Assembly: GCF_022637395.1 (NCBI RefSeq) | Contig: NZ_CP093337.1 | Coordinates: 2,526,001-2,590,000, forward strand | Source of the DNA: Shinella sp. H4-D48 | Lineage (GTDB): Bacteria; Pseudomonadota; Alphaproteobacteria; Rhizobiales; Rhizobiaceae | DNA length: 64,000 bases | Direction: 5' to 3' | Part shown: in pieces, positions 1 through 64,000 of the stretch | Layout of the letters: every line of letters begins with the position of its first letter | Numbering within the stretch: the stretch's first letter is position 1 | Made by a program: the position numbers and the translations under genes | Notes under the pieces: model-generated | The model's input: only the letters and a program-made list of their open reading frames with translations | The model's database searches: none | Told to the model about the DNA's origin: nothing

Positions 1-537
1 AAATCGCACGAGCAGGTGCTTCAGCGCGCGCATGAAGCGGCGAGGCACGCGGCGGACACGGACCAGCTGACCGGCCTCTTCAACCGTCGGGCGGCCATGG
101 AACGGGTGGATGCAGCCATGCAGCATGCCTTCAACAATTGCACGCCGCTGTCGCTCGCGCTCATCGATCTCGATCATTTCAAATCGATCAACGATCGCTA
201 CGGCCATGCCCGCGGCGACGATGTGCTGCGCCATTTCGCGGCCACCGGAAGGCAGCATCTGCGCGGCGGCGACATGCTCGCGCGCGTGGGCGGAGAGGAA
301 TTCCTCGTGCTGATGCCCGACACCAGCCTCAGCGAGGCGACGGCCGCGATGGAGCGGCTGCGCCGCCACCTGCCGCGCGAGGAGCCGCAGCCCGGCCTTG
401 ATTGCACCTATACGATGTCAGCGGGCGTCGCCGAATATTGCGGCAACGCTGCCGACGATCTGTTCGAGCGCGCCGACCGGGCGCTTTACCGCGCAAAGCA
501 TCTCGGCCGCGACCGCATCGAGCGGGCCGAGTCCTAG
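1..537 (+). CDS. GGDEF diguanylate cyclase, C-terminal part (5' truncated by window edge)
   Basis: The reading frame is open from the first base, so this is the C-terminal end of a longer protein. It encodes a complete GGDEF domain that would make cyclic di-GMP from two GTP. Visible are the DxLTGLxNR entry motif, the metal-binding DLDHFKSIND segment and an intact GGEEF active site at nt 289-303. An RxxD inhibitory site (RGGD) sits exactly five residues before GGEEF, so feedback inhibition by product is expected from family knowledge. The sensor part lies outside the window. An internal GTG at nt 16 is a poor start candidate because the frame continues upstream of it. Confidence 0.93.
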   Translation, partial: KSHEQVLQRAHEAARHAADTDQLTGLFNRRAAMERVDAAMQHAFNNCTPLSLALIDLDHFKSINDRYGHARGDDVLRHFAATGRQHLRGGDMLARVGGEEFLVLMPDTSLSEATAAMERLRRHLPREEPQPGLDCTYTMSAGVAEYCGNAADDLFERADRALYRAKHLGRDRIERAES

Positions 538-559
538 CATATTTCCCACATCGTCCAAC

Positions 560-581
560 GCCGAAGCGATTCCGCTTCGGC
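560..581. repeat. 9-bp inverted repeat between convergent genes
   Basis: GCCGAAGCG and CGCTTCGGC form a perfect 9-bp stem with a 4-base loop (ATTC). It lies in the 62-base gap between the convergent GGDEF and quinone oxidoreductase genes. There is no clear T-run on either side. It may serve as a shared terminator or be part of a dispersed rhizobial palindrome. Confidence 0.5.
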
Positions 582-599
582 TCGACATGCTCTGGTTTA

Positions 600-1598
600 T
601 CAGAAGGTCAGCACGATCTTGCCGATGTGATCGCCCTCTTCCATCATCCGGTGCGCGTCCGCAACCTTGTCGAACGGCATGACGGCATGGATGACGGGGG
701 CGACGCGCCCGGCCTCCAGAAGCGGCCAAGCCGTGGCCAGAAGGGCATCGCGGATGTCCTGTTTTTCCGCCGCCCTGCGCGGGCGCATGGCCGAGCCCGT
801 GACATGCAGGCGGCGCGTCATGATGGGAACGAGATTGACTTTTTCCGCCACGGCGCCGCCGAGGAAGGCGATCATCGAAAGACGGCCGTCACGGGCGAGG
901 GATTTCAGATTCCGCTCGAAATAGGCGGCGCCGATCATGTCGAGAATGACGTCGACCCCGGCCTTGCCCGTCTCCTGCGCGATGACCGCGACAAAATCCT
1001 CCTCCCGGTAATTAATGGCGCGGCTGGCGCCCAGGCCAAGACAGGCCTCGCACTTTTCCGCCGACCCGGCCGTCGTGAACACGCGCGCGCCCAGCGCGGA
1101 TGCAAGCTGGATCGCCGTCGTTCCGATGCCGCTGGAGCCGCCGTGGATGAGAACGCTCTCGCCTTCCTTCAGCCCGGCCATCATGAAGAGGTTCGCCCAG
1201 ACGGTGAAAAAGGTCTCCGGCAGCGCCGCCGCCTTCACCGCATCATAGCCTTTCGGAAACGGCAGGGCCTGGCCGGCCGGCACCGTGCAATATTGCGCGT
1301 AGCCGCCGCCATTGGCGAGCGCGCAGACCATGTCACCCGGCGCGTAGCCCTTCACGTCCTTGCCGACTTCCACGACCTCGCCGGCGATCTCCAGCCCGAG
1401 GATGGGGCTGGCATCCGGCGGCGGCGGATATTCGCCCTTGCGCTGGAGAACGTCCGGGCGGTTGATGCCGGCCGCCGCGACGCGCACGAGGATTTCACCA
1501 TCCTTCGGCTGCGGCACGGGGCCTTCCGTCACGACCATGGCCTCCGGTCCGCCAAAGCCGTTCAGGCCGACATGGAGCATGGAACTTGGATGGGGCAT
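600..1598 (-). CDS. NAD(P)H:quinone oxidoreductase, zinc-free MDR family
   Basis: 332 aa, the usual length for the quinone oxidoreductase/PIG3 branch of medium-chain dehydrogenases. The N-terminal GroES-like domain carries [18 protein letters not shown] and an LGLEIAGEV segment. The nucleotide-binding domain has the loop [15 protein letters not shown] at about residue 150, an NADPH-type signature. The structural zinc cysteines of alcohol dehydrogenases are absent, as expected for this subfamily. Start ATG at 1598 is preceded by GGGAGG at good spacing. It is expected to reduce quinones or other electrophilic carbonyls in the cytoplasm; the substrate cannot be told from sequence. It appears monocistronic. 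Confidence 0.9.
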
Positions 1599-1725
1599 GG
1601 AAACCTCCCGGTCGTTTGCGCTGTCTGTCTTGTTGCAGCGATTCTAGCCGAAAGCGTGAATCCTTTGAATCGCTTGCTCCGGTTTGCGAATGTTTTCGCG
1701 GAGCTTCAGGAAGGCTCCGGCAACC

Positions 1726-3540
1726 TCAAAGCGCGGCCGGCGGCTCACCATGGGCTGATGTCGACGCCAGGACAAGTCCTGCCTCGCTGCCCTTGGCATC
1801 GGCCTTCAGCGTCGCGATCAGACTGCTGATCTGTCCGGCATCACTGATGATCTCGCCCTCCGGCACAACAAGCACGACGGCCGAGCAGCGCATGAGCGGG
1901 AAACGCGCCGCCTGCCCCGCGCGGTCATGGCCGCGAATTTCACCGGCCAGCTGATCCTCCGGCGAATAGCACAGGCGCACTTCGCGGCTGAAATCAGCGA
2001 GCAGGCGCTCCAGGATCACGCGGACATCCGCAACGGGCCGGCCGGAAACGCCGGCGAAGAAATCATCGCCGCCGACATGGCCGATGAAGGCATCGTCGCC
2101 GACGAATTCACGGCGCAGCAGCGAGGCGAAGAGGGAGAGCGCCGTATCGCCCTTGTGGAAGCCGTAGTGATCGTTGAACGGCTTGAAATTGTCGAAATCG
2201 AAATAGCACAGGCAGCGCAGCTGGTCGCCGTCGAGCGCCTTGTCCTGCAGGTAATCGCGGATCGAGCGGTTGCCGGGCAGGCCGGTCAGCGGGTTCTGGT
2301 CTTCGGCCGTCTTCAGGCGCTTCTCGTTGATAATCTTGAGCAGCGACGATGCCGAAAGGATGCCGGCATAGCGCATGCGCTCGGTCAGGATGACGCATTC
2401 GTTGCCGCCCATGCCGGTGAACACGTCGAGCAGCTGTTCTGCCGGCGTATCGAGATCGGCAATGGGTGCTGTCGTGACGAAGTGCGAGAGGCCCTTCTGG
2501 TAGAGCTTGTTCTTCAGGAGATCGCGGCCGAAGGGATGATAGCTCAGCTCCTTCACATGATATTCGTGCAGGATGCCACGCGGCTCGTCATTGGCATTCA
2601 GCACCGGGAAGAAGGTGCGCTTGGGATCGCGCCGGAAGCACTCGAAGACGGATTCCAGGCTTTCGTTTTCGCGCAGCACCGCGACCTGCTCGATCTCGCG
2701 GCGGATGAGGATGCTGTCGAGCGTGCGGGAATTGCGGCGGATGCCGCCGGCGCGATCGACCTGCGGATAGACCGGGCTCAGCGCCGAGAAGTCCGTGACC
2801 GGCCGCGAGATGAACCAGCCCTGCACGAGGTCGCAGCCAGCGTCACGGCAGGCGATGAACTCCGCTTCCGTCTCCACGCCTTCAGCAATGACACGGGTGC
2901 CCAGCACATGGGCGGCGTTGACGGTGTGGCGCACGAGGTGGCGCTTGCGTGCATCGGCCTCCATGCCGGAAATGAAATGCCGGTCGATCTTGAGATAATC
3001 GACAGGGTGATCGCACAAGAGCTTCAGGCCATTATGGCCGACACCGAAATCGTCGATGGCGAGCTTGAAGCCGGCAAGGCGCAGCTTGCGCACCAGAAGC
3101 GCGAAGTCCGGCAGCGTATCGTTGTCGAAGCGTTCGGAGATTTCAAAGCAGATCGAGGACGCCGGAATGCCGGCGCGCTGGAGATGGCCGGCGAGGCGAT
3201 CGACCAGGACCGATCCCTCGGACACGAGGCGGGAATCGAGATTGATGAACAGCGTGCGCGCGCGAAAATCCGGCAGTGCCGCGAAAGCGGCAATCGCCCG
3301 GCTGTTGACCATGTGCTCCAGCGCCATGAGCTGGCCGGCGTCGTGCGCCCGGTCGATGAGATCGAGCGGCGACTGGAAGCCGAGGCGGTCGAAACCGCGC
3401 ATGAGGGATTCGTAACCGAAGACCGAGCCGGTCGCGGCTTCGACGATCGGCTGAAATGCCGTTTCGATCACCAGCTTGGCAAGGGTGACGATCTCACCAT
3501 CGCCGAAGCGACGAAGGGCTAGCAATTCGGCGGCGGACAT
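1726..3540 (-). CDS. EAL - CBS pair - GGDEF cyclic di-GMP protein
   Basis: 604 aa from the chosen ATG; an upstream in-frame extension to 3633 looks non-coding. Order: EAL phosphodiesterase domain (about 20-265), a CBS-like pair (about 275-410; FPVLNANDEPRGIL and ILTERMRYAGIL), then GGDEF (about 430-595). The EAL signature reads ESL (Glu44), but the other catalytic positions remain: INLD, FEISER, IDDFG, KIDRHF, AEGVE. The cyclase motif is GGDDF with FDFDNFKPFN before it; no RxxD site lies five residues upstream. No membrane segment is seen, so it is probably cytosolic. CBS modules usually bind adenine nucleotides, which suggests energy-linked control. The net activity cannot be predicted. Confidence 0.9.
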   Translation of the reverse strand: MSAAELLALRRFGDGEIVTLAKLVIETAFQPIVEAATGSVFGYESLMRGFDRLGFQSPLDLIDRAHDAGQLMALEHMVNSRAIAAFAALPDFRARTLFINLDSRLVSEGSVLVDRLAGHLQRAGIPASSICFEISERFDNDTLPDFALLVRKLRLAGFKLAIDDFGVGHNGLKLLCDHPVDYLKIDRHFISGMEADARKRHLVRHTVNAAHVLGTRVIAEGVETEAEFIACRDAGCDLVQGWFISRPVTDFSALSPVYPQVDRAGGIRRNSRTLDSILIRREIEQVAVLRENESLESVFECFRRDPKRTFFPVLNANDEPRGILHEYHVKELSYHPFGRDLLKNKLYQKGLSHFVTTAPIADLDTPAEQLLDVFTGMGGNECVILTERMRYAGILSASSLLKIINEKRLKTAEDQNPLTGLPGNRSIRDYLQDKALDGDQLRCLCYFDFDNFKPFNDHYGFHKGDTALSLFASLLRREFVGDDAFIGHVGGDDFFAGVSGRPVADVRVILERLLADFSREVRLCYSPEDQLAGEIRGHDRAGQAARFPLMRCSAVVLVVPEGEIISDAGQISSLIATLKADAKGSEAGLVLASTSAHGEPPAAL

Positions 3541-3627
3541 TCGGAAACTCCGGAGCATCGATTTTGCCGGAAGTGTCCATCCACATCTCTGAAAAAAGCG
3601 TTTCGCCAGTGTGACGGTTTGATGAAA

Positions 3628-3664
3628 CTTCAACGACTACAATAAGTTGAAGAAGAATATTCTT
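3628..3664. promoter_or_regulatory. Two adjacent inverted repeats upstream of the EAL-CBS-GGDEF gene
   Basis: CTTCAAC/GTTGAAG (3628-3634 and 3646-3652) is a perfect 7-bp inverted repeat with an 11-base spacer. It is followed at once by the perfect 12-bp palindrome AAGAATATTCTT (3653-3664). Both lie in an AT-rich stretch about 90-125 bases upstream of the start on the minus strand. An operator is plausible; no regulator can be named. Confidence 0.35.
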
Positions 3665-3731
3665 ATTTAGCCAGCTTTGCGCCGCAACGCCCCTGAAAGC
3701 GCGGCATGGCGACGTTCAGGCTTGTGGTGTC

Positions 3732-4115
3732 TTAAACGCCCGCGAGAAAAGCGCGCGAAAGCGCAAGCCCGGCCGCGACGGCGAGCAGGGAAAAAATGAC
3801 TGACGACAGCACGTAAAGAACGGCTAGGCCCATATCGCCGCGCTCCCACAGCAGGGCGGCATCGAGCGAAAAGGCGGAGAAGGTGGTGAAGCCGCCGAGA
3901 ATGCCCGTTGTCAGGAACAGCCTGGCTTCCTGCGGCAGATGCCCCCGGAACGCGAAGAAACCGGCGATCAGGCCCATCAGCAGGCAACCGAGCACGTTGA
4001 TGACCAGCGTGCCGGCCGGAAAGGCCGTGCCGACCAGCCGCGCGGCCAGCACATTGACGCCATGACGGCTCGCGCCGCCGATGCCCGCGCCGAGAAAGAC
4101 GATTAGATAGTTCAT
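3732..4115 (-). CDS. crcB: Fluoride exporter CrcB/Fluc
   Basis: 127 aa with four hydrophobic segments, the normal size of a Fluc fluoride channel subunit, which works as an antiparallel dimer in the inner membrane. Family marks are GAGIGGASRH near the N-terminus, NVLGCLLMGL and GGFTTFSAFSLDA, which contains the conserved F-box region. The ATG at 4115 begins the first membrane helix; the frame extends to 4274 but that part overlaps the riboswitch leader and is not coding. The upstream fluoride riboswitch independently supports the function: fluoride should relieve repression and allow efflux. Confidence 0.95.
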   Translation of the reverse strand: MNYLIVFLGAGIGGASRHGVNVLAARLVGTAFPAGTLVINVLGCLLMGLIAGFFAFRGHLPQEARLFLTTGILGGFTTFSAFSLDAALLWERGDMGLAVLYVLSSVIFSLLAVAAGLALSRAFLAGV

Positions 4116-4187
4116 GCGTGCTGCCTCACGGGTAGGCTGTTTCGACATCCGGACAATAGGAACCGCCCTCCGACGGCCATCGCTGGA

Positions 4188-4245
4188 CGGTCCGGCAGGC
4201 GCGATCAGCCGCTCGACGGCGGTTGTCGGGCAACGCCATCCCCAT
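4188..4245 (-). promoter_or_regulatory. Fluoride riboswitch (crcB motif)
   Basis: Read on the minus strand the leader contains GGGGATGGCGTTGCCC, then ACAACCGCC, a short loop, GCGGCTGATCGC and GCCTGCC. This matches the fluoride aptamer layout of GATG core, AACCGCC and GGCTGAT, with a GCGT/GCGC helix and a CCGCC/GCGG helix. It lies about 70 bases upstream of crcB in the same direction, the standard genomic context. Assigned by eye from the consensus; a covariance model scan was not possible. Confidence 0.85.
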
Positions 4246-4333
4246 CCCACGCAGGAATTTCTAGGCTGTGTCACCTCGGCCTGTCAAACGCCGCCCGGCG
4301 CGCCATTCCGGGCGGTGGGTGGCCGTCGGACGC

Positions 4334-4864
4334 CTATTTGCGCAGCGCGAGACCGAAGGCGATGAGCGCCCAGCCCTGCATGGCGAGGTCGAATGCGAGG
4401 AACAGGCCGAGCAGCCAGAGGCTGTTGACCGGCCAGCCGAGGAAGAACACGATGCCGGCCAGCGCCGTGACGATACCGCCGGCCAGGAGCCAGCCCCAGC
4501 CGCTTTCCGGCCGTACGCGAAACGCCGCGAAGATGCGGAAGAGGCCCGCGACCAGCAGTGCCGATGCCATCAGCAGCGTCAGCACCGCCGATGTCAGGAT
4601 GGGATTGACGAAGGCGAGCACACCGGCGGCAAGATAGAGCAGCGCGCTGAGCGCCCAGGCGATCGTCTCGCGCCACGCCTTTACCTGGAATGCATGGGCC
4701 AGATGCACCGCGCCGCCGACGATCATCAGCATGCCGACATAATAGACCGAGGCGACGGTGGCGATGAAGAGATTGGCCGCGGCGATCCCGCCGAAAACGA
4801 GCAGGACGACGCCAAGGGCGACGAACCAGCCCCATTTCGCACGCACTTCGGAGAGGGGGTTCAT
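4334..4864 (-). CDS. HdeD family membrane protein (DUF308)
   Basis: 176 aa starting MNPLSEVRAKWGWFVALG, preceded by a GGGGAG ribosome binding site. It shows six hydrophobic helices in three repeated pairs, with recurring W/G-rich turns such as PILTSAVLTLLM and ESGWGWLLAGGIVTALAGI. That is the DUF308/HdeD repeat pattern. HdeD of E. coli is linked to acid resistance at high cell density, but the family's biochemical role is not established. It is divergent from betI. The frame extending to 4996 is rejected as a start because it runs into the betI regulatory palindrome. Confidence 0.88.
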   Translation of the reverse strand: MNPLSEVRAKWGWFVALGVVLLVFGGIAAANLFIATVASVYYVGMLMIVGGAVHLAHAFQVKAWRETIAWALSALLYLAAGVLAFVNPILTSAVLTLLMASALLVAGLFRIFAAFRVRPESGWGWLLAGGIVTALAGIVFFLGWPVNSLWLLGLFLAFDLAMQGWALIAFGLALRK

Positions 4865-4980
4865 TCCAGGGGAGAGGACCATGATGCACCTCGAAAAACA
4901 GATGAGAACGCGCCTGACCCTAACACGAAAAACCGGCGCGTCACGACATCTGATTGCGGACGGAAAGCCAAACTTTTTTA

Positions 4981-5000
4981 TTGATTGATCGATCAATTAA
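4981..5000. promoter_or_regulatory. TetR-type palindrome upstream of betI (probable BetI operator)
   Basis: TTGATTGATCGATCAATTAA is a 20-base palindrome with one mismatched pair; its inner 14 bases (4984-4997) are perfect. It sits 31 bases before the betI ATG, between betI and the divergent hdeD gene. BetI is a TetR repressor released by choline, so an autoregulatory operator is expected here. Confidence 0.7.
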
Positions 5001-5031
5001 AAATATTCTTGATGAAAGTCAGGAGACCGTC

Positions 5032-5667
5032 ATGCCCAAAGTCGGAATGGAGCCTTTGCGCCGCAAGGCGCTGGTGGACGCCACGTTGAGGGCTGTCGGC
5101 GACCATGGCTCGCTCACCGTCAGCATGTCGGAAATCGCCCGTCATGCCGGTGTCTCGCCAGCGCTTGCCCATCACTATTTCGGCTCCAAGGAACAGCTGG
5201 TCATCGAGACGATCCGCAGCCTTTTGCGCACCTTGCGCGAGGATGCCGTGGCGGCGCTCCGGCAGGCTGCCACGCCGCGCGACAGGGTTTCGGCTGTTGT
5301 CCGCGTCAATTTCCAGGCGCACCAGTTCGCGCCGGAGACGGTGGCGGCGTGGCTTGCCTTCTATACCGAGGCGCATCGGTCGGAAGAGGTGCGGCGCCTT
5401 CTCGTCGTCTATGCGCGGCGGCTGAATTCCAACCTGCTGTCGAGCCTGAAGCGCCTTTGCGCGCCCCAGGAGGCCGCCGCCATCGCCGATGGCGCGGCGG
5501 CGATGATCGATGGCCTTTATCTTCGGCAGGGCCTTCGCTCCGCACCCGTCAGCATCGAATCCTCCATCGCGCTGACGGAGAGTTACGTGGACGCACAGCT
5601 TGCCTCTGTCGCGGGTGCTGCCTCCGCCGACGCGGGCAAACGCGCACCCGTCACACAGCCGCGATAG
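5032..5667 (+). CDS. betI: Choline-responsive TetR repressor BetI
   Basis: 211 aa, matching BetI length. The N-terminal TetR helix-turn-helix is clear: RRKALVDATLRAVGDHG, then MSEIARHAGVSPALAHHYFGSKEQL (about residues 25-50). The C-terminal ligand domain contains WLAFYTEAH. The start ATG follows AGGAG at 5021. It heads betI-betC-betB-betA, the sulfate-ester version of the bet operon found in Sinorhizobium. BetI normally represses the operon and its own gene until choline binds. The palindrome just upstream is its likely target. Confidence 0.95.
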   Translation: MPKVGMEPLRRKALVDATLRAVGDHGSLTVSMSEIARHAGVSPALAHHYFGSKEQLVIETIRSLLRTLREDAVAALRQAATPRDRVSAVVRVNFQAHQFAPETVAAWLAFYTEAHRSEEVRRLLVVYARRLNSNLLSSLKRLCAPQEAAAIADGAAAMIDGLYLRQGLRSAPVSIESSIALTESYVDAQLASVAGAASADAGKRAPVTQPR

Positions 5668-5707
5668 ACATTCGAGACCAACGTTTCATTCACGCAAGGA
5701 CCTGTCC

Positions 5708-7234
5708 GTGACCGCCAAGCCGAATATCCTGATCATCATGGTCGACCAGCTCAACGGGACACTATTCCCGGACGGTCCGGCGGACTGGCTGCATGCGCCG
5801 CACATGAAGGCGCTTGCCGCACGCTCGGCGCGGTTTCGCAACAACTACACCTCCTCGCCGCTTTGTGCCCCTGCCCGCGCCTCCTTCATGGCCGGCCAGC
5901 TGCCGAGCCGCACGCAGGTCTATGACAATGCGGCCGAATACATCTCCTCGATCCCGACCTTCGCACATCACCTGCGCCGCGCCGGCTATTACACGGCACT
6001 GTCGGGCAAGATGCACTTCGTCGGGCCGGACCAGCTGCACGGTTTCGAGGAGCGGCTGACGACGGATATCTATCCGGCCGATTTCGGCTGGACGCCGGAC
6101 TACCGCAAGCCGGGCGAGCGCATCGACTGGTGGTATCACAATATGGGGTCGGTGACGGGCGCCGGCGTCGCCGAGATCACCAACCAGATGGAATATGACG
6201 ACGAGGTCGCCTTCCTCGCCAACCAGAAGCTCTATCAGCTCTCGCGCGAGAACGACGACGAGGCGCGGCGCCCCTGGTGCCTCACCGTTTCCTTCACCCA
6301 TCCGCACGATCCCTATGTGGCGCGCAAGAAATTCTGGGACCTCTACGAGGACTGCGAACACCTCCTGCCCGAGGTCGGCATGCTGGAGGAACAGGATCCG
6401 CATTCGGCCCGCATCCTGCATTCCTGCGACTACGCCAAGTTCGCCATCACGGGCGAGCATGTTCGCCGCTCGCGCCAGGCCTATTTCGCCAACATCTCCT
6501 ATCTCGACGAAAAGGTCGGCGAACTCGTCGATACGCTGACGCGCACGCGCATGCTGGACCGCACCCTGATCCTGTTCTGCTCGGACCATGGCGACATGCT
6601 GGGCGAGCGCGGCCTGTGGTTCAAGATGAACTTCTTCGAGGGCTCGGCCCGCGTGCCTTTGATGATATCAGGTCCCGGCGTGGCGCCCGGCCTGCATCTT
6701 GCCCCCTCCTCGAATCTCGACGTGACGCCGACGCTCTGCGACCTCGCCGGTATTTCCATGGACGCGGTGATGCCGTGGACGGATGGCGAGAGCCTGCTGC
6801 CTGTCATCAACGGCGCGGAGCGCACGACGCCCGTGCTGATGGAATATGCCGCCGAAGCCTCCTATGCGCCCATCGTCGGCATCCGCGAGGGCAAGTGGAA
6901 ATACATTCATTGCGAGCTCGATCCCGAGCAGCTCTACGATCTGGAAGCCGATCCGCACGAACTCAACAATCTCGCGGCATCAGAGGACAGCGTCGTCAAG
7001 GCGACGCTCGACGCCTTCCGGCAGATGCGCGAGGCGCGCTGGGACATGGCCGCCTTCGACGCGGCCGTGCGCGAAAGCCAGGCGCGGCGCTGGGTGGTCT
7101 ATGAGGCGCTGCGCAACGGCAGCTATTATCCATGGGATCACCAGCCGCTGCAAAAGGCATCCGAACGCTATATGCGCAACCACATGAACCTCGACAATCT
7201 CGAGGAATCCAAACGCTACCCGCGGGGAGAATGA
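5708..7234 (+). CDS. betC: Choline sulfatase BetC
   Basis: 508 aa, close to the roughly 510 aa of rhizobial BetC. It hydrolyses choline-O-sulfate to choline and sulfate in the cytoplasm. N-terminal metal ligands are in IIMVDQLNG. The sulfatase signature CAPAR (Cys about residue 53) contains the cysteine converted to formylglycine. Further metal and substrate residues are in [11 protein letters not shown] and [14 protein letters not shown]. The C-terminal part ([10 protein letters not shown]) is typical of choline sulfatases. I chose the GTG at 5708 because AAGGA precedes it by seven bases; longer starts run into betI. The stop is one base before betB. Confidence 0.95.
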
Positions 7235-7235
7235 C

Positions 7236-8699
7236 ATGAGAGCCCAACCGAAAGCCTCGCACTTCATTGATGGCGAATATATCGAGGATGCCGCCGGCAC
7301 GCCCTTCGAGAGCATCTATCCTGCCACCGGCGAGGTGATCGCCAGGCTGCATGCGGCAACGCCCGCCATCGTCGAGAAGGCCATTGCGTCGGCCAGGCGC
7401 GCCCAGAAGGAATGGGCTGCGATGAGCCCGACGGCGCGCGGCCGCATCCTCAAGCGCGCCGCCGAGATCATGCGCGAGAGGAACCGCGAACTCTCGGAAC
7501 TCGAAACGCTCGACACCGGCAAGCCGATCCAGGAAACCATCGTCGCCGACCCGACCTCCGGGGCGGATGCCTTCGAATTCTTCGGCGGCATCGCGGCGGC
7601 GGGCCTCAACGGCGATTACATCCCCCTCGGCCAGGATTTCGCCTTCACCAAGCGCGTGCCGCTGGGCGTGTGCGTCGGAATCGGCGCCTGGAACTATCCG
7701 CAGCAGATCGCCTGCTGGAAGGGCGCACCGGCGCTCGTCTGCGGCAATGCCATGGTCTTCAAGCCTTCGGAGAACACGCCGCTCGGCGCGCTGAAGATCG
7801 CCGAGATCCTGATCGAAGCCGGCCTGCCGAAGGGGCTCTACAACGTCATCCAAGGCGACCGTTCGACCGGGCCGCTGCTCGTCAACCACAAGGACGTCGC
7901 CAAGGTCTCGCTGACCGGCTCCGTGCCGACGGGCAAGAAGGTGGCGGGGGCTGCGGCTTCCGACCTCAAGCACGTGACGATGGAGCTCGGCGGCAAGTCG
8001 CCGCTCATCGTCTTCGACGATGCCGATCTCGAAAGCGCCATCGGCGGCGCCATGCTCGGCAACTTCTATTCGACAGGACAGGTCTGCTCGAACGGCACCC
8101 GCGTCTTCGTGCAGAAGGGTATCAAGCAGCAGTTCCTGACGCGCCTGAAAGAGCGCACGGAAAAGATCGTCATCGGCGATCCCCTGGACGAAGCGACCCA
8201 GCTCGGCCCGATGGTCTCGAAGGCGCAGCGTGACAAGGTTCTCGACTATATCGAAAAGGGCAAGGCCGAGGGCGCGACGCTCGTCACCGGCGGCGGCATT
8301 CCGAACGACGTTTCGGCCGAAGGCACCTATATCCAGCCGACCGTCTTCGCCGACGTCACCGACGACATGACCATCGCGCGCGAAGAGATCTTCGGGCCGG
8401 TCATGTGCGTGCTCGACTTCGATCATGAAGACGAGGTGATCGAACGCGGCAATGCCACGGAGTTCGGCCTGTCCGGCGGCGTCTTCACGTCCGACATCAC
8501 CCGCGCCCACCGCGTCGTCGACCAGCTGGAGGCCGGCACGCTGTGGATCAACACCTACAACCTCGCCCCCGTGGAAATCCCCTTCGGCGGCTCCAAGCAA
8601 TCCGGCTTCGGGCGGGAGAACTCGCTCGCCGCGCTGGAACATTATTCGGAGCTGAAGACGGTTTACGTGTCGATGGGCAAGGTCGAGGCGCCGTATTGA
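7236..8699 (+). CDS. betB: Betaine aldehyde dehydrogenase BetB
   Basis: 487 aa, the standard length. It oxidises betaine aldehyde to glycine betaine with NAD(P)+. Typical aldehyde dehydrogenase elements are present: [28 protein letters not shown], the catalytic glutamate in MELGGKSPL and the nucleophilic cysteine in [13 protein letters not shown] (about residue 285). The C-terminal [16 protein letters not shown] is the family ending. It starts two bases after the betC stop, so translation is probably coupled. The last step of osmoprotectant synthesis is therefore in the same transcript as the sulfatase. Confidence 0.96.
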
Positions 8700-8709
8700 G
8701 ATAGCAGAT

Positions 8710-8823
8710 CCCCCCTCATCCGCCCTTCGGGCACCTTCTCCCCAGGGGGAGAAGGGACGAAAGCGGTGCGACAATAGCCTTCTCCCCCTCGGGGAGAAGG
8801 TGGCGGCAGCCGGATGAGGGGGC
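8710..8823. repeat. RIME-like palindromic intergenic element between betB and betA
   Basis: The outer arms CCCCCTCATCCG and CGGATGAGGGGG (8711-8722, 8811-8822) are perfect inverted repeats. Between them are two further hairpins built from CCTTCTCCCC and GGGGAGAAGG units. The length (about 112 bases) and sequence fit the Rhizobium-specific intergenic mosaic element RIME1. It would form strong secondary structure in the bet transcript. Confidence 0.8.
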
Positions 8824-8855
8824 TTGCCGAACGCGAGAATTCTAGGGGCTCAACC

Positions 8856-10508
8856 ATGCAGAACGCAGACTATATCATCATCGGGTCCGGCTCGGCCGGT
8901 TCGGCCATTGCCTACCGGCTTTCGGAAGATGGCAAGCATACGGTCATGGTGCTGGAATATGGCGGCTCGGATATCGGGCCGTTCATCCAGATGCCGGCGG
9001 CGCTCGCATGGCCGATGAGCATGAAGCGCTATAACTGGGGTTATCTCTCCGAGCCCGAGCCCAACCTCAACAACCGGCGCATCACAGCGCCGCGCGGCAA
9101 GGTCATGGGCGGGTCGTCCTCCATCAATGGGCTCGTCTATGTGCGCGGCCATGCGGAGGACTTCAACCGCTGGGAAGAGCTGGGCGCGCGCGGCTGGGCC
9201 TATGCGGACGTGCTGCCCTACTACAAGCGCATGGAGACCTCGCATGGCGGCGAGACCGGCTGGCGCGGCACCGACGGGCCGCTGCACGTTCAGCGCGGTC
9301 CCATGACAAACCCGCTGTTCCACGCCTTCATCCAGGCGGGCCAGCAGGCCGGCTTCGAAATGACCGAGGATTACAACGGCTCCAAGCAGGAGGGCTTCGG
9401 CCTGATGGAGCAGACGATCCACAACGGCCGGCGCTGGTCGGCGGCCAATGCCTATCTGCGGCCCGCCATGAAGCGGCCGAACGTTTCGCTGGTGCGGTGC
9501 TTCGCGCGCAAGATCGTCATCGAGAACGGCCGCGCCGTCGGCGTCGAGATCGAGCGTGGCGGCGTGGTCGAGGTGGTGCGGGCCAACAAGGAGGTCATCG
9601 TCTCTGCCTCCTCCTTCAACTCGCCCAAGCTGCTCATGCTCTCCGGCATCGGCCCGGCGCAGCACCTGAAGGATATGGGCATCGAAGTGAAGGTCGACCG
9701 GCCGGGCGTCGGCGCCAACCTTCAGGACCATATGGAATTCTATTTCCAGCAGATTTCCACCAAGCCGGTTTCGCTCTATTCCTGGCTGCCATGGTTCTGG
9801 CAGGGCGTGGCGGGCGCGCAGTGGCTATTGTCCAAGGGCGGGCTCGGCGCCTCCAACCAGTTCGAGGCCTGCGCCTTCCTGCGTTCGGCGGCGGGGCTGA
9901 AGCAACCTGATATCCAGTATCACTTCCTGCCCGTCGCCATCTCCTACGACGGTAAGGCGGCGGCCAAGAGCCACGGCTTCCAGGTGCATGTCGGCTACAA
10001 CCTGTCGAAATCGCGTGGCAACGTGACGCTCAGGTCCGCCGATCCGATGGCGGATCCGGTCATCCGCTTCAACTATATGAGCCACGAGGAAGACTGGGCG
10101 AAGTTCCGCCACTGCGTGCGCCTGACCCGCGAGATCTTCAGCCAGAAGGCCTTCGACGATTACCGTGGACCGGAAATCCAGCCGGGCGAGAAGGTGCAGA
10201 CCGACGACGAGATCGACGCGTTCCTGCGCGAGCATCTGGAAAGCGCCTATCACCCCTGCGGCACCTGCCGGATGGGCGAGGCAAGCGACCCGATGGCGGT
10301 GGTGGATCCGGAAACCCGCGTTATCGGCATCGACGGTCTGCGCGTGGCTGACAGCTCAATCTTCCCGCATGTGACCTACGGCAACCTCAACGCCCCGTCG
10401 ATCATGACCGGCGAAAAGGCGGCCGACCACATCCTCGGCCGCCAGCCGCTCGCCCGTTCCAACCAGGAACCCTGGGTCAACCCCCGCGCGGCGGTCAGCG
10501 ACCGGTAA
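8856..10508 (+). CDS. betA: Choline dehydrogenase BetA
   Basis: 550 aa FAD-dependent GMC oxidoreductase that oxidises choline to betaine aldehyde, feeding electrons to the membrane respiratory chain. The N-terminal dinucleotide motif is [19 protein letters not shown] signature 1 is visible in [18 protein letters not shown] and signature 2 near [17 protein letters not shown]. The C-terminal catalytic histidine region is [10 protein letters not shown], followed by [27 protein letters not shown]. Length agrees with bacterial BetA. It is the last gene of the cluster and is separated from betB by the RIME-like element. The ATG at 8856 begins the FAD fold directly. Confidence 0.95.
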
Positions 10509-10590
10509 AGGCCGCATCGTTGGGACCAGATGCGGGAAAATTTGTTCTCGCGTCTTGTCCCCCGTGTGACGGACGTGACAGTGTGCCGCC

Positions 10591-11952
10591 ATGTCGCGAT
10601 ATTACAGCAAATCGAAACTCCTGCGCCGCGGCCGCGCGATGTGGGGTTCCTATCAGGTTTGGCGCATGCGCCTGGTGTTCTGGCTGGGCGCTCTGGCTAT
10701 CGGGGCCGTCAGCGTCGGCTTTGCACGGCTTGCCGATGTCGCCCAACATCTGTTCAGCACCGCGCGCACAGCCGGGGAATGGACCTTCCTGCTGCCGCTT
10801 GTCATCACGCCGCTCGGCTTCGTGCTTTGCGCCTGGCTGGCCATGCAGTTCTTTCCGAACGCGCAGGGCAGCGGCATTCCGCAGGCGATCGCCGCGCGGC
10901 ATCTGCATGATCGTGAAGACCGCGCGCGGCTGCTCAATCTCAAACTCGCCGTCGGCAAGATCGTGCTGACGATCACTGGGCTCTTGTCGGGCGCCTCCAT
11001 CGGTCGCGAAGGGCCGACTGTTCAGGTCGGTGCCTCGATCATGCTGCAGGCGGCGCGGTGGGGCGGTGTCGAGCAGGCCCGTGGGCTGATTCTCGCCGGT
11101 TCGGCGGCGGGCATTGCGGCAGCGTTCAACACGCCGCTCGCCGGAATCGTCTTCGCCATTGAGGAAATGAGCCGCAGCTACGAATCGCGCACCAATGGCG
11201 CGGTGCTGACCGCGGTGATCCTCGCCGGCATCGCCGCGCTCGGCCTCAACGGCAATTATACCTATTTCGGCGGCGCACCATCCACCACACTGCACGCCTC
11301 CGATTGGTGGATGGTCATGATCTGCGGAATCGGCGGGGGGCTTATCGGGGCGATCTTCAGCACGGCGGCGCTGCGCGGCGCGCGGCGCATCAAGCGCTGG
11401 GCGCAGCCCGATATCCGCCGCCGCATGCTGATGCTCGCCGGCGCAAGCGGGCTTGCCATCGCGCTGCTCGGCATCCTGTCTTCCGGTGCGACCTTCGGCA
11501 CGGGCTACGAGCAGGCACGCGCAGCCGTGGAAGGCACGGCCCCCTCGCCCTTCTTCTTCCTTGAGAAGCTTGCCGCCACCTTCATTTCCATGATGTCGGG
11601 TATTCCCGGTGGCATTTTTGCCCCCTCGCTTTCCGTCGGCGCCGGTTTCGGCAGCACCGTGGCAACCTTGCTGGGCGCCAGCATATCGCTGGGCGCGCTC
11701 GTCGGCATGGCCGGCTATTTCGCCGGCGTGGTCCAGGCGCCCATGACGGCGTTCGTCATCATCCTGGAAATGTCGGACAGCCGGGAGAGCGTCATCGCGT
11801 TGATGGCCGCCTCCATGCTCGGTTACATCGCCGCACGGTTCATCTCATCCGAGCCGCTGTATCACGGTCTGTCTCGCGCCTTCATTGCCGACTCGATCCG
11901 CGCCAACCGCGCAAACCAGCGGGCCGATGTCGAGCGGGCACCCGCACGGTGA
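10591..11952 (+). CDS. ClC family chloride/proton antiporter
   Basis: 453 aa polytopic inner-membrane protein of the ClC family. All three selectivity-filter motifs are present: GSGIPQ (about residue 93), GREGP (about 134, containing the gating glutamate) and GIFAPSLS (about 337). The segment AAFNTPLAGIVFAIEEM keeps the internal glutamate that marks H+/Cl- exchangers rather than channels. The C-terminus lacks CBS domains and ends in a basic tail. It may help acid or chloride homeostasis; proximity to the osmoprotectant genes is suggestive only. No strong ribosome binding site precedes the ATG. Confidence 0.92.
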   Translation: MSRYYSKSKLLRRGRAMWGSYQVWRMRLVFWLGALAIGAVSVGFARLADVAQHLFSTARTAGEWTFLLPLVITPLGFVLCAWLAMQFFPNAQGSGIPQAIAARHLHDREDRARLLNLKLAVGKIVLTITGLLSGASIGREGPTVQVGASIMLQAARWGGVEQARGLILAGSAAGIAAAFNTPLAGIVFAIEEMSRSYESRTNGAVLTAVILAGIAALGLNGNYTYFGGAPSTTLHASDWWMVMICGIGGGLIGAIFSTAALRGARRIKRWAQPDIRRRMLMLAGASGLAIALLGILSSGATFGTGYEQARAAVEGTAPSPFFFLEKLAATFISMMSGIPGGIFAPSLSVGAGFGSTVATLLGASISLGALVGMAGYFAGVVQAPMTAFVIILEMSDSRESVIALMAASMLGYIAARFISSEPLYHGLSRAFIADSIRANRANQRADVERAPAR

Positions 11953-12002
11953 CGGCCGCATCCTCATCGCAGGCCCAACTATAGTCTCGCGCAACCATAA
12001 TT

Positions 12003-12021
12003 TTCTACTATTTATGTAGAA
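12003..12021. promoter_or_regulatory. Inverted repeat upstream of the cysHDN operon
   Basis: TTCTAC and GTAGAA flank a 7-base AT-rich spacer, about 170 bases before cysH in an AT-rich leader. It is the only clear operator-like element in this gap. A sulfur-responsive regulator (CysB-like or Rrf2 type) is possible, but none is encoded nearby. Confidence 0.35.
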
Positions 12022-12187
12022 TATAAAGAAATAAAGCGCTTTCCGAGGCGGTGCGGCAGTATTTCTTCTCTTCTTGGCGAATGGAGAGATATTTGCTCCT
12101 GCGCAGACTTTTGAGAAACCTGTTTTGCTGTCTCGGCGTCCCTGCTCCTGCGATAATCCGTCAACTCTTCGCAAAGGCATGGACGCA

Positions 12188-12940
12188 ATGACTGCTCTCA
12201 CCGGAAACGGGACCGCGCAGGCCCTTAATGACAAACTTGCAAGCCTCGATCTTGCCGGACGGCTTGCGCTGGTCGCCGAGCTGGGCGGCCGCGCCGTATT
12301 CACCACCAGTCTCGGCATCGAGGATCAGGTCATCACCGCGGTAATCGGCACCGAGCGGCTTGCCATCGATGTCGTGACGCTGGAGACGGGGCGTCTCTTC
12401 AAGGAAACCGTCGATCTCATCGACGAGACCGAGGGCCAGTACGGCATCACCATCGCCCGCTACGTTCCCGCACAGGACGATATCGACGCCTATGCGGCGA
12501 AGTATGGTCTTAACGGCTTCTACGATAGCGTCGAAGCCCGCCACGCCTGTTGCGGCGTGCGCAAGCTGAAGCCGCTTGCGCGCGCACTCGAAGGGGCATC
12601 CTTCTGGATCACCGGCCTGCGCCGCGGCCAGTCCGGCAACCGCGCGGACACGCCCTTCGCCGAATTCGATGCCGATCGCAATCTCATCAAGATCAATCCG
12701 CTGGCGGATTGGGACATCGACCGCATCAAGGCTTATGTCGCCGACAACGCCGTGCCGGTGAACCCGATGCACAACCGCGGCTATCCCTCCATCGGCTGCG
12801 AGCCCTGTACGCGCGCCATCAAGCCCGGCGAGCCCGAGCGTGCCGGCCGCTGGTGGTGGGAAAACGACGAGAAGCGCGAATGCGGCCTGCACGTCCACGA
12901 GGCCACCGCATCCACCATCCCGGCCCCGAGCGCCGCCTGA
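12188..12940 (+). CDS. cysH: Adenylyl-sulfate (APS) reductase CysH
   Basis: 250 aa. It reduces adenylyl sulfate to sulfite using thioredoxin. The PAPS-reductase fold is seen in [12 protein letters not shown] and the arginine loop [12 protein letters not shown]. Two cysteine pairs, HACCGVRK and GCEPCTRAI, are the [4Fe-4S] ligands that distinguish APS reductases from PAPS reductases. The catalytic cysteine lies in KRECGLH near the end. That agrees with absence of an APS kinase gene here. I prefer ATG 12188, ten bases after AAAGG; ATG 12179 is an alternative with poor spacing. It starts cysH-cysD-cysN. Confidence 0.94.
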
Positions 12941-12987
12941 CAGACACCCGCCCTCCCAAGGCGCCCCATCCGGAGTTTAGAATTTCC

Positions 12988-13941
12988 ATGTCCGACATCC
13001 GTAACGAGGCGGAAGCGAAGCAGAACGCAACGCACAAGCCGCCGCTCGATCCGCACCTCAAGGCGCTGGAAAACGAAGCGATTCATATCTTCCGCGAGGT
13101 CGCTGCCGAATTCGAGCGCCCCGTTATGCTCTATTCCATCGGCAAGGACAGTTCCGTCCTGCTACATCTGGCGCGCAAGGCCTTCTATCCCGGCCGCGTG
13201 CCCTTCCCGCTGCTGCACGTCAACACCGGCTGGAAGTTCGCCGAGATGATTGCCTTCCGCGACAACATCGTGAAGGAATACGATCTCGACCTGATCGAGC
13301 ACATCAATCCGCGCGGCGCGGCCGAGAACGTAACGCCCTTCACGCATGGTTCGGCTCTCTATACCGACATCATGAAGACGGAATCGCTGCGCCAGGCGCT
13401 GGACGCCGGCAAATACGATGCCGCCTTTGGCGGTGCGCGCCGCGACGAGGAAGCCTCGCGCGCCAAGGAGCGCATCTACTCGTTCCGTACGCCCGATCAT
13501 CGCTGGGATCCGCGCAACCAGCGCCCGGAACTGTGGAACGTCTATAACGGCATGATCCGGCAGGGCGAAAGCGTGCGCGCCTTTCCGCTCTCCAACTGGA
13601 CCGAGGTCGATATCTGGCGCTACATCCAGGCCGAGGACATCCCGATCGTCCCGCTCTACTTCGCGAAGAAGCGCCCCTATGTGGAGCGCGACGGCATGAT
13701 GATCATGGCCGAGGATCCCCGCATGGAACTGCTGCCCGGCGAAGTGCGCCAGGAAGGCGTCATACGCTTCCGCACGCTCGGCTGCTTCCCGCTGACCGGC
13801 GCCATCCGCTCCAACGCCACCACGCTCGACGACATCATTGCCGAGCTGGAGACGGCCACCGTCTCCGAACGCCAGGGCCGCGCGATCGACCGCGACCAGT
13901 CCGGCTCCATGGAAAAGAAGAAACGCGAAGGGTATTTCTGA
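12988..13941 (+). CDS. cysD: Sulfate adenylyltransferase subunit 2 CysD
   Basis: 317 aa, the standard CysD length. With CysN it forms ATP sulfurylase, making APS from sulfate and ATP. The PP-loop ATP pyrophosphatase motif is [12 protein letters not shown] (about residue 49). Other conserved runs are [30 protein letters not shown] and [12 protein letters not shown]. The C-terminus [12 protein letters not shown] is the typical CysD ending. The stop codon overlaps the region just before the cysN ATG, only one base apart, so the two subunits are translationally coupled. Confidence 0.97.
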
Positions 13942-13942
13942 G

Positions 13943-15430
13943 ATGACCGTTTCCGCCACCGCAACCGCCGAAGCGCTTCCGCTCGAAGCGCCGGTCGCTG
14001 AACAGGCCCGCGCGATCCGCGATTCCCGCCCGCTTCGCCTCATCACCTGTGGCTCGGTCGACGACGGCAAGTCGACGCTGATCGGCCGCCTGCTCTGGGA
14101 CACCAAGGCCGTCAAGGAAGACCAGGCCGCGACGCTGCACCGCGACAGCGGCAAGCAGAACGATCTCGGCCTGCCCGATTTCGCGCTGCTGCTGGACGGT
14201 CTCCAGGCCGAGCGTGAACAGGGCATCACCATCGACGTGGCCTATCGCTACTTCTCGACGGACCGTCGCTCGTTCATCGTCGCCGACACCCCCGGCCACG
14301 AACAATATACCCGCAACATGGCCACCGGCGCCTCCACGGCGGACCTTGCTGTGCTCTTGGTCGATGCCCGCGCCGGCATTCTCGAGCAGACCCGCCGTCA
14401 CGCCACCATCGCCTCGCTGATGGGCATCCGGCAGTTCGTGCTCGCCGTCAACAAGATCGACCTGACGAACTACGACCGCGCCCGCTTCCTGGAAATCGTG
14501 CACGATTTCAAGGAATTCGCGCTCACGCTCGGGGTCAAGCAGATCACCGCCATCCCGATGTCGGCGCTGAAGGGCGAGAACGTCGTCTATGACGGCCGTG
14601 CCGCCATGCCCTGGTACGACGGGCCGACGCTCGTCGAGACGCTGGAAAAGGCCACGACCCGCTCCAACCAGACGGTCGGCTTCCGCCTGCCGGTGCAGCG
14701 CGTCTCGCGCCCGGGCGAAAGCTTCCGCGGCTATCAGGGCACGGTCGCCGGCGGTTCGGTGAAGCCGGGCGATTCCGTGGTGATCCTGCCGTCCGGTATG
14801 GTCGCCAACGTCACCAAGATCGTGACCTTCGACCTCGTGCGCAACGCGGCCGTCGCGGGCGATGCCATCACGCTCGTGCTCGACCGGCAGGTCGACGTGT
14901 CGCGCGGCGACATGATCGTCGCCATCGACAGCCAGCCGATGACCGGCCGCGGCTTCGACGCCCAGATCGTGGCGCTGCAACCCGACCGCATCGAGCCGGG
15001 CAAGCGCTACTGGCTGAAGAGCGGCTCACGCCGCCAGCGCGTACTCATCGAGCCGGTGAGCCAGCTCGACCTGAAGACCTCGAAGTGGGGCACCGCCGAA
15101 CGTCTCGGCATGAACGCCATCGGCAAGGTTCATCTCACCTTCGACGAACAGGCGATCTTCGACACCTACGAGCAGAACCGCACGACCGGCGCCTTCATCC
15201 TGATCGACCCCGACACCAACAACACGGTGGCCGGCGGCATGATCACGGGGCGGCGCTCGGAACTGGGCGGCATCCACAAGGACGACCAGCGCGTGCTGCT
15301 CTCCCTGCCCGCCGATCTTGCTGAAAAGATCATGGCCAGCGAACTCTTCGCAAGCCGCCGCCAGGATGTGGACATTCGCCACACCACCGTCGGCCGCGCG
15401 GCGGAAATCCTTGGCGATCTGGACGAATAG
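13943..15430 (+). CDS. cysN: Sulfate adenylyltransferase subunit 1 CysN (GTPase)
   Basis: 495 aa elongation-factor-like GTPase that drives APS synthesis by CysD. G-motifs: GSVDDGKST (P-loop), DTPGHEQYTRNM (G3), NKIDL (G4) and SALKGENV (G5). Two beta-barrel domains follow (PVQRVSRPGESFRGYQG; GKVHLTFDEQAIFD). There is no C-terminal APS kinase domain, so this is not a NodQ/CysNC fusion and fits an assimilatory route using APS directly. A strong terminator follows 22 bases after the stop and closes the operon. Confidence 0.96.
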   Translation: MTVSATATAEALPLEAPVAEQARAIRDSRPLRLITCGSVDDGKSTLIGRLLWDTKAVKEDQAATLHRDSGKQNDLGLPDFALLLDGLQAEREQGITIDVAYRYFSTDRRSFIVADTPGHEQYTRNMATGASTADLAVLLVDARAGILEQTRRHATIASLMGIRQFVLAVNKIDLTNYDRARFLEIVHDFKEFALTLGVKQITAIPMSALKGENVVYDGRAAMPWYDGPTLVETLEKATTRSNQTVGFRLPVQRVSRPGESFRGYQGTVAGGSVKPGDSVVILPSGMVANVTKIVTFDLVRNAAVAGDAITLVLDRQVDVSRGDMIVAIDSQPMTGRGFDAQIVALQPDRIEPGKRYWLKSGSRRQRVLIEPVSQLDLKTSKWGTAERLGMNAIGKVHLTFDEQAIFDTYEQNRTTGAFILIDPDTNNTVAGGMITGRRSELGGIHKDDQRVLLSLPADLAEKIMASELFASRRQDVDIRHTTVGRAAEILGDLDE

Positions 15431-15452
15431 TCCGGCATCGCATGGCGATACG

Positions 15453-15486
15453 AAAGCGGCGCCCCTCGGGCGCCGCTTTTCGTTTT
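15453..15486 (+). terminator. Rho-independent terminator of cysHDN
   Basis: AAGCGGCGCC and GGCGCCGCTT form a perfect stem around a short CCTCG loop and are followed by TTCGTTTT. It lies just after cysN. Confidence 0.88.
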
Positions 15487-15515
15487 GGCCGTTGCCACAT
15501 GTGGCATCTAAAAAG

Positions 15516-15557
15516 AAAGGCACCCTTCGCCAGCAAGCCTGGTTCGAGGGTGCCTTT
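15516..15557 (-). terminator. Terminator of the small minus-strand gene at 15607-15684
   Basis: AAAGGCACCCT and AGGGTGCCTTT form a perfect 11-bp stem with a 20-base loop. On the minus strand a T-rich run (TTTCTTTTT) follows, in the right place to end the small upstream gene. Confidence 0.8.
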
Positions 15558-15606
15558 CATGATCCGGAATGGCCTGCCGCCTTGCAGGCAGCCGATCCGA
15601 AAATCC

Positions 15607-15684
15607 TCAGAAGAAGAAGTACCAGATCAGCAGGACTGCGAAGAGCGGAACGCCCATCAACCAGAGAATAAAAGCGCGAGCCAT
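15607..15684 (-). CDS. 25-aa hydrophobic small protein
   Basis: ATG GCT CGC GCT... encodes MARAFILWLMGVPLFAVLLI plus WYFFF, a single membrane-spanning peptide. The start is preceded by AAGGAAAGGAAA, a strong ribosome binding site, and a terminator follows at 15557-15516, so it is a complete transcription unit. Similar tiny one-helix proteins are common in Rhizobiales, but I know no assigned function. The orientation is opposite to cysN and to the tRNA. The combination of ribosome binding site, in-frame hydrophobic codons and terminator is the evidence for translation. Confidence 0.7.
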   Translation of the reverse strand: MARAFILWLMGVPLFAVLLIWYFFF

Positions 15685-15934
15685 GGTTGTTTCCTTTCCT
15701 TTATTGCGTTGAACAGGAAATGCGCGTTGCGCGATTTTGTTCCACCAGCGGCGGGTACAAGTGCTTGCAAAGGCCAGCCACGCACGCCGGCTTTTCCGTT
15801 TCGCGACACGCGTGAGCCGTACCGCGCGAAAGGCGTAAACGCCCTCCCCGGCCTGCGGTCCGAGGCTTCGCGAAAAAAATCCCGCGGCGTCCCGGGGCTT
15901 TCCCCAACATCGCGGATTTTTTTGAACTTTTCCG

Positions 15935-15963
15935 CTTGTCGAACGGCTGAGCCTGTTCTATAG
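15935..15963 (+). promoter_or_regulatory. Promoter of tRNA-Pro
   Basis: CTTGTC and CTATAG are separated by 17 bases, matching the rhizobial sigma-70 pattern CTTGAC-N17-CTATAT. The -10 box ends 15 bases before the tRNA. Confidence 0.55.
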
Positions 15964-15978
15964 AGGCGCCGCTGGTCA

Positions 15979-16055
15979 CGGAGTGTAGCGCAGTCTGGTA
16001 GCGCACCACGTTCGGGACGTGGGGGTCGAGTGTTCGAATCACTCCACTCCGACCA
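15979..16055 (+). tRNA. tRNA-Pro (anticodon CGG)
   Basis: 77 bases. The acceptor stem pairs CGGAGTG with CACTCCG, followed by A and encoded CCA. The anticodon arm CCACG-TTCGGGA-CGTGG gives anticodon CGG (codon CCG). The T-arm loop TTCGAAT is normal, and the D-arm contains AGTCTGGTAGCGC. Confidence 0.95.
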
Positions 16056-16187
16056 GCTGAAACTGCTAGAAGATCAGGCGGTTGAATGTTTCCCGAAACC
16101 CTTTCGAGATTGCGATGATAGCCGCGGCGGTTGCCGAGGTTTTCCCGGATTGTTATCGTGCGGCGAACGCATGAATCGGGAGCGTGG

Positions 16188-16346
16188 ATGACGCGTCAGA
16201 CGATAGCAACCGCACTGCTTTGCGTTTCGGCGGCCGGTATCGGTCTTGCCCTGCTCGCCTTCGTGATCGGCCTCTTCCCTTGGAGCCTGGCGCTGCTGGC
16301 GGTCATCGGGCTGGTGACGGCCAGCCATCTCTTTGCCAAGCGTTGA
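16188..16346 (+). CDS. Small hydrophobic membrane protein, 52 aa
   Basis: The sequence starts MTRQTIATALLCVSAAGIGL and contains two closely spaced hydrophobic segments (about 7-27 and 29-46) ending in a short basic tail, HLFAKR. The start is preceded by GGGAG. A longer frame from 16131 exists but has an unlikely N-terminus. I do not recognise a family. It lies between tRNA-Pro and an ABM-domain gene on the same strand. The call rests on hydrophobic periodicity and the ribosome binding site only. Confidence 0.55.
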   Translation: MTRQTIATALLCVSAAGIGLALLAFVIGLFPWSLALLAVIGLVTASHLFAKR

Positions 16347-16391
16347 CGACCGCGCCGCATTCAATGCCCTCACCGTAAATGGATTGCCAAT

Positions 16392-16676
16392 ATGCTGAAA
16401 GTGATTGCCCAGGACTTCATCAAGCCCGAGGCGCTGGAGATCGTTCGCCCGCTTTACCAGGAGCTGGTTGCGCTGACGCGGCAGGAGCCGCTTTGCATCA
16501 GCTACGACCTGCATGTCGACCAAAAGGATCCCGGCCATTTCGTCTTCATCGAAACCTGGCCAGACCGCGCCGCGCTGGACGCCCATTGCGCGACGGAACA
16601 CTTCCGGCGGCTGGTGCCGCAGATCAATGCCCATCAGCGCGCCGAATGCACCTTTATCCTGATGGACGATTTCTGA
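16392..16676 (+). CDS. ABM-domain protein, putative quinol monooxygenase
   Basis: 94 aa, the length of one antibiotic-biosynthesis-monooxygenase (dimeric alpha+beta barrel) domain. The pattern of family members such as YgiN is seen: MLKVIAQDFIKPEALE, YQELVALTRQEPLCISYDLH, then HFVFIETWPDRAALDAHCATEHF. Known members oxidise quinols or degrade small aromatics without cofactor, but the substrate here is unknown. No membrane segment or signal peptide. It is probably monocistronic. Confidence 0.85.
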   Translation: MLKVIAQDFIKPEALEIVRPLYQELVALTRQEPLCISYDLHVDQKDPGHFVFIETWPDRAALDAHCATEHFRRLVPQINAHQRAECTFILMDDF

Positions 16677-16898
16677 GACGTCGGTTCCCTACGGTTCGGG
16701 CCATGACGCCGCTTGGCGCCCGGCCGGCGGTTGCATCCCACTGTTGCAAATCCGCACGTATCCCGCCCCATGTCCGGGGATGACCACAAACTTGGCGCGG
16801 GAGTGATTCCCCTTTTGCGAGCACTGCGCTATGGCGAAATCAGGGGCCCGTCCCGAGTCACCGGGAACGGCTGAACGAAGTCCAAGGAAATGGCACAT

Positions 16899-17234
16899 AT
16901 GAACTCCCGCATCGCACTCCTGGCAGGCCTGGCGCTTGCCCTTACCGCATGCACCACCGTCAGCGTTCCGACGAACCCGCTGCAAGCGCGCTGGAACGGC
17001 AAGACCGCCGGCAGCTTCTTCGCGGCTTATGGCCCTCCGCTTTCCGACACGAGCGCGGGCGGCACGACGCTTTACAAGTGGCGCGGCGGCTTCTCGAAGG
17101 GCCGGTCCTGCTCCGTCGAGCTGACCGTGAACGACGCCTACCGGATCACCAATATCCGTGCGATCGCCGACCGCGTCGATCCGAAGGGCGGCCCGAGCCA
17201 CTGCGAAACCGTGCTCGACGCCGCGCAGAAATGA
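16899..17234 (+). CDS. Small lipoprotein of unknown function
   Basis: 111 aa. The N-terminus has a lipoprotein signal, MNSRIALLAGLALALTAC, with the lipobox LTAC and Cys18 as the lipidated residue. The mature part contains GKTAGSFFAAYGPPLSDTS and LYKWRGGFSKGRSC, a pattern resembling small SmpA/OmlA-like or DUF-type envelope lipoproteins, but I cannot assign a family. Two further cysteines (about 72 and 103) could form a disulfide in the periplasm. I prefer the ATG at 16899, ten bases after AAGGA; the ATG at 16890 is too close. A terminator follows at 17261. Confidence 0.72.
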   Translation: MNSRIALLAGLALALTACTTVSVPTNPLQARWNGKTAGSFFAAYGPPLSDTSAGGTTLYKWRGGFSKGRSCSVELTVNDAYRITNIRAIADRVDPKGGPSHCETVLDAAQK

Positions 17235-17260
17235 TGGGCGGCTGACACAGCAGAAATGAC

Positions 17261-17290
17261 AAGGCCATGCGGCGACGCATGGCCTTTTTT
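17261..17290 (+). terminator. Rho-independent terminator after the small lipoprotein gene
   Basis: AAGGCCATGCG and CGCATGGCCTT form a perfect 11-bp stem with a GCGA loop, followed by T residues. It ends just before the methyltransferase ribosome binding site. Confidence 0.9.
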
Positions 17291-17303
17291 CATGGAGGAA
17301 GAC

Positions 17304-18047
17304 ATGGAAGACCGCCTTTACCACGACCCTGCCCTTGCCGATTTCTACGATCTCGAAAACGGCTGGGACCGGTCTGAGGACTTCACCTTCTGCCAGACAC
17401 TCGCCGCCGAGGCTGACAGCGTGCTCGACCTTGGCTGCGGCACGGGGGAACTGGCGGTCGCGCTGTCCGGCAACAGGATGGTCGTCGGGGTCGACCCGGC
17501 ACCCGCCATGCTGGAAATCGCACGCGCCAAGCCGGGTGCGGCGCGTGTCGAATTCATCGAGGGAGATGCGCGCACGCTGCGGCTTGGGCGGCGCTTCGCG
17601 CTGGTCATGCTGACGGGGCACGCCTTCCAGGTGTTCCTCACGCAGGAGGATCGGCGTGCGGCGCTTACCACCATCGCCGCGCATCTGGCCCCCGGCGGCC
17701 GCTTCATCTTCGACAGCCGCGAGCCCGCCTGCCGGGAATGGGAGGAATGGGGCCCGGACGAATCGCGACGCCGCCTCGCGCATCCCCGGTTCGGCGCCGT
17801 GCAGGCGTGGAACGATGCGGCTTTCGACGACGAGACCGGCGTCGTGACCTATGAAACGCATTACGAGATCGAGCAGACCGGCCAGCGCCTGTCCGCCGCC
17901 TCGCGCATCGCTTTTCCAACCAGGGAAGAGCTGGAGAGGCTGATTGGAGAAGCCGGTCTTCGGGTCGAGCGCTGGTATGGCGACTGGCAGGGCGCAGCCT
18001 GGACGCCCGGCGCGCGCGAGCTCATACCGCTCGGCACGCTTGCCTGA
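17304..18047 (+). CDS. Class I SAM-dependent methyltransferase
   Basis: 247 aa. SAM-binding motif I is VLDLGCGTGELAVAL (about residues 40-54), followed by the acidic loop VVGVDPAPAMLEIA and EGDARTL. Later motifs GGRFIFDSREPACREW and a C-terminal lid complete a Methyltransf_25-type fold. The substrate cannot be inferred; the family covers small molecules and proteins. The ATG at 17304 follows GGAGGAAG. The ribosome binding site lies immediately after the preceding terminator, so this gene needs a start within or just after it. It is convergent with the SDR gene, 15 bases away. Confidence 0.85.
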   Translation: MEDRLYHDPALADFYDLENGWDRSEDFTFCQTLAAEADSVLDLGCGTGELAVALSGNRMVVGVDPAPAMLEIARAKPGAARVEFIEGDARTLRLGRRFALVMLTGHAFQVFLTQEDRRAALTTIAAHLAPGGRFIFDSREPACREWEEWGPDESRRRLAHPRFGAVQAWNDAAFDDETGVVTYETHYEIEQTGQRLSAASRIAFPTREELERLIGEAGLRVERWYGDWQGAAWTPGARELIPLGTLA

Positions 18048-18062
18048 CGCCCCGGCGTTCCG

Positions 18063-18767
18063 TCAGACGGAGCGCGTCAGCCCACCATCGACGCGGATGT
18101 TCTGGCCCGTGATGTAGCCGGCACCCTCCGAGGCGAGGAAGGCGACGGTCGCAGCAATCTCCTCGCTCGTGCCGTAGCGCTTCATCGGCACGCTCTCGCG
18201 CCGCTCCTCCGTGCCCGGCAGGCTGTCGATCCAGCCCGGCAACACATTGTTGATGCGGATATTGTCGGCCGCATAGGTGTCAGCGAAGATCTTCGTATAG
18301 GCGGCAAGCCCGGCGCGGAAGACGGCTGAGGTCGGGAACATCGACGACGGCTCGAAGGCCCAGGCAGTGGAGATATTGACGATCGATCCGGACTTCTGCG
18401 CCTTCATGACGGGCGCGACCAGCCGCACGGGCCGCACGACGTTCATGAGATAGACGTCCATGCCCTTGTGCCAGTCCTCGTCGGTGATGGCTGTGATCTC
18501 GGCGCGGGGGCCATGGCCCGCGCTGTTGACCAGCACGTCGATGCGGCCGAAGGTCGAGACGGCAAGGTCGATGAGCCGCTTGAGATCGTCGTTGGACTGG
18601 TTGGACCCGGTGACGCCTATACCGCCCAGTTCGGCGGCCAGCGCCTCGCCCTTGCCGGAAGAAGACAGGATGGCCACCTTGAAGCCATCTGCCGCCAGCC
18701 GCCGTGCCGAGGCCGCGCCCATGCCGCTGCCACCGGCAGTAATCACCGCTACCTTGTTCTCGCTCAT
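18063..18767 (-). CDS. SDR family protein lacking the catalytic Tyr and Lys
   Basis: 234 aa with a short-chain dehydrogenase fold. The nucleotide loop AGGSGMGAASARRL is at about residues 12-25, the NSAG motif follows, and IRINNVLPGWIDSLP matches the post-catalytic region. Aligning the conserved flanks places SAVFR where active SDRs have YxxxK, so both the catalytic tyrosine and lysine appear to be replaced (Ser and Arg). The upstream serine region NISTAWAF remains. It may bind NAD(P) without classical oxidoreductase chemistry. The start MSENKVAVITAGGSGM is preceded by GGGAGACAGGC. An N-terminal extension to 18926 is judged non-coding. Confidence 0.85.
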   Translation of the reverse strand: MSENKVAVITAGGSGMGAASARRLAADGFKVAILSSSGKGEALAAELGGIGVTGSNQSNDDLKRLIDLAVSTFGRIDVLVNSAGHGPRAEITAITDEDWHKGMDVYLMNVVRPVRLVAPVMKAQKSGSIVNISTAWAFEPSSMFPTSAVFRAGLAAYTKIFADTYAADNIRINNVLPGWIDSLPGTEERRESVPMKRYGTSEEIAATVAFLASEGAGYITGQNIRVDGGLTRSV

Positions 18768-18941
18768 GCCTGTCTCCCGTCTTCGAATGAGAACCGTTGA
18801 TAGCATCTTCCGCCCTCGCGCGCGAAGCACCTTCCGTCGCCGGCCTGCCGCAAATGCGATTTTCAAAGCCGCTTGGCCACCGGCGCCGATGCGACTATCA
18901 ATCGAAAAACCGAGCGCCCCTGCCATGGAGCATGACAGATC

Positions 18942-19568
18942 GTGACGACGCCAGAAGACGCGCCCGCAGCGCGAGCGAGCCGGGCAACCCGCATCACCCT
19001 GCTGTGCCGCGGCGCCACCGCTGCCAACCGGCAGGCGCGGTTCTCAGCCGGTGATAGCCTCCTGCCGAAGGAGCCGGCCCGCGCGGCGGCGCTTGCCAAG
19101 AGCTTGCGGCCCTTCGACCGGGTGTTCTGCGCGCCGGAAGCCTCTGCGGCCGAAACGGCAGCGGCCTTTTCCGCCGCACCGATCCCCTACCCGGCGCTGC
19201 GCGATGTCGATTATGGTTCATGGAACGGACAGACCGCAGACGAGATCGCGGAGCGGTTTCCAGAGGCACTGCGGCACTGGATGACCGATCCGGCCGCGGC
19301 ACCGCATGGCGGGGAAAGCTTCGAGACGGCGGCCACACGCGCCACGGGCTGGCTCAACGGCCTGCATGGCACGGGCGGGCGCATCCTTGCCGTGACCCAC
19401 GGCATCCCGCTTAAGCTGGTTTTCGCGCATGTTGTGGGCGCACCGCTGACGGCGGTCTGGCGTATCGATGTAGAGCCGCTCGGCTTTCTCGACCTGTCGA
19501 GCGATGGACGCCGCTGGGCGCTGCGCGGTTTCGGCGCGGGCCTGCCCGCAGTTGACGACGGCGTTTGA
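18942..19568 (+). CDS. Histidine phosphatase superfamily protein with degenerate active site
   Basis: 208 aa with a phosphoglycerate mutase-like fold. Where active members read RHGET the protein reads CRGAT, so the phospho-accepting histidine is missing. The second arginine site (SSPLxR) reads CAPEAS. The later histidine in AVTHGIPLKL and the YGSWNGQT motif remain. This pattern recalls, from memory, rhizobial histidine-phosphatase-like proteins found near cobalt transport genes; that link is uncertain. GTG/ATG choice: the ATG-like start at 18942 gives the complete first strand. It is convergent with the gene ending at 19573. Confidence 0.75.
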   Translation: MTTPEDAPAARASRATRITLLCRGATAANRQARFSAGDSLLPKEPARAAALAKSLRPFDRVFCAPEASAAETAAAFSAAPIPYPALRDVDYGSWNGQTADEIAERFPEALRHWMTDPAAAPHGGESFETAATRATGWLNGLHGTGGRILAVTHGIPLKLVFAHVVGAPLTAVWRIDVEPLGFLDLSSDGRRWALRGFGAGLPAVDDGV

Positions 19569-19572
19569 CGGC

Positions 19573-20655
19573 TCAGCCCGTCGCGGCGAGCGGCAGGAAC
19601 GACACGACGGCGCCGGTCTCCGCGTGGCCGGGCGCGTCTTCGTCCGCCGCAATACCCTCCACGCCCCTGTCGAGAACGGCGCGCCATTGCGAAATCAGTT
19701 CGAGATAGGAGCCGCCGCCGAAGCGCCGGGCCATCCTGTCCTGCTGGCGCAGCGTGATGCGTACCGTCGCACGGCTGAACCGATCCGTGTGGGAGAGGAA
19801 GGATTCCGGTTCCACCCGCCGCGCCAGCCCATCCAGCACCGCCTTGCGCAGGATGGGCAGGTCCGGGCGCGCGAACTGCGAAAAGAGATCCTGGAAGCGC
19901 GCATGGTCGTCGATGTCGAAATCGAGATCGCGCCCCAGGCTGTCCATGACAGGATTGGCGGGATGCAGATAGCCGAGCGGCACATGGTACTTCGGGATCG
20001 GCGTGTTGGCCGAATGGGTGCGCCGCGAGCGGATGAGGTGCGGCAGGAGATGTGTGTGCGGCCCCGGCGGTGAGACGCCGCCGGTATCCGGGCCGCCGAT
20101 CTTCTGGAACACCTCGATGCGGCCGAGTCGGGTCAGCGCCACGCGGTGCGGATGCGCCTTCATGATGGCCGCCGTCGCCGGATTGTGCGGATCGAACAGG
20201 CTGCGGCCGATCTGCGCGCGCAGGATGGCGAGCAGCGCGGGATCGTCGGTGCGGATACAGAAATCGCATTGCGGCAGGGCAAGGCCGAGATCGAAGAGGA
20301 TGGCCGCCCGGTCCGTCACGCGCACAGCTTCCGTATCAGGGCCGAGTTCGGTCAGCGCCTTGCGACCGTTCATCGCCGCGTCTCGCTGCGGCAGGCACAG
20401 CGCCACACCATGACTCCAGCGCTGCGGCCGGCAGCTCAGCGCCTCGTAGGCGAAGGGCACGATCTGCCCGACCGTATCGGCATCGAGCCGGATGGCGCCG
20501 CGCGGTGTGGCGCGGACGAAAAGCGAGGGAGCATCGGCCTGCAGATACTCGCCCGGATCCTGGTGGAATTCCGCAACGGCGCCATACGACCCCATGCTCC
20601 ACCCTGCCCGCCGGTCGATGAGATGATCGATCAGGACATCCCTGATATCCGCCAT
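19573..20655 (-). CDS. Uncharacterised protein downstream of fdhA
   Basis: 360 aa, no signal peptide or membrane segment. I do not recognise the domain with confidence; DUF6925 is a possibility from memory. Visible features are a histidine-rich central stretch (HPHRVALTRLGRIEVFQK, GPHTHLLPHL, KYHVPLGYLHPANPVMDSLG) and a short cysteine pair, CDFCIR. The N-terminus begins MADIRDVLIDHLIDRRAGW after GGGAGGAAA, a good ribosome binding site. It lies directly downstream of fdhA in the same direction, 116 bases away with a hairpin between, so it may be part of the same function. A metal-binding role is possible from the histidines but is not shown. Confidence 0.75.
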   Translation of the reverse strand: MADIRDVLIDHLIDRRAGWSMGSYGAVAEFHQDPGEYLQADAPSLFVRATPRGAIRLDADTVGQIVPFAYEALSCRPQRWSHGVALCLPQRDAAMNGRKALTELGPDTEAVRVTDRAAILFDLGLALPQCDFCIRTDDPALLAILRAQIGRSLFDPHNPATAAIMKAHPHRVALTRLGRIEVFQKIGGPDTGGVSPPGPHTHLLPHLIRSRRTHSANTPIPKYHVPLGYLHPANPVMDSLGRDLDFDIDDHARFQDLFSQFARPDLPILRKAVLDGLARRVEPESFLSHTDRFSRATVRITLRQQDRMARRFGGGSYLELISQWRAVLDRGVEGIAADEDAPGHAETGAVVSFLPLAATG

Positions 20656-20728
20656 GGTTTCCTCCCTCTCGAATGAACGCCGCGAACCCGGCTTCGGAAA
20701 GCGAGGCCGCGACGTTGCATCGGTTTGG

Positions 20729-20762
20729 ACCGCGCCGGCCGTCTACAGGCGGCCGGCGCGGT
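20729..20762. terminator. 13-bp hairpin between fdhA and the downstream gene
   Basis: ACCGCGCCGGCCG and CGGCCGGCGCGGT pair perfectly over 13 bases with an 8-base loop. A T-run follows only a few bases away on the plus strand and is absent on the minus strand. It may be an attenuator or mRNA-stabilising stem rather than a full terminator. Confidence 0.6.
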
Positions 20763-20771
20763 ACCGGTTTT

Positions 20772-21962
20772 TCAGGCGGCCTTGAGCAGGTCGCCGTGCG
20801 GGTCGAGCACGAACTTCGTCGCCGCGCCCTGGTCGAAGCTCTCGTAGCCCTGCACGGCATCGTCGAGCGCGATGATCTTCGCGTTGACGATATCGGCGAT
20901 GGGCAGGCGGTCGTGCAGGATGGCCTGCATGAGCTGCCGGTTGTACTTGAGAACAGGCGTCTGGCCGGTGTGGAAGGACTGCGCCTTCGCCCAGCCGAGG
21001 CCGAAGCGCAGCGACAGGCTGCCCTCCTTGGCCGCGCTGTCGACGGCGCCCGGATCTTCCGTGACATAGAGGCCGGGAATGCCGATCGAGCCGGCGGCGC
21101 GGGTGATCTCCATCATCTGGTTCAGCACGATGGCCGGCTGCTCGCCGCCCGCATGGCCACGGGCCTCGAAGCCGACGGCATCGATGGCGCTGTCCACCTC
21201 GTTCGTTCCAACGACCTCGGCGATCATGTCACCAAGGCGGTCGCTCTTGGAAAGGTCGATCGGCTCGAAGCCCACCCGGGCGGCGTGCGCCAGACGGTCC
21301 TTGTTGAAATCGCCGATCATCACGACCGCTGCGCCGAGAATGCGGGCGGATGCGGCCGCCGCAAGCCCGACCGGGCCGGCACCCGCCACATAGACTGTCG
21401 AGCCGACGCCGACACCGGCCTTCACCGCGCCGTGGAAGCCCGTCGGCAGAATGTCGGACAGCATGGTAAGGTCGCGGATCTTCGACATGGCCTTGTCGCG
21501 ATCCGGGAACTTCAACAGATTGAAGTCGGCATAGGGGATCGTGACGTAACGGGCCTGGCCGCCGATCCAGCCGCCCATGTCGACATAGCCATAGGCACCG
21601 CCCGCACGCGACGGATTGACGGTGAGGCATACGCCGGTGTCCTGCGACTTGCAGCAACGGCAGCGCCCGCAGGCTACGTTGAACGGCACCGAGACGATGT
21701 CGCCGATCTGCAGCATCTCGACGTCGATGCCCTTCTCGATGACCTCGCCGGTGATCTCGTGGCCGAGGACGAGGCCGGGCATGGCCGTCGTGCGGCCGCG
21801 CACCATGTGCTGGTCGGAGCCGCAGATATTCGTCGAGATCACCTTGAGGATCACGCCGTGTTCGATACGGCGGCCGTCGGGGGCCTCCAGCTTCGGGTCG
21901 TCGATGTCGCGGACCTCGACCTTGCCGGGTCGCATATAGACGACGCCTCTGTTCCTGCTCAT
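20772..21962 (-). CDS. fdhA: Formaldehyde dehydrogenase, glutathione-independent
   Basis: 396 aa, close to the 398 aa of Pseudomonas putida FdhA. It oxidises formaldehyde to formate with tightly bound NAD and zinc. The catalytic zinc region is STNICGSDQHMVRG with GHEITGEV. The structural zinc cysteines are in CGRCRCCKSQDTGVC. The Rossmann loop is AGAGPVGLAAAASA (about residues 178-191). The family-specific long C-terminal part, GIPGLYVTEDPGAVD and RFGLGWAKAQSFHTGQ, is present. The start ATG follows AGGAGGAGA. A cobalamin riboswitch lies 194 bases upstream in the same direction, an unusual regulator for this enzyme. Confidence 0.95.
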   Translation of the reverse strand: MSRNRGVVYMRPGKVEVRDIDDPKLEAPDGRRIEHGVILKVISTNICGSDQHMVRGRTTAMPGLVLGHEITGEVIEKGIDVEMLQIGDIVSVPFNVACGRCRCCKSQDTGVCLTVNPSRAGGAYGYVDMGGWIGGQARYVTIPYADFNLLKFPDRDKAMSKIRDLTMLSDILPTGFHGAVKAGVGVGSTVYVAGAGPVGLAAAASARILGAAVVMIGDFNKDRLAHAARVGFEPIDLSKSDRLGDMIAEVVGTNEVDSAIDAVGFEARGHAGGEQPAIVLNQMMEITRAAGSIGIPGLYVTEDPGAVDSAAKEGSLSLRFGLGWAKAQSFHTGQTPVLKYNRQLMQAILHDRLPIADIVNAKIIALDDAVQGYESFDQGAATKFVLDPHGDLLKAA

Positions 21963-22156
21963 GTCTGTCTCCTCCTGGGTTTTGCCTCGTCCGGCCCGCC
22001 AAGCGCGCGCCGGATCCTCTCGGAACGATCGCGCAGGCCAACGGGCTGAGCGCGGAGCGTCGCTCGACGAAGGATGGAGAGGAGAAGGAAACGGGCCCTT
22101 CGAGAGGACGCCGTTCACCTCTTGATCGCCCACCGCAATCGGCCGAGTCATCGTTT

Positions 22157-22329
22157 CAGGGCTGGTTTCCGGGCTTCGGAACTGTCCTTTCGGACGCTGC
22201 CGGCACCTTCCCGGCCGACTGGCCAGTGGTGTTTGCCGGAGCTTTCGTTCCGCTACCGTTGCGGGGGCAGCACCGGCATTCGACCGGCTTCCCAATTATC
22301 CGTCCCGACATGGTCGGGACGGCACCCTG
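22157..22329 (-). promoter_or_regulatory. Cobalamin riboswitch upstream of fdhA
   Basis: On the minus strand: CAGGGTGCC, then a GTCCCGAC/GTCGGGAC hairpin, GGATAATTGGGAAGCCGGT, AATGCCGG, the core CTGCCCCCGCAACGGTAGCGG, then CCACTGG, CGGGAAGG and finally GAAGCCCGGAAACCAGCCCTG. The ends pair as CAGGG/CCCTG (P1). These are the ordered conserved blocks of the B12 aptamer. The central block is TGCCCCCGCAACGGT where the consensus is TGCCCCCGCAACTGT. The next gene downstream in this direction is fdhA; no other ORF with a credible start lies between. Confidence 0.88.
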
Positions 22330-22426
22330 TACGCACCCAGCAAACCATCTGGCGGGCCAAAGGACCCTCGGGAATACGACATCGACGGCACCCCGAACGA
22401 CATGCCGTTGAAGGACATCCCAAGGC

Positions 22427-25574
<3,148 letters not shown>

Positions 25575-25578
<4 letters not shown>

Positions 25579-25973
25579 CGTGTCCAAAATCGTTCCAGCC
25601 CTTGTCTGACGTTGTCGACATCCTCATCCGTTCCGAGCAGTTCGAAACGGTAGAGGTACGGCACGGCGCATTTCGCGGAGACGATGTTGCCTGCGAGAGC
25701 GTATCCGGTGCCGAAATTGGTGTTCCCGGCCGCGATAACGCCGCGGATCAGGCTTCGATTGTGCGGATCGTTCAGAAAGCGGATCACCGGCTTCGGCACC
25801 GCTCCCTTCTCCCCGCCGCCGCCATAGGTCGGCGAGACCAGCACGAAGGGCTCCCGCGCCGTTGGCGGCTCGTCCGTCGCGTCGACCGGCAGGCGGAGGG
25901 CCGCGACGCCGAGTTTCTCGACGAAGCGCCGGGTGTTCTCCGACCGGCTGGAAAAATAGACGAGCCCGCCCAT
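25575..25973 (-). CDS. nrdI: Flavodoxin-like NrdI
   Basis: 132 aa. NrdI is an FMN protein that helps assemble the manganese-tyrosyl cofactor of NrdF. The flavodoxin phosphate-loop equivalent is [17 protein letters not shown], and the flavin region [25 protein letters not shown] is intact. [28 protein letters not shown] is typical of the family. It starts MGGLVYFSS, 8 bases after nrdH, and its stop overlaps the nrdE start. Gene order nrdH-nrdI-nrdE-nrdF is the usual class Ib order. Confidence 0.95.
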
Positions 25974-25981
25974 CGGCCGGC

Positions 25982-26203
25982 TCAGGCGAGCGCGCTGATC
26001 ATGTCCGGGCGGAAGCCGGCCCAATGCTGCTCGCCGGCGATGACGACGGGAACCTGGCGATAACCGAGACCCTGCACCAGCGCGAAGGCATCGGCATCCT
26101 CGGAGACATCGACGACGCTGTAATCGATGCCTTGGCGGTCGAGCGCGCGGGTGGTCGCGGTGCACTGGACGCAGGCGGGCTTGGAATAGACGATGATGGA
26201 CAT
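25982..26203 (-). CDS. nrdH: Glutaredoxin-like NrdH redoxin
   Basis: 73 aa, normal NrdH length. It supplies electrons to NrdE from thioredoxin reductase. The redox motif is CVQC (in [14 protein letters not shown]), and the C-terminal [12 protein letters not shown] segment with the WxGFRPD pattern is diagnostic of NrdH rather than ordinary glutaredoxin. The ATG at 26203 follows GAGGAAAG. It is the first gene of nrdHIEF; a long leader of about 450 bases separates it from the promoter and contains the riboswitch. Confidence 0.94.
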
Positions 26204-26438
26204 GGGCTTTCCTCGTTTTTCAATCAGGCATGGGGAACCGATCGGCCATCCGCCGATGACCGTTCGAAACATTATAGAGACATGGACGGACGCCCGCGGA
26301 CGACCGGTTAAGGGGCGTCCGCCTACACGCGCGGAGAAACTGTAAACAAGATCGACATGACTTCACACCGAGACATTTTCAGCAGGGTGCACAGGGAGAC
26401 GCGGGGCGAGATCATTCGCAACCCATCGCTCGCCATCC

Positions 26439-26460
26439 GGACACCCCGCCCGTGGACGTT
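26439..26460 (-). repeat. Expression-platform segment shared with the metE riboswitch
   Basis: A 22-base stretch just 3' of the nrd riboswitch aptamer is identical to 30248-30269 after the metE aptamer. On the minus strand it contains CCACGGG, which can pair with sequence inside or beyond the aptamer. Conservation outside the aptamer suggests a common regulatory hairpin. Confidence 0.75.
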
Positions 26461-26469
26461 CATGCACGA

Positions 26470-26653
26470 GGCAGGTCTCCTGGCTCGCGGGTCGACACGG
26501 TCATCCGTCTTCCCAAGGCATTAGCGCCTCAGTGACATCATCGGATGAACGCTCACCGCTTACAGTTGCGGGGGCAGCCCCGGACAATGCGGCCATCATA
26601 GCCGCCCCGGGTTCCCGTCTTAGCCCTCGACACTTTCGAATCGAAGGAACCTC
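26470..26653 (-). promoter_or_regulatory. Cobalamin riboswitch upstream of nrdHIEF
   Basis: On the minus strand the blocks are GAGGTTCC, GGGCTAAGACGGGAACCCGG, the core GGGGCTGCCCCCGCAACT followed by GTAAGCGG, GTCACTGAGG, CCTTGGGAAG, and GCCAGGAGACCTGCC at the end. All are consensus B12-aptamer boxes in correct order. It opens about 7 bases after the predicted -10 box and ends 267 bases before nrdH. Cobalamin would be expected to repress this B12-independent reductase, as known for class Ia/Ib operons in other bacteria that also own class II NrdJ. Confidence 0.95.
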
Positions 26654-26662
26654 GAACACAAG

Positions 26663-26692
26663 ATATAGTAGACGAGGTAAAAAATGCGTCAA
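26663..26692 (-). promoter_or_regulatory. Promoter of the nrdHIEF transcript
   Basis: On the minus strand TTGACG and CTATAT are spaced by 18 bases. Transcription would start at about 26656, directly at the 5' end of the riboswitch, and four bases after the end of the thioesterase gene. Confidence 0.7.
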
Positions 26693-26695
26693 CGC

Positions 26696-27475
26696 CTATG
26701 ATCGGTTATCCAACATTTCGTGCGGGACCACGGGCACCGGCCGGTCGCGGTCATCGACCGCGACCATCACGAAACGGCCGTGTGCCGTGAGTTTGCGGGC
26801 ACCACTCATCAGGTCTTCCGACCACAGGTCCACGGCAACGGTCATGGAGGTGCGCCCGACGGCAACAATCGTTGCGACCGTGTCGACGATCGCGCCGACC
26901 GGCACGGGCGCGCGGAAATCGACACGCTCGGAGGCGGCCAGCACGGTGATGCGCCGGCCATGGCGGGTCGCCGCCACGAAAGCCGCCTTGGTCATGACGG
27001 CGAGCGCCTCGCCGCCGAACATGCGGCAGGAACTGCTGGCCTGATCGGCAAAGACGATATCGCTTGTGATGAGCCCGTCGTGCGGCGCATCGGCGGTGTC
27101 ACAGAGCGGCGGCAGGCGCCAGTCCGGCCCCTTGCTTTCCGGCACCGCGACCATATTGAACCCACCACGCGTGCACAGCCGGCGCTCGCCGGAGAGAAGG
27201 TCCTCCGCCGTCATTTCCACCTCGACGGACATCGACTTACGGCCGACGCGCAGGACGCGCGCGCAAAGCTCGACCATTTCCCCCACGCGAGCGGGCGCCT
27301 GGAAATCGACGCGGTCGCAGGAGGCCGTCACGAAGGGCACCCGGCCGTGGCGGGTCGCGGCAATGAAGGCGATGCGGTCCATCAGCGCTAGTCCGGCGCC
27401 GCCGAACAGCGTGCCGTGGTGGTTCGTATCACCGGGAAAAACGAGATCGATGAGGCGGCTCGGGAAAACAGACAT
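26696..27475 (-). CDS. Acyl-CoA thioesterase with two hotdog domains
   Basis: 259 aa made of two tandem hotdog (YciA/ACOT-like) domains. Domain 1 (about 1-115) has FPGDTNHHGTLFGGAGLALMDRIAFIAATRHG and domain 2 (about 130-245) has VFADQASSSCRMFGGEALAVMTKAAFVAATRHG. Both share CDRVDFQAP/SERVDFRAP and the GR(K/T)SM(S/T)V strand. The catalytic acid/asparagine region DTNHHGTLFGG is kept in domain 1; in domain 2 the equivalent DQASSSCRMFGG is divergent, so domain 2 may be structural. It hydrolyses acyl-CoA, chain length unknown. Confidence 0.9.
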   Translation of the reverse strand: MSVFPSRLIDLVFPGDTNHHGTLFGGAGLALMDRIAFIAATRHGRVPFVTASCDRVDFQAPARVGEMVELCARVLRVGRKSMSVEVEMTAEDLLSGERRLCTRGGFNMVAVPESKGPDWRLPPLCDTADAPHDGLITSDIVFADQASSSCRMFGGEALAVMTKAAFVAATRHGRRITVLAASERVDFRAPVPVGAIVDTVATIVAVGRTSMTVAVDLWSEDLMSGARKLTAHGRFVMVAVDDRDRPVPVVPHEMLDNRS

Positions 27476-27488
27476 GAGATCAATTCCT

Positions 27489-27731
27489 TCAATCGGCGGC
27501 GTCCGGCCCGGTCGCGTGACGGCGAACAGTCGCTCGTCCTCTCGGCAGCGCGGTTTGACGGGCCAGCCTTTGCAGGCCGTTCTTTTCGAAGAGATCGTTC
27601 AACGCTTCGGCCAGGATGACCTGATGGGTGACGTTGCGCTCTTTCGCGAGCCGGCTGATCGCGTCGAGCACATCGGGCGGGAAGTGTCCGGAGACCTGGC
27701 GTCGGCCAATCCGGCTGGGACGTCTGCTCAT
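27489..27731 (-). CDS. Ribbon-helix-helix DNA-binding protein (antitoxin-like)
   Basis: 80 aa. Residues about 10-50 (RQVSGHFPPDVLDAISRLAKERNVTHQVILAEALNDLFEKNG) form a typical ribbon-helix-helix: a short beta strand followed by two helices. Similar proteins are annotated as antitoxin-like RHH proteins. No toxin gene is adjacent: upstream is metE's 3' end and downstream the thioesterase. A solitary regulator is therefore more likely than a toxin-antitoxin pair. The tail is basic (PRGRATVRRHATG). Start chosen at MSRRPSR. Confidence 0.75.
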   Translation of the reverse strand: MSRRPSRIGRRQVSGHFPPDVLDAISRLAKERNVTHQVILAEALNDLFEKNGLQRLARQTALPRGRATVRRHATGPDAAD

Positions 27732-27829
27732 ATCAGCCCTCCTCAAGCGGCGAGAACGATTTCACCTGTCAGGCCGGCGGACCTGACGACATGAGGACGG
27801 CCCGGGTTTCCCCGGGCCGCCGGATGACA

Positions 27830-30163
27830 CTATCGGGCGGCGTGGCGCAATTGCGCGGCGGCAGCGACCATGTTGACGAGCGCGGGCCTGACCTCTTCCC
27901 ATTTGCGAGTCTTGAGGCCGCAATCGGGGTTGATCCACAGCTGGCGATCCGCCAGGCGCTGGCGGGCGAGCGACAGGAGGTCGGTCATCTCACCGATATC
28001 GGGCACGCGCTGCGAGTGAATGTCATAGACGCCGGGGCCGATCTCGTTGGGATACTGGAAGTTCCTGAAGGCATCGAGCAGCTCCATCTTCGAGCGCGAG
28101 GTCTCGATGGAGATGACGTCGGCATCCATGGCGGCGATGGCCGAGATGATGTCGTTGAACTCCGAGTAGCACATGTGGGTGTGGATCTGCGTCTCGTCCG
28201 CCACGCCACTCGAGCACAGCCGGAAGGATTCGACCGCCCAGTCCAGATAATGCTGCCAGTCCCGATGGCGCAGCGGCAGGCCTTCGCGCAAAGCGGCCTC
28301 GTCGATCTGGATCATCTTCGCGCCGGCCGCCTCGAGATCGGCGACTTCGTAGCGGATGGCGAGCGCGATCTGTCGGCAGGTGGCGCTGCGCGGGATATCG
28401 TCCCGCACGAAGGACCAGTTGAGGATCGTCACCGGGCCCGTCAGCATGCCCTTCACAGGCTTTTCGGTCAGCGACTGCGCATATTGCCACCAGCGAACGG
28501 TCATCGGGTTCGGCCGCGAGACGTCGCCGAAGATGATCGGCGGGCGGACATAGCGCGAGCCGTAGCTCTGTACCCAGGCGTGCTGCGTGAAGGCGAAGCC
28601 GGCAAGCTGCTCGCCGAAATACTGCACCATGTCGTTCCTTTCGAACTCGCCGTGCACCAGCACATCCAGCCCGATCTCCTCCTGCCAGCGGATCGCCGCA
28701 GCCGTCTCCTTTTGCAGAAAGGTCTCGTAATCCTTGTAGCTCAGCGCGCCCTTGGCGTGGGCGGAGCGTGCCTTGCGGACTTCGCTGGTCTGCGGGAAGG
28801 AGCCGATCGTCGTTGTGGGGAAGAGCGGCAGGTCGAGTGCCTTTGCCTGGAGCGCGCGGCGATGCTCGAAGGGGCTCTTGCGGCGCGTCATCGCCGCATC
28901 GATGCCGGCAATGCGGCCCTGCACCAGGGGATCGGTTACCTTCGGCGAGGACGCTCGCGCCGCCACCGCCTGCGCGGCCTCGTTGATCGCCTCCCACACG
29001 CCATCCCTGCCCTGTGCAAGCCCTTGGCCGAGCGTTGCAAGCTCGCCCAGCTTCTGGGTGGCGAAGGACAGCCAGCTTTTCAGCTCCGCATCGAGCCCGG
29101 TTTCGAGCGCAAGGTCGATCGGCACATGCAGGAGCGAGCACGAGGCGGCGACTTCGACCTTGTCAGCCCCCCGAGCGGCGACGACCGGCGCCAGCCGCTC
29201 CAGGATGGCGGCAAGATCGGCCCGCCAGATGTTGCGCCCGTCGATGACGCCGAGCGAAAGGACCTGATCGGCCCGGACAACCTTCAGGATTGCATCAAGC
29301 TGGTTCGGCGCGCGCACGAGATCGACATGGAGGCCGGCGACCTGAAGGGCGGCCGCGGCATTGAGATTGTCCCCCGGCGCGCCGAAATAGGTGGCAAGCA
29401 TGATGTTCAGCCCGGGTGCGGCCTTGGCGAAGGCCTCATAGGCCAGTTTGAAGGCATGGCGCTCGCCTTCGGTGAGGTCGAGGGCGAGGATCGGCTCATC
29501 GACCTGCACCCAGTCGGCGCCGGCGGCGCGCAGCCGGCGGAACAGCTCTTCATAGACGGGCAGCAGCTTCGCCAGAAGATCGAGCGGCTTGAACGTGGAG
29601 GGGCGCGCCTTGGCGAGCTTGAGGAAGGTGACCGGCCCCAGAACGACCGGGCGGGTGTGGATGCCGAGCGCCCTGGCCTCGAGGAAATGATCGACGGGCT
29701 TCTGTGAGGTCAGGGCGAAGGCCTGATCCTCGGAAACTTCGGGCACCATGTAGTGGTAGTTGGTGTCGAACCATTTGGTCATCTCGAGCGCGGGAACGCC
29801 GTGGCCATGGTGGGCATGGCCGCAATCGGCGTGGCCATCGCGCTCACTGCCGCGCGCCATCGCGAAATAGGTGGCAAGCGACACGTCGCCGCCCGTCCAG
29901 CCATATGCCGGCGGAATGGCGCCGACCATCACGGCCGTGTCGAGAACGTGGTCATAGAGCGAAAAATCGTTCGAGGGGATCTTGGTGATCCCGATGTCGC
30001 GCTGGAGCGCCCAGTTTTCGGCGCGCAGCTTCCGGGCGGTTTCGAGCAGGTCGGCCTCGGCAACCTTGCCGGACCAGAAGCCTTCCAGCGCGAATTTCAG
30101 CTCGCGGTGGCGGCCGATACGCGGAAAGCCGAGCGAAGCGACGGAGAGAGTTTTGTTGGACAT
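27830..30163 (-). CDS. metE: Cobalamin-independent methionine synthase MetE
   Basis: 777 aa, normal MetE size. It transfers a methyl group from 5-methyltetrahydropteroyl-triglutamate to homocysteine. Two barrel halves are visible: N-terminal ASLGFPRIGRHRELKFALE and C-terminal TTTIGSFPQTSEVRKAR. Zinc ligands are in THMCYSEFNDI (His, Cys), in the glutamate of the following barrel strand, and in NPDCGLKTRKWEEV (Cys). The ATG at 30163 has GGGG seven bases upstream; the ATG two codons earlier has poor spacing. It is controlled by a cobalamin riboswitch, so it should be made only when B12 is scarce. Confidence 0.97.
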   Translation of the reverse strand: MSNKTLSVASLGFPRIGRHRELKFALEGFWSGKVAEADLLETARKLRAENWALQRDIGITKIPSNDFSLYDHVLDTAVMVGAIPPAYGWTGGDVSLATYFAMARGSERDGHADCGHAHHGHGVPALEMTKWFDTNYHYMVPEVSEDQAFALTSQKPVDHFLEARALGIHTRPVVLGPVTFLKLAKARPSTFKPLDLLAKLLPVYEELFRRLRAAGADWVQVDEPILALDLTEGERHAFKLAYEAFAKAAPGLNIMLATYFGAPGDNLNAAAALQVAGLHVDLVRAPNQLDAILKVVRADQVLSLGVIDGRNIWRADLAAILERLAPVVAARGADKVEVAASCSLLHVPIDLALETGLDAELKSWLSFATQKLGELATLGQGLAQGRDGVWEAINEAAQAVAARASSPKVTDPLVQGRIAGIDAAMTRRKSPFEHRRALQAKALDLPLFPTTTIGSFPQTSEVRKARSAHAKGALSYKDYETFLQKETAAAIRWQEEIGLDVLVHGEFERNDMVQYFGEQLAGFAFTQHAWVQSYGSRYVRPPIIFGDVSRPNPMTVRWWQYAQSLTEKPVKGMLTGPVTILNWSFVRDDIPRSATCRQIALAIRYEVADLEAAGAKMIQIDEAALREGLPLRHRDWQHYLDWAVESFRLCSSGVADETQIHTHMCYSEFNDIISAIAAMDADVISIETSRSKMELLDAFRNFQYPNEIGPGVYDIHSQRVPDIGEMTDLLSLARQRLADRQLWINPDCGLKTRKWEEVRPALVNMVAAAAQLRHAAR

Positions 30164-30247
30164 GGACATACCCCATTGGTTTGTGGGGGCATGGGTAAGC
30201 GGACGCGTGCAAAAGCCGCCGCAATCGACGGGCTGCAGCAACCACCG

Positions 30248-30269
30248 GGACACCCCGCCCGTGGACGTT
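30248..30269 (-). repeat. Expression-platform segment shared with the nrd riboswitch
   Basis: Identical over 22 bases to 26439-26460. On the minus strand CCACGGG here can pair with CCCGGTGG about 8 bases further on, and its CACGGG can instead pair with CCCGTG inside the aptamer end. Such competing pairings fit a switching element. Confidence 0.75.
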
Positions 30270-30279
30270 ATTTCGTCTT

Positions 30280-30459
30280 GGCAGGTCTCCTGGCTCACGG
30301 GTCATCGCCGCTGTCCGTCTTCCCAAGGCATCGCCTCAGTGACATCGCTGGACAACAGCTCGCCGTTTACAGTTGCGGGGGCAGCCCCGGCCTTGCCGAT
30401 CATCTCGGCGCACCGGATTCCCTCTTAGCCCCGCAGCAGCAGAACTGCCCCGGGGAACC
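30280..30459 (-). promoter_or_regulatory. Cobalamin riboswitch upstream of metE
   Basis: Minus-strand blocks in order: GGTTCCCC, GGGGCTAAGAGGGAATCCGG, GGGGCTGCCCCCGCAACTGT, AAACGGCGAGC, GTCACTGAGGCG, GCCTTGGGAAGACGG, and GAGCCAGGAGACCTGCC. This is a full consensus B12 aptamer and metE is a classic target. The aptamer ends about 117 bases before the metE start. Confidence 0.97.
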
Positions 30460-30470
30460 ATGACACGGGC

Positions 30471-30499
30471 ATATCTCCCGACAATCATTTGGAAGTCAA
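30471..30499 (-). promoter_or_regulatory. metE promoter
   Basis: TTGACT and AGATAT are separated by 17 bases on the minus strand. The predicted start point (about 30464) is just ahead of the riboswitch. Confidence 0.65.
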
Positions 30500-30504
30500 T
30501 AGAT

Positions 30505-30520
30505 ATAAAGAAATCTTTAT
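30505..30520. promoter_or_regulatory. Palindrome upstream of the metE promoter (possible SahR site)
   Basis: ATAAAGA-AA-TCTTTAT is a near-perfect palindrome five bases upstream of the -35 box. From memory it resembles binding sites of the ArsR-type methionine-cycle regulator SahR in Proteobacteria. No sahR gene is in the window, so the identity is tentative. Confidence 0.45.
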
Positions 30521-30756
30521 GTCTTTATTCGTTTTGACGGCACTTTGGCGCGCCCAGACGCCAAGATGTTCTGTCAGCGGCCAGACCAGGAGCCGCGCTT
30601 GCGTCGCCAGCCAATAGCCTTTTTAAGCCGCCGAAGTGGAAAGTGTCGATTGACGCGATGACGCCTTGCCCATCGCCATCCGGTGTCTCTCAAACCGAGG
30701 TCCCAGGCGAATAGTCAGAAACCACCGACTCCAGACGGCCGACACTTGGGCGTTCA
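30521..30756. other. Intergenic stretch without a recognised gene
   Basis: Between the metE control region and the 3' end of the Rieske oxygenase gene. I see no ORF with a credible start, no tRNA and no good terminator hairpin. It holds only the upstream flank of the metE promoter. Confidence 0.5.
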
Positions 30757-31983
30757 TCAGGGACGGCTGATCTCGTCGAGATACCACTCGATGTAGCGCA
30801 GCTCGTTCTGCTCCATCGGCGCAATCGGGCCAGGCACGAAATAGTGCGACTGCACGCCGCGTGCGGTGTGCTCGATGATCGCTTTGTCCTCTTCCGTCGT
30901 AACCTTCCACAGCCAGGTGAGCTTGGCGAGGTCGTAATCCCTGCCCTCCTCCGCCTTGCCGTCGACCAGCCAGATCAGTTCCATCTCGCAGCTTTCCGCG
31001 GATTTCGGAATGAAGCGATAGATCATGCCGTGATCGGGATAGCAGACGAGGAACGTGGTGCCGCCGAGATGGATGGAGGTGACGCCGCCATCGAAATCGG
31101 AGAAGCGGCCCATCAGCGGCGCGACCGCCTTGCCGTCCTCGCTGCCGCTCTGCACGCCGTCATAGAGGGCATAGCGGAAGGCGTGGATCGCCTCGCGGCC
31201 CTCCCGGGACGTCTGCCAGTGATTGCCCGAGCCGACCTCGATGCCGAGCGCGCAGGTGCGCGCCTCCATCGCCTCGTTCAGCGCCTCGATCATATGCAGC
31301 GGCTGTTCCAACGCATGGGTCTGCGAATATTCCGGATGCGCCGGGCCGCAATGATAACATTCGACATAGTTCTCGACTGCGAGCTTCCAGTTCGCCGCCA
31401 CTGGATAGGACTCGCGATGGGCCACCTTCGCACTCGCCCAGCCATATTGTCCGCAGGTGGCGTGCAGCAGGTTCTCGACCTCGGAGAAATCGAGTGGCTG
31501 CTCGGCGAAGGAGATGAAGATCAACCCCTCGACCACGCGCACATTGAGCGTCTTCAGGCCATGATCCTCGCGTTTGAAATCCTTCGGCATCAGCCGCGCG
31601 GCCTTGAGGCTGCCGTCGTTGCCGTAGGTCCACGCATGATAGGGACAGACGAAGACGCGCGCATTGCCCTTCTGTTTCGTGCAGACCTCAGCGCCGCGAT
31701 GGCGACAGACGTTCAGCACCGCATGGATACTGCCATCCGCAGCCCGCGTCACGATCACCTGTTCCGTGTCGATGCGGAAGACCTCGAAATCGTTGACGTT
31801 CGGGATCACGCTCTCATGCGCGATACAGTGCCAGTGCCGGCGGAAGACACGCTCCATGTCGCGCCGGTAAATCTCCGCATCCTGATAAAACGCCCGCGCC
31901 AGCCCATGCCCCGCCCGATGGCCCGCCACAAGACCATCGATGCGATCGCCAACACCATCGATTACAGCTTCAAGAGCACTCAT
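30757..31983 (-). CDS. Rieske non-heme iron oxygenase, alpha subunit
   Basis: 408 aa from the preferred ATG (MSALEAVIDG). The Rieske [2Fe-2S] motif is CRHRGAEVC...CPYHAWTYG (about residues 90-115). The catalytic mononuclear iron site is in NYVECYHCGPAHPEYS, giving the two histidines, with an aspartate expected near the C-terminus. The WKLAVENYVECYHC run resembles quaternary-amine demethylases such as GbcA and stachydrine/carnitine oxygenases. No reductase partner gene is adjacent, so electrons must come from elsewhere. Given the bet operon in the same window, glycine betaine or a related betaine is a reasonable but unproven substrate. Confidence 0.88.
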   Translation of the reverse strand: MSALEAVIDGVGDRIDGLVAGHRAGHGLARAFYQDAEIYRRDMERVFRRHWHCIAHESVIPNVNDFEVFRIDTEQVIVTRAADGSIHAVLNVCRHRGAEVCTKQKGNARVFVCPYHAWTYGNDGSLKAARLMPKDFKREDHGLKTLNVRVVEGLIFISFAEQPLDFSEVENLLHATCGQYGWASAKVAHRESYPVAANWKLAVENYVECYHCGPAHPEYSQTHALEQPLHMIEALNEAMEARTCALGIEVGSGNHWQTSREGREAIHAFRYALYDGVQSGSEDGKAVAPLMGRFSDFDGGVTSIHLGGTTFLVCYPDHGMIYRFIPKSAESCEMELIWLVDGKAEEGRDYDLAKLTWLWKVTTEEDKAIIEHTARGVQSHYFVPGPIAPMEQNELRYIEWYLDEISRP

Positions 31984-32143
31984 CCCGCGCATGACCTTCA
32001 ATGACAATTTGAAGGCAGTATTCCGGGGTACCTGGCGGCCGACAAGATGGCGGAGAGAGGGGAATTAATCGAGGAGGTCGATTAGAGCGCCGCTCATGCG
32101 GCTTGTTCGACAAAGCCGGAACCGCCGGGGCTGCTGACGCCGC

Positions 32144-33484
32144 CTAGACTGGCTGGGCTAAACGCTCTTCATGCTCACCCCGCATACGGTCTTCCTGCGC
32201 GAGACTAATCGCGAACACGGTCGCCGCTCCCAGAATGAAGAAGGATTCCCCCAATGCGAGGCGATTATTGGAGTTTGTCGTTATCGTGCAGAAGAAGAAG
32301 AAGCTTAAACTGTAAAGATAGGCCGTTAGACTTGAGGAAATGACGCCGCCACGGTGCGCAGCATTGATGCGGCGGACAGCGGTCGCGACAAAAACAAGGA
32401 GAAAGGCCATTCCGAGAATGCCATGGCGGACCATGATTTCAAGATAGCCGTTGTGGATTAGCGTGAAGCCCACATCCGCATAGGTCGTCTTGCGCCACTC
32501 ACGCAGCCATTCATTGCCCCATCCCACAAACGGAGCAGCCTGGATCAATTCAATGGCGTTCGACCACAATTTCAGACGCTCGCGCATGGAGGATGGTGTT
32601 GCAGGATCAACAATCGCCCTTTGCATGGACGCAATCGGCCCCTCGGTCGCAACGGTATCATCCGTCAACTTCGCAGCCGCTTCGATAGTGGGGCCAGCAA
32701 CTTTCTCGACATAGGAGGCGGAAATCAAAGCCACCGCCACTGCCGTCAACAGGAGCCCGCCCAAGAGATGAAGCCGCCATCTGCCCGCATAATGGAGCAG
32801 CGCGAGAATGGCCATGAGGGCCATGACAAAGACCAGCGCCAGCCAAGCTCCTTTTGAGTGCGCGCCCAGAGCGCCGAAAAGACTGAGAATGGGTGTGAGT
32901 ACGCCCAGCCCCACCATCGGGAATTTGAAACGGCCTCTCAAACGCCCGGTTTCAGCCGCGTAGAGCAGCCAGAAGACCGAGGTCAGAAAAAGCATGCAAC
33001 TGCCGATCCCCGCATGAATGGGATTGTGATGAAACAATGGTGCCGCCCTCTCGCCTGCAATGATGACCGCAGGGTTCAACGTGGCCACGAGCGCCACAAA
33101 ACCGACGACGACAGTCAGCGTGGCAGCCGGGAAAATATAGGCTCTGGTGGCGTAGAGGGCGACGCCAACAAGCGGAAAGACGGCTGGGAAAATGTAGAGC
33201 CATTCCGACGTGCCCTTCTCCCCGGCGACAAATACACCATAGAAAAAGCGGCCTGCCGTGTAAAAAGCCCAGACGTAGCAGGCGATCGCCAGCCAGTCTC
33301 GCGAAACGCGCCGGACGCCATCCCTTTGCCAGACAACGGCAAACACAACCAGTACTATGGAGACATAGCGGTAGGTATCGCTTTCTAACAGCATGGCGGA
33401 AGCCATGAGCGCCCATAAAAGAGCAAATATTACGGCGTTCATACGGGCGCGCGATACCGAAAGCTGTTCAACCATTTCGCGCAT
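32144..33484 (-). CDS. O-antigen ligase/polymerase-like membrane protein
   Basis: 446 aa with about ten hydrophobic segments and one large periplasmic loop (about 240-350). The Wzy_C/WaaL signature is present in VGWGNEWLREWRK...LIHNGYLEIMVRHGILG, with the key histidine. It probably joins or polymerises surface glycan on lipid carriers in the inner membrane. Its start overlaps the end of the GT25 gene by 17 bases, indicating coupled translation. Base composition is visibly poorer in G+C than its neighbours (for example the AT-rich stretch near 32280-32340), suggesting later acquisition. Confidence 0.85.
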   Translation of the reverse strand: MREMVEQLSVSRARMNAVIFALLWALMASAMLLESDTYRYVSIVLVVFAVVWQRDGVRRVSRDWLAIACYVWAFYTAGRFFYGVFVAGEKGTSEWLYIFPAVFPLVGVALYATRAYIFPAATLTVVVGFVALVATLNPAVIIAGERAAPLFHHNPIHAGIGSCMLFLTSVFWLLYAAETGRLRGRFKFPMVGLGVLTPILSLFGALGAHSKGAWLALVFVMALMAILALLHYAGRWRLHLLGGLLLTAVAVALISASYVEKVAGPTIEAAAKLTDDTVATEGPIASMQRAIVDPATPSSMRERLKLWSNAIELIQAAPFVGWGNEWLREWRKTTYADVGFTLIHNGYLEIMVRHGILGMAFLLVFVATAVRRINAAHRGGVISSSLTAYLYSLSFFFFCTITTNSNNRLALGESFFILGAATVFAISLAQEDRMRGEHEERLAQPV

Positions 33485-34202
33485 ATCCGATCCTGCGAAT
33501 AGCCTCTACGATGCGGATAGCGTATGTCCTTAGCCGCTTCCACCAGGGAAACTTGGCGGCACGGTACAACGAGCTTGTTGCAATCGTCGTGCTGTCACGC
33601 CCTGGTACGGCCACGTCATGACGCGTCGTGTAGACTTTGGCACCGTAAGCCCAGCCACGTTCCAGAGCGACATCCCAAGGGTATTCCATGATTTTCAGGC
33701 CTTCGAGCACGCGCTTGGCGCCTTTTCGCGTAACAACATAACACGCGGCGGATCCTTGCGGACCATGTGCGGCACGGCCAATCTCATCGCCTTCTTGCGA
33801 GTTGGCGACATGCCTGAAGCCGACGACACGGTGGTTGCATAGCTTCACGACATCTGCATCCGGAATGGCTTCTATTATGGCTACGGCACGGGCAACAAGT
33901 GTGGTTGAAAGCTCGATGTCATCTTCGACGATGACGCCCGCGGCTTCGCCCGTTGCGTAAAATGTCGCCAGAGCCTTCAAATGGCTTCGATAGCAACCAT
34001 ACTCACCCGGCAGCATGGTGCGGCCGTTGTTGTGCTCGAAAGTTCTCTCATCACAGTCTACGCGTTCTTCCGGCGGCGTCTTTACACCATCGACTCCGGC
34101 GACACGAACAAGGCCAAAGCCTAAATCGTCCGCACGCCTAGATAGACTAGTCCAGCGTTCAACCGAACGATCCAGATTAATCGCGTAAATGCGGATGTCC
34201 AT
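33468..34202 (-). CDS. Glycosyltransferase family 25 (LPS biosynthesis)
   Basis: 244 aa. The GT25 signature is at the N-terminus: MDIRIYAINLDRSVERWTSLSRRA, followed by RVAGVDGVKTPPEE, then LPGEYGCYRSHLKALATF, and the metal-binding VIVEDDIELSTTL (EDD). SAACYVVTRKGAKRVLEGL matches the conserved central region. Members add galactose or similar sugars to lipooligosaccharide. It is the first gene of a two-gene unit with the O-antigen ligase-like protein. G+C is lower than in flanking genes, and the unit lies beside tRNA-Gln. Confidence 0.9.
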   Translation of the reverse strand: MDIRIYAINLDRSVERWTSLSRRADDLGFGLVRVAGVDGVKTPPEERVDCDERTFEHNNGRTMLPGEYGCYRSHLKALATFYATGEAAGVIVEDDIELSTTLVARAVAIIEAIPDADVVKLCNHRVVGFRHVANSQEGDEIGRAAHGPQGSAACYVVTRKGAKRVLEGLKIMEYPWDVALERGWAYGAKVYTTRHDVAVPGRDSTTIATSSLYRAAKFPWWKRLRTYAIRIVEAIRRIGYARNG

Positions 34203-34370
34203 GTCCAAACCATCTTCTTGGCGCGCAAATAGCCGGTAAATGCGACGGCAAATAAAGCCTTAGGTATTTGGCATGCGCGTAGCACTCTCAGGCGCATCTC
34301 CGCAAGTGGCGCGCCGTCAGGTCAGCAGTGGGATCTGAACATGCCGATTTACTTGGACAAAAGAGTTAAA

Positions 34371-34445
34371 TGGCTGGGGCGCCAGGATTCGAACCTGGGA
34401 ATGCCGGTACCAAAAACCGGTGCCTTACCGCTTGGCGACGCCCCA
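34371..34445 (-). tRNA. tRNA-Gln (anticodon TTG)
   Basis: 75 bases on the minus strand. TGGGGCG pairs with CGCCCCA; the 3' end is GCCA. The anticodon arm CCGGT-TTTTGGT-ACCGG gives anticodon TTG (codon CAA). The T-arm GGTTCGAATCC is canonical. Confidence 0.95.
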
Positions 34446-34457
34446 ACTTGCGGGAGC

Positions 34458-34486
34458 CTGATAGCAAAGCGGGGGGGCGTGGACAA
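34458..34486 (-). promoter_or_regulatory. Promoter of tRNA-Gln
   Basis: On the minus strand TTGTCC and TATCAG are separated by 17 bases. The -10 box ends 12 bases before the tRNA. Confidence 0.5.
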
Positions 34487-34675
34487 TGCTTATGTTCTGC
34501 TTTTCTGCGATTATCTTGTGCCGAGTAGCGGGATTTGCACGGCGGTGCGAGCTTGGTGCTTGGCAAGGACTGGTGACGGGCGATAGGATTTGTGTCGGCC
34601 CTATCTGCACGGCTTCGCATGTGAGCGTGTCTGTGCGTTTTTCCGTCCCGACATCCAATTCCGCAAGGAGCCCTC

Positions 34676-34972
34676 ATGTCCCAGTTCCGCGCCCGTCCGC
34701 CGGCCGTTCCCACCGTTCTTCTTGACGATGCGATGGTGCGTGTCACGCGGTGGAATTTCGAGCCGGGTGCCGATACCGGCCATCACGTCCATGGCCTGGG
34801 CTATGTCGTCGTGCCGATGACGGATTGCGATTTCCTGATCGAGGATGAGACGGGCGAGCGGCGCGTGCCCACGACAGCGGGTGCCGTCTATCGGCGCGAG
34901 GCGGGCGTGGCGCACAATGTCGTCAATGGCGGTGACAAGCCGATGAGCTTCATCGAGATCGAATACAAGTGA
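34676..34972 (+). CDS. Cupin-fold small protein
   Basis: 98 aa single cupin barrel. The metal-binding pattern is present in part: GADTGHHVHGLGYVVVPMTD (HxH) and the later histidine in REAGVAHNVVNGGDKP. A metal-dependent isomerase or sensor role is possible but the ligand cannot be named. The start ATG follows AAGGAG. Its stop overlaps the GTG start of the next gene, so the two are likely co-translated. Confidence 0.88.
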   Translation: MSQFRARPPAVPTVLLDDAMVRVTRWNFEPGADTGHHVHGLGYVVVPMTDCDFLIEDETGERRVPTTAGAVYRREAGVAHNVVNGGDKPMSFIEIEYK

Positions 34973-35916
34973 CGGCTGCCATGCGCGACGAAAAGGACGA
35001 GAGCCCGCGTTTCGAGCGCGATTTCAGGCCGGCCTATGGCGAAGCCGTTGCCGTGGCGCCGGGCGTGCAGCGCCTCACCGTCAACAATCCGAGCCCCTTC
35101 ACCTTCCACGGCACCAACAGCTATATCGTCGGCGATCGATCCGTGGCGGTGATCGATCCCGGACCGGAGGACGAGGCGCATTTCCAGGCGCTGATGGCGG
35201 CACTTTCCGGGCGCGAGGTAACACATATCGCGGTCAGCCATACGCATCGCGATCACTCGCCGCTTGCCCGCAGGCTGAAGGCCGAGACCGGCGCCATCAT
35301 CGTCGCGGAGGGGCCGCATCGCGCCGCACGGCCGCTGCATGCCGGCGAGAGCAATCCCTTCGCCGAAAGCTCTGACACCGCTTTCGTGCCCGATGTCGCG
35401 CTGGCGCATGGCGAGCGGGTGGAAGGCGACGGCTGGGCGCTGACGGCGCTTTTGACACCGGGCCACACCGCAAACCATGCGGCCTTTGCACTGGAGGGGC
35501 CCGAAGGCATCGTCTTCTCGGCCGATCATGTCATGGCCTGGGCGACCTCCATCGTCGCGCCGCCGGATGGGTCCATGGCGGACTACATGGCGTCGCTCGA
35601 GCGGCTGCTGCAGCGGGACGACCGGCTGTATTTTCCCGGCCATGGCGGACCGGTGACAGAACCGGCGGCCTTCCTGCGCGGCCTGCGTACCCACCGGCGC
35701 ATGCGTGAACGGGCGGTGCGTGAGCGCATTCGCGCCGGCGACCGGCTGATTGCCGATATGGTGAAGGTCATCTACCGCGAGACCGATCCGCGCCTGCATG
35801 GTGCTGCAGCCCTCTCGGTGCTGGCGCATCTGGAAGACCTCATCGCCCGCGGCGAGGTGGTGACGGAGGGGGCGCCCTCGCTTTCGGGCCTCTATTTCCC
35901 CGCGCCGGGCCTCTGA
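34969..35916 (+). CDS. Metallo-beta-lactamase fold hydrolase (LACTB2-like)
   Basis: 315 aa. The metal site is SHTHRDHSPLA (HxHxDH, about residue 88), with further ligands in TPGHTANHAAF, FSADHVMAW and FPGHGGPV. The C-terminal ~80 residues form a winged-helix-like extension (RERIRAGDRLIADMVKVIYRE...LAHLEDLIARGEV) typical of LACTB2-type proteins. Human LACTB2 is an endoribonuclease; bacterial substrates are unknown. The GTG at 34969 overlaps the cupin stop; ATG 34981 is an alternative. The stop directly abuts the stop of the convergent DUF1499 gene with no base between. Confidence 0.88.
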   Translation: MTAAMRDEKDESPRFERDFRPAYGEAVAVAPGVQRLTVNNPSPFTFHGTNSYIVGDRSVAVIDPGPEDEAHFQALMAALSGREVTHIAVSHTHRDHSPLARRLKAETGAIIVAEGPHRAARPLHAGESNPFAESSDTAFVPDVALAHGERVEGDGWALTALLTPGHTANHAAFALEGPEGIVFSADHVMAWATSIVAPPDGSMADYMASLERLLQRDDRLYFPGHGGPVTEPAAFLRGLRTHRRMRERAVRERIRAGDRLIADMVKVIYRETDPRLHGAAALSVLAHLEDLIARGEVVTEGAPSLSGLYFPAPGL

Positions 35917-36828
35917 TCAGTCGCCTGCGATGCCGAGCAGTTCAGCGTCGAGCGCCTTCAGATACCCTTCCACCAGATCCGCGCCGATACCGAGGTCATG
36001 TGCGCCTGTGCGGGAGGCGGCGCGCATGTCGACCAGCGTGGTTTCGGCTTCTTCGCGCAGGCGAATGACGACGTCGAAGCGCAGGCCGAAGACCAGGCTG
36101 CGCCACTCGCCCTGCACCATCACATCGCCCGCGCTGCCGAGATGCGGCATCAAAGGCGTTTCGAGCGGGCGTGCTTCGGGTATCGGCACATCGCCCAGCG
36201 CCTCGGCCCCCTGCTCCGCCTTTGCGGGATCGACGGCAAGGTCCTCAAGATCGGTCAGGATGTTGTCCAGCCCGTCTTCCGCGACGATCCTGATGCCATA
36301 GGCGTCGGACACCTTGCGCACACCCTGATAGACGCGATCGAGCGCGCCCTCGTAGCGCCGTCCGGACAGGGCCGGATAGGCATCGAGTTGCAGCTGCCGG
36401 TCCTGCGGCGTGATCGTCTGGGCACGGGCCCGCCAGCCCTTTTCCGCCACCGGCTCGACGATCCATGGCGGCGGGGCGTTCGTATCGGTCGTCACGTCGT
36501 AGAGCGCGGGCTTGTAGATGTAGGAATAGACGGCAGCGGCCGCCACACCGAGCGGCAACAGCGCAAAGAGCAGCGCGATGAGCGACGCCTTTCCGCCGCG
36601 TGCGCCGACATGCCAGAGGCGCGCAAGCCCGACAGCCGCCATCAGGACCGCGAGGGCCGCCACGCCGCAGGCGAAGGCGGCAAGCACCAGGAAATGCGGC
36701 GTCGTGAGCGGGCCGAAGCGGTGCGCCGCGACGACGACGACAAACAGCGCGCAGGAAAACAGCGACAGGCGGCGCGCCCACTGCGCGGCGTAGGAAACGG
36801 GCCGTTCGTACTGGATGGTTATCGCCAT
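35917..36828 (-). CDS. DUF1499 family membrane protein
   Basis: 303 aa. Three hydrophobic helices occupy the N-terminal third (about 18-37, 47-70, 83-103). The C-terminal domain, about residues 110-300, matches DUF1499: VTTDTNAPPPWIV, LDRVYQGVRKVSDAYGIRIVAED and WRSLVFGLRFDVVIRLREE, ending DLGIGADLVEGYLKAL. The function of DUF1499 is not established. The ATG at 36828 precedes the first helix; the longer frame to 37065 is rejected because its extra residues look random. Its stop abuts the MBL-fold gene end-to-end. Confidence 0.85.
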   Translation of the reverse strand: MAITIQYERPVSYAAQWARRLSLFSCALFVVVVAAHRFGPLTTPHFLVLAAFACGVAALAVLMAAVGLARLWHVGARGGKASLIALLFALLPLGVAAAAVYSYIYKPALYDVTTDTNAPPPWIVEPVAEKGWRARAQTITPQDRQLQLDAYPALSGRRYEGALDRVYQGVRKVSDAYGIRIVAEDGLDNILTDLEDLAVDPAKAEQGAEALGDVPIPEARPLETPLMPHLGSAGDVMVQGEWRSLVFGLRFDVVIRLREEAETTLVDMRAASRTGAHDLGIGADLVEGYLKALDAELLGIAGD

Positions 36829-37169
36829 GGCCTCACCGAGTATCGATGCGCTTTGGTGAAACCCGTTCACCGCAAGCGCCTTTCCTGCTTCACGCCGTTC
36901 CTGGTGCGAAGGGTACGCGCCAGAAACCGGATGCGCCGGCGGCGAAGCCGCGGCTCCCTTCCCTAGCGCAGGGTCGCGCATTTTTCCATCCGCCAGAACC
37001 ACCGGGCGGGATGTTGTCAGGCAGCAACAGACGCGAAGAAACCGCGCCCGCCGCAAAATTGCCACGCTCCTTAACGAACTTTCCCGGGACGGGGGTAGTT
37101 CATCTTTAACGCGATTCCGGCCGAAGGCCGCTTTTTCATTGTTGCAGGGGTCGCCTTAGGAGAAAGACA
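36829..37169. other. 341-base intergenic region between divergent genes
   Basis: Holds the promoters of the DUF1499 gene (minus) and of the acidic protein gene (plus). A short hairpin CGGCC-GAA-GGCCG followed by CTTTTT lies at 37118-37136 on the plus strand, 34 bases before the next start; it may be a leader attenuator. I see no ORF or RNA gene. Confidence 0.5.
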
Positions 37170-37550
37170 ATGTTGCCGACGCCGACAGCCGCCGACACCA
37201 CAACCGCTGCCAATAGCGGGGAACCCGCCCTCCCGCTCGAACTTCTGGAACTCGAGCTTTCACTCGACGGCTTTTCCGGCGACGCAGACGCGTTCGCCGA
37301 TGCCGTGCGGAATGCCGCCAGCCAGCTGGACGGCGATTTCCTGTTCGAGTTGCCGGCTTCCGGCCTTGCGGAAGACTGCCAGCGCATCGCGGCGCTGCGT
37401 GTGCCCAAGGGCGAGAACGGTGCGCTGGAGGTGGTTTTTGCGTTGCTCGATGCGGAGGCATCATCCATTCGCGTGGAAAACCCCGACGAAAAGACGGCAG
37501 ACCTGAAGCGTTTCGCCGACGCATTTGTGGATGTGCTGCAACGGATCTAG
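37170..37550 (+). CDS. Acidic hypothetical protein, 126 aa
   Basis: Start ATG follows TTAGGAGAAAG, a good ribosome binding site. The sequence is strongly acidic and alanine/leucine-rich (LPLELLELELSLDGFSGDADAFADAVRNAASQL; LRVPKGENGALEVVFALLDAEASS). No signal peptide, membrane segment or cysteine cluster. I do not recognise a family. Codon use looks native to the genome. The next gene, a small lipoprotein, follows 60 bases later on the same strand. Confidence 0.7.
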   Translation: MLPTPTAADTTTAANSGEPALPLELLELELSLDGFSGDADAFADAVRNAASQLDGDFLFELPASGLAEDCQRIAALRVPKGENGALEVVFALLDAEASSIRVENPDEKTADLKRFADAFVDVLQRI

Positions 37551-37610
37551 CGCTTGCCGAAACGGCGGCGCTCGCCTACTTCAAGCCAGCAACTGATCGC
37601 CGGAGCCAGC

Positions 37611-37865
37611 ATGTCACCGATCTCATCCCGCCTGATCGCCCTTGCAGCGGTAATGCTTGTGCTGGCCGGATGCCAGACCGCCGAGGAAATCCGCGCCTCC
37701 GATGAAAATCGTTGTGCCTCCTACGGTTTCCGTCCGCGCACGGACGCTTTCGCGGCATGCCTGCAACGCATCGATCTCGACCGACGGGCGGAACTGCGCG
37801 CGGCAAGCCGCGATGCGCTGTTCATGCCGCAGCCGGTCTATGTCGTGCGGACCTACCGTCGCTGA
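37611..37865 (+). CDS. Small lipoprotein, 84 aa
   Basis: The N-terminus MSPISSRLIALAAVMLVLAGC is a lipoprotein signal with lipobox LAGC; Cys21 would be lipidated. The mature part has two cysteines in the pattern CASYGFRPRTDAFAACLQRIDLDRRAE, which could form a disulfide. Similar short proteins with YGF..TDAFA.C are common in rhizobial genomes, but I know no function. The ATG has only a weak ribosome binding site (GGAGCC). It is convergent with ppdK, 18 bases away. Confidence 0.78.
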   Translation: MSPISSRLIALAAVMLVLAGCQTAEEIRASDENRCASYGFRPRTDAFAACLQRIDLDRRAELRAASRDALFMPQPVYVVRTYRR

Positions 37866-37883
37866 CTGTCTAAGCCTACGCGT

Positions 37884-40553
<2,670 letters not shown>

Positions 40554-40731
40554 CAACGCCTCCCAAATGCGCGCTCGCAATCTACAGGAAGTGCATCCCT
40601 TTGAAAACGCGGCATGATGGGAATTATGCTGCACTGCGTCAAAAATGCGACGGCAATGCAATATAGCTCTGTTTGAGATGGAAAAGCCGCGTTCGAAGGC
40701 AGAACACGGCTTCAGAGGTTACGCGCCAGCG

Positions 40732-40878
40732 TCAGTTGCCCTCGATCGAAAGCCCCTGATCGTTGAGCTTGATCTCGACCCCATCGGGCTTCTTTTCCTG
40801 CTGATAGGCATAGTAGGCGAACCCGGCCACCACGACGACAAGGGCGCCGATGATCATGTAGAGTGCGTTTCTGTTCAC
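40732..40878 (-). CDS. Small single-helix membrane protein, 48 aa
   Basis: Begins at a GTG (MNRNALYMIIGALVVVVAGF), runs through one hydrophobic helix, then AYYAYQQEKKPDGVEIKL and NDQGLSIEGN. The helix-plus-charged-tail layout and continuous codon quality support translation; TGGGGATCACAC before the start contains GGGGAT as a ribosome binding site. A Rhizobiales small-protein type by memory; no function known. It lies between ppdK and smc on the same strand. Confidence 0.75.
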   Translation of the reverse strand: MNRNALYMIIGALVVVVAGFAYYAYQQEKKPDGVEIKLNDQGLSIEGN

Positions 40879-40958
40879 GTGTGATCCCCAATTGCGTATG
40901 CAGCGCTGCAAACCCTGCAGGCCAAGATAAACGCATCAGAGAGGCTATTGTTCCGGCG

Positions 40959-43900
40959 TCAGGATGCTTCGCGCAGCTGTTCTGCGGTCTGGAGGTCGAC
41001 GGAGACGAGCTGGGAAACACCCTGTTCGGCCATGGTGACGCCGAAGAGGCGGTTCATGCGGGCCATGGTGATGGGATTGTGGGTGATGATGATGAAGCGC
41101 GTCTCGGTGGAGGCCGCCATCTCGTCCATCAGGTTGCAGTAGCGCTCGACATTGTGGTCGTCGAGCGGGGCGTCCACCTCGTCCAACACGCAGATCGGCG
41201 CGGGATTGGTGAGGAAGACGGCAAAGATGAGGGCCATCGCCGTCAGCGCCTGCTCGCCGCCCGAAAGCAGCGTCATGGTCTGCGGCTTCTTGCCGGGCGG
41301 GCGGGCGAGGATCTCCAGCCCGGCATCCAGCGGATCCTCGCTCTCGATGAGCTGAAGCTCTGCCGTGCCGCCGCCGAACAGGTGGGTAAACAGGCGCTGG
41401 AACTGCGCGTTGACCACATCGAAGGCGGCGAGCAGGCGCTCGCGCCCCTCGCGATTCAGGCTCTGGATGGCAGAACGCAGCTTGCGGATCGCCTCGATGA
41501 TATCCTCGCGCTCGGTGACGATGGCATCGAGCTTTTCGGACAGTTCGCGCTGCTCTTCCTCGGCGCGCAGGTTGACGGCGCCTAGACGCTCGCGCTCGAT
41601 CCTGAGGCGGTCGAGGTCCCGTTCGGTCTCGCGCGGATCGGGAAGCGGCGCGTCGACGGCATGGCCGGTCAGCCGCAGGGCCTCGTGCGGCGCGCAGTTC
41701 AGCGCCTCGCGAATGCGTGTCTCGCCTTCGATGCGGCGTTCGCGCGCCGAGACGAGGCGCTCTTCGGCACGGCCGCGGGTTTCGCGCGACTCAGCCAGCT
41801 GCGAGAGCGCGGTCGTGGCTGTGCGATCGGCCTCGCGCTGGCGGTTCTCGGCCTCCTGAAGCGCGTCGGCGGCTTCGCGGCGCGCGGCCTCGGCATTGGT
41901 GAGGCCGGTCAGCAGTTCGCGGCGCTTTTCCTCGATCTCGTCGGGTGCCTCGGCCAACTCCTCCATTTCCTCGCGCGCTTCCGCCTCACGGTCACGCAGC
42001 GTGGCGATGTGGCTTTCCGCGCTGGTGGCGCGCGTCGTCCAGGTCTCACGCTCGGCCGAGATCGCCATCAGGCGACGGCGGCGGTCGGCCATTTCGCGGG
42101 CGAGGCCGTCATGGGCGGCGCGGGCTTCCGCCAACGTCGCGCGGTCGGTCGCGACATCCATCGTGTGGGTGCGCAGGCGAAGGTCGAGATCGGCAAGGTC
42201 GGGCGCGTCTTCAAGGGCTGCGCGGGCATCCTCAAGCGCTTCTGCCGCCTCTTCCACCTGCCCCTCGATCTGCGCGCGCGTCTCGCCGAGAACGGCGCGG
42301 CGGCGGATGAGATCGCCCGAGGCGCGCTCGGCCGTTTCCAGCGCCTCGCGGGCCTCGGCAAGCGCGCGGGTGGCGACACGCTGCGCCTCGCGGGCCGCCT
42401 GCTGGCGCTGCATTTCGGCGCGGATCGTCTCGGCGGCACGGGCAAGGTCAGCCTCGGCATCCGCAAGCGCCGCGCGTGCGTCGTCCAGTTCGGCTTCCAG
42501 TTCGGCGAGGCGGTTCTTCTGTTCCAGGCGCAGCGCCGCCGCACTTGGCGCATCGGCACCGGTGACGTGGCCATCCCAGCGGAACACCGCGCCCTCGCGG
42601 GTCACGAGCCGCTGGCCGGGACGGAGCTGCGGCAGGAGGGCCAGCGCCTCCTCCACGCCGCCGGCAATACCGACCTGCGCGAGGCGGCGGTGCAGAACCG
42701 CGGGCGCGCGGACATGAGAAATGAGAGACGGCACGCCGCCTGGCAGGGCCGCATCGGCGGAGGCATCGCCCGACGCACGCCAATGAACGGGCGCGTCCAC
42801 ATCGGCAGGCGATTCAAGATCGTCGCCGAGCGCGGCACCGAGCGCCGTCTCATAGCCACGGTCGACCTCGACATCCTCGACAACGGGCGCAGACGAACCC
42901 GCGCTCGTTCCGGCCTCCAGCATGCGACGAATGGTGCGGGCTTCCGTCTCGATGCCGGCAAGCCGGGCGCGCGCTGTGTCGACGGGGCCGCGCAGGGCGG
43001 CTTCGCTGAAGCGGGCCTCCTCCAGCGCCTCCTCGACGGCGACCAGCATCTCGCCGGCGGCTTCCAGCGCTTCCTCGGCCTCCTGCACGGCGGCGCGGCG
43101 CTCTTCCGGGTCGGGAAGTGCCGCGATGCGCGCATCCATTTCGGCAAGCTCGCGCGCCTGCGCATCAAGCTGCTGGCCAAGCCGCAGATGGCGCTCGGAA
43201 AGATCGCGGATCGCCTTTTCCAGCTGGTTGCGCACGGCCTGCGCTTCGGCGCGCTCGGCGGTGACTGTGGCAAGAGCGGCTTCGCTTGTTGCCAGCCTGG
43301 CCGCCGCTTCGTCCATCGTCTCGCGGGCGGCTTTGGCACGCTCGTCGGCCTCGGCTAGGATTTCGCCGATTTCGGCCTCCTCGGCCTCAAGGCGCTCCAG
43401 CACGGCGGCATTATCAGCCACCATGCGTTCCTCGCGCACGATATCCTCGGCAAGCTGCGCCATGCGGCGGCCGAGTTCGTCGCGGCGGCGCAGCAGGCGC
43501 GCGGAATCCTCTTCGAGCTGCGCTCTTGCGATCTGCAGACGCTGGAGCACGGCGGCGAGCTTCGCCTCGTTCTCGCGCAGTTCCGGCAGCTTGAGACTGG
43601 CGACGGCCTGGTCCTTGGCCGCCTGCATCTGGGCGTTCGCCCGCTCGGCGACGAGCGAGGTGGCCTGATTGAGTTGGCTTTCCGCCTCGCCTTCCGCCTC
43701 CTTCGCCTGCACCCAGCGGATATGCAGAAGCATCGCCTCGTGGCGGCGGATATCGGCCGACAGCGCCTTGAAACGATTGGCCTGGCGCGACTGGCGCTTC
43801 AGGCTTTCGATCTGGCTTTCGAGCTGCGAGGTGACATCGTCGAGCCGTTCGAGATTGGTTTCAGCGGCGCGCAGACGCAGTTCCGCCTCATGGCGACGGG

Positions 43901-44423
43901 AATGCAGGCCGGAAATGCCGGCCGCCTCTTCGAGCAGCTGGCGACGGGCCTGGGGCTTGGCCTGAATGAGTTCGCCGATCCGGCCCTGCCCCACCATGGA
44001 TGGGGAGCGGGCGCCGGTGGAGGCGTCGGCGAAAAGCAGCTGCACATCCTTGGCACGCGCTTCCTTGCCGTTGATGCGGTAGATCGAGCCGTTTTCGCGC
44101 TCGATGCGACGCGAGACCTGTATCTCGTCCTCGTCGTTGAAGGCAGCCGGCGCCGTGCGGTCGGAATTGTCGAGATAGAGGCCGACTTCGGCTGTGTTGC
44201 GCGCCGGGCGGTTGCCGGAACCGGAGAAGATGACGTCGTCCATGCCGGACGCACGCATATTCTTGTAGGAGTTTTCCCCCATCACCCAGCGCAGCGCCTC
44301 GACAAGGTTCGACTTGCCGCAGCCATTGGGCCCGACCACGCCGGTCAGGCCGCGCTCGATGACGAATTCGGTTGGTTCGACGAAGGACTTGAAGCCGAGA
44401 AGACGGAGCTTGTTGAACTTCAT
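40959..44423 (-). CDS. smc: Chromosome segregation ATPase Smc
   Basis: 1154 aa, normal for alphaproteobacterial Smc. It folds and separates chromosomes with ScpA and ScpB. The N-terminal head has the Walker A motif GPNGCGKSNLVEAL (about residue 32). Long coiled coils flank a central hinge (about 500-640, with GYETALGAALGDDLESP and PAVLHRRLAQVGIAGGVEEAL). The C-terminal head has the signature LLSGGEQALTAMAL and Walker B CVLDEVDAPLDDHN. The start MKFNKLRLLGFKSF is the canonical Smc N-terminus. A palindromic intergenic element lies directly upstream. Confidence 0.97.
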   Translation of the reverse strand: MKFNKLRLLGFKSFVEPTEFVIERGLTGVVGPNGCGKSNLVEALRWVMGENSYKNMRASGMDDVIFSGSGNRPARNTAEVGLYLDNSDRTAPAAFNDEDEIQVSRRIERENGSIYRINGKEARAKDVQLLFADASTGARSPSMVGQGRIGELIQAKPQARRQLLEEAAGISGLHSRRHEAELRLRAAETNLERLDDVTSQLESQIESLKRQSRQANRFKALSADIRRHEAMLLHIRWVQAKEAEGEAESQLNQATSLVAERANAQMQAAKDQAVASLKLPELRENEAKLAAVLQRLQIARAQLEEDSARLLRRRDELGRRMAQLAEDIVREERMVADNAAVLERLEAEEAEIGEILAEADERAKAARETMDEAAARLATSEAALATVTAERAEAQAVRNQLEKAIRDLSERHLRLGQQLDAQARELAEMDARIAALPDPEERRAAVQEAEEALEAAGEMLVAVEEALEEARFSEAALRGPVDTARARLAGIETEARTIRRMLEAGTSAGSSAPVVEDVEVDRGYETALGAALGDDLESPADVDAPVHWRASGDASADAALPGGVPSLISHVRAPAVLHRRLAQVGIAGGVEEALALLPQLRPGQRLVTREGAVFRWDGHVTGADAPSAAALRLEQKNRLAELEAELDDARAALADAEADLARAAETIRAEMQRQQAAREAQRVATRALAEAREALETAERASGDLIRRRAVLGETRAQIEGQVEEAAEALEDARAALEDAPDLADLDLRLRTHTMDVATDRATLAEARAAHDGLAREMADRRRRLMAISAERETWTTRATSAESHIATLRDREAEAREEMEELAEAPDEIEEKRRELLTGLTNAEAARREAADALQEAENRQREADRTATTALSQLAESRETRGRAEERLVSARERRIEGETRIREALNCAPHEALRLTGHAVDAPLPDPRETERDLDRLRIERERLGAVNLRAEEEQRELSEKLDAIVTEREDIIEAIRKLRSAIQSLNREGRERLLAAFDVVNAQFQRLFTHLFGGGTAELQLIESEDPLDAGLEILARPPGKKPQTMTLLSGGEQALTAMALIFAVFLTNPAPICVLDEVDAPLDDHNVERYCNLMDEMAASTETRFIIITHNPITMARMNRLFGVTMAEQGVSQLVSVDLQTAEQLREAS

Positions 44424-44445
44424 GCGGCCGCCTCGAGGGTGGGAT

Positions 44446-44565
44446 ACCCTCCTCTGGCCTGCCGGCCATCTCCCCCACAAGGGTGGAGATTGAATCGTGG
44501 CGACGCCTTGCCTCCAGCCGATCTCCCCACCGGTGGGGGAGATGGCCGGCAGGCCAGAGGGGGGT
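44446..44565. repeat. Palindromic intergenic repeat between smc and the DsbA-like gene
   Basis: Outer arms starting with CCTCTGGCCTGCCGGCCATC and ending with its inverse are perfect inverted repeats over about 25 bases, with a second internal hairpin (ATCTCCCCACCGG/GGTGGGGGAGAT). About 120 bases long. The pattern matches a dispersed palindromic element family of Rhizobiaceae, related in style to RIMEs but different in sequence from the one at 8710. Confidence 0.8.
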
Positions 44566-44583
44566 GAGCCACGGACGCCGACG

Positions 44584-44623
44584 AAAAATAAAAAGCGGGC
44601 GCACAGCTTCCGCCGTCGCCCGC
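44584..44623 (-). terminator. Terminator of the DsbA-like lipoprotein gene
   Basis: On the minus strand GCGGGCG and CGCCCGC pair across a 15-base loop and are followed by TTTTTATTTTT. Confidence 0.75.
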
Positions 44624-44642
44624 CGTCAATCCGGTCGAAGGA

Positions 44643-45461
44643 TCAGAACATGCTGTCGATGAGGGCCGACATGGTGCCAACCGACATGTCTCCCGAATAG
44701 CGCTTGCCATTGATCAGGAAGGTCGGGGTCGCTGCGACGCCGAATTCCTTGGCACCGCGTTCCCGTACCGCGTTCACATCATCCAGAAGCTTCTGGTTCG
44801 TCAAGCAGGCCTGGAAGCTCTCCTGTGTAAAACCGGCGAGTTTCGACATCTGCAGCAGCGCTTCGCGGCCATCCTGCGCGGCGGCCCAGACTTCCTGCTG
44901 CTTCATGAGCATGGAGATCATCGGGAAGTACTGCGCGGCGTCCGTCAGTTCTGCCGGGTTCTGCGGCTTGCAGCGCGCCAGCATGAAGGCTGCGGCGGCA
45001 CGCGGATCAAAAGGGAATTCGCGGATCACGAAACGGACCTTGCCGCTGTCGACATACTTCGTCTTGATCGCGTCGAAGGTGTTGTTGTGGAAGGCGGCGC
45101 AATGCGGGCAGGTCGTCGACATGTATTCGACGATCGTCACCGGCGCGTTGGCTTCACCCAGCGCCATGTCCGGCAGAGCGCCGGGCTTCAGCACTTCAGC
45201 CATGTCGACGTCGCCCTCGGCGGTCGGCAGTTCGGCAGGGGCGGCCGTCGCCGTGTCGGCCTGGGCGACCTCGGTCGTTCCGGTCGTGGCGGTCGAGGTC
45301 GTCGAGCCCGTGGTTTCAGTCGATGTCGACTGGTTGGTCGCCGGATCCTGCGCAGCCTGCTCCTTCTTGTCGTCGGAGCAGGCGGCAAGCGTTACGGCAA
45401 GCCCTGCTACGGCAACGCCGGTGAGAAGGCGTTTCATCAGGCTCATTTCGGAAAGGGACAT
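44643..45461 (-). CDS. DsbA-like thiol oxidoreductase lipoprotein
   Basis: 272 aa. The lipoprotein signal MSLSEMSLMKRLLTGVAVAG leads to lipobox LAAC. A Thr/Ser/Ala-rich linker (about 35-90) tethers the catalytic domain. The thioredoxin fold has the active site CPHC in EYMSTTCPHCAAFHNNTF and the cis-proline in VAATPTFLINGKRY. This is the Thioredoxin_4/DsbA family, here membrane-anchored in the periplasm. It probably makes or reshuffles disulfides. The ATG at 45461 follows AGGAGAG; ATG alternatives five and eight codons later are possible. Confidence 0.9.
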   Translation of the reverse strand: MSLSEMSLMKRLLTGVAVAGLAVTLAACSDDKKEQAAQDPATNQSTSTETTGSTTSTATTGTTEVAQADTATAAPAELPTAEGDVDMAEVLKPGALPDMALGEANAPVTIVEYMSTTCPHCAAFHNNTFDAIKTKYVDSGKVRFVIREFPFDPRAAAAFMLARCKPQNPAELTDAAQYFPMISMLMKQQEVWAAAQDGREALLQMSKLAGFTQESFQACLTNQKLLDDVNAVRERGAKEFGVAATPTFLINGKRYSGDMSVGTMSALIDSMF

Positions 45462-45631
45462 GGTCTCTCCTGTGGGATGGAAAATTCTTGGGATCGGCGC
45501 AATTCTTGAGGAAAGACGGTTCAAGTCTTTTCGCAAGAATTGCTCTTCGCATTCCCGATATACCTGCTTTGGGGCGCGAACAAGCTGCGTGGAGGCCAGT
45601 AACTTCAAAGAATTGTGACCGTTCGATGGTT

Positions 45632-46138
45632 CTAGCGACGCCGGCCGAGCACTGCCGTACCAAGCCGCTTCAGCGCTGCCTTCAGGGCATCGCCCTCGAT
45701 ACCCTCAACGAGGCCGTCGAGATGGCGGGCGGCCTCGCCGGTCAGCGGGCGCGGCTTTGCGCGGTGGCGCGACTGCTGGCTTACCGGCTTCTGGACGATC
45801 CGGACCTGATTGATTGCCGGAAAGCCGAAGAAGCCGTTGATGCGCTGGATGATCTCGCCCTGCTGGTGGCTGAGAAAGAGTGCGCGCGCGCCCTCGCAGG
45901 CAATGGTCAGCACGCCCGGCTGGTGGCCGCCGCCCTCACCCGTCATTTCGGAGGCCCGGCGCGGCCAGGAAATGCGTTCCGGCCGCGTGCAGTCGGAAAA
46001 CTGCGTTCCGGCGATCTCGTCCCACGAGCCCAGAAGCATCGTATTGATGCCCGCACGCTTGGCCAGCACCGGATCGATGAGACCGTTGGCGACTTCGCTG
46101 ATCTGTACGATGCCGCGTCTTGACGCCTTGTTGTTCAC
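45632..46138 (-). CDS. DUF721/DciA family protein
   Basis: 168 aa. The N-terminal half has the DUF721 pattern: ISEVANGLIDPVLAKRAG, LLGSWDEIAGTQFSDCTRPERISWPR, then GVLTIACEGARALFLSHQQGEIIQRINGFFG. The family includes DciA, the predicted replicative helicase loader in bacteria lacking DnaC. The C-terminal ~50 residues are variable and basic. It is divergent from mutY, with the coding regions 161 bases apart. A role in DnaB loading is family inference, not shown by this sequence alone. Confidence 0.85.
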   Translation of the reverse strand: MNNKASRRGIVQISEVANGLIDPVLAKRAGINTMLLGSWDEIAGTQFSDCTRPERISWPRRASEMTGEGGGHQPGVLTIACEGARALFLSHQQGEIIQRINGFFGFPAINQVRIVQKPVSQQSRHRAKPRPLTGEAARHLDGLVEGIEGDALKAALKRLGTAVLGRRR

Positions 46139-46299
46139 GGTTTACCCCTCGCGGGAAAATATTCCTGCCATGCCCGCGAAGCACCTTGAAGAGCGCGGAC
46201 CACTCCGCCAGTTATAGAGCAATTCCAGCAAAAGTGTGCAGGGTTTTGCGCCGATTCAGCGATACAAAGAGGGGTGATCCGACCCCGTTCAGGCCGATC

Positions 46300-47394
46300 A
46301 TGACCAAGCCTCACCGAACGACGGCGCTCGCCGACCTGCTTCTCGCCTGGTACGACCGGCACCATCGCGATCTGCCCTGGCGGGTCAGCCCGCCGATGGC
46401 GGCGCGCGGCGAGACGGCCGATCCCTACCGCGTCTGGCTGTCGGAGGTCATGCTGCAGCAGACGACCGTTCAGGCGGTGAAATCCTATTTCGCCCTCTTC
46501 ACGTCGCGCTGGCCGACGGTCATGGATCTCGCCAAGGCGGACAACGAGGACGTGATGAAGTCGTGGGCCGGGCTCGGCTACTACGCCCGCGCGCGCAATC
46601 TCAAAAAATGCGCTGAGGCCGTCGCCTTCGAGCATGGCGGAGTGTTTCCCGATACAGAGGAAGGGTTGAAAGCCCTGCCCGGCATCGGTGACTATACCGC
46701 AGCCGCGATCGCCGCCATCGCCTTCAACCGCCACAGCGCGGTGCTCGACGGCAATGTGGAGCGCGTCATTTCCCGCCTCCATGCCATCGAGACGCCGTTG
46801 CCCTCGGCCAAGCCGGAAATGCGGGCGCTGGTGGCCGCGATGACGCCGCAGGACCGGCCGGGCGATTTCGCCCAGGGTATGATGGATCTCGGCGCCACGA
46901 TCTGCACGCCGCGCCGGCCGGCCTGCGCGCTCTGTCCCTTCAACGCGCAATGTCGGGTGCTTGGCCAGGACGATCCGGAACTTTATCCGCGCAAGGCCGC
47001 TAAGAAGGAAAAGCCGGTCCGATTGGGCGCGGCCTTCGTGGCGGAAGACGAAACGGGCGCCATCTTCCTGCGCAAACGCGTGGAGAGCGGCCTGCTCGGC
47101 GGCATGACGGAGGTGCCCGGCAGCCACTGGACGGCACGTATCGATGGTGACACTGGCACTGGCGCAGCACCGTTTCCGGCGGCGTGGCAGGCCTGCGGAA
47201 CCGTCGGGCACGTGTTCACGCATTTTGAGCTGCGGCTTACCGTCTATCGCTCACGGGCATCGCGCGATGTCGTAGCCGGCGAAGGATGGTGGCAGCCCAA
47301 GGAGACGCTCGACGGTGAGGCACTGCCGACCGTCATGAAGAAAGCCATAAAACAAGCGATACCGGACGCATTCGAAAAGGCGAGGAAAGCATGA
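46300..47394 (+). CDS. mutY: Adenine DNA glycosylase MutY
   Basis: 364 aa. It removes adenine mispaired with 8-oxoguanine. N-terminal ADLLLAWYDRHHRDLPWR and VMLQQTTV (with the catalytic glutamate just before it in WLSEVMLQQ) are typical. The helix-hairpin-helix is LPGIGDYTAAAIAAIAF, with the catalytic aspartate in VLDGNVERVISR. The [4Fe-4S] cluster ligands follow Cys-x6-Cys-x2-Cys-x5-Cys (CTPRRPACALCPFNAQC). A C-terminal NUDIX-like domain (GAAFVAEDETGAIFLRKR) recognises 8-oxoG. Its stop overlaps the next ATG (ATGA). Confidence 0.96.
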   Translation: MTKPHRTTALADLLLAWYDRHHRDLPWRVSPPMAARGETADPYRVWLSEVMLQQTTVQAVKSYFALFTSRWPTVMDLAKADNEDVMKSWAGLGYYARARNLKKCAEAVAFEHGGVFPDTEEGLKALPGIGDYTAAAIAAIAFNRHSAVLDGNVERVISRLHAIETPLPSAKPEMRALVAAMTPQDRPGDFAQGMMDLGATICTPRRPACALCPFNAQCRVLGQDDPELYPRKAAKKEKPVRLGAAFVAEDETGAIFLRKRVESGLLGGMTEVPGSHWTARIDGDTGTGAAPFPAAWQACGTVGHVFTHFELRLTVYRSRASRDVVAGEGWWQPKETLDGEALPTVMKKAIKQAIPDAFEKARKA

Positions 47395-48008
47395 GCAGCA
47401 TCGAAATCCGACACATCGTCTTCGACATCGGCAGGGTGCTGATTCACTACGATCCGCATATCCCCTTTGCCCGCCTCATTCCCGACGACGCCGAGCGGAA
47501 CTGGTTCTTCACGAATGTCTGCACGCACGACTGGAACCTTGAGCAGGATCGCGGCCGGGCGTGGGAAGACGCCGAAGCCCTGCTCATCGAGGCACATCCC
47601 GATCGCATCGAGCATATTCGCGCCTTCCGCAAACACTGGCACGAGATGGTGTCGCACGCCTATGTTGAGAGCGTGGCGATCATGGAGGCCCTCATCCAGG
47701 AGGGCCGCGACGTGACGATGCTCACCAATTTCGCGGCCGACACCTTCAAGGAAGCGCGCAAGCTCTTCCCCTTCCTCGACATGCCACGCGGCGTCACGGT
47801 TTCCGGCGAGATCGGCCTCATCAAACCCGACATCGCCATCTACGAAAAGCACAGCCGCGATTTCGGCCTTTCGCCGGCCCACACGCTGTTCATCGACGAC
47901 GCGCCGGCCAATGTGGAAGGCGCACGGCTTGCCGGCTGGAATGCCGTTCTGTTCACCGATCCGGAAAAGCTGAAGACGGACCTCGCCGCCCACGGCATCG
48001 CGCTTTAA
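47391..48008 (+). CDS. HAD family hydrolase (YihX-like)
   Basis: 205 aa. Motif I is VFDIGRVLIHYD: the nucleophilic aspartate is present and the second aspartate is replaced by glycine, as in YihX/HAD-1A3 relatives. Motif II is TMLTNFA, motif III GLIKPDIAIYE, motif IV FIDDAPANVEGA. Probably a sugar-phosphate or nucleotide phosphatase; substrate unknown. It overlaps mutY by four bases (ATGA), so the two are translationally coupled, and a strong terminator follows. Confidence 0.9.
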   Translation: MSSIEIRHIVFDIGRVLIHYDPHIPFARLIPDDAERNWFFTNVCTHDWNLEQDRGRAWEDAEALLIEAHPDRIEHIRAFRKHWHEMVSHAYVESVAIMEALIQEGRDVTMLTNFAADTFKEARKLFPFLDMPRGVTVSGEIGLIKPDIAIYEKHSRDFGLSPAHTLFIDDAPANVEGARLAGWNAVLFTDPEKLKTDLAAHGIAL

Positions 48009-48026
48009 GGAGCGGCTCTTAAACCG

Positions 48027-48060
48027 AAACGCCCGGAGCTTTTGAAGCTCCGGGCGTTTT
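48027..48060 (+). terminator. Terminator of mutY-HAD
   Basis: AAACGCCCGGAGCTT and AAGCTCCGGGCGTTT form a perfect 15-bp stem with a TTG loop, followed by T. It could also stop minus-strand transcripts. Confidence 0.93.
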
Positions 48061-48328
48061 CGCATTTCCGGGACTGAAGGTACAAAAACCGGAAAAGCGA
48101 TATCCGGCCTGCCTGGCCGGTTGTTCGGCCGTGGCTTTCCGCAACGATTTCCGCCGCTTGGCCTGATGTCCTTGTCGAGTTCAAAGTAAGCGCGTGTTGG
48201 TTAACATCATCTGAATCGCGCAAGGCCAAACCACAAAAGATTTGCATCCCTAGAAAGCCACAGCCCCCGGTGCAGGGAACACCGGAGGCCGCAGCTGGAG
48301 AAACAGTTTTAAAGTCTTCGGCAGGCCT
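48061..48328. other. Intergenic region between convergent HAD and ccrM genes
   Basis: No ORF or RNA gene is credible. A hairpin CCGGTG-CAGGGAA-CACCGG at 48267-48285 is placed to end ccrM on the minus strand but has only a weak T-run. One GANTC site (GAATC) lies near 48212. Confidence 0.45.
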
Positions 48329-49527
<1,199 letters not shown>

Positions 49528-49684
49528 AAAGGCTGAAGGCCCTGAAGAAAAAGCCGAAACCGTCGCAAGACGGAATTTTTCCGCATCATTCAAGCACATG
49601 CGAATAGACCGCCGCGCCCGAACGTCTTTTTCCCGATATTGCCGCAATCGGCGCGGGAGCCCCCGACATCACGAGGAGAGAAAT

Positions 49685-51343
49685 GTGCGACTGAAAGCTG
49701 CATTCCTGCTTCTGGCGGGGCTTCTTGCCGCCACCAATACGATTGCCGCGGACAAGACCATGATCGTCCTGGACGCCTCCGGCTCGATGTGGGGCCAAAT
49801 CAACGGACGTTCGAAGATCGATATTGCACGCGAAACGCTGGGCACGGTCCTGAAATCCGTTCCCGTGGGCACCGAACTCGGCCTGATGATCTACGGTCAT
49901 CGCGAAAAGGGTTCGTGCAGCGACATCGAACTTGCCGTGCCGCCGGGTGCCGGCACCGAGAATGCCATCAACGCCTTCGTTTCCGGCCTCAATCCGAAGG
50001 GCAAGACGCCGCTGACCCGCTCCGTGGAACAGGCGGCCGAGGCGTTGAAATATACCGAGGACAAGGCGACCGTCGTGCTCGTCACGGACGGGCTGGAGAC
50101 CTGCGAGGCCGATCCGTGCGCTCTCGCGTCGGCGCTGGAAAGCAAAGGGGTCGATTTTACCACCCATGTCGTCGGCTTCGGGCTGACGGCGGAGGAAGGC
50201 AGGAAGGTCGCGTGCCTCGCCGAAAACACCGGGGGCAAATATTTCCAGGCCTCGGACGCCACCCAGCTCGTCGCCGCACTGACCGCGACGGTTGCGGAAG
50301 CGCCGATGTCCAAGCCGAAAGAGCAGGTGGTCGAAGCCAAACCCGCAGTCGAGTTCAACACCATCTTCGACAGCGTGCTTTCTGAAGGCGGACCTTCGAT
50401 CGGCGAGGACAACCATGTGCAATGGCTGGTCTACAAGGCCGATGAAAACGGCCAGCGCACCGGCGACGACCTGACGAGCGAGTACAAGGGCGCCTATTCC
50501 GCCAACTTCCCGGCCGGCAGATATGTGGCCGTAGCCAAGCTCGATAGCGTCATCGAAAAGCAGGTGGCTTTCGAGGTGAAGGATGGCGAGGTGGCCAAGC
50601 CCCTCGTCAATTTCGACGCCGGAACGGTGATCGTGCATCCCAAGCGTACCCCCGATGCCGCCGAGGACGACCGCGAAATCCGCGTCGACGTCGCCTTCGG
50701 CGACTACACCACCACCTATTACGGCACGTCCAAATTCTATGCCGCGGCAGGGCAAGTGAAACTCAAGGGATCCGTCGGCCCGACCGCCGTCGAGGAAACC
50801 GTCACCCTGAAGGCGGGCGAGCAGATGGAACACGACCTTATCGTCGGTTCCGGCACCGTGCTGAACAGCGCCATCTATGCCGAGGGCGGACCGGCGGTCG
50901 ATTCCGGCGATGTCTTTTTCGAGGTCGTGGCCGCCAACAAGGCTATCGACGGCACGCGAAAGCAGATCGGCTACAACTACGGCACCGGCAGCAAGATCGA
51001 CGTGCCACCCGGCGATCATGTCCTGACGGCCAAGCTCGGCGCGGCAACGGCGGAAATCCCCTTCACGATCAAGGCCGGGGAAATGGCCGACGTGTCGGTC
51101 AACCTCAATGCAGGGGTTCTGGCGATCACCGCTCCGGGCGCAAATTTCATCGAGATTTTCAGCGCCCAGAAGGACATTCAGGGCAATCGCAAATCCGTTT
51201 CCAACAACTACGGCGCCCAATACCAGGAGACCCTGCCGGCCGGCGATTATGTGATCGCCGTGAACTATGAGGGCGACATTGCACCGAAGGAGAAACCGGC
51301 CACGGTGAAGGCAGGCGAGCGCTCGGAAGTGACGGTGGAATAG
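49685..51343 (+). CDS. Secreted von Willebrand factor A domain protein with C-terminal repeats
   Basis: 552 aa. A signal peptide, VRLKAAFLLLAGLLAATNTIA, is followed by a vWA domain (about 25-220) with an intact metal site: DASGSMWGQ, KTPLT and VTDGLETC. The C-terminal half holds three or four related modules of about 85 residues with recurring EGGP...W/F.V...G.R, LPAG.YVV.A and VKAGE motifs. The vWA part probably binds a protein ligand through a metal ion in the periplasm. The GTG at 49685 follows GAGGAGAG. It is divergent from ccrM. Confidence 0.88.
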   Translation: MRLKAAFLLLAGLLAATNTIAADKTMIVLDASGSMWGQINGRSKIDIARETLGTVLKSVPVGTELGLMIYGHREKGSCSDIELAVPPGAGTENAINAFVSGLNPKGKTPLTRSVEQAAEALKYTEDKATVVLVTDGLETCEADPCALASALESKGVDFTTHVVGFGLTAEEGRKVACLAENTGGKYFQASDATQLVAALTATVAEAPMSKPKEQVVEAKPAVEFNTIFDSVLSEGGPSIGEDNHVQWLVYKADENGQRTGDDLTSEYKGAYSANFPAGRYVAVAKLDSVIEKQVAFEVKDGEVAKPLVNFDAGTVIVHPKRTPDAAEDDREIRVDVAFGDYTTTYYGTSKFYAAAGQVKLKGSVGPTAVEETVTLKAGEQMEHDLIVGSGTVLNSAIYAEGGPAVDSGDVFFEVVAANKAIDGTRKQIGYNYGTGSKIDVPPGDHVLTAKLGAATAEIPFTIKAGEMADVSVNLNAGVLAITAPGANFIEIFSAQKDIQGNRKSVSNNYGAQYQETLPAGDYVIAVNYEGDIAPKEKPATVKAGERSEVTVE

Positions 51344-51556
51344 GCCGGCTGCGCCTGGGCCGCATCGAAGGGCTGGTATCTTTCGGCCCCTCGTTGCGGT
51401 CGTTGAGACCGTCGTCACGCACACGCTCGCGACACGAAGACGGTAGGCATAGGCAGCAAAAGCATCCTTGCGGAAAAGATCGATCTCTTAGCGGATGAAG
51501 GCGGTACCTGGCTTTCCCGCATTGCCTGACGCGAATGCTTCGTCTATCATCGAAGT

Positions 51557-52234
51557 ATGAAAGAAGGACCGGACATTTCCCAGATCGGCGCGCTGATCGG
51601 CGACCCCGCCCGCGCCAACATGCTGACCGCGCTGATGGGAGGCGAGGCATTGACCGCAAGCGAACTCGCCGGTGCGGCGGGCGTGACGCTTCCGACGACG
51701 AGCGCCCATCTCGCCAAGCTGGAAGCCGGCGGACTGATCGCCCAGCGCAAGCAGGGGCGGCACCGCTATTTCGCGCTGGCCGACGACGAGGCCGGCCGGC
51801 TGCTCGAGAGCATCATGGGATATGCAGCCAACCGCGGCCATCTGCGCACGCGTCCTGGCCCGAAGGACCCGGCGCTGCGCAAGGCACGCGTCTGCTATAA
51901 TCACCTCGCCGGCGACTATGGCGTGCGCCTGCTCGACCGGCTGGTGGCAGACGGCGATGTAACGCTCGATGGCGACGAAGCCGCGGTGACGCCGGCGGGC
52001 GAGATGCGCATGGCCGCGCTCGGCATCGACATGCCGGCCCTGAAGGCGCAACGCCGCCCGGTCTGCCGTACCTGTCTCGACTGGAGCGAACGGCGCTCGC
52101 ATCTTGCGGGATCGCTGGGCGAGGCGCTGCTTGCCCGCTTCATCGCCACCGGCTGGGCAAAACGCGAAAAGAACAGCCGCGCCGTCCGCTTCACCGGGGA
52201 AGGCGAACGCGAGTTCATGGCGCTTTTTCCATAA
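51557..52234 (+). CDS. ArsR-type winged-helix regulator
   Basis: 225 aa, about twice the size of a minimal ArsR protein. The N-terminal winged helix is plain: IGDPARANMLTALMGGEALTASELAGAAGV, LPTTSAHLAKLEAGGLIAQRKQGRHRYFAL (about residues 13-75). The C-terminal domain contains VCYNHLAGDYGVRLLDRLV and CRTCLDWSERRSHLAGSLGEALLARF; CxxC and CYNH residues may bind a metal, but the classical ArsR metal box is absent. No obvious target gene is next to it. ATG at 51557 gives the full DNA-binding domain. Confidence 0.88.
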   Translation: MKEGPDISQIGALIGDPARANMLTALMGGEALTASELAGAAGVTLPTTSAHLAKLEAGGLIAQRKQGRHRYFALADDEAGRLLESIMGYAANRGHLRTRPGPKDPALRKARVCYNHLAGDYGVRLLDRLVADGDVTLDGDEAAVTPAGEMRMAALGIDMPALKAQRRPVCRTCLDWSERRSHLAGSLGEALLARFIATGWAKREKNSRAVRFTGEGEREFMALFP

Positions 52235-52435
52235 TCCGAAGGCCTGAAGCAGGGCAGCCTATTCGCCGCAGCCGCGCATAGCTCCTTCCACCACTCCGCA
52301 ATTGTCCCGGGCGGCCCTTTCGTGTAGGGATGCCGCAGCTGCGCGGGCCTGCCCGCCTCCTCCAATCTTTTCCCGGTTTCGGCAAGCAAGGCGTGATGCG
52401 CCTGCCGGCGCCGCCAGTTTGAAAGACAGCCCATC

Positions 52436-53125
52436 ATGGAAGGTTTCGACCTCATCATCTTCGACTGCGACGGCGTCCTGGTCGATTCGGAAATCATCGC
52501 CGCGGAAGTGGAATCCCGCCTGCTGACGGAGGCGGGTTATCCGATCAGCGTCGAAGAGATGGGCGAGCGCTTTGCCGGCATGACCTGGCAGAACATCCTG
52601 CTGGCCATCGAGCGCGAGGCCGCTATTCCACTTTCCGCATCGCTGCTCGACAAGTCGGAAAAGCTGCTCGATGCGCGCCTGGCAAGCGAGGTGAAGGTCA
52701 TCGACGGCGTGAAGCAGATGCTGTCGCGCATCCGCAAGCCCTATTGCATCTGTTCGAACTCGTCCTCGCACCGGCTCGACATGATGCTGACCAAGGTCGG
52801 TCTCAAGCCGGTCTTCGGCCCCTATATCTATTCGGCAAAGGACCTCGGGCCGGACCGGGTGAAGCCTAAGCCGGACATCTTCCTGCATGGCGCAAAGCAG
52901 TTCGGCGCCGATCCGGCGCGCACGCTGGTCGTCGAGGATTCGGTGCATGGCATTTCGGGCGCGCGCGCCGCCGGCATGCGCGTCGTCGGCTTCACCGGCG
53001 CCTCGCACACCTATCCCTCCCATGCCGACCGCCTGACGGAAGCCGGCGCGGAAACCGTGATTGCCCGCATGACGGAGCTGCCCGACGTCATCGCCGCACT
53101 TGCCGAATGGAGCGAGGCGATCTGA
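52436..53125 (+). CDS. HAD phosphatase, beta-phosphoglucomutase-like
   Basis: 229 aa. Motif I DCDGVLVDSE holds both catalytic aspartates (about 9 and 11), followed by a helical cap domain (about 18-85). Motif II is CICSNSS, motif III the lysine in RVKPKPDIFLH, and motif IV VEDSVHGISGARAAGM. Members remove phosphate from sugar phosphates or 2-phosphoglycolate; the substrate cannot be fixed. It is followed by a strong bidirectional terminator. Confidence 0.92.
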   Translation: MEGFDLIIFDCDGVLVDSEIIAAEVESRLLTEAGYPISVEEMGERFAGMTWQNILLAIEREAAIPLSASLLDKSEKLLDARLASEVKVIDGVKQMLSRIRKPYCICSNSSSHRLDMMLTKVGLKPVFGPYIYSAKDLGPDRVKPKPDIFLHGAKQFGADPARTLVVEDSVHGISGARAAGMRVVGFTGASHTYPSHADRLTEAGAETVIARMTELPDVIAALAEWSEAI

Positions 53126-53145
53126 CGCCACGGATAACCGGAAAC

Positions 53146-53181
53146 AAAAAGGCCGCGGGCATGATCGACCGCGGCCTTTTT
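53146..53181. terminator. Bidirectional terminator between convergent genes
   Basis: AAAAAGGCCGCGG and CCGCGGCCTTTTT pair perfectly over 13 bases with a 10-base loop. T-runs on both strands serve the HAD gene (plus) and the lipoprotein gene (minus). Confidence 0.93.
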
Positions 53182-53198
53182 CATATCTGGGAAGGGGC

Positions 53199-53762
53199 TT
53201 ACTTGCGCTTCTTCGCCGGGCCGTCCTCGAAGCCGACATAGACCTTCGTGAAGCCGCCCGAACCGCCGGGAACGGCGATATTGTCCTGCTTGAAGATAAA
53301 CTGACCCGCCGTGCCATCGGCCGGTACGGTGACCGGGTACTGCACCAGCTGGGTGTAAAGCGTGTTGGTGCCATCGAGCACGGAAACGCGGATCGGCACG
53401 TTCACGGTGCCCGAGGCGCCGGCCGGGCCGACGACGATACGGCCCTGCACCATGACCGTGATGGAGAGCTGGCTGGAATTGATCACACACTGGCGCGTCG
53501 TGTCGGCAAGCGTCACCTGATAGGCGAGGTTCTGCGGATCGTCCTTGGCGCCCCTGGCGTAACGCTGGAGAACGGCCGTGCCGTCCTGCAGATAGACCTG
53601 CGGGCACGATCCCTGGATGACGGCGACCTGAGTCTGCTGCTGCGTCGCGGTCTCGATGCCGGACGGATCGCTGGTCACGCCGAGATTGACAGGCTTGTCT
53701 GACTGGCTGCAACCGGCGACGGTGGCAAGAAGGGTGATGCCGAGAAAGCGGCGGATTGTCAT
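53199..53762 (-). CDS. Lipoprotein of unknown function
   Basis: 187 aa. The signal MTIRRFLGITLLATVAGC ends in lipobox VAGC. The mature part (about 20-187) looks beta-rich, with CPQVYLQDGTAVLQRYARG, ADTTRQCVINSSQLSITVMVQGRIVVGPAG and GSGGFTKVYVGFEDGPAKKRK. Two cysteines could be disulfide-bonded. It may be an envelope lipoprotein; I do not recognise a named family. A GTG start nine bases upstream is possible. It is divergent from thrC. Confidence 0.8.
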   Translation of the reverse strand: MTIRRFLGITLLATVAGCSQSDKPVNLGVTSDPSGIETATQQQTQVAVIQGSCPQVYLQDGTAVLQRYARGAKDDPQNLAYQVTLADTTRQCVINSSQLSITVMVQGRIVVGPAGASGTVNVPIRVSVLDGTNTLYTQLVQYPVTVPADGTAGQFIFKQDNIAVPGGSGGFTKVYVGFEDGPAKKRK

Positions 53763-54015
53763 TCCAAACACGTTACGTCTACCCCTGCGATCAGGCCCCG
53801 CCTCCGGCGTCCAAGCCTTTCGGAACTCGTTTTACGGGCCTTTTCACGACCCCAGGCGATGGTCTATAGCAGCGGCGCGGGGAAAAATCGATTGTCGAAT
53901 GAAATCGCCCGCAGAATTTCGAAAGGTCCGCCATCGGTGGGCCGCACAGAACGGCATCGTCACGAACGGCCGCAGGCAACGCCTTGCAGCCCAACCATTC
54001 CAAGGACGTGTGAAC

Positions 54016-55413
54016 GTGGATTATGTTTCGACGCGGGGCGAGGCCCCTTCCCTCGGTTTCTCGGATGCGCTCCTGGCGGGCCTTGCCCGTGACGGCGGGC
54101 TCTATGTCCCGCGCGAATGGCCCACTTTCTCGAAGAAGGACATCCGGGCGCTGCGCGGCAAGTCCTATCAGGACATCGCCTTCACCGTCCTCTCGCCCTT
54201 CGTGGAGGGCGATATCCCCGCCGACAAATTCCGGGCGATGATCGACGAGGCCTATGCCACGTTCCGCCATCCGGCCATCGCACCTGTGATCCAGACCGGC
54301 CCCAACGCCTTCGTGCTGGAACTCTTCCACGGCACGACGCTCGCGTTCAAGGACGTGGCCATGCAGCTGCTCGCGCGGCTGATGGACCATGCGCTGGCCA
54401 CCCGCGGCCAGCGCGCGACCATCGTCGGCGCGACATCGGGCGATACGGGCGGCGCGGCAATCGATGCCTTTGCCGGGCGCGAGCGCACCGACATCTTCAT
54501 TCTGTTCCCGGAAGGCAAGGTCTCGCCGGTGCAGCAGCGCCAGATGACGACCTCCACGGAAAAGAACGTCCACGCGCTGGCGATAAAGGGCAATTTCGAC
54601 GACTGCCAAAACCTCGTGAAGGCGATGTTCAACGACGGCAAGTTCCGCGACAGCGTGAAACTGTCCGGCGTCAACTCGATCAACTGGGCGCGCATCATGG
54701 CCCAGATCGTCTATTACTTCACGACCGCCGTCGCGCTGGGCGGCCCGGACCGGAAGATCTCGTTTACCGTGCCGACCGGCAATTTCGGCGACATCTTCGC
54801 CGGCTATGCGGCAAAGCGCATGGGCCTGCCGATCGACAAGCTGGTCATTGCCACCAACGAGAACGACATTCTCGCCCGCACGCTGAAGACCGGGCGCTAC
54901 GAGATCAAAGGCGTGAAGGCCACCACCTCGCCTTCCATGGACATCCAGATTTCCTCCAACTTCGAGCGCCTGCTGTTCGAAGCCCTCGACCGCGATGCGG
55001 GCGCGGTGCGCCGCGCCATGGAAAGCCTCAAGCAATCCAACGCTTTCGAGATCGAAGACAAGGCGCTGAAGACGATCCGCAAGAAGTTCCGCGCCGGCCG
55101 CGCCACCGAAAAAGACGTGGCGAAAACCATCAAGACCACGCTGGCCGAGACCGGCTATCTGCTCGATCCTCATTCGGCGATCGGCGTGTTTGTTGCCGCA
55201 AAGCATGAAAAGCCCGGTTCGCCGATGGTAACGCTTGCCACCGCGCATCCGGCAAAATTCCCTGCCGCAGTAAAATCGGCGAGTGGTATTGACCCGGCGC
55301 TTCCGTCGTGGCTTGCTGACCTGATGCAAAGGGAAGAGCGGTTCGACGTGCTCGGTGCTGAGCTCGATGCGGTGGAAGACTACATCGGCAAACATACGCG
55401 GGCGCGGGACTGA
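54016..55413 (+). CDS. thrC: Threonine synthase ThrC
   Basis: 465 aa, the long form of threonine synthase. It makes threonine from O-phosphohomoserine with PLP. The N-terminus DYVSTRGEAPSLGFSDALLAGLARDGGLYVP is characteristic. The PLP lysine is in GTTLAFKDVAMQLL, the phosphate-binding loop in GATSGDTGGAAIDAF, and VPTGNFGDIFAGYAAK lies later. I prefer the GTG at 54016, nine bases after CAAGGA; another GTG lies two codons upstream. The frame open further upstream is not coding. Confidence 0.95.
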   Translation: MDYVSTRGEAPSLGFSDALLAGLARDGGLYVPREWPTFSKKDIRALRGKSYQDIAFTVLSPFVEGDIPADKFRAMIDEAYATFRHPAIAPVIQTGPNAFVLELFHGTTLAFKDVAMQLLARLMDHALATRGQRATIVGATSGDTGGAAIDAFAGRERTDIFILFPEGKVSPVQQRQMTTSTEKNVHALAIKGNFDDCQNLVKAMFNDGKFRDSVKLSGVNSINWARIMAQIVYYFTTAVALGGPDRKISFTVPTGNFGDIFAGYAAKRMGLPIDKLVIATNENDILARTLKTGRYEIKGVKATTSPSMDIQISSNFERLLFEALDRDAGAVRRAMESLKQSNAFEIEDKALKTIRKKFRAGRATEKDVAKTIKTTLAETGYLLDPHSAIGVFVAAKHEKPGSPMVTLATAHPAKFPAAVKSASGIDPALPSWLADLMQREERFDVLGAELDAVEDYIGKHTRARD

Positions 55414-55428
55414 ACGCAGAAAGTGCGC

Positions 55429-56727
55429 ATGATGAGAGTTGAGTGCACCCGGCTTACATCCGGGTTGACCGTGGTGACCGAGTCAATGCCCCATCTCGAG
55501 AGCGTCGCTCTCGGCGTGTGGATCAAATCCGGATCACGCAATGAAACCACGGACGAGCACGGCATCGCCCACCTTCTTGAACATATGGCCTTCAAGGGCA
55601 CGCAGCGCCGCTCGGCCCGCCAGATCGCCGAGGAGATCGAAAATGTCGGCGGCGAGGTCAACGCCGCCACCTCGACCGAAACGACCTCCTACTATGCCCG
55701 CGTACTGAAGGACCACGTTCCGCTCGCGGTCGATATCCTCGCCGACATCCTGACGGAATCCGTCTTCGACGAGGAGGAGCTTCGCCGCGAAAAGCACGTC
55801 ATCCTGCAGGAAATCGGCGCGGCGAACGACACACCCGACGACGTGGTCTTCGACAAGTTCTCCGAGGTCGCCTATCGCGATCAGATCATCGGCCGCGCCA
55901 TTCTCGGCACGCCGGATACCGTTCTCTCCTTCACGCCCGGCGAGATCCGCAGCTATCTCGACCGCAACTACACGACGGACCGCATGTTCGTCGTTGCGGC
56001 CGGCGCCGTGAAGCACGACGAATTCGTGCGCCAGGTCGAGGAGCGCTTTTCCAGCCTGCCGACGGCGCCGAAAATCTCGCCGGTCTTCGAACCCGCCCGC
56101 TACACCGGCGGCGACATTCGCGAAACGCGCGACCTGATGGATGCCCAGGTGCTGCTCGGCTTCGAGGGCAAGGCCTATCATGCGCGCGACTTCTACTGCT
56201 CGCAGATCCTCGCCAATATCCTCGGCGGCGGCATGTCCTCGCGCCTCTTCCAGGAAGTTCGCGAGCATCGCGGCCTCTGTTATTCGATCTATGCCTTCCA
56301 CTGGGGCTTTTCCGACACCGGCATCTTCGGCATTCATGCCGCGACGGGCGGCGAGAACCTGCCCGAGCTGATGCCCGTCATCTTCGACGAATTGAAGAAG
56401 TCCTCCGATATCATCGAACAGCAGGAGATCGAGCGTGCCCGCGCGCAGATTCGCGCCCAGCTGCTCATGGGTCAGGAAAGCCCTGCGGCCCGCGCCGGCC
56501 AGATCGCCCGCCAGATGATGCTGTACGGTCGACCGATCCCGAACGAGGAGTTGATGGAGCGCCTTGAAGGCATCACCATCGAGCGCCTGACGGACCTTGC
56601 CGGACGCCTGTTCTTCGACACCGTGCCGACCATTTCGGCCATCGGTCCGCTCGACCACCTCGTGCCGGCCGCCGACATAACGCGCTCGCTTGCGCGTGAC
56701 AGCGTGCCGGACCGGGTCGCAAGTTAA
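55429..56727 (+). CDS. M16 zinc peptidase (mitochondrial processing peptidase-like)
   Basis: 432 aa. The inverted zinc motif HxxEH is HLLEH (His48, Glu51, His52), with the downstream glutamate about 75 residues later in the DEEELRREKHVILQEI helix. The C-terminal half shows the R/Y pair region (EVREHRGLCYSIYAF) seen in active M16B peptidases. It probably degrades peptides in the cytoplasm; the exact role in alphaproteobacteria is not known. It starts 16 bases after thrC and is likely co-transcribed with it. Confidence 0.92.
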   Translation: MMRVECTRLTSGLTVVTESMPHLESVALGVWIKSGSRNETTDEHGIAHLLEHMAFKGTQRRSARQIAEEIENVGGEVNAATSTETTSYYARVLKDHVPLAVDILADILTESVFDEEELRREKHVILQEIGAANDTPDDVVFDKFSEVAYRDQIIGRAILGTPDTVLSFTPGEIRSYLDRNYTTDRMFVVAAGAVKHDEFVRQVEERFSSLPTAPKISPVFEPARYTGGDIRETRDLMDAQVLLGFEGKAYHARDFYCSQILANILGGGMSSRLFQEVREHRGLCYSIYAFHWGFSDTGIFGIHAATGGENLPELMPVIFDELKKSSDIIEQQEIERARAQIRAQLLMGQESPAARAGQIARQMMLYGRPIPNEELMERLEGITIERLTDLAGRLFFDTVPTISAIGPLDHLVPAADITRSLARDSVPDRVAS

Positions 56728-56856
56728 GCGGCCCTTCGAAGTCCGCGCATACGCCATAAAGCCGACGCGTCCTCCGTCTTTCGGTGGATGTTTTTTCCAG
56801 TCGATCGCAGCGATGGTATCCCGACCGGGTCTTTTGCGCCCGGCGGGGAGACGTCG

Positions 56857-57651
56857 ATGAGAGCAGTCGCGAAAAACCTGCTTCGATACGCTGGCTATAC
56901 GTTGCTCGAGCACATGCCGGTGCAGCAATCAGAGCGTAGCCGTGCGCACGAGTCCCAGAAATACTGGAGTGATGTGAACCAGCGAGCGTTCCACTCCAAC
57001 TCCCACTGGAAAGGCGGCGAAGGCTTGCCGGAACGCGTCTGGCTGGAGCTCGGAAAACCGCATCTCAAGCTCATGCTCGACCACCTGACCATCCGCGGTC
57101 GAAGTCTGCCGGTTGGGCGCGTCGTCGAATGGGGGTGCGGCGGCGGCGCGAATGCGGTGCATTTCGCGCCCATGACCGAAAGCTTCGTCGGGGTGGACAT
57201 CTCACAGGCCACGCTGGACGAATGCGGCGTCGTGCTGCGCAGCATGGGGCAGGAGAACTTTCAGCCTGTGCTCACCGATGTCTCCGATCCCGAGGCTGCC
57301 GCCGACGCCTTGGCGGGGACGGCGGACGTTTTTCTCTGCACCTACGTTTTCGAGCTTCTCCCCTCACAGGAGCACGGCCAGCGCATCCTCGACATCGCCA
57401 ACCGGGTGCTGCGGCCCGGCGGGACCGCGATCATCCAGATAAAATACGAGACGGCCGACCGGAAGACGAAATCCCGCAAATGGGGATACCGCCGGAACCT
57501 CGCCAACATGACGACCTATTGCATCGACGACTTCTGGCACAGGACCGAACGCGCCGGCTTCATACCGGTGTCGATCTCGCTTCGTCCCAAGGACAATCTC
57601 ATCGACGATGAGCGCTACGCCTATTTCGTTCTCGATAAACCGGCCAGCTGA
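56857..57651 (+). CDS. Class I SAM-dependent methyltransferase
   Basis: 264 aa. Motif I is VVEWGCGGGANAVHFAP (about residue 90), followed by VGVDISQATLDECG and the later ADVFLCTYVFELLPSQEHGQRIL. A short basic N-terminal part (MRAVAKNLLRYAGYTLLEH) precedes the fold. KYWSDVNQRAFHSNSHWKGG is family-specific and may shape the substrate pocket. Substrate unknown. ATG 56857 follows GGGGAG. It interrupts what is usually a thrC-M16-GNAT stretch, by my recollection of rhizobial order. Confidence 0.85.
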   Translation: MRAVAKNLLRYAGYTLLEHMPVQQSERSRAHESQKYWSDVNQRAFHSNSHWKGGEGLPERVWLELGKPHLKLMLDHLTIRGRSLPVGRVVEWGCGGGANAVHFAPMTESFVGVDISQATLDECGVVLRSMGQENFQPVLTDVSDPEAAADALAGTADVFLCTYVFELLPSQEHGQRILDIANRVLRPGGTAIIQIKYETADRKTKSRKWGYRRNLANMTTYCIDDFWHRTERAGFIPVSISLRPKDNLIDDERYAYFVLDKPAS

Positions 57652-57722
57652 GCGGCCTAGAGCGAACCGAAGCGCCTGAGCAGGCCATCTGCGCCACCTC
57701 CGGCGGAGGTTTATTCCATAAC

Positions 57723-57747
57723 AAAACCCGCCTTGCGGGCGGGTTAT
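57723..57747 (-). terminator. Terminator of the DUF1127 gene
   Basis: On the minus strand AACCCGCC and GGCGGGTT pair with a short loop and are followed by TTG. It lies 63 bases beyond the DUF1127 stop. Confidence 0.65.
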
Positions 57748-57810
57748 GGGCCGGAACCTGGAGGTGCGTTCCGGCGGTCAGACGGGACGCGGCGCGTGCC
57801 GCAGTCCGTA

Positions 57811-57960
57811 TCAGATGAGGTCGCTTGCGCCCTTGACGGCAGCGCGGATGTTCGAGCGCGTCAGGCCGAGGTCCTGCAGGGTGCGGTCATCGAGGGCACC
57901 GAGTTCGCGGATGGCGCGGCGGTCGGCAACATTCTTCTTGAGCTTTGCGAAAAGGTTCAT
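57811..57960 (-). CDS. DUF1127 small protein
   Basis: 49 aa. Begins MNLFAKLKKNVADRRAIREL and continues GALDDRTLQDLGLTRSNIRAAV, the DUF1127 core (L..L....L.D.G..R..I). Small arginine-rich DUF1127 proteins in Agrobacterium affect phosphate and carbon metabolism and RNA turnover. AGGAG lies 8 bases before the ATG at 57960; an ATG two codons earlier has poor spacing. A terminator follows. Confidence 0.92.
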   Translation of the reverse strand: MNLFAKLKKNVADRRAIRELGALDDRTLQDLGLTRSNIRAAVKGASDLI

Positions 57961-58172
57961 GTTCATCTCTCCTTTGTGTTGATGAAAATATAGCCTCTCC
58001 CATGCCTACTTTAAATGCACATGCTTTCAGCACAGGCATGCAAATCCTGCATAGCACGCAAAATCAGACCGTCCCGCGGCCGGCCGACTGTCAACAGCAT
58101 TTGACGCCGGTAACGCTATCGTCATAGTCTCGTGCGAATGCGCGCCACCAGTCGGCGCGCGCGGAGGGCTGC

Positions 58173-58766
58173 ATGACGAGGTCGGTTTTTCGGTTTCTGT
58201 CCCGGCAGTCCGACACGGTCGAGCTTGCCGGCGACGGCTACCTCCTTCGCCTCCCCCGCTTTCAGGATTATCGGCAATGGTATGCGTTGCGCTCCGAAAG
58301 CCGCGCGTTCCTCGAACCGTGGGAGCCGACATGGCGCGGCGACGAGCTGACCGAGAGCGCCTTTCGCGCACGCATCATCCGCAATGAACAGGAATTTTCC
58401 TCTGGCCAGGCCGTTCCGCTGCTCGTCTTTTCGCGCGTGGACAATGCCCTGCTGGGCGGACTGACCGTCGGCTATATCAGGCGCGGGGCGGCGCAATGCT
58501 GCATGATCGGCTACTGGATGGGCGCGCGCCATGCCGGAAAGGGCCACATGTTCGGCGCGCTCAAGCTCGCCATTCCCTATATCTTTTCGAGCCTTCAGTT
58601 GCACCGTATCGAGGCAGCCTGTATTCCAGACAATACGAGAAGCATTCGCCTCCTTGAAAAGGCCGGCTTTCAGCGGGAAGGCTACCTTCGGGAGTATCTG
58701 AAGATAAACGGGCAGTGGCGCGACCATGTGATGTTCTCGCTCCTGGCCGCCGACGGGCGGCCCTGA
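58173..58766 (+). CDS. GNAT acetyltransferase, RimJ-like
   Basis: 197 aa. The GNAT acetyl-CoA loop appears in GYWMGARHAGKGHMFGALKL (about residue 118), followed by ALKLAIPYIFSSLQLHRIEAACIPDNTRSIRLLEKAGFQREGYLREYLKINGQWRDHVMFSLL, the RimJ-type C-terminal pattern. It probably acetylates the N-terminus of a protein such as a ribosomal protein; the target is not identifiable. ATG 58173 follows GGAGGG. The downstream EAL-GGDEF gene starts 53 bases later. Confidence 0.9.
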   Translation: MTRSVFRFLSRQSDTVELAGDGYLLRLPRFQDYRQWYALRSESRAFLEPWEPTWRGDELTESAFRARIIRNEQEFSSGQAVPLLVFSRVDNALLGGLTVGYIRRGAAQCCMIGYWMGARHAGKGHMFGALKLAIPYIFSSLQLHRIEAACIPDNTRSIRLLEKAGFQREGYLREYLKINGQWRDHVMFSLLAADGRP

Positions 58767-58819
58767 GCGACACCGGGCGCGACAGGACTGGGCAAGTACC
58801 TAAGGACAATGCGCTTTCA

Positions 58820-61732
58820 ATGACGTCTTCAATCGTGCCGCTCGCGCTGCGTGCCAGCCGGTCCTCATACCTCATCCTGCTGGCGGCGATGGTGCTGTTC
58901 GCCTCGCTCGCCGGGCAGGCGTTTGCTGTCGAGCCCGTGCGGATTTCGCGTGACGACACCGCTCTTGACCTGACTGCCACGACGGAAATCTATACGGGCC
59001 GGGGCGAAGCCTTCCAGGTTTCCACCGCACCCGGCACCGACGGCATCGTGCGACGCATCGAGGTGCGGGCGACTTCCGATACGCATCAGGGCGACTGGGC
59101 CGTCTTCGCGCTCGCCAATGTTTCCGACGAACAGATCGACCGCCTGATCGTCGCCCCGCATTTCCGCCTCGTGCAATCCAAGCTGTTCTGGCCCGACCTC
59201 GGCGCCAAGCGCATCATCTCCATCACGCCGAGCCAGGGCTTTGCGCTGGACCGCCAGCCGAGCGACGAGGCGGACGTCTTCCGCATCACGCTCGATCCCG
59301 GCTCCGTCGTGACCTTCGTCGCCGAGCTTGCGACGCCGGACCTGCCGCAGATCTATCTCTGGGCGCCGGATGCCTACAAGGATACGGTCAACGCCTTCAC
59401 GCTCTATCGCGGCATCGTGCTCGGCATTGCGGGCCTCCTCGCCGTCTTCCTGACGATCCTCTTCGTGGTGAAGGGCACCTCCATGTTGCCGGCGACGGCC
59501 GCGCTCGCCTGGGCGGTGCTCGGCTACATCTGTGTGGATTTCGGCTTTCTGTCGAAGCTCATCAGCATCACTGCCGGTGACGAGCGCATATGGCGCGCGG
59601 GAACGGAGGTGTTTCTTGCCGCCGGCCTCGTGGTCTTCCTTTTCACCTATCTGAACCTCAATCGCTGGCATGCCCATCTGTCCTACGCGACGCTTGCCTG
59701 GATCCTGGGACTTGGCCTGCTCTTCGGCGTGGCAATCTACGATCCACCGATTGCCGCCGGCATTGCGCGCCTGTCCTTCGCGCTGACGGGAACGGTAGGC
59801 ATCGTGCTCATCGCCTATCTCGGCTTCAACCGATACGACCGCGCCATCCTGCTCGTGCCGGCCTGGGCGCTGATCCTCGTCTGGCTGTTCGGCGCGTGGC
59901 TCACGGTCACCGGCCAGCTCAACAACGACATCATCCAGCCGGCGCTCGGTGGTGGGCTCGTTCTCATCGTGCTGCTCATCGGCTTCACGGTCATGCAGCA
60001 CGCCTTTGCCGGCGGCGCCTACAGCCAGGGCCTGTTCTCCGATCTCGAGCGCCAGTCGCTGGCGCTGACGGGCTCGGGTGATACGGTCTGGGACTGGGAC
60101 GTGGCGCGCGACCGCGTCGTGACCATTCCCGACATCTCCATCCAGCTCGGCCTTGCGCCCGGTGTCATGCACGGTCCCGCCCGCAACTGGCTACCGCGCC
60201 TGCATCCCGATGACCGCGACCGCTTCCGCGCCACGCTCGACGTGCTGCTGGAGCACCGCCGGGGCCGGCTCAACCATCAGTTCCGCGTGCGCGCCGAAGA
60301 CGGTCACTACCACTGGCTTTCGATCCGCGCCCGGCCGGTGCTCGGCGCAAACGGCGAGATCATCCGCTGTGTGGGCACGATCATCGACATCACGGAGCAG
60401 CGCAACTCCGTCGACCGGCTGCTGCAGGACGCGCTGCACGACAACCTTACGGGCCTGCCGAACCGCCAGGTTTTCCTCGACCGCCTTCAGGCGATGCTTT
60501 CGCTGACGGCAAGCTCGGAAACAGTGCGACCCACGGTCATGACCATCGACATCGACCGCTACAAGCAGGTCAACGATGCGCTCGGCATCGCCGCTGGCGA
60601 CAATATCCTGATTGCGCTGACGCGGCGCCTGCGCCGCCTGCTGCGGCCGCAGGACACGCTGGCACGCCTCTCGGGCGACCAGTTCGGCCTCATCCTTTTG
60701 TCGGAGCGCGACCCGGCCAAGGTGGCGGATTTCGCCGATGCCGTGAGCAAGGCGATCATGGTGCCGATCAATTTCGGCGGCCGGGAAATCATCCTGACGG
60801 CCTCCATCGGCCTCGTTTCCTGGGTCGACCAGCAGGAGGATGCCGCGGGGCTTCTCAACGACGCCGAGCTTGCCATGTACCGGGCCAAGAAAGCCGGCGG
60901 CAACCGCGTCGAGCCCTTCCGCCCCGCCTTCCGCACCTTCGGCGCGGACCGGCTTCAGATCGAGACGGACCTGCGCCGTGCCATCGAGCGCAAGGAACTC
61001 TCCCTCGTCTACCAGCCGATCGTACGCCTCCATGATGCGGAAATCGCCGGCTTCGAGGCACTGATGCGCTGGGATCATCCCAAGCGGGGCAATATCTCGC
61101 CGGCGGAGTTCATTCCCATCGCCGAGGCGTCGGACCTCATCGGCCAGCTCGGTCTCTTCGCCTTCGACAAGGCGGCGAGCGACCTCATGGACTGGCAGCT
61201 GCACACCGGCGAATTGCCGATCTTCGTTTCGGTCAACCTCTCCAGCTCGCAGCTTCTCAACAACGAGCTCTACAACGATGTGCGCGCCGCGTTGGCCCGC
61301 ACCCGCTGCGAGCCCGAGAAGATCAAGCTGGAGCTCACCGAATCCGTCGTGATGGAAAATCCGGAACAGGCGCGCCTGATCCTCAACAAGCTGCGCGACC
61401 TCGGCCTTGGCCTGGCGCTCGACGATTTCGGCACCGGCCATTCCTCGCTTTCCTACCTGACCCGTTTCCCCTTCGACACGATCAAGATCGACAAGGCGCT
61501 GGTGCGCGACGGCTCCGACAAGCGCACCGTGCTTCTGCGCTCCGTCATCTCGATGGCGCGCGAGCTGGAAATGCAGGTGGTGGCGGAAGGTATCGAGTCG
61601 GAAGAGGATGCTATCGAACTCGGCAATATGGGGTGCGAGTTCGGCCAGAGCTATCTCTTCGGCCCGCCGATCGGCTACGATTCCGTCCAGCGGCTGCTCA
61701 AGGAGCGGTTTCCGCTGATGAAGCGGGCGTGA
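58820..61732 (+). CDS. 7TM-PAS-GGDEF-EAL membrane protein, probable c-di-GMP phosphodiesterase
   Basis: 970 aa. A signal-like N-terminal helix (about 17-37) and an extracytoplasmic domain (about 40-205) precede seven membrane helices (about 210-415), an architecture like 7TMR-DISM receptors. A PAS domain follows (about 440-545, GDTVWDWDVARD), then GGDEF (about 555-710) and EAL (about 725-960). The cyclase motif reads SGDQF, so synthesis is unlikely. The EAL motif and metal ligands are complete: FEALMRWDHP, VNLSSSQL, ELTESVVM, LDDFGTGHSSLSYL, KIDKALV, VAEGIES. It resembles the S. meliloti family with the same order. Net effect should be cyclic di-GMP breakdown. Confidence 0.92.
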   Translation: MTSSIVPLALRASRSSYLILLAAMVLFASLAGQAFAVEPVRISRDDTALDLTATTEIYTGRGEAFQVSTAPGTDGIVRRIEVRATSDTHQGDWAVFALANVSDEQIDRLIVAPHFRLVQSKLFWPDLGAKRIISITPSQGFALDRQPSDEADVFRITLDPGSVVTFVAELATPDLPQIYLWAPDAYKDTVNAFTLYRGIVLGIAGLLAVFLTILFVVKGTSMLPATAALAWAVLGYICVDFGFLSKLISITAGDERIWRAGTEVFLAAGLVVFLFTYLNLNRWHAHLSYATLAWILGLGLLFGVAIYDPPIAAGIARLSFALTGTVGIVLIAYLGFNRYDRAILLVPAWALILVWLFGAWLTVTGQLNNDIIQPALGGGLVLIVLLIGFTVMQHAFAGGAYSQGLFSDLERQSLALTGSGDTVWDWDVARDRVVTIPDISIQLGLAPGVMHGPARNWLPRLHPDDRDRFRATLDVLLEHRRGRLNHQFRVRAEDGHYHWLSIRARPVLGANGEIIRCVGTIIDITEQRNSVDRLLQDALHDNLTGLPNRQVFLDRLQAMLSLTASSETVRPTVMTIDIDRYKQVNDALGIAAGDNILIALTRRLRRLLRPQDTLARLSGDQFGLILLSERDPAKVADFADAVSKAIMVPINFGGREIILTASIGLVSWVDQQEDAAGLLNDAELAMYRAKKAGGNRVEPFRPAFRTFGADRLQIETDLRRAIERKELSLVYQPIVRLHDAEIAGFEALMRWDHPKRGNISPAEFIPIAEASDLIGQLGLFAFDKAASDLMDWQLHTGELPIFVSVNLSSSQLLNNELYNDVRAALARTRCEPEKIKLELTESVVMENPEQARLILNKLRDLGLGLALDDFGTGHSSLSYLTRFPFDTIKIDKALVRDGSDKRTVLLRSVISMARELEMQVVAEGIESEEDAIELGNMGCEFGQSYLFGPPIGYDSVQRLLKERFPLMKRA

Positions 61733-61776
61733 CAGGAATTAAGCGGTAGGGAAATCCGTCCCCTATTGCCCAATTC

Positions 61777-62838
61777 CTATTGCCTGACGCCTCTTACCAG
61801 CCTGTTGATGAAATCCAGCTTGTCCACTACGGGCGGCGGCAGCACGAAGGGGTAGCTGTCAGGCTGTCCCATGGAACGCTGGATGGCATTCAGAGCAACA
61901 CTGAGCGGGATCCAGGATTCGACGAGGCGCCCGGCATTAGCGGCGCGGTAGGGATCGAAGGTCACTTCGGCCTCGAGTTCCTCATGGCCCTTCGGATCGG
62001 TGTTGAGGCCGAAGCTGCGGGCCGTCTCCAGCGTATCGACGATATGGAAGAAATGCGCCCAGCATTCTGCGAAATCTTCGGCGGGATGCGCGGCAGCATA
62101 GGTACTGATGAAGTGCTGCGGCCAGTCCGGCGGCGGGCCTTCCGTATAGTTGCGCTGGAGGGCGGCGGCATAATCCTCGCGCTCGTCGCCAAACAGGCGG
62201 CGCGCCTCCTCCACCATAGCCTCGTCGCGAACCAGCTGCGTCCAGTAGAAATGGCCGATCTCGTGGCGGAAATGGCCGAGCAGGGAGCGATAGGGTTCGC
62301 CCATCGAAACGCGCACGCTCTCACGCACCGCATCGTCGGCCTCCGCCGCCCGCAGGCTGATCAAGCCATCCTCATGGCCCGTCATGGCCGCGCTGACGAC
62401 ATTGCCGTTCATATCCACTTCGTCGGCCAGGAAATCGAAGACGAGACCGCCAGCGGGATCCTCCTCGCGGGTCGGGCGCGGCAGGTTCCAGCGCAGGATG
62501 GAATAGAACAGATGGCGCTGTGCTGCGCCGATAGGCCGCCAACGCTCTAACCCCTGCGGATCCGTGGTGGGCACGATGCGGTTGTGGCGGCAGGCTTCGC
62601 AGAAGGCATGCGGACCATCGGCGGGCACGAGCCAGTTGCAGACGTCATGGGCGGCGTTGTCGCAGAAGCGGAAGACACCGTCGCGGCCTGCAACGGTCCA
62701 CATAGCATCTCCGGCCGGGACCAGCGCATGGAGCGTTACATCCTGCGCCAGGAAACCGAGCGCGGAACCGCAGCGCACGCAAAACCGGTTGTCGAAATAG
62801 ATGGTCTGGCCGCAGGTGGCGCAGGTAAAGAGCTTCAT
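61777..62838 (-). CDS. Putative zinc metallopeptidase with N-terminal zinc ribbon
   Basis: 353 aa. A four-cysteine zinc ribbon is at the start (FTCATCGQTIYFDNRFCVRCGSALG), and a further CxxC-type set follows at about 62-87 (CDNAAHDVCNW, CEACRHN). The catalytic motif HEIGH is in LGHFRHEIGHFYW (about residue 190) with a downstream glutamate in DFAECWAHFFHI. It belongs to the putative zinc-binding metallopeptidase group of DUF-type proteins; the substrate is unknown. No signal peptide, so it acts in the cytoplasm. A possible terminator hairpin lies at 62869-62900, below. Confidence 0.85.
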   Translation of the reverse strand: MKLFTCATCGQTIYFDNRFCVRCGSALGFLAQDVTLHALVPAGDAMWTVAGRDGVFRFCDNAAHDVCNWLVPADGPHAFCEACRHNRIVPTTDPQGLERWRPIGAAQRHLFYSILRWNLPRPTREEDPAGGLVFDFLADEVDMNGNVVSAAMTGHEDGLISLRAAEADDAVRESVRVSMGEPYRSLLGHFRHEIGHFYWTQLVRDEAMVEEARRLFGDEREDYAAALQRNYTEGPPPDWPQHFISTYAAAHPAEDFAECWAHFFHIVDTLETARSFGLNTDPKGHEELEAEVTFDPYRAANAGRLVESWIPLSVALNAIQRSMGQPDSYPFVLPPPVVDKLDFINRLVRGVRQ

Positions 62839-62937
62839 GGCAATCCCGGGGGATGGTTTTTACAGAAGGCCCGCGCCGGGAAACCGGCACGGGCTTAAAA
62901 TCATTCGATGATGGAATGGCCGCGCCATTCCGTCGGA

Positions 62938-63129
62938 TCACATGCGGTCGACGGCGCCCTTGACGGCATCCTTGGCCTTGCCCACGGTTTTCTGGGCCTT
63001 GCCCTTGCCTTCCTGAGCCGCACCTTCGGCGCGCAGCTTCGGATTGTCCGTGGCCTTGCCGGCTGCCTGCTTGGCCTTGCCGGTCAGCTCGTTTGCCGTA
63101 CCCTTGATCTTGTCGCTCGTGCTGCCCAT
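62938..63129 (-). CDS. CsbD family stress protein
   Basis: 63 aa. The sequence begins [20 protein letters not shown] and continues with Lys/Ala/Gly-rich repeats ([35 protein letters not shown]), the CsbD pattern. Such proteins are induced by general stress; the molecular function is unknown. The ATG at 63129 is chosen because an upstream frame extension looks non-coding. Confidence 0.9.
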
Positions 63130-63227
63130 TGCGATTATCCCTTTGTTCGAGACGCCGTCAGCGGCGCGTTCTACAAACGGGGATAGTCTCAACTAGTTCC
63201 CGCGGCCGGCTAAAATTCGACGACGAT

Positions 63228-63833
63228 TCAGGCGTGGCCAGCCTCGGTGGACAGCATGGCTGGGGTGATACCCATAAGGGCGAGCGCCCGCTCGTACTTG
63301 CTGTCGAGATTGGTGTCGAAGATGAGTTCTTCGTGCGCCGGGCAGGTCAGCCAGCCGTTCGCACCGATCTCGTTTTCGATCTGTCCTGCCCCCCAGCCGG
63401 CGTAACCGAGCATCATCAGGCCGCGCTGGGGCCCTCGCCCATGCGAGATGGCGCGCACGATATCGAGCGTGGCCGTCAGGCAGATGTCATCGCTGACGGG
63501 AATGCTCGATTCGGACATGTAATCGTCGGAATGCAGCACGAAGCCGCGGCCGCTCTCTACCGGCCCGCCGCAGCGGATGGGGAAATCGCGCGTGGCGCCG
63601 GGCATGCGGATCAACTCGTCCTCGTCGGCGATTTCCAGATGCAGCAGCACATCCGAGAAGCTGAGCTGCTGGGGCCGGTTGATGACGAAGCCCATCGCGC
63701 CGTCATCGGAATGGGCGCAGATATAGACCACGGTGCGGGCGAAATTTGCGTCGGCCATACCCGGCATGGCGATCAGGAACTGACCGTCAAGGAAACCGCG
63801 CTCGCGTCTGTTTTTCAGAACCGACATAGCCAT
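63228..63833 (-). CDS. YqgE/AlgH family protein
   Basis: 201 aa. The YqgE/AlgH (DUF179) pattern is clear: [41 protein letters not shown], then [18 protein letters not shown] and the C-terminal [23 protein letters not shown]. The biochemical role is not settled. No signal peptide. The start [10 protein letters not shown] could also be read two codons later. It is the last complete gene in the window. Confidence 0.95.
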
Positions 63834-64000
63834 AGTGCACCCAGCCTATCAATTCGCCATCAAATGAAAAGTGTTCTTTTAGGGCGGCGATATGGGTCGG
63901 CCCGCCGCAGGGCGCATAGCAGTGCCACGCCGATCAAGCTATTATGATCGCCACACCTACGTTTGCCGCTGGAAAGCCACTTTGGCCGGCGTTAAATGTG
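63834..64000. other. Terminal intergenic stretch
   Basis: Upstream flank of the YqgE gene on the minus strand. I see no complete ORF, tRNA or clear terminator before the window ends. Confidence 0.4.

Follow-up and report, generated by a model that had tools for sequence, protein, structure and literature searches.

Why should an RNA that presumably senses vitamin B12 stand in front of a gene for the disposal of formaldehyde? In Shinella sp. H4-D48, the 64,000 nt of DNA analysed here (the window) carry a cobalamin riboswitch of family RF00174 upstream of fdhA; riboswitches of this family often precede genes of cobalt and cobalamin operons. The element had been proposed in an earlier note on this DNA, which asked for a covariance scan, and the RF00174 model of Rfam matches over its full length (positions 1-189), scoring 107.3 bits where the gathering threshold is 31.5. 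The span first given, 22157-22329, is the inner part of this match, and the central block GCTGCCCCCGCAACGGT and the closing CAGGG/CCCTG helix are both there. The distance to fdhA is 180 nt by the Rfam boundaries, while the 194 nt reported before count from 22157. That no other credible gene lies between aptamer and fdhA is borne out by an alignment of ten fdhA leaders: apart from the RNA element, it reveals a stretch rich in pyrimidines, a hairpin and the Shine-Dalgarno site, but no conserved gene. The features of this unit are as follows.

22143..22344, minus strand: cobalamin riboswitch aptamer of the gbcA/fdhA subtype (RF00174, 107.3 bits, E 6.7e-26)
22255..22271, minus strand: core of the L5 region, GCTGCCCCCGCAACGGT, read from the RF00174 match
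22160..22175, minus strand: 3' core of the subtype, AGCCCGGAAACCAGCC (canonical AGCCAGGAGACCTGCC), exact match at G000:C1:2548160-2548175
22124..22140, minus strand: P13 hairpin GATTGC-GGTGG-GCGATC with a loop able to pair with L5 (by eye)
22065..22092, minus strand: pyrimidine-rich leader stretch, a possible Rho loading site
21967..21976, minus strand: Shine-Dalgarno site AGGAGGAGAC of fdhA (leader alignment)
20772..21962, minus strand: fdhA, glutathione-independent formaldehyde dehydrogenase, 396 aa (TIGR02819)
19573..20655, minus strand: DUF6925 gene, 116 nt 3' of fdhA (PF21973, 404.7 bits)

The first 14 bases of the L5 core recur with at most two mismatches in 48 of the 49 riboswitches that we compared, the exception being the one before bluB. 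As judged by eye, P13 is kept in all ten fdhA leaders (one base differs in L027 and a loop base in G125) and shows changes on both strands in gbcA leaders; it is present in the consensus fold of the ten fdhA leaders and in five of ten single-sequence folds. Pairing appears possible between CCCCC of L5 and a P13 loop of GGTGG, GGCGG or GGAGG, with the central base left unpaired (by eye). Inspection by eye and folding identified no intrinsic terminator and no occlusion of the Shine-Dalgarno site in the fdhA leader, and because this site lies about 150 nt beyond P13, past the pyrimidine-rich stretch and a GC hairpin, P13 itself is unlikely to block the ribosome. The excess of C over G in 60-nt windows reaches 7 to 18 in the ten fdhA leaders (background 95th percentile 9, 99th percentile 13), which hints at Rho. 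A hairpin such as GCCCGC-GGAGGA-GCGGGC stands directly 5' of the fdhA Shine-Dalgarno site in several riboswitch leaders as well as in G017 and G018 without a riboswitch, its loop being different in the window copy; the GGA in this loop resembles a CsrA/RsmA site.

The protein behind this leader scores 714.9 bits against TIGR02819, above the equivalog cut-off of 636.95, and its closest PDB entries are the formaldehyde dehydrogenases 1kol and 4jlw (640.6 bits; a dismutase reaches 447.5). A close second copy is absent from the genome, where the next best protein has 95 bits and 37% identity. The DUF6925 gene is probably co-transcribed with fdhA; it follows fdhA in six of 52 fdhA loci including the window (in pieces in L101), and the AlphaFold model of its product has a mean pLDDT of 35.9. 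An RF00174 match lies between fdhA and the DUF6925 gene on the same strand in G125. Convergent with the pair, a histidine phosphatase gene (window 18942-19568) shows weak likeness to the alpha-ribazole phosphatase CobC (78.3 against 162.9 bits), and a fluoride riboswitch was seen at window 4189-4252 on the minus strand (36.1 bits).

The riboswitch of fdhA is one of three cobalamin riboswitches in the window, all on the minus strand and all full-length matches to RF00174.

22427..26272, minus strand: nrdHIEF, class Ib ribonucleotide reductase
26453..26669, minus strand: cobalamin riboswitch before nrdHIEF, canonical type and core (RF00174, 121.1 bits)
27830..30166, minus strand: metE, B12-independent methionine synthase
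30263..30477, minus strand: cobalamin riboswitch before metE, canonical type and core (RF00174, 125.2 bits)
30757..32007, minus strand: second Rieske oxygenase of the GbcA/Stc2 superfamily, here with no riboswitch in front

The B12-dependent counterparts of these two targets, MetH and NrdJ (2363.6 against 1737 bits), are encoded elsewhere in the genome. The second Rieske gene adjoins the metE riboswitch directly upstream, a neighbourhood found in several Shinella. Genome-wide there are eight RF00174 matches, standing before metE, nrdHIEF, fdhA, gbcA-gbcB, bluB, cbtA-cobW-cobN, an ABC transporter and metH, so that three of the eight (bluB, cbtA-cobW-cobN and perhaps the ABC transporter) have targets of the cobalt/cobalamin type. 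The metH riboswitch is canonical (124.9 bits, L093:5172-5399) and is separated from metH by a small reading frame; metH itself encodes a B12-dependent enzyme, and its repression by this riboswitch would be paradoxical. Genes for small proteins (about 70-110 aa) that share a P-x-GAD motif lie 3' of cobalamin riboswitches: before metH here (L093, C1:190000-196500), before a second Rieske gene in L213, and in L218 and L219, where no further recognised gene follows.

The arrangement of riboswitch and fdhA is conserved within the genus. Nine of 21 Shinella genomes have fdhA, and seven of these nine carry RF00174 180-189 nt upstream of it. In a draw of 394 genomes from the family Rhizobiaceae, fdhA was found at E 1e-150 in 45, and combining both sets gave 52 fdhA genomes. 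Among the matches listed, RF00174 stands directly before fdhA (155-228 nt) in nine of these, i.e., the seven Shinella, G125 and G193. In another five it leads, within 6 kb and on the same strand, a gene run that ends in fdhA: riboswitch-gbcA-gbcB-fdhA (G196), riboswitch-gbcA-gbcB-second Rieske-fdhA (G394, with one in-frame TGA in fdhA), riboswitch-homocysteine methyltransferase family gene-fdhA (G083), and riboswitch-nrdHIEF followed by fdhA in the Shinella genomes G017 and G018. The remaining 38 of 52 fdhA loci lacked RF00174 in a separate Rfam scan of 4.0-13.2 kb per locus, so B12 control of fdhA would be a habit of certain lineages; a fixed rule that fdhA is B12-controlled is ruled out by these loci.

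What remains of the fdhA riboswitch in G017 and G018 is a piece of 59 nt from its 5' half, between nrdF and fdhA, with a local score of 62 against the G000 and G014 copies, where 500 base shuffles reach a maximum of 40 to 48; against the G006 copy it scores 39, and shuffles reach 41 and 37. Beyond these sets, 80 named loci from a collection of species-level genomes were scanned with a pattern for the core; two have it before fdhA, and Rfam confirms one of them (L027, 104.2 bits). A query with riboswitch plus fdhA retrieved four named records, three from Shinella and one filed as Sinorhizobium, at 97-100% coverage and 86-88% identity, and on a plasmid of Shinella sp. WSC3-e RF00174 (105.4 bits) precedes an annotated fdhA. 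No locus that we examined has a cob or cbt gene between riboswitch and fdhA.

The aptamer itself is of an unusual kind. An alignment of 49 aptamers separates two kinds, one with a AGCCCGGAAACCAGCC core and one with the canonical AGCCAGGAGACCTGCC core. The former is found in all ten fdhA aptamers and 21 of 23 gbcA aptamers as well as the copy in G083 and a second copy in G196, the two odd gbcA copies being those of genus g94. Thirteen aptamers before metE, nrd, metH, ABC transporter and DUF6925 genes have AGCCAGGAGACCTGCC within two changes, and the bluB aptamer fits neither core. AGCCAGGAGACCTGCC, which is typical wording rather than a defining feature, is absent from the ten fdhA copies compared, and since all ten have AGCCCGGAAACCAGCC in its place, we call theirs a variant. 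It shares with other RF00174 riboswitches the full-length match, the L5 core and a P13 loop able to pair with L5; it differs from the canonical form in that AGCCCGGAAACCAGCC replaces AGCCAGGAGACCTGCC and that one helix pair is switched on both sides from A-U to U-A (by eye). A second mark of the subtype is GGATAATTGGGAA where metE and metH have GCTAAGAGGGAA, though this mark varies outside Shinella and its near relatives, with TAATTGGGAA exact in seven of 30 loci. In a FastTree phylogeny of the aptamers, fdhA and gbcA copies group together (support 0.85), with the fdhA copies not forming one clade inside this group. By this alignment, a stray cob leader can be dismissed for fdhA: its aptamer is of a separate subtype common to gbcA and fdhA.

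A scan of the 394 genomes with the 16-base motif found 128 places in 114 genomes and 40 of 109 genera; the reversed pattern gave zero matches. In all 30 loci examined, the start of a GbcA homologue lies 135-163 nt downstream of that of the motif (L202, at a contig end, has the homologue in two pieces), and 28 of the 30 have the L5 core within two mismatches; L193, one of the other two, still matches RF00174 with 112.5 bits. Among the matches listed (150 of 171 gbcA places), 101 of 102 genomes, from 31 genera, have the motif 109-198 nt upstream of gbcA; the sole exception, G119, has RF00174 (111.2 bits) before gbcA without the exact motif. The other 12 motif genomes have no gbcA place among the matches listed, and at the cut-off used, gbcA is missing from five genomes that carry the motif. 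On this evidence from motif and gene order, the usual target of the subtype in this family is gbcA.

Additional copies of the motif precede a second Rieske oxygenase (L213 and L214, with 78-79% identity to the one in the window), a small reading frame (L218 and L219) and fdhA; a further homologue of the second Rieske protein (75% identity) is encoded in the riboswitch-led gene run of L135, and in L207 the motif is followed by gbcA-gbcB-homocysteine methyltransferase. A motif match does not always mean a riboswitch, as those in L208, L210 and L216 fall in coding sequence by chance. L206 (G140) is a real aptamer (107.4 bits) with no obvious target, and L112:9696-9895 is likewise a riboswitch of the subtype without a clear target.

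In the genome studied here, gbcA-gbcB follows its RF00174 match by 106 nt. The encoded oxygenase is called a Rieske N-demethylase of the GbcA/Stc2 type, with 3n0q (555.5 bits) and 3vca (522.2 bits) as PDB matches, the latter of which we take to be the proline betaine demethylase Stc2. Because it scores 511.3 bits against the GbcA equivalog NF058607 (cut-off 670), glycine betaine is not assured as its substrate, and proline betaine or another compound is possible too. Oxidative N-demethylations of the GbcA/Stc2 kind release formaldehyde.

The same genome encodes a protein of the MttB family (PF06253, 782.6 bits against a gathering score of 25), whose PDB matches include 4yyc and the glycine betaine methyltransferase 9yce (424.3 bits). 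Its gene lies beside genes for a corrinoid protein, a DUF1638 protein, a metF-like protein and a pterin-binding methyltransferase; the MtgC-like corrinoid protein stays below the cut-off for MtgC (NF047996, 212.3 against 370).

The riboswitch before gbcA follows the presence of this corrinoid methyltransferase across the family, bearing in mind that PF06253 counts the whole MttB family and not MtgB alone. Among 171 gbcA-bearing genomes of the 394, 119 have MttB and 52 do not, and the subtype motif, counted anywhere in the genome and in its exact form that misses variants, occurs in 109 of the 119 and in none of the 52. Within genera, the counts with and without MttB are 3/3 and 0/4 in g30, 4/4 and 0/2 in g48, 2/3 and 0/2 in g107, and 0/1 and 0/6 in g94. 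Rfam scans gave a similar picture: across 64 genomes (two without gbcA), all 26 with MttB have RF00174 96-175 nt upstream of gbcA, as do seven of the 36 without; in 39 gbcA loci scanned over about 370-470 nt upstream, it is found in 13 of 17 with MttB and one of 22 without; and directly before fdhA it is found in nine of 14 with MttB and none of 38 without. Each of the 64 genomes carries at least one cobalamin riboswitch, so its absence before gbcA does not reflect a general loss of B12 sensing.

Exceptions occur in both directions. RF00174 precedes gbcA without MttB in five g94 genomes, in G017 and G018 (two Shinella genomes that lack MttB) and, weakly, in G403 (36.1 bits), and in four genomes with MttB (G121, G192, G375 and G378) the roughly 400 nt before gbcA contain no RF00174. 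Among motif-negative genomes with MttB, it precedes gbcA in four of eight scanned (G053 and G255 left out). On a tree of 100 GbcA proteins, which were not a random draw, 62 genomes have both riboswitch and MttB, four MttB only, eight the riboswitch only and 26 neither. Six independent pairs differ in MttB, and the riboswitch follows in 4.5 and opposes in 0.2 of them on average (median p 0.125); the direction is thus consistent, but independent switches are few.

We consider it likely that ample B12 leads to repression of fdhA through this riboswitch of a distinct subtype, as part of a small B12 regulon for betaine-type N-demethylation. This proposal builds on the riboswitch, its conservation, the subtype common to gbcA, the shared gene runs and the co-occurrence with MttB. 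With B12 present, MtgB/MttB, MtgC and MtgD would pass methyl groups to folate without forming formaldehyde, and the riboswitch would repress the demethylation route made up of the oxygenase and FdhA. At low B12 the corrinoid methyltransferase route would stop and the riboswitch would release gbcA-gbcB and fdhA; the Rieske oxygenase GbcA-GbcB, presumably acting on a betaine, should then liberate formaldehyde, which FdhA would oxidise to formate. Such derepression would parallel the replacement of MetH by metE and of NrdJ by nrdHIEF. We infer the sign of regulation from metE and nrdHIEF, which share the locus, and from PMC10653944, according to which the corrinoid riboswitches known before a single activating case repress. 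As in the known switches described there, ligand binding should favour pairing of the P13 loop with L5; the output would thus run through P13/L13 and probably act on transcription, where our guess is termination, perhaps by Rho.

A more tentative and rather doubtful extension concerns the ligand. The subtype, which leads gbcA in 31 or more genera of the family, would gate two chemistries of betaine demethylation and may read methylcobalamin or another corrinoid form and not adenosylcobalamin. This idea comes from the change of GGAGA to GGAAA in J6/3, the strand that we assume to face the upper ligand. The subtype would then sense the methyl-loading state of the corrinoid pool, unlike the metE and nrd switches in the same cell.

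Among other explanations, one invokes general one-carbon balance: B12 shortage stalls MetH, methyl-folate builds up, and FdhA must oxidise formaldehyde from any demethylation. That riboswitches of metE and nrdHIEF adjoin fdhA and that MetH is encoded would suit it, but we find it improbable since it fails to predict the gbcA subtype (instead of the metE type) of the fdhA aptamer and fails to predict the link to MttB. The earlier note had offered this methyl-folate trap as a possible link. Its broader idea of B12-dependent methyl-group flow as the link to fdhA stands, while the trap itself gives way to a choice between two demethylation routes, as fdhA shares its aptamer subtype with gbcA, the genome's own gbcA has such a riboswitch and the subtype tracks the corrinoid methyltransferase.

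Very unlikely, in our view, is an activating switch by which B12 turns gbcA and fdhA on. One activating corrinoid riboswitch has been described (PMC10653944) and the fdhA leader revealed neither terminator nor Shine-Dalgarno occlusion by eye or folding, but the corrinoid riboswitches known earlier repress (PMC10653944) and both demethylation routes would run together. The chance is negligible that a cobalt/cobalamin operon leader was fused to fdhA by accidental deletion with no adaptive meaning, an alternative raised in the earlier note for which the three such targets among the eight riboswitches of this genome might speak: we reject it because of the non-canonical subtype common to gbcA and the conservation of the unit, which is kept in seven of nine Shinella and in several gene contexts, with the P13 loop preserved in ten copies and no cob or cbt gene between at the relatives' loci examined.

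If our preferred reading of a B12 regulon for betaine-type demethylation holds, it gives a regulatory rule for when a bacterium that owns both routes uses the one that makes formaldehyde, which is toxic. It predicts that, in soil bacteria and those associated with plants, the supply of B12 or cobalt determines how much formaldehyde arises when betaine is used, and it makes gbcA and fdhA new candidate targets for control by cobalamin riboswitches. A cell that naturally holds this subtype together with canonical aptamers would also be material for work on ligand selectivity.

Judging from titles, we found no report that ties gbcA or fdhA to a cobalamin riboswitch. The 2003 regulon survey of Rodionov and colleagues could list such targets. 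The words betaine, formaldehyde and Rieske are absent from the main text of PMC3766115, as are betaine and formaldehyde from the text of PMC9600662. In the text of PMC12478193, "riboswitch" appears once, in the title of a reference, and we found no regulatory link to B12 there.

Aerobic corrinoid-dependent demethylation of betaine was discovered in 2025 with the glycine betaine methyltransferase MtgBCD (PMC12478193, where GbcAB is said to yield formaldehyde). The genome studied here resembles that system in having MttB, a corrinoid protein, a metF-like protein and a pterin methyltransferase encoded close together, an arrangement described there for S. meliloti and Ruegeria. A plasmid of Agrobacterium tumefaciens 1D1609 has consecutive genes for a Rieske oxygenase, a reductase and FdhA, with betaine transport genes next to them; the 16 kb taken from this region contain no RF00174 match. 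Among known riboswitch targets, the closest comparison is with B12-independent isozymes such as metE, a category in PMC3766115. As for these, B12-dependent counterparts are encoded in the same genome (MetH, NrdJ and MttB). The difference is that the target here is an oxygenase route together with a detoxifying dehydrogenase: the reaction of FdhA is not that of a B12 enzyme, and gbcA would replace MtgB only if their substrates coincide.
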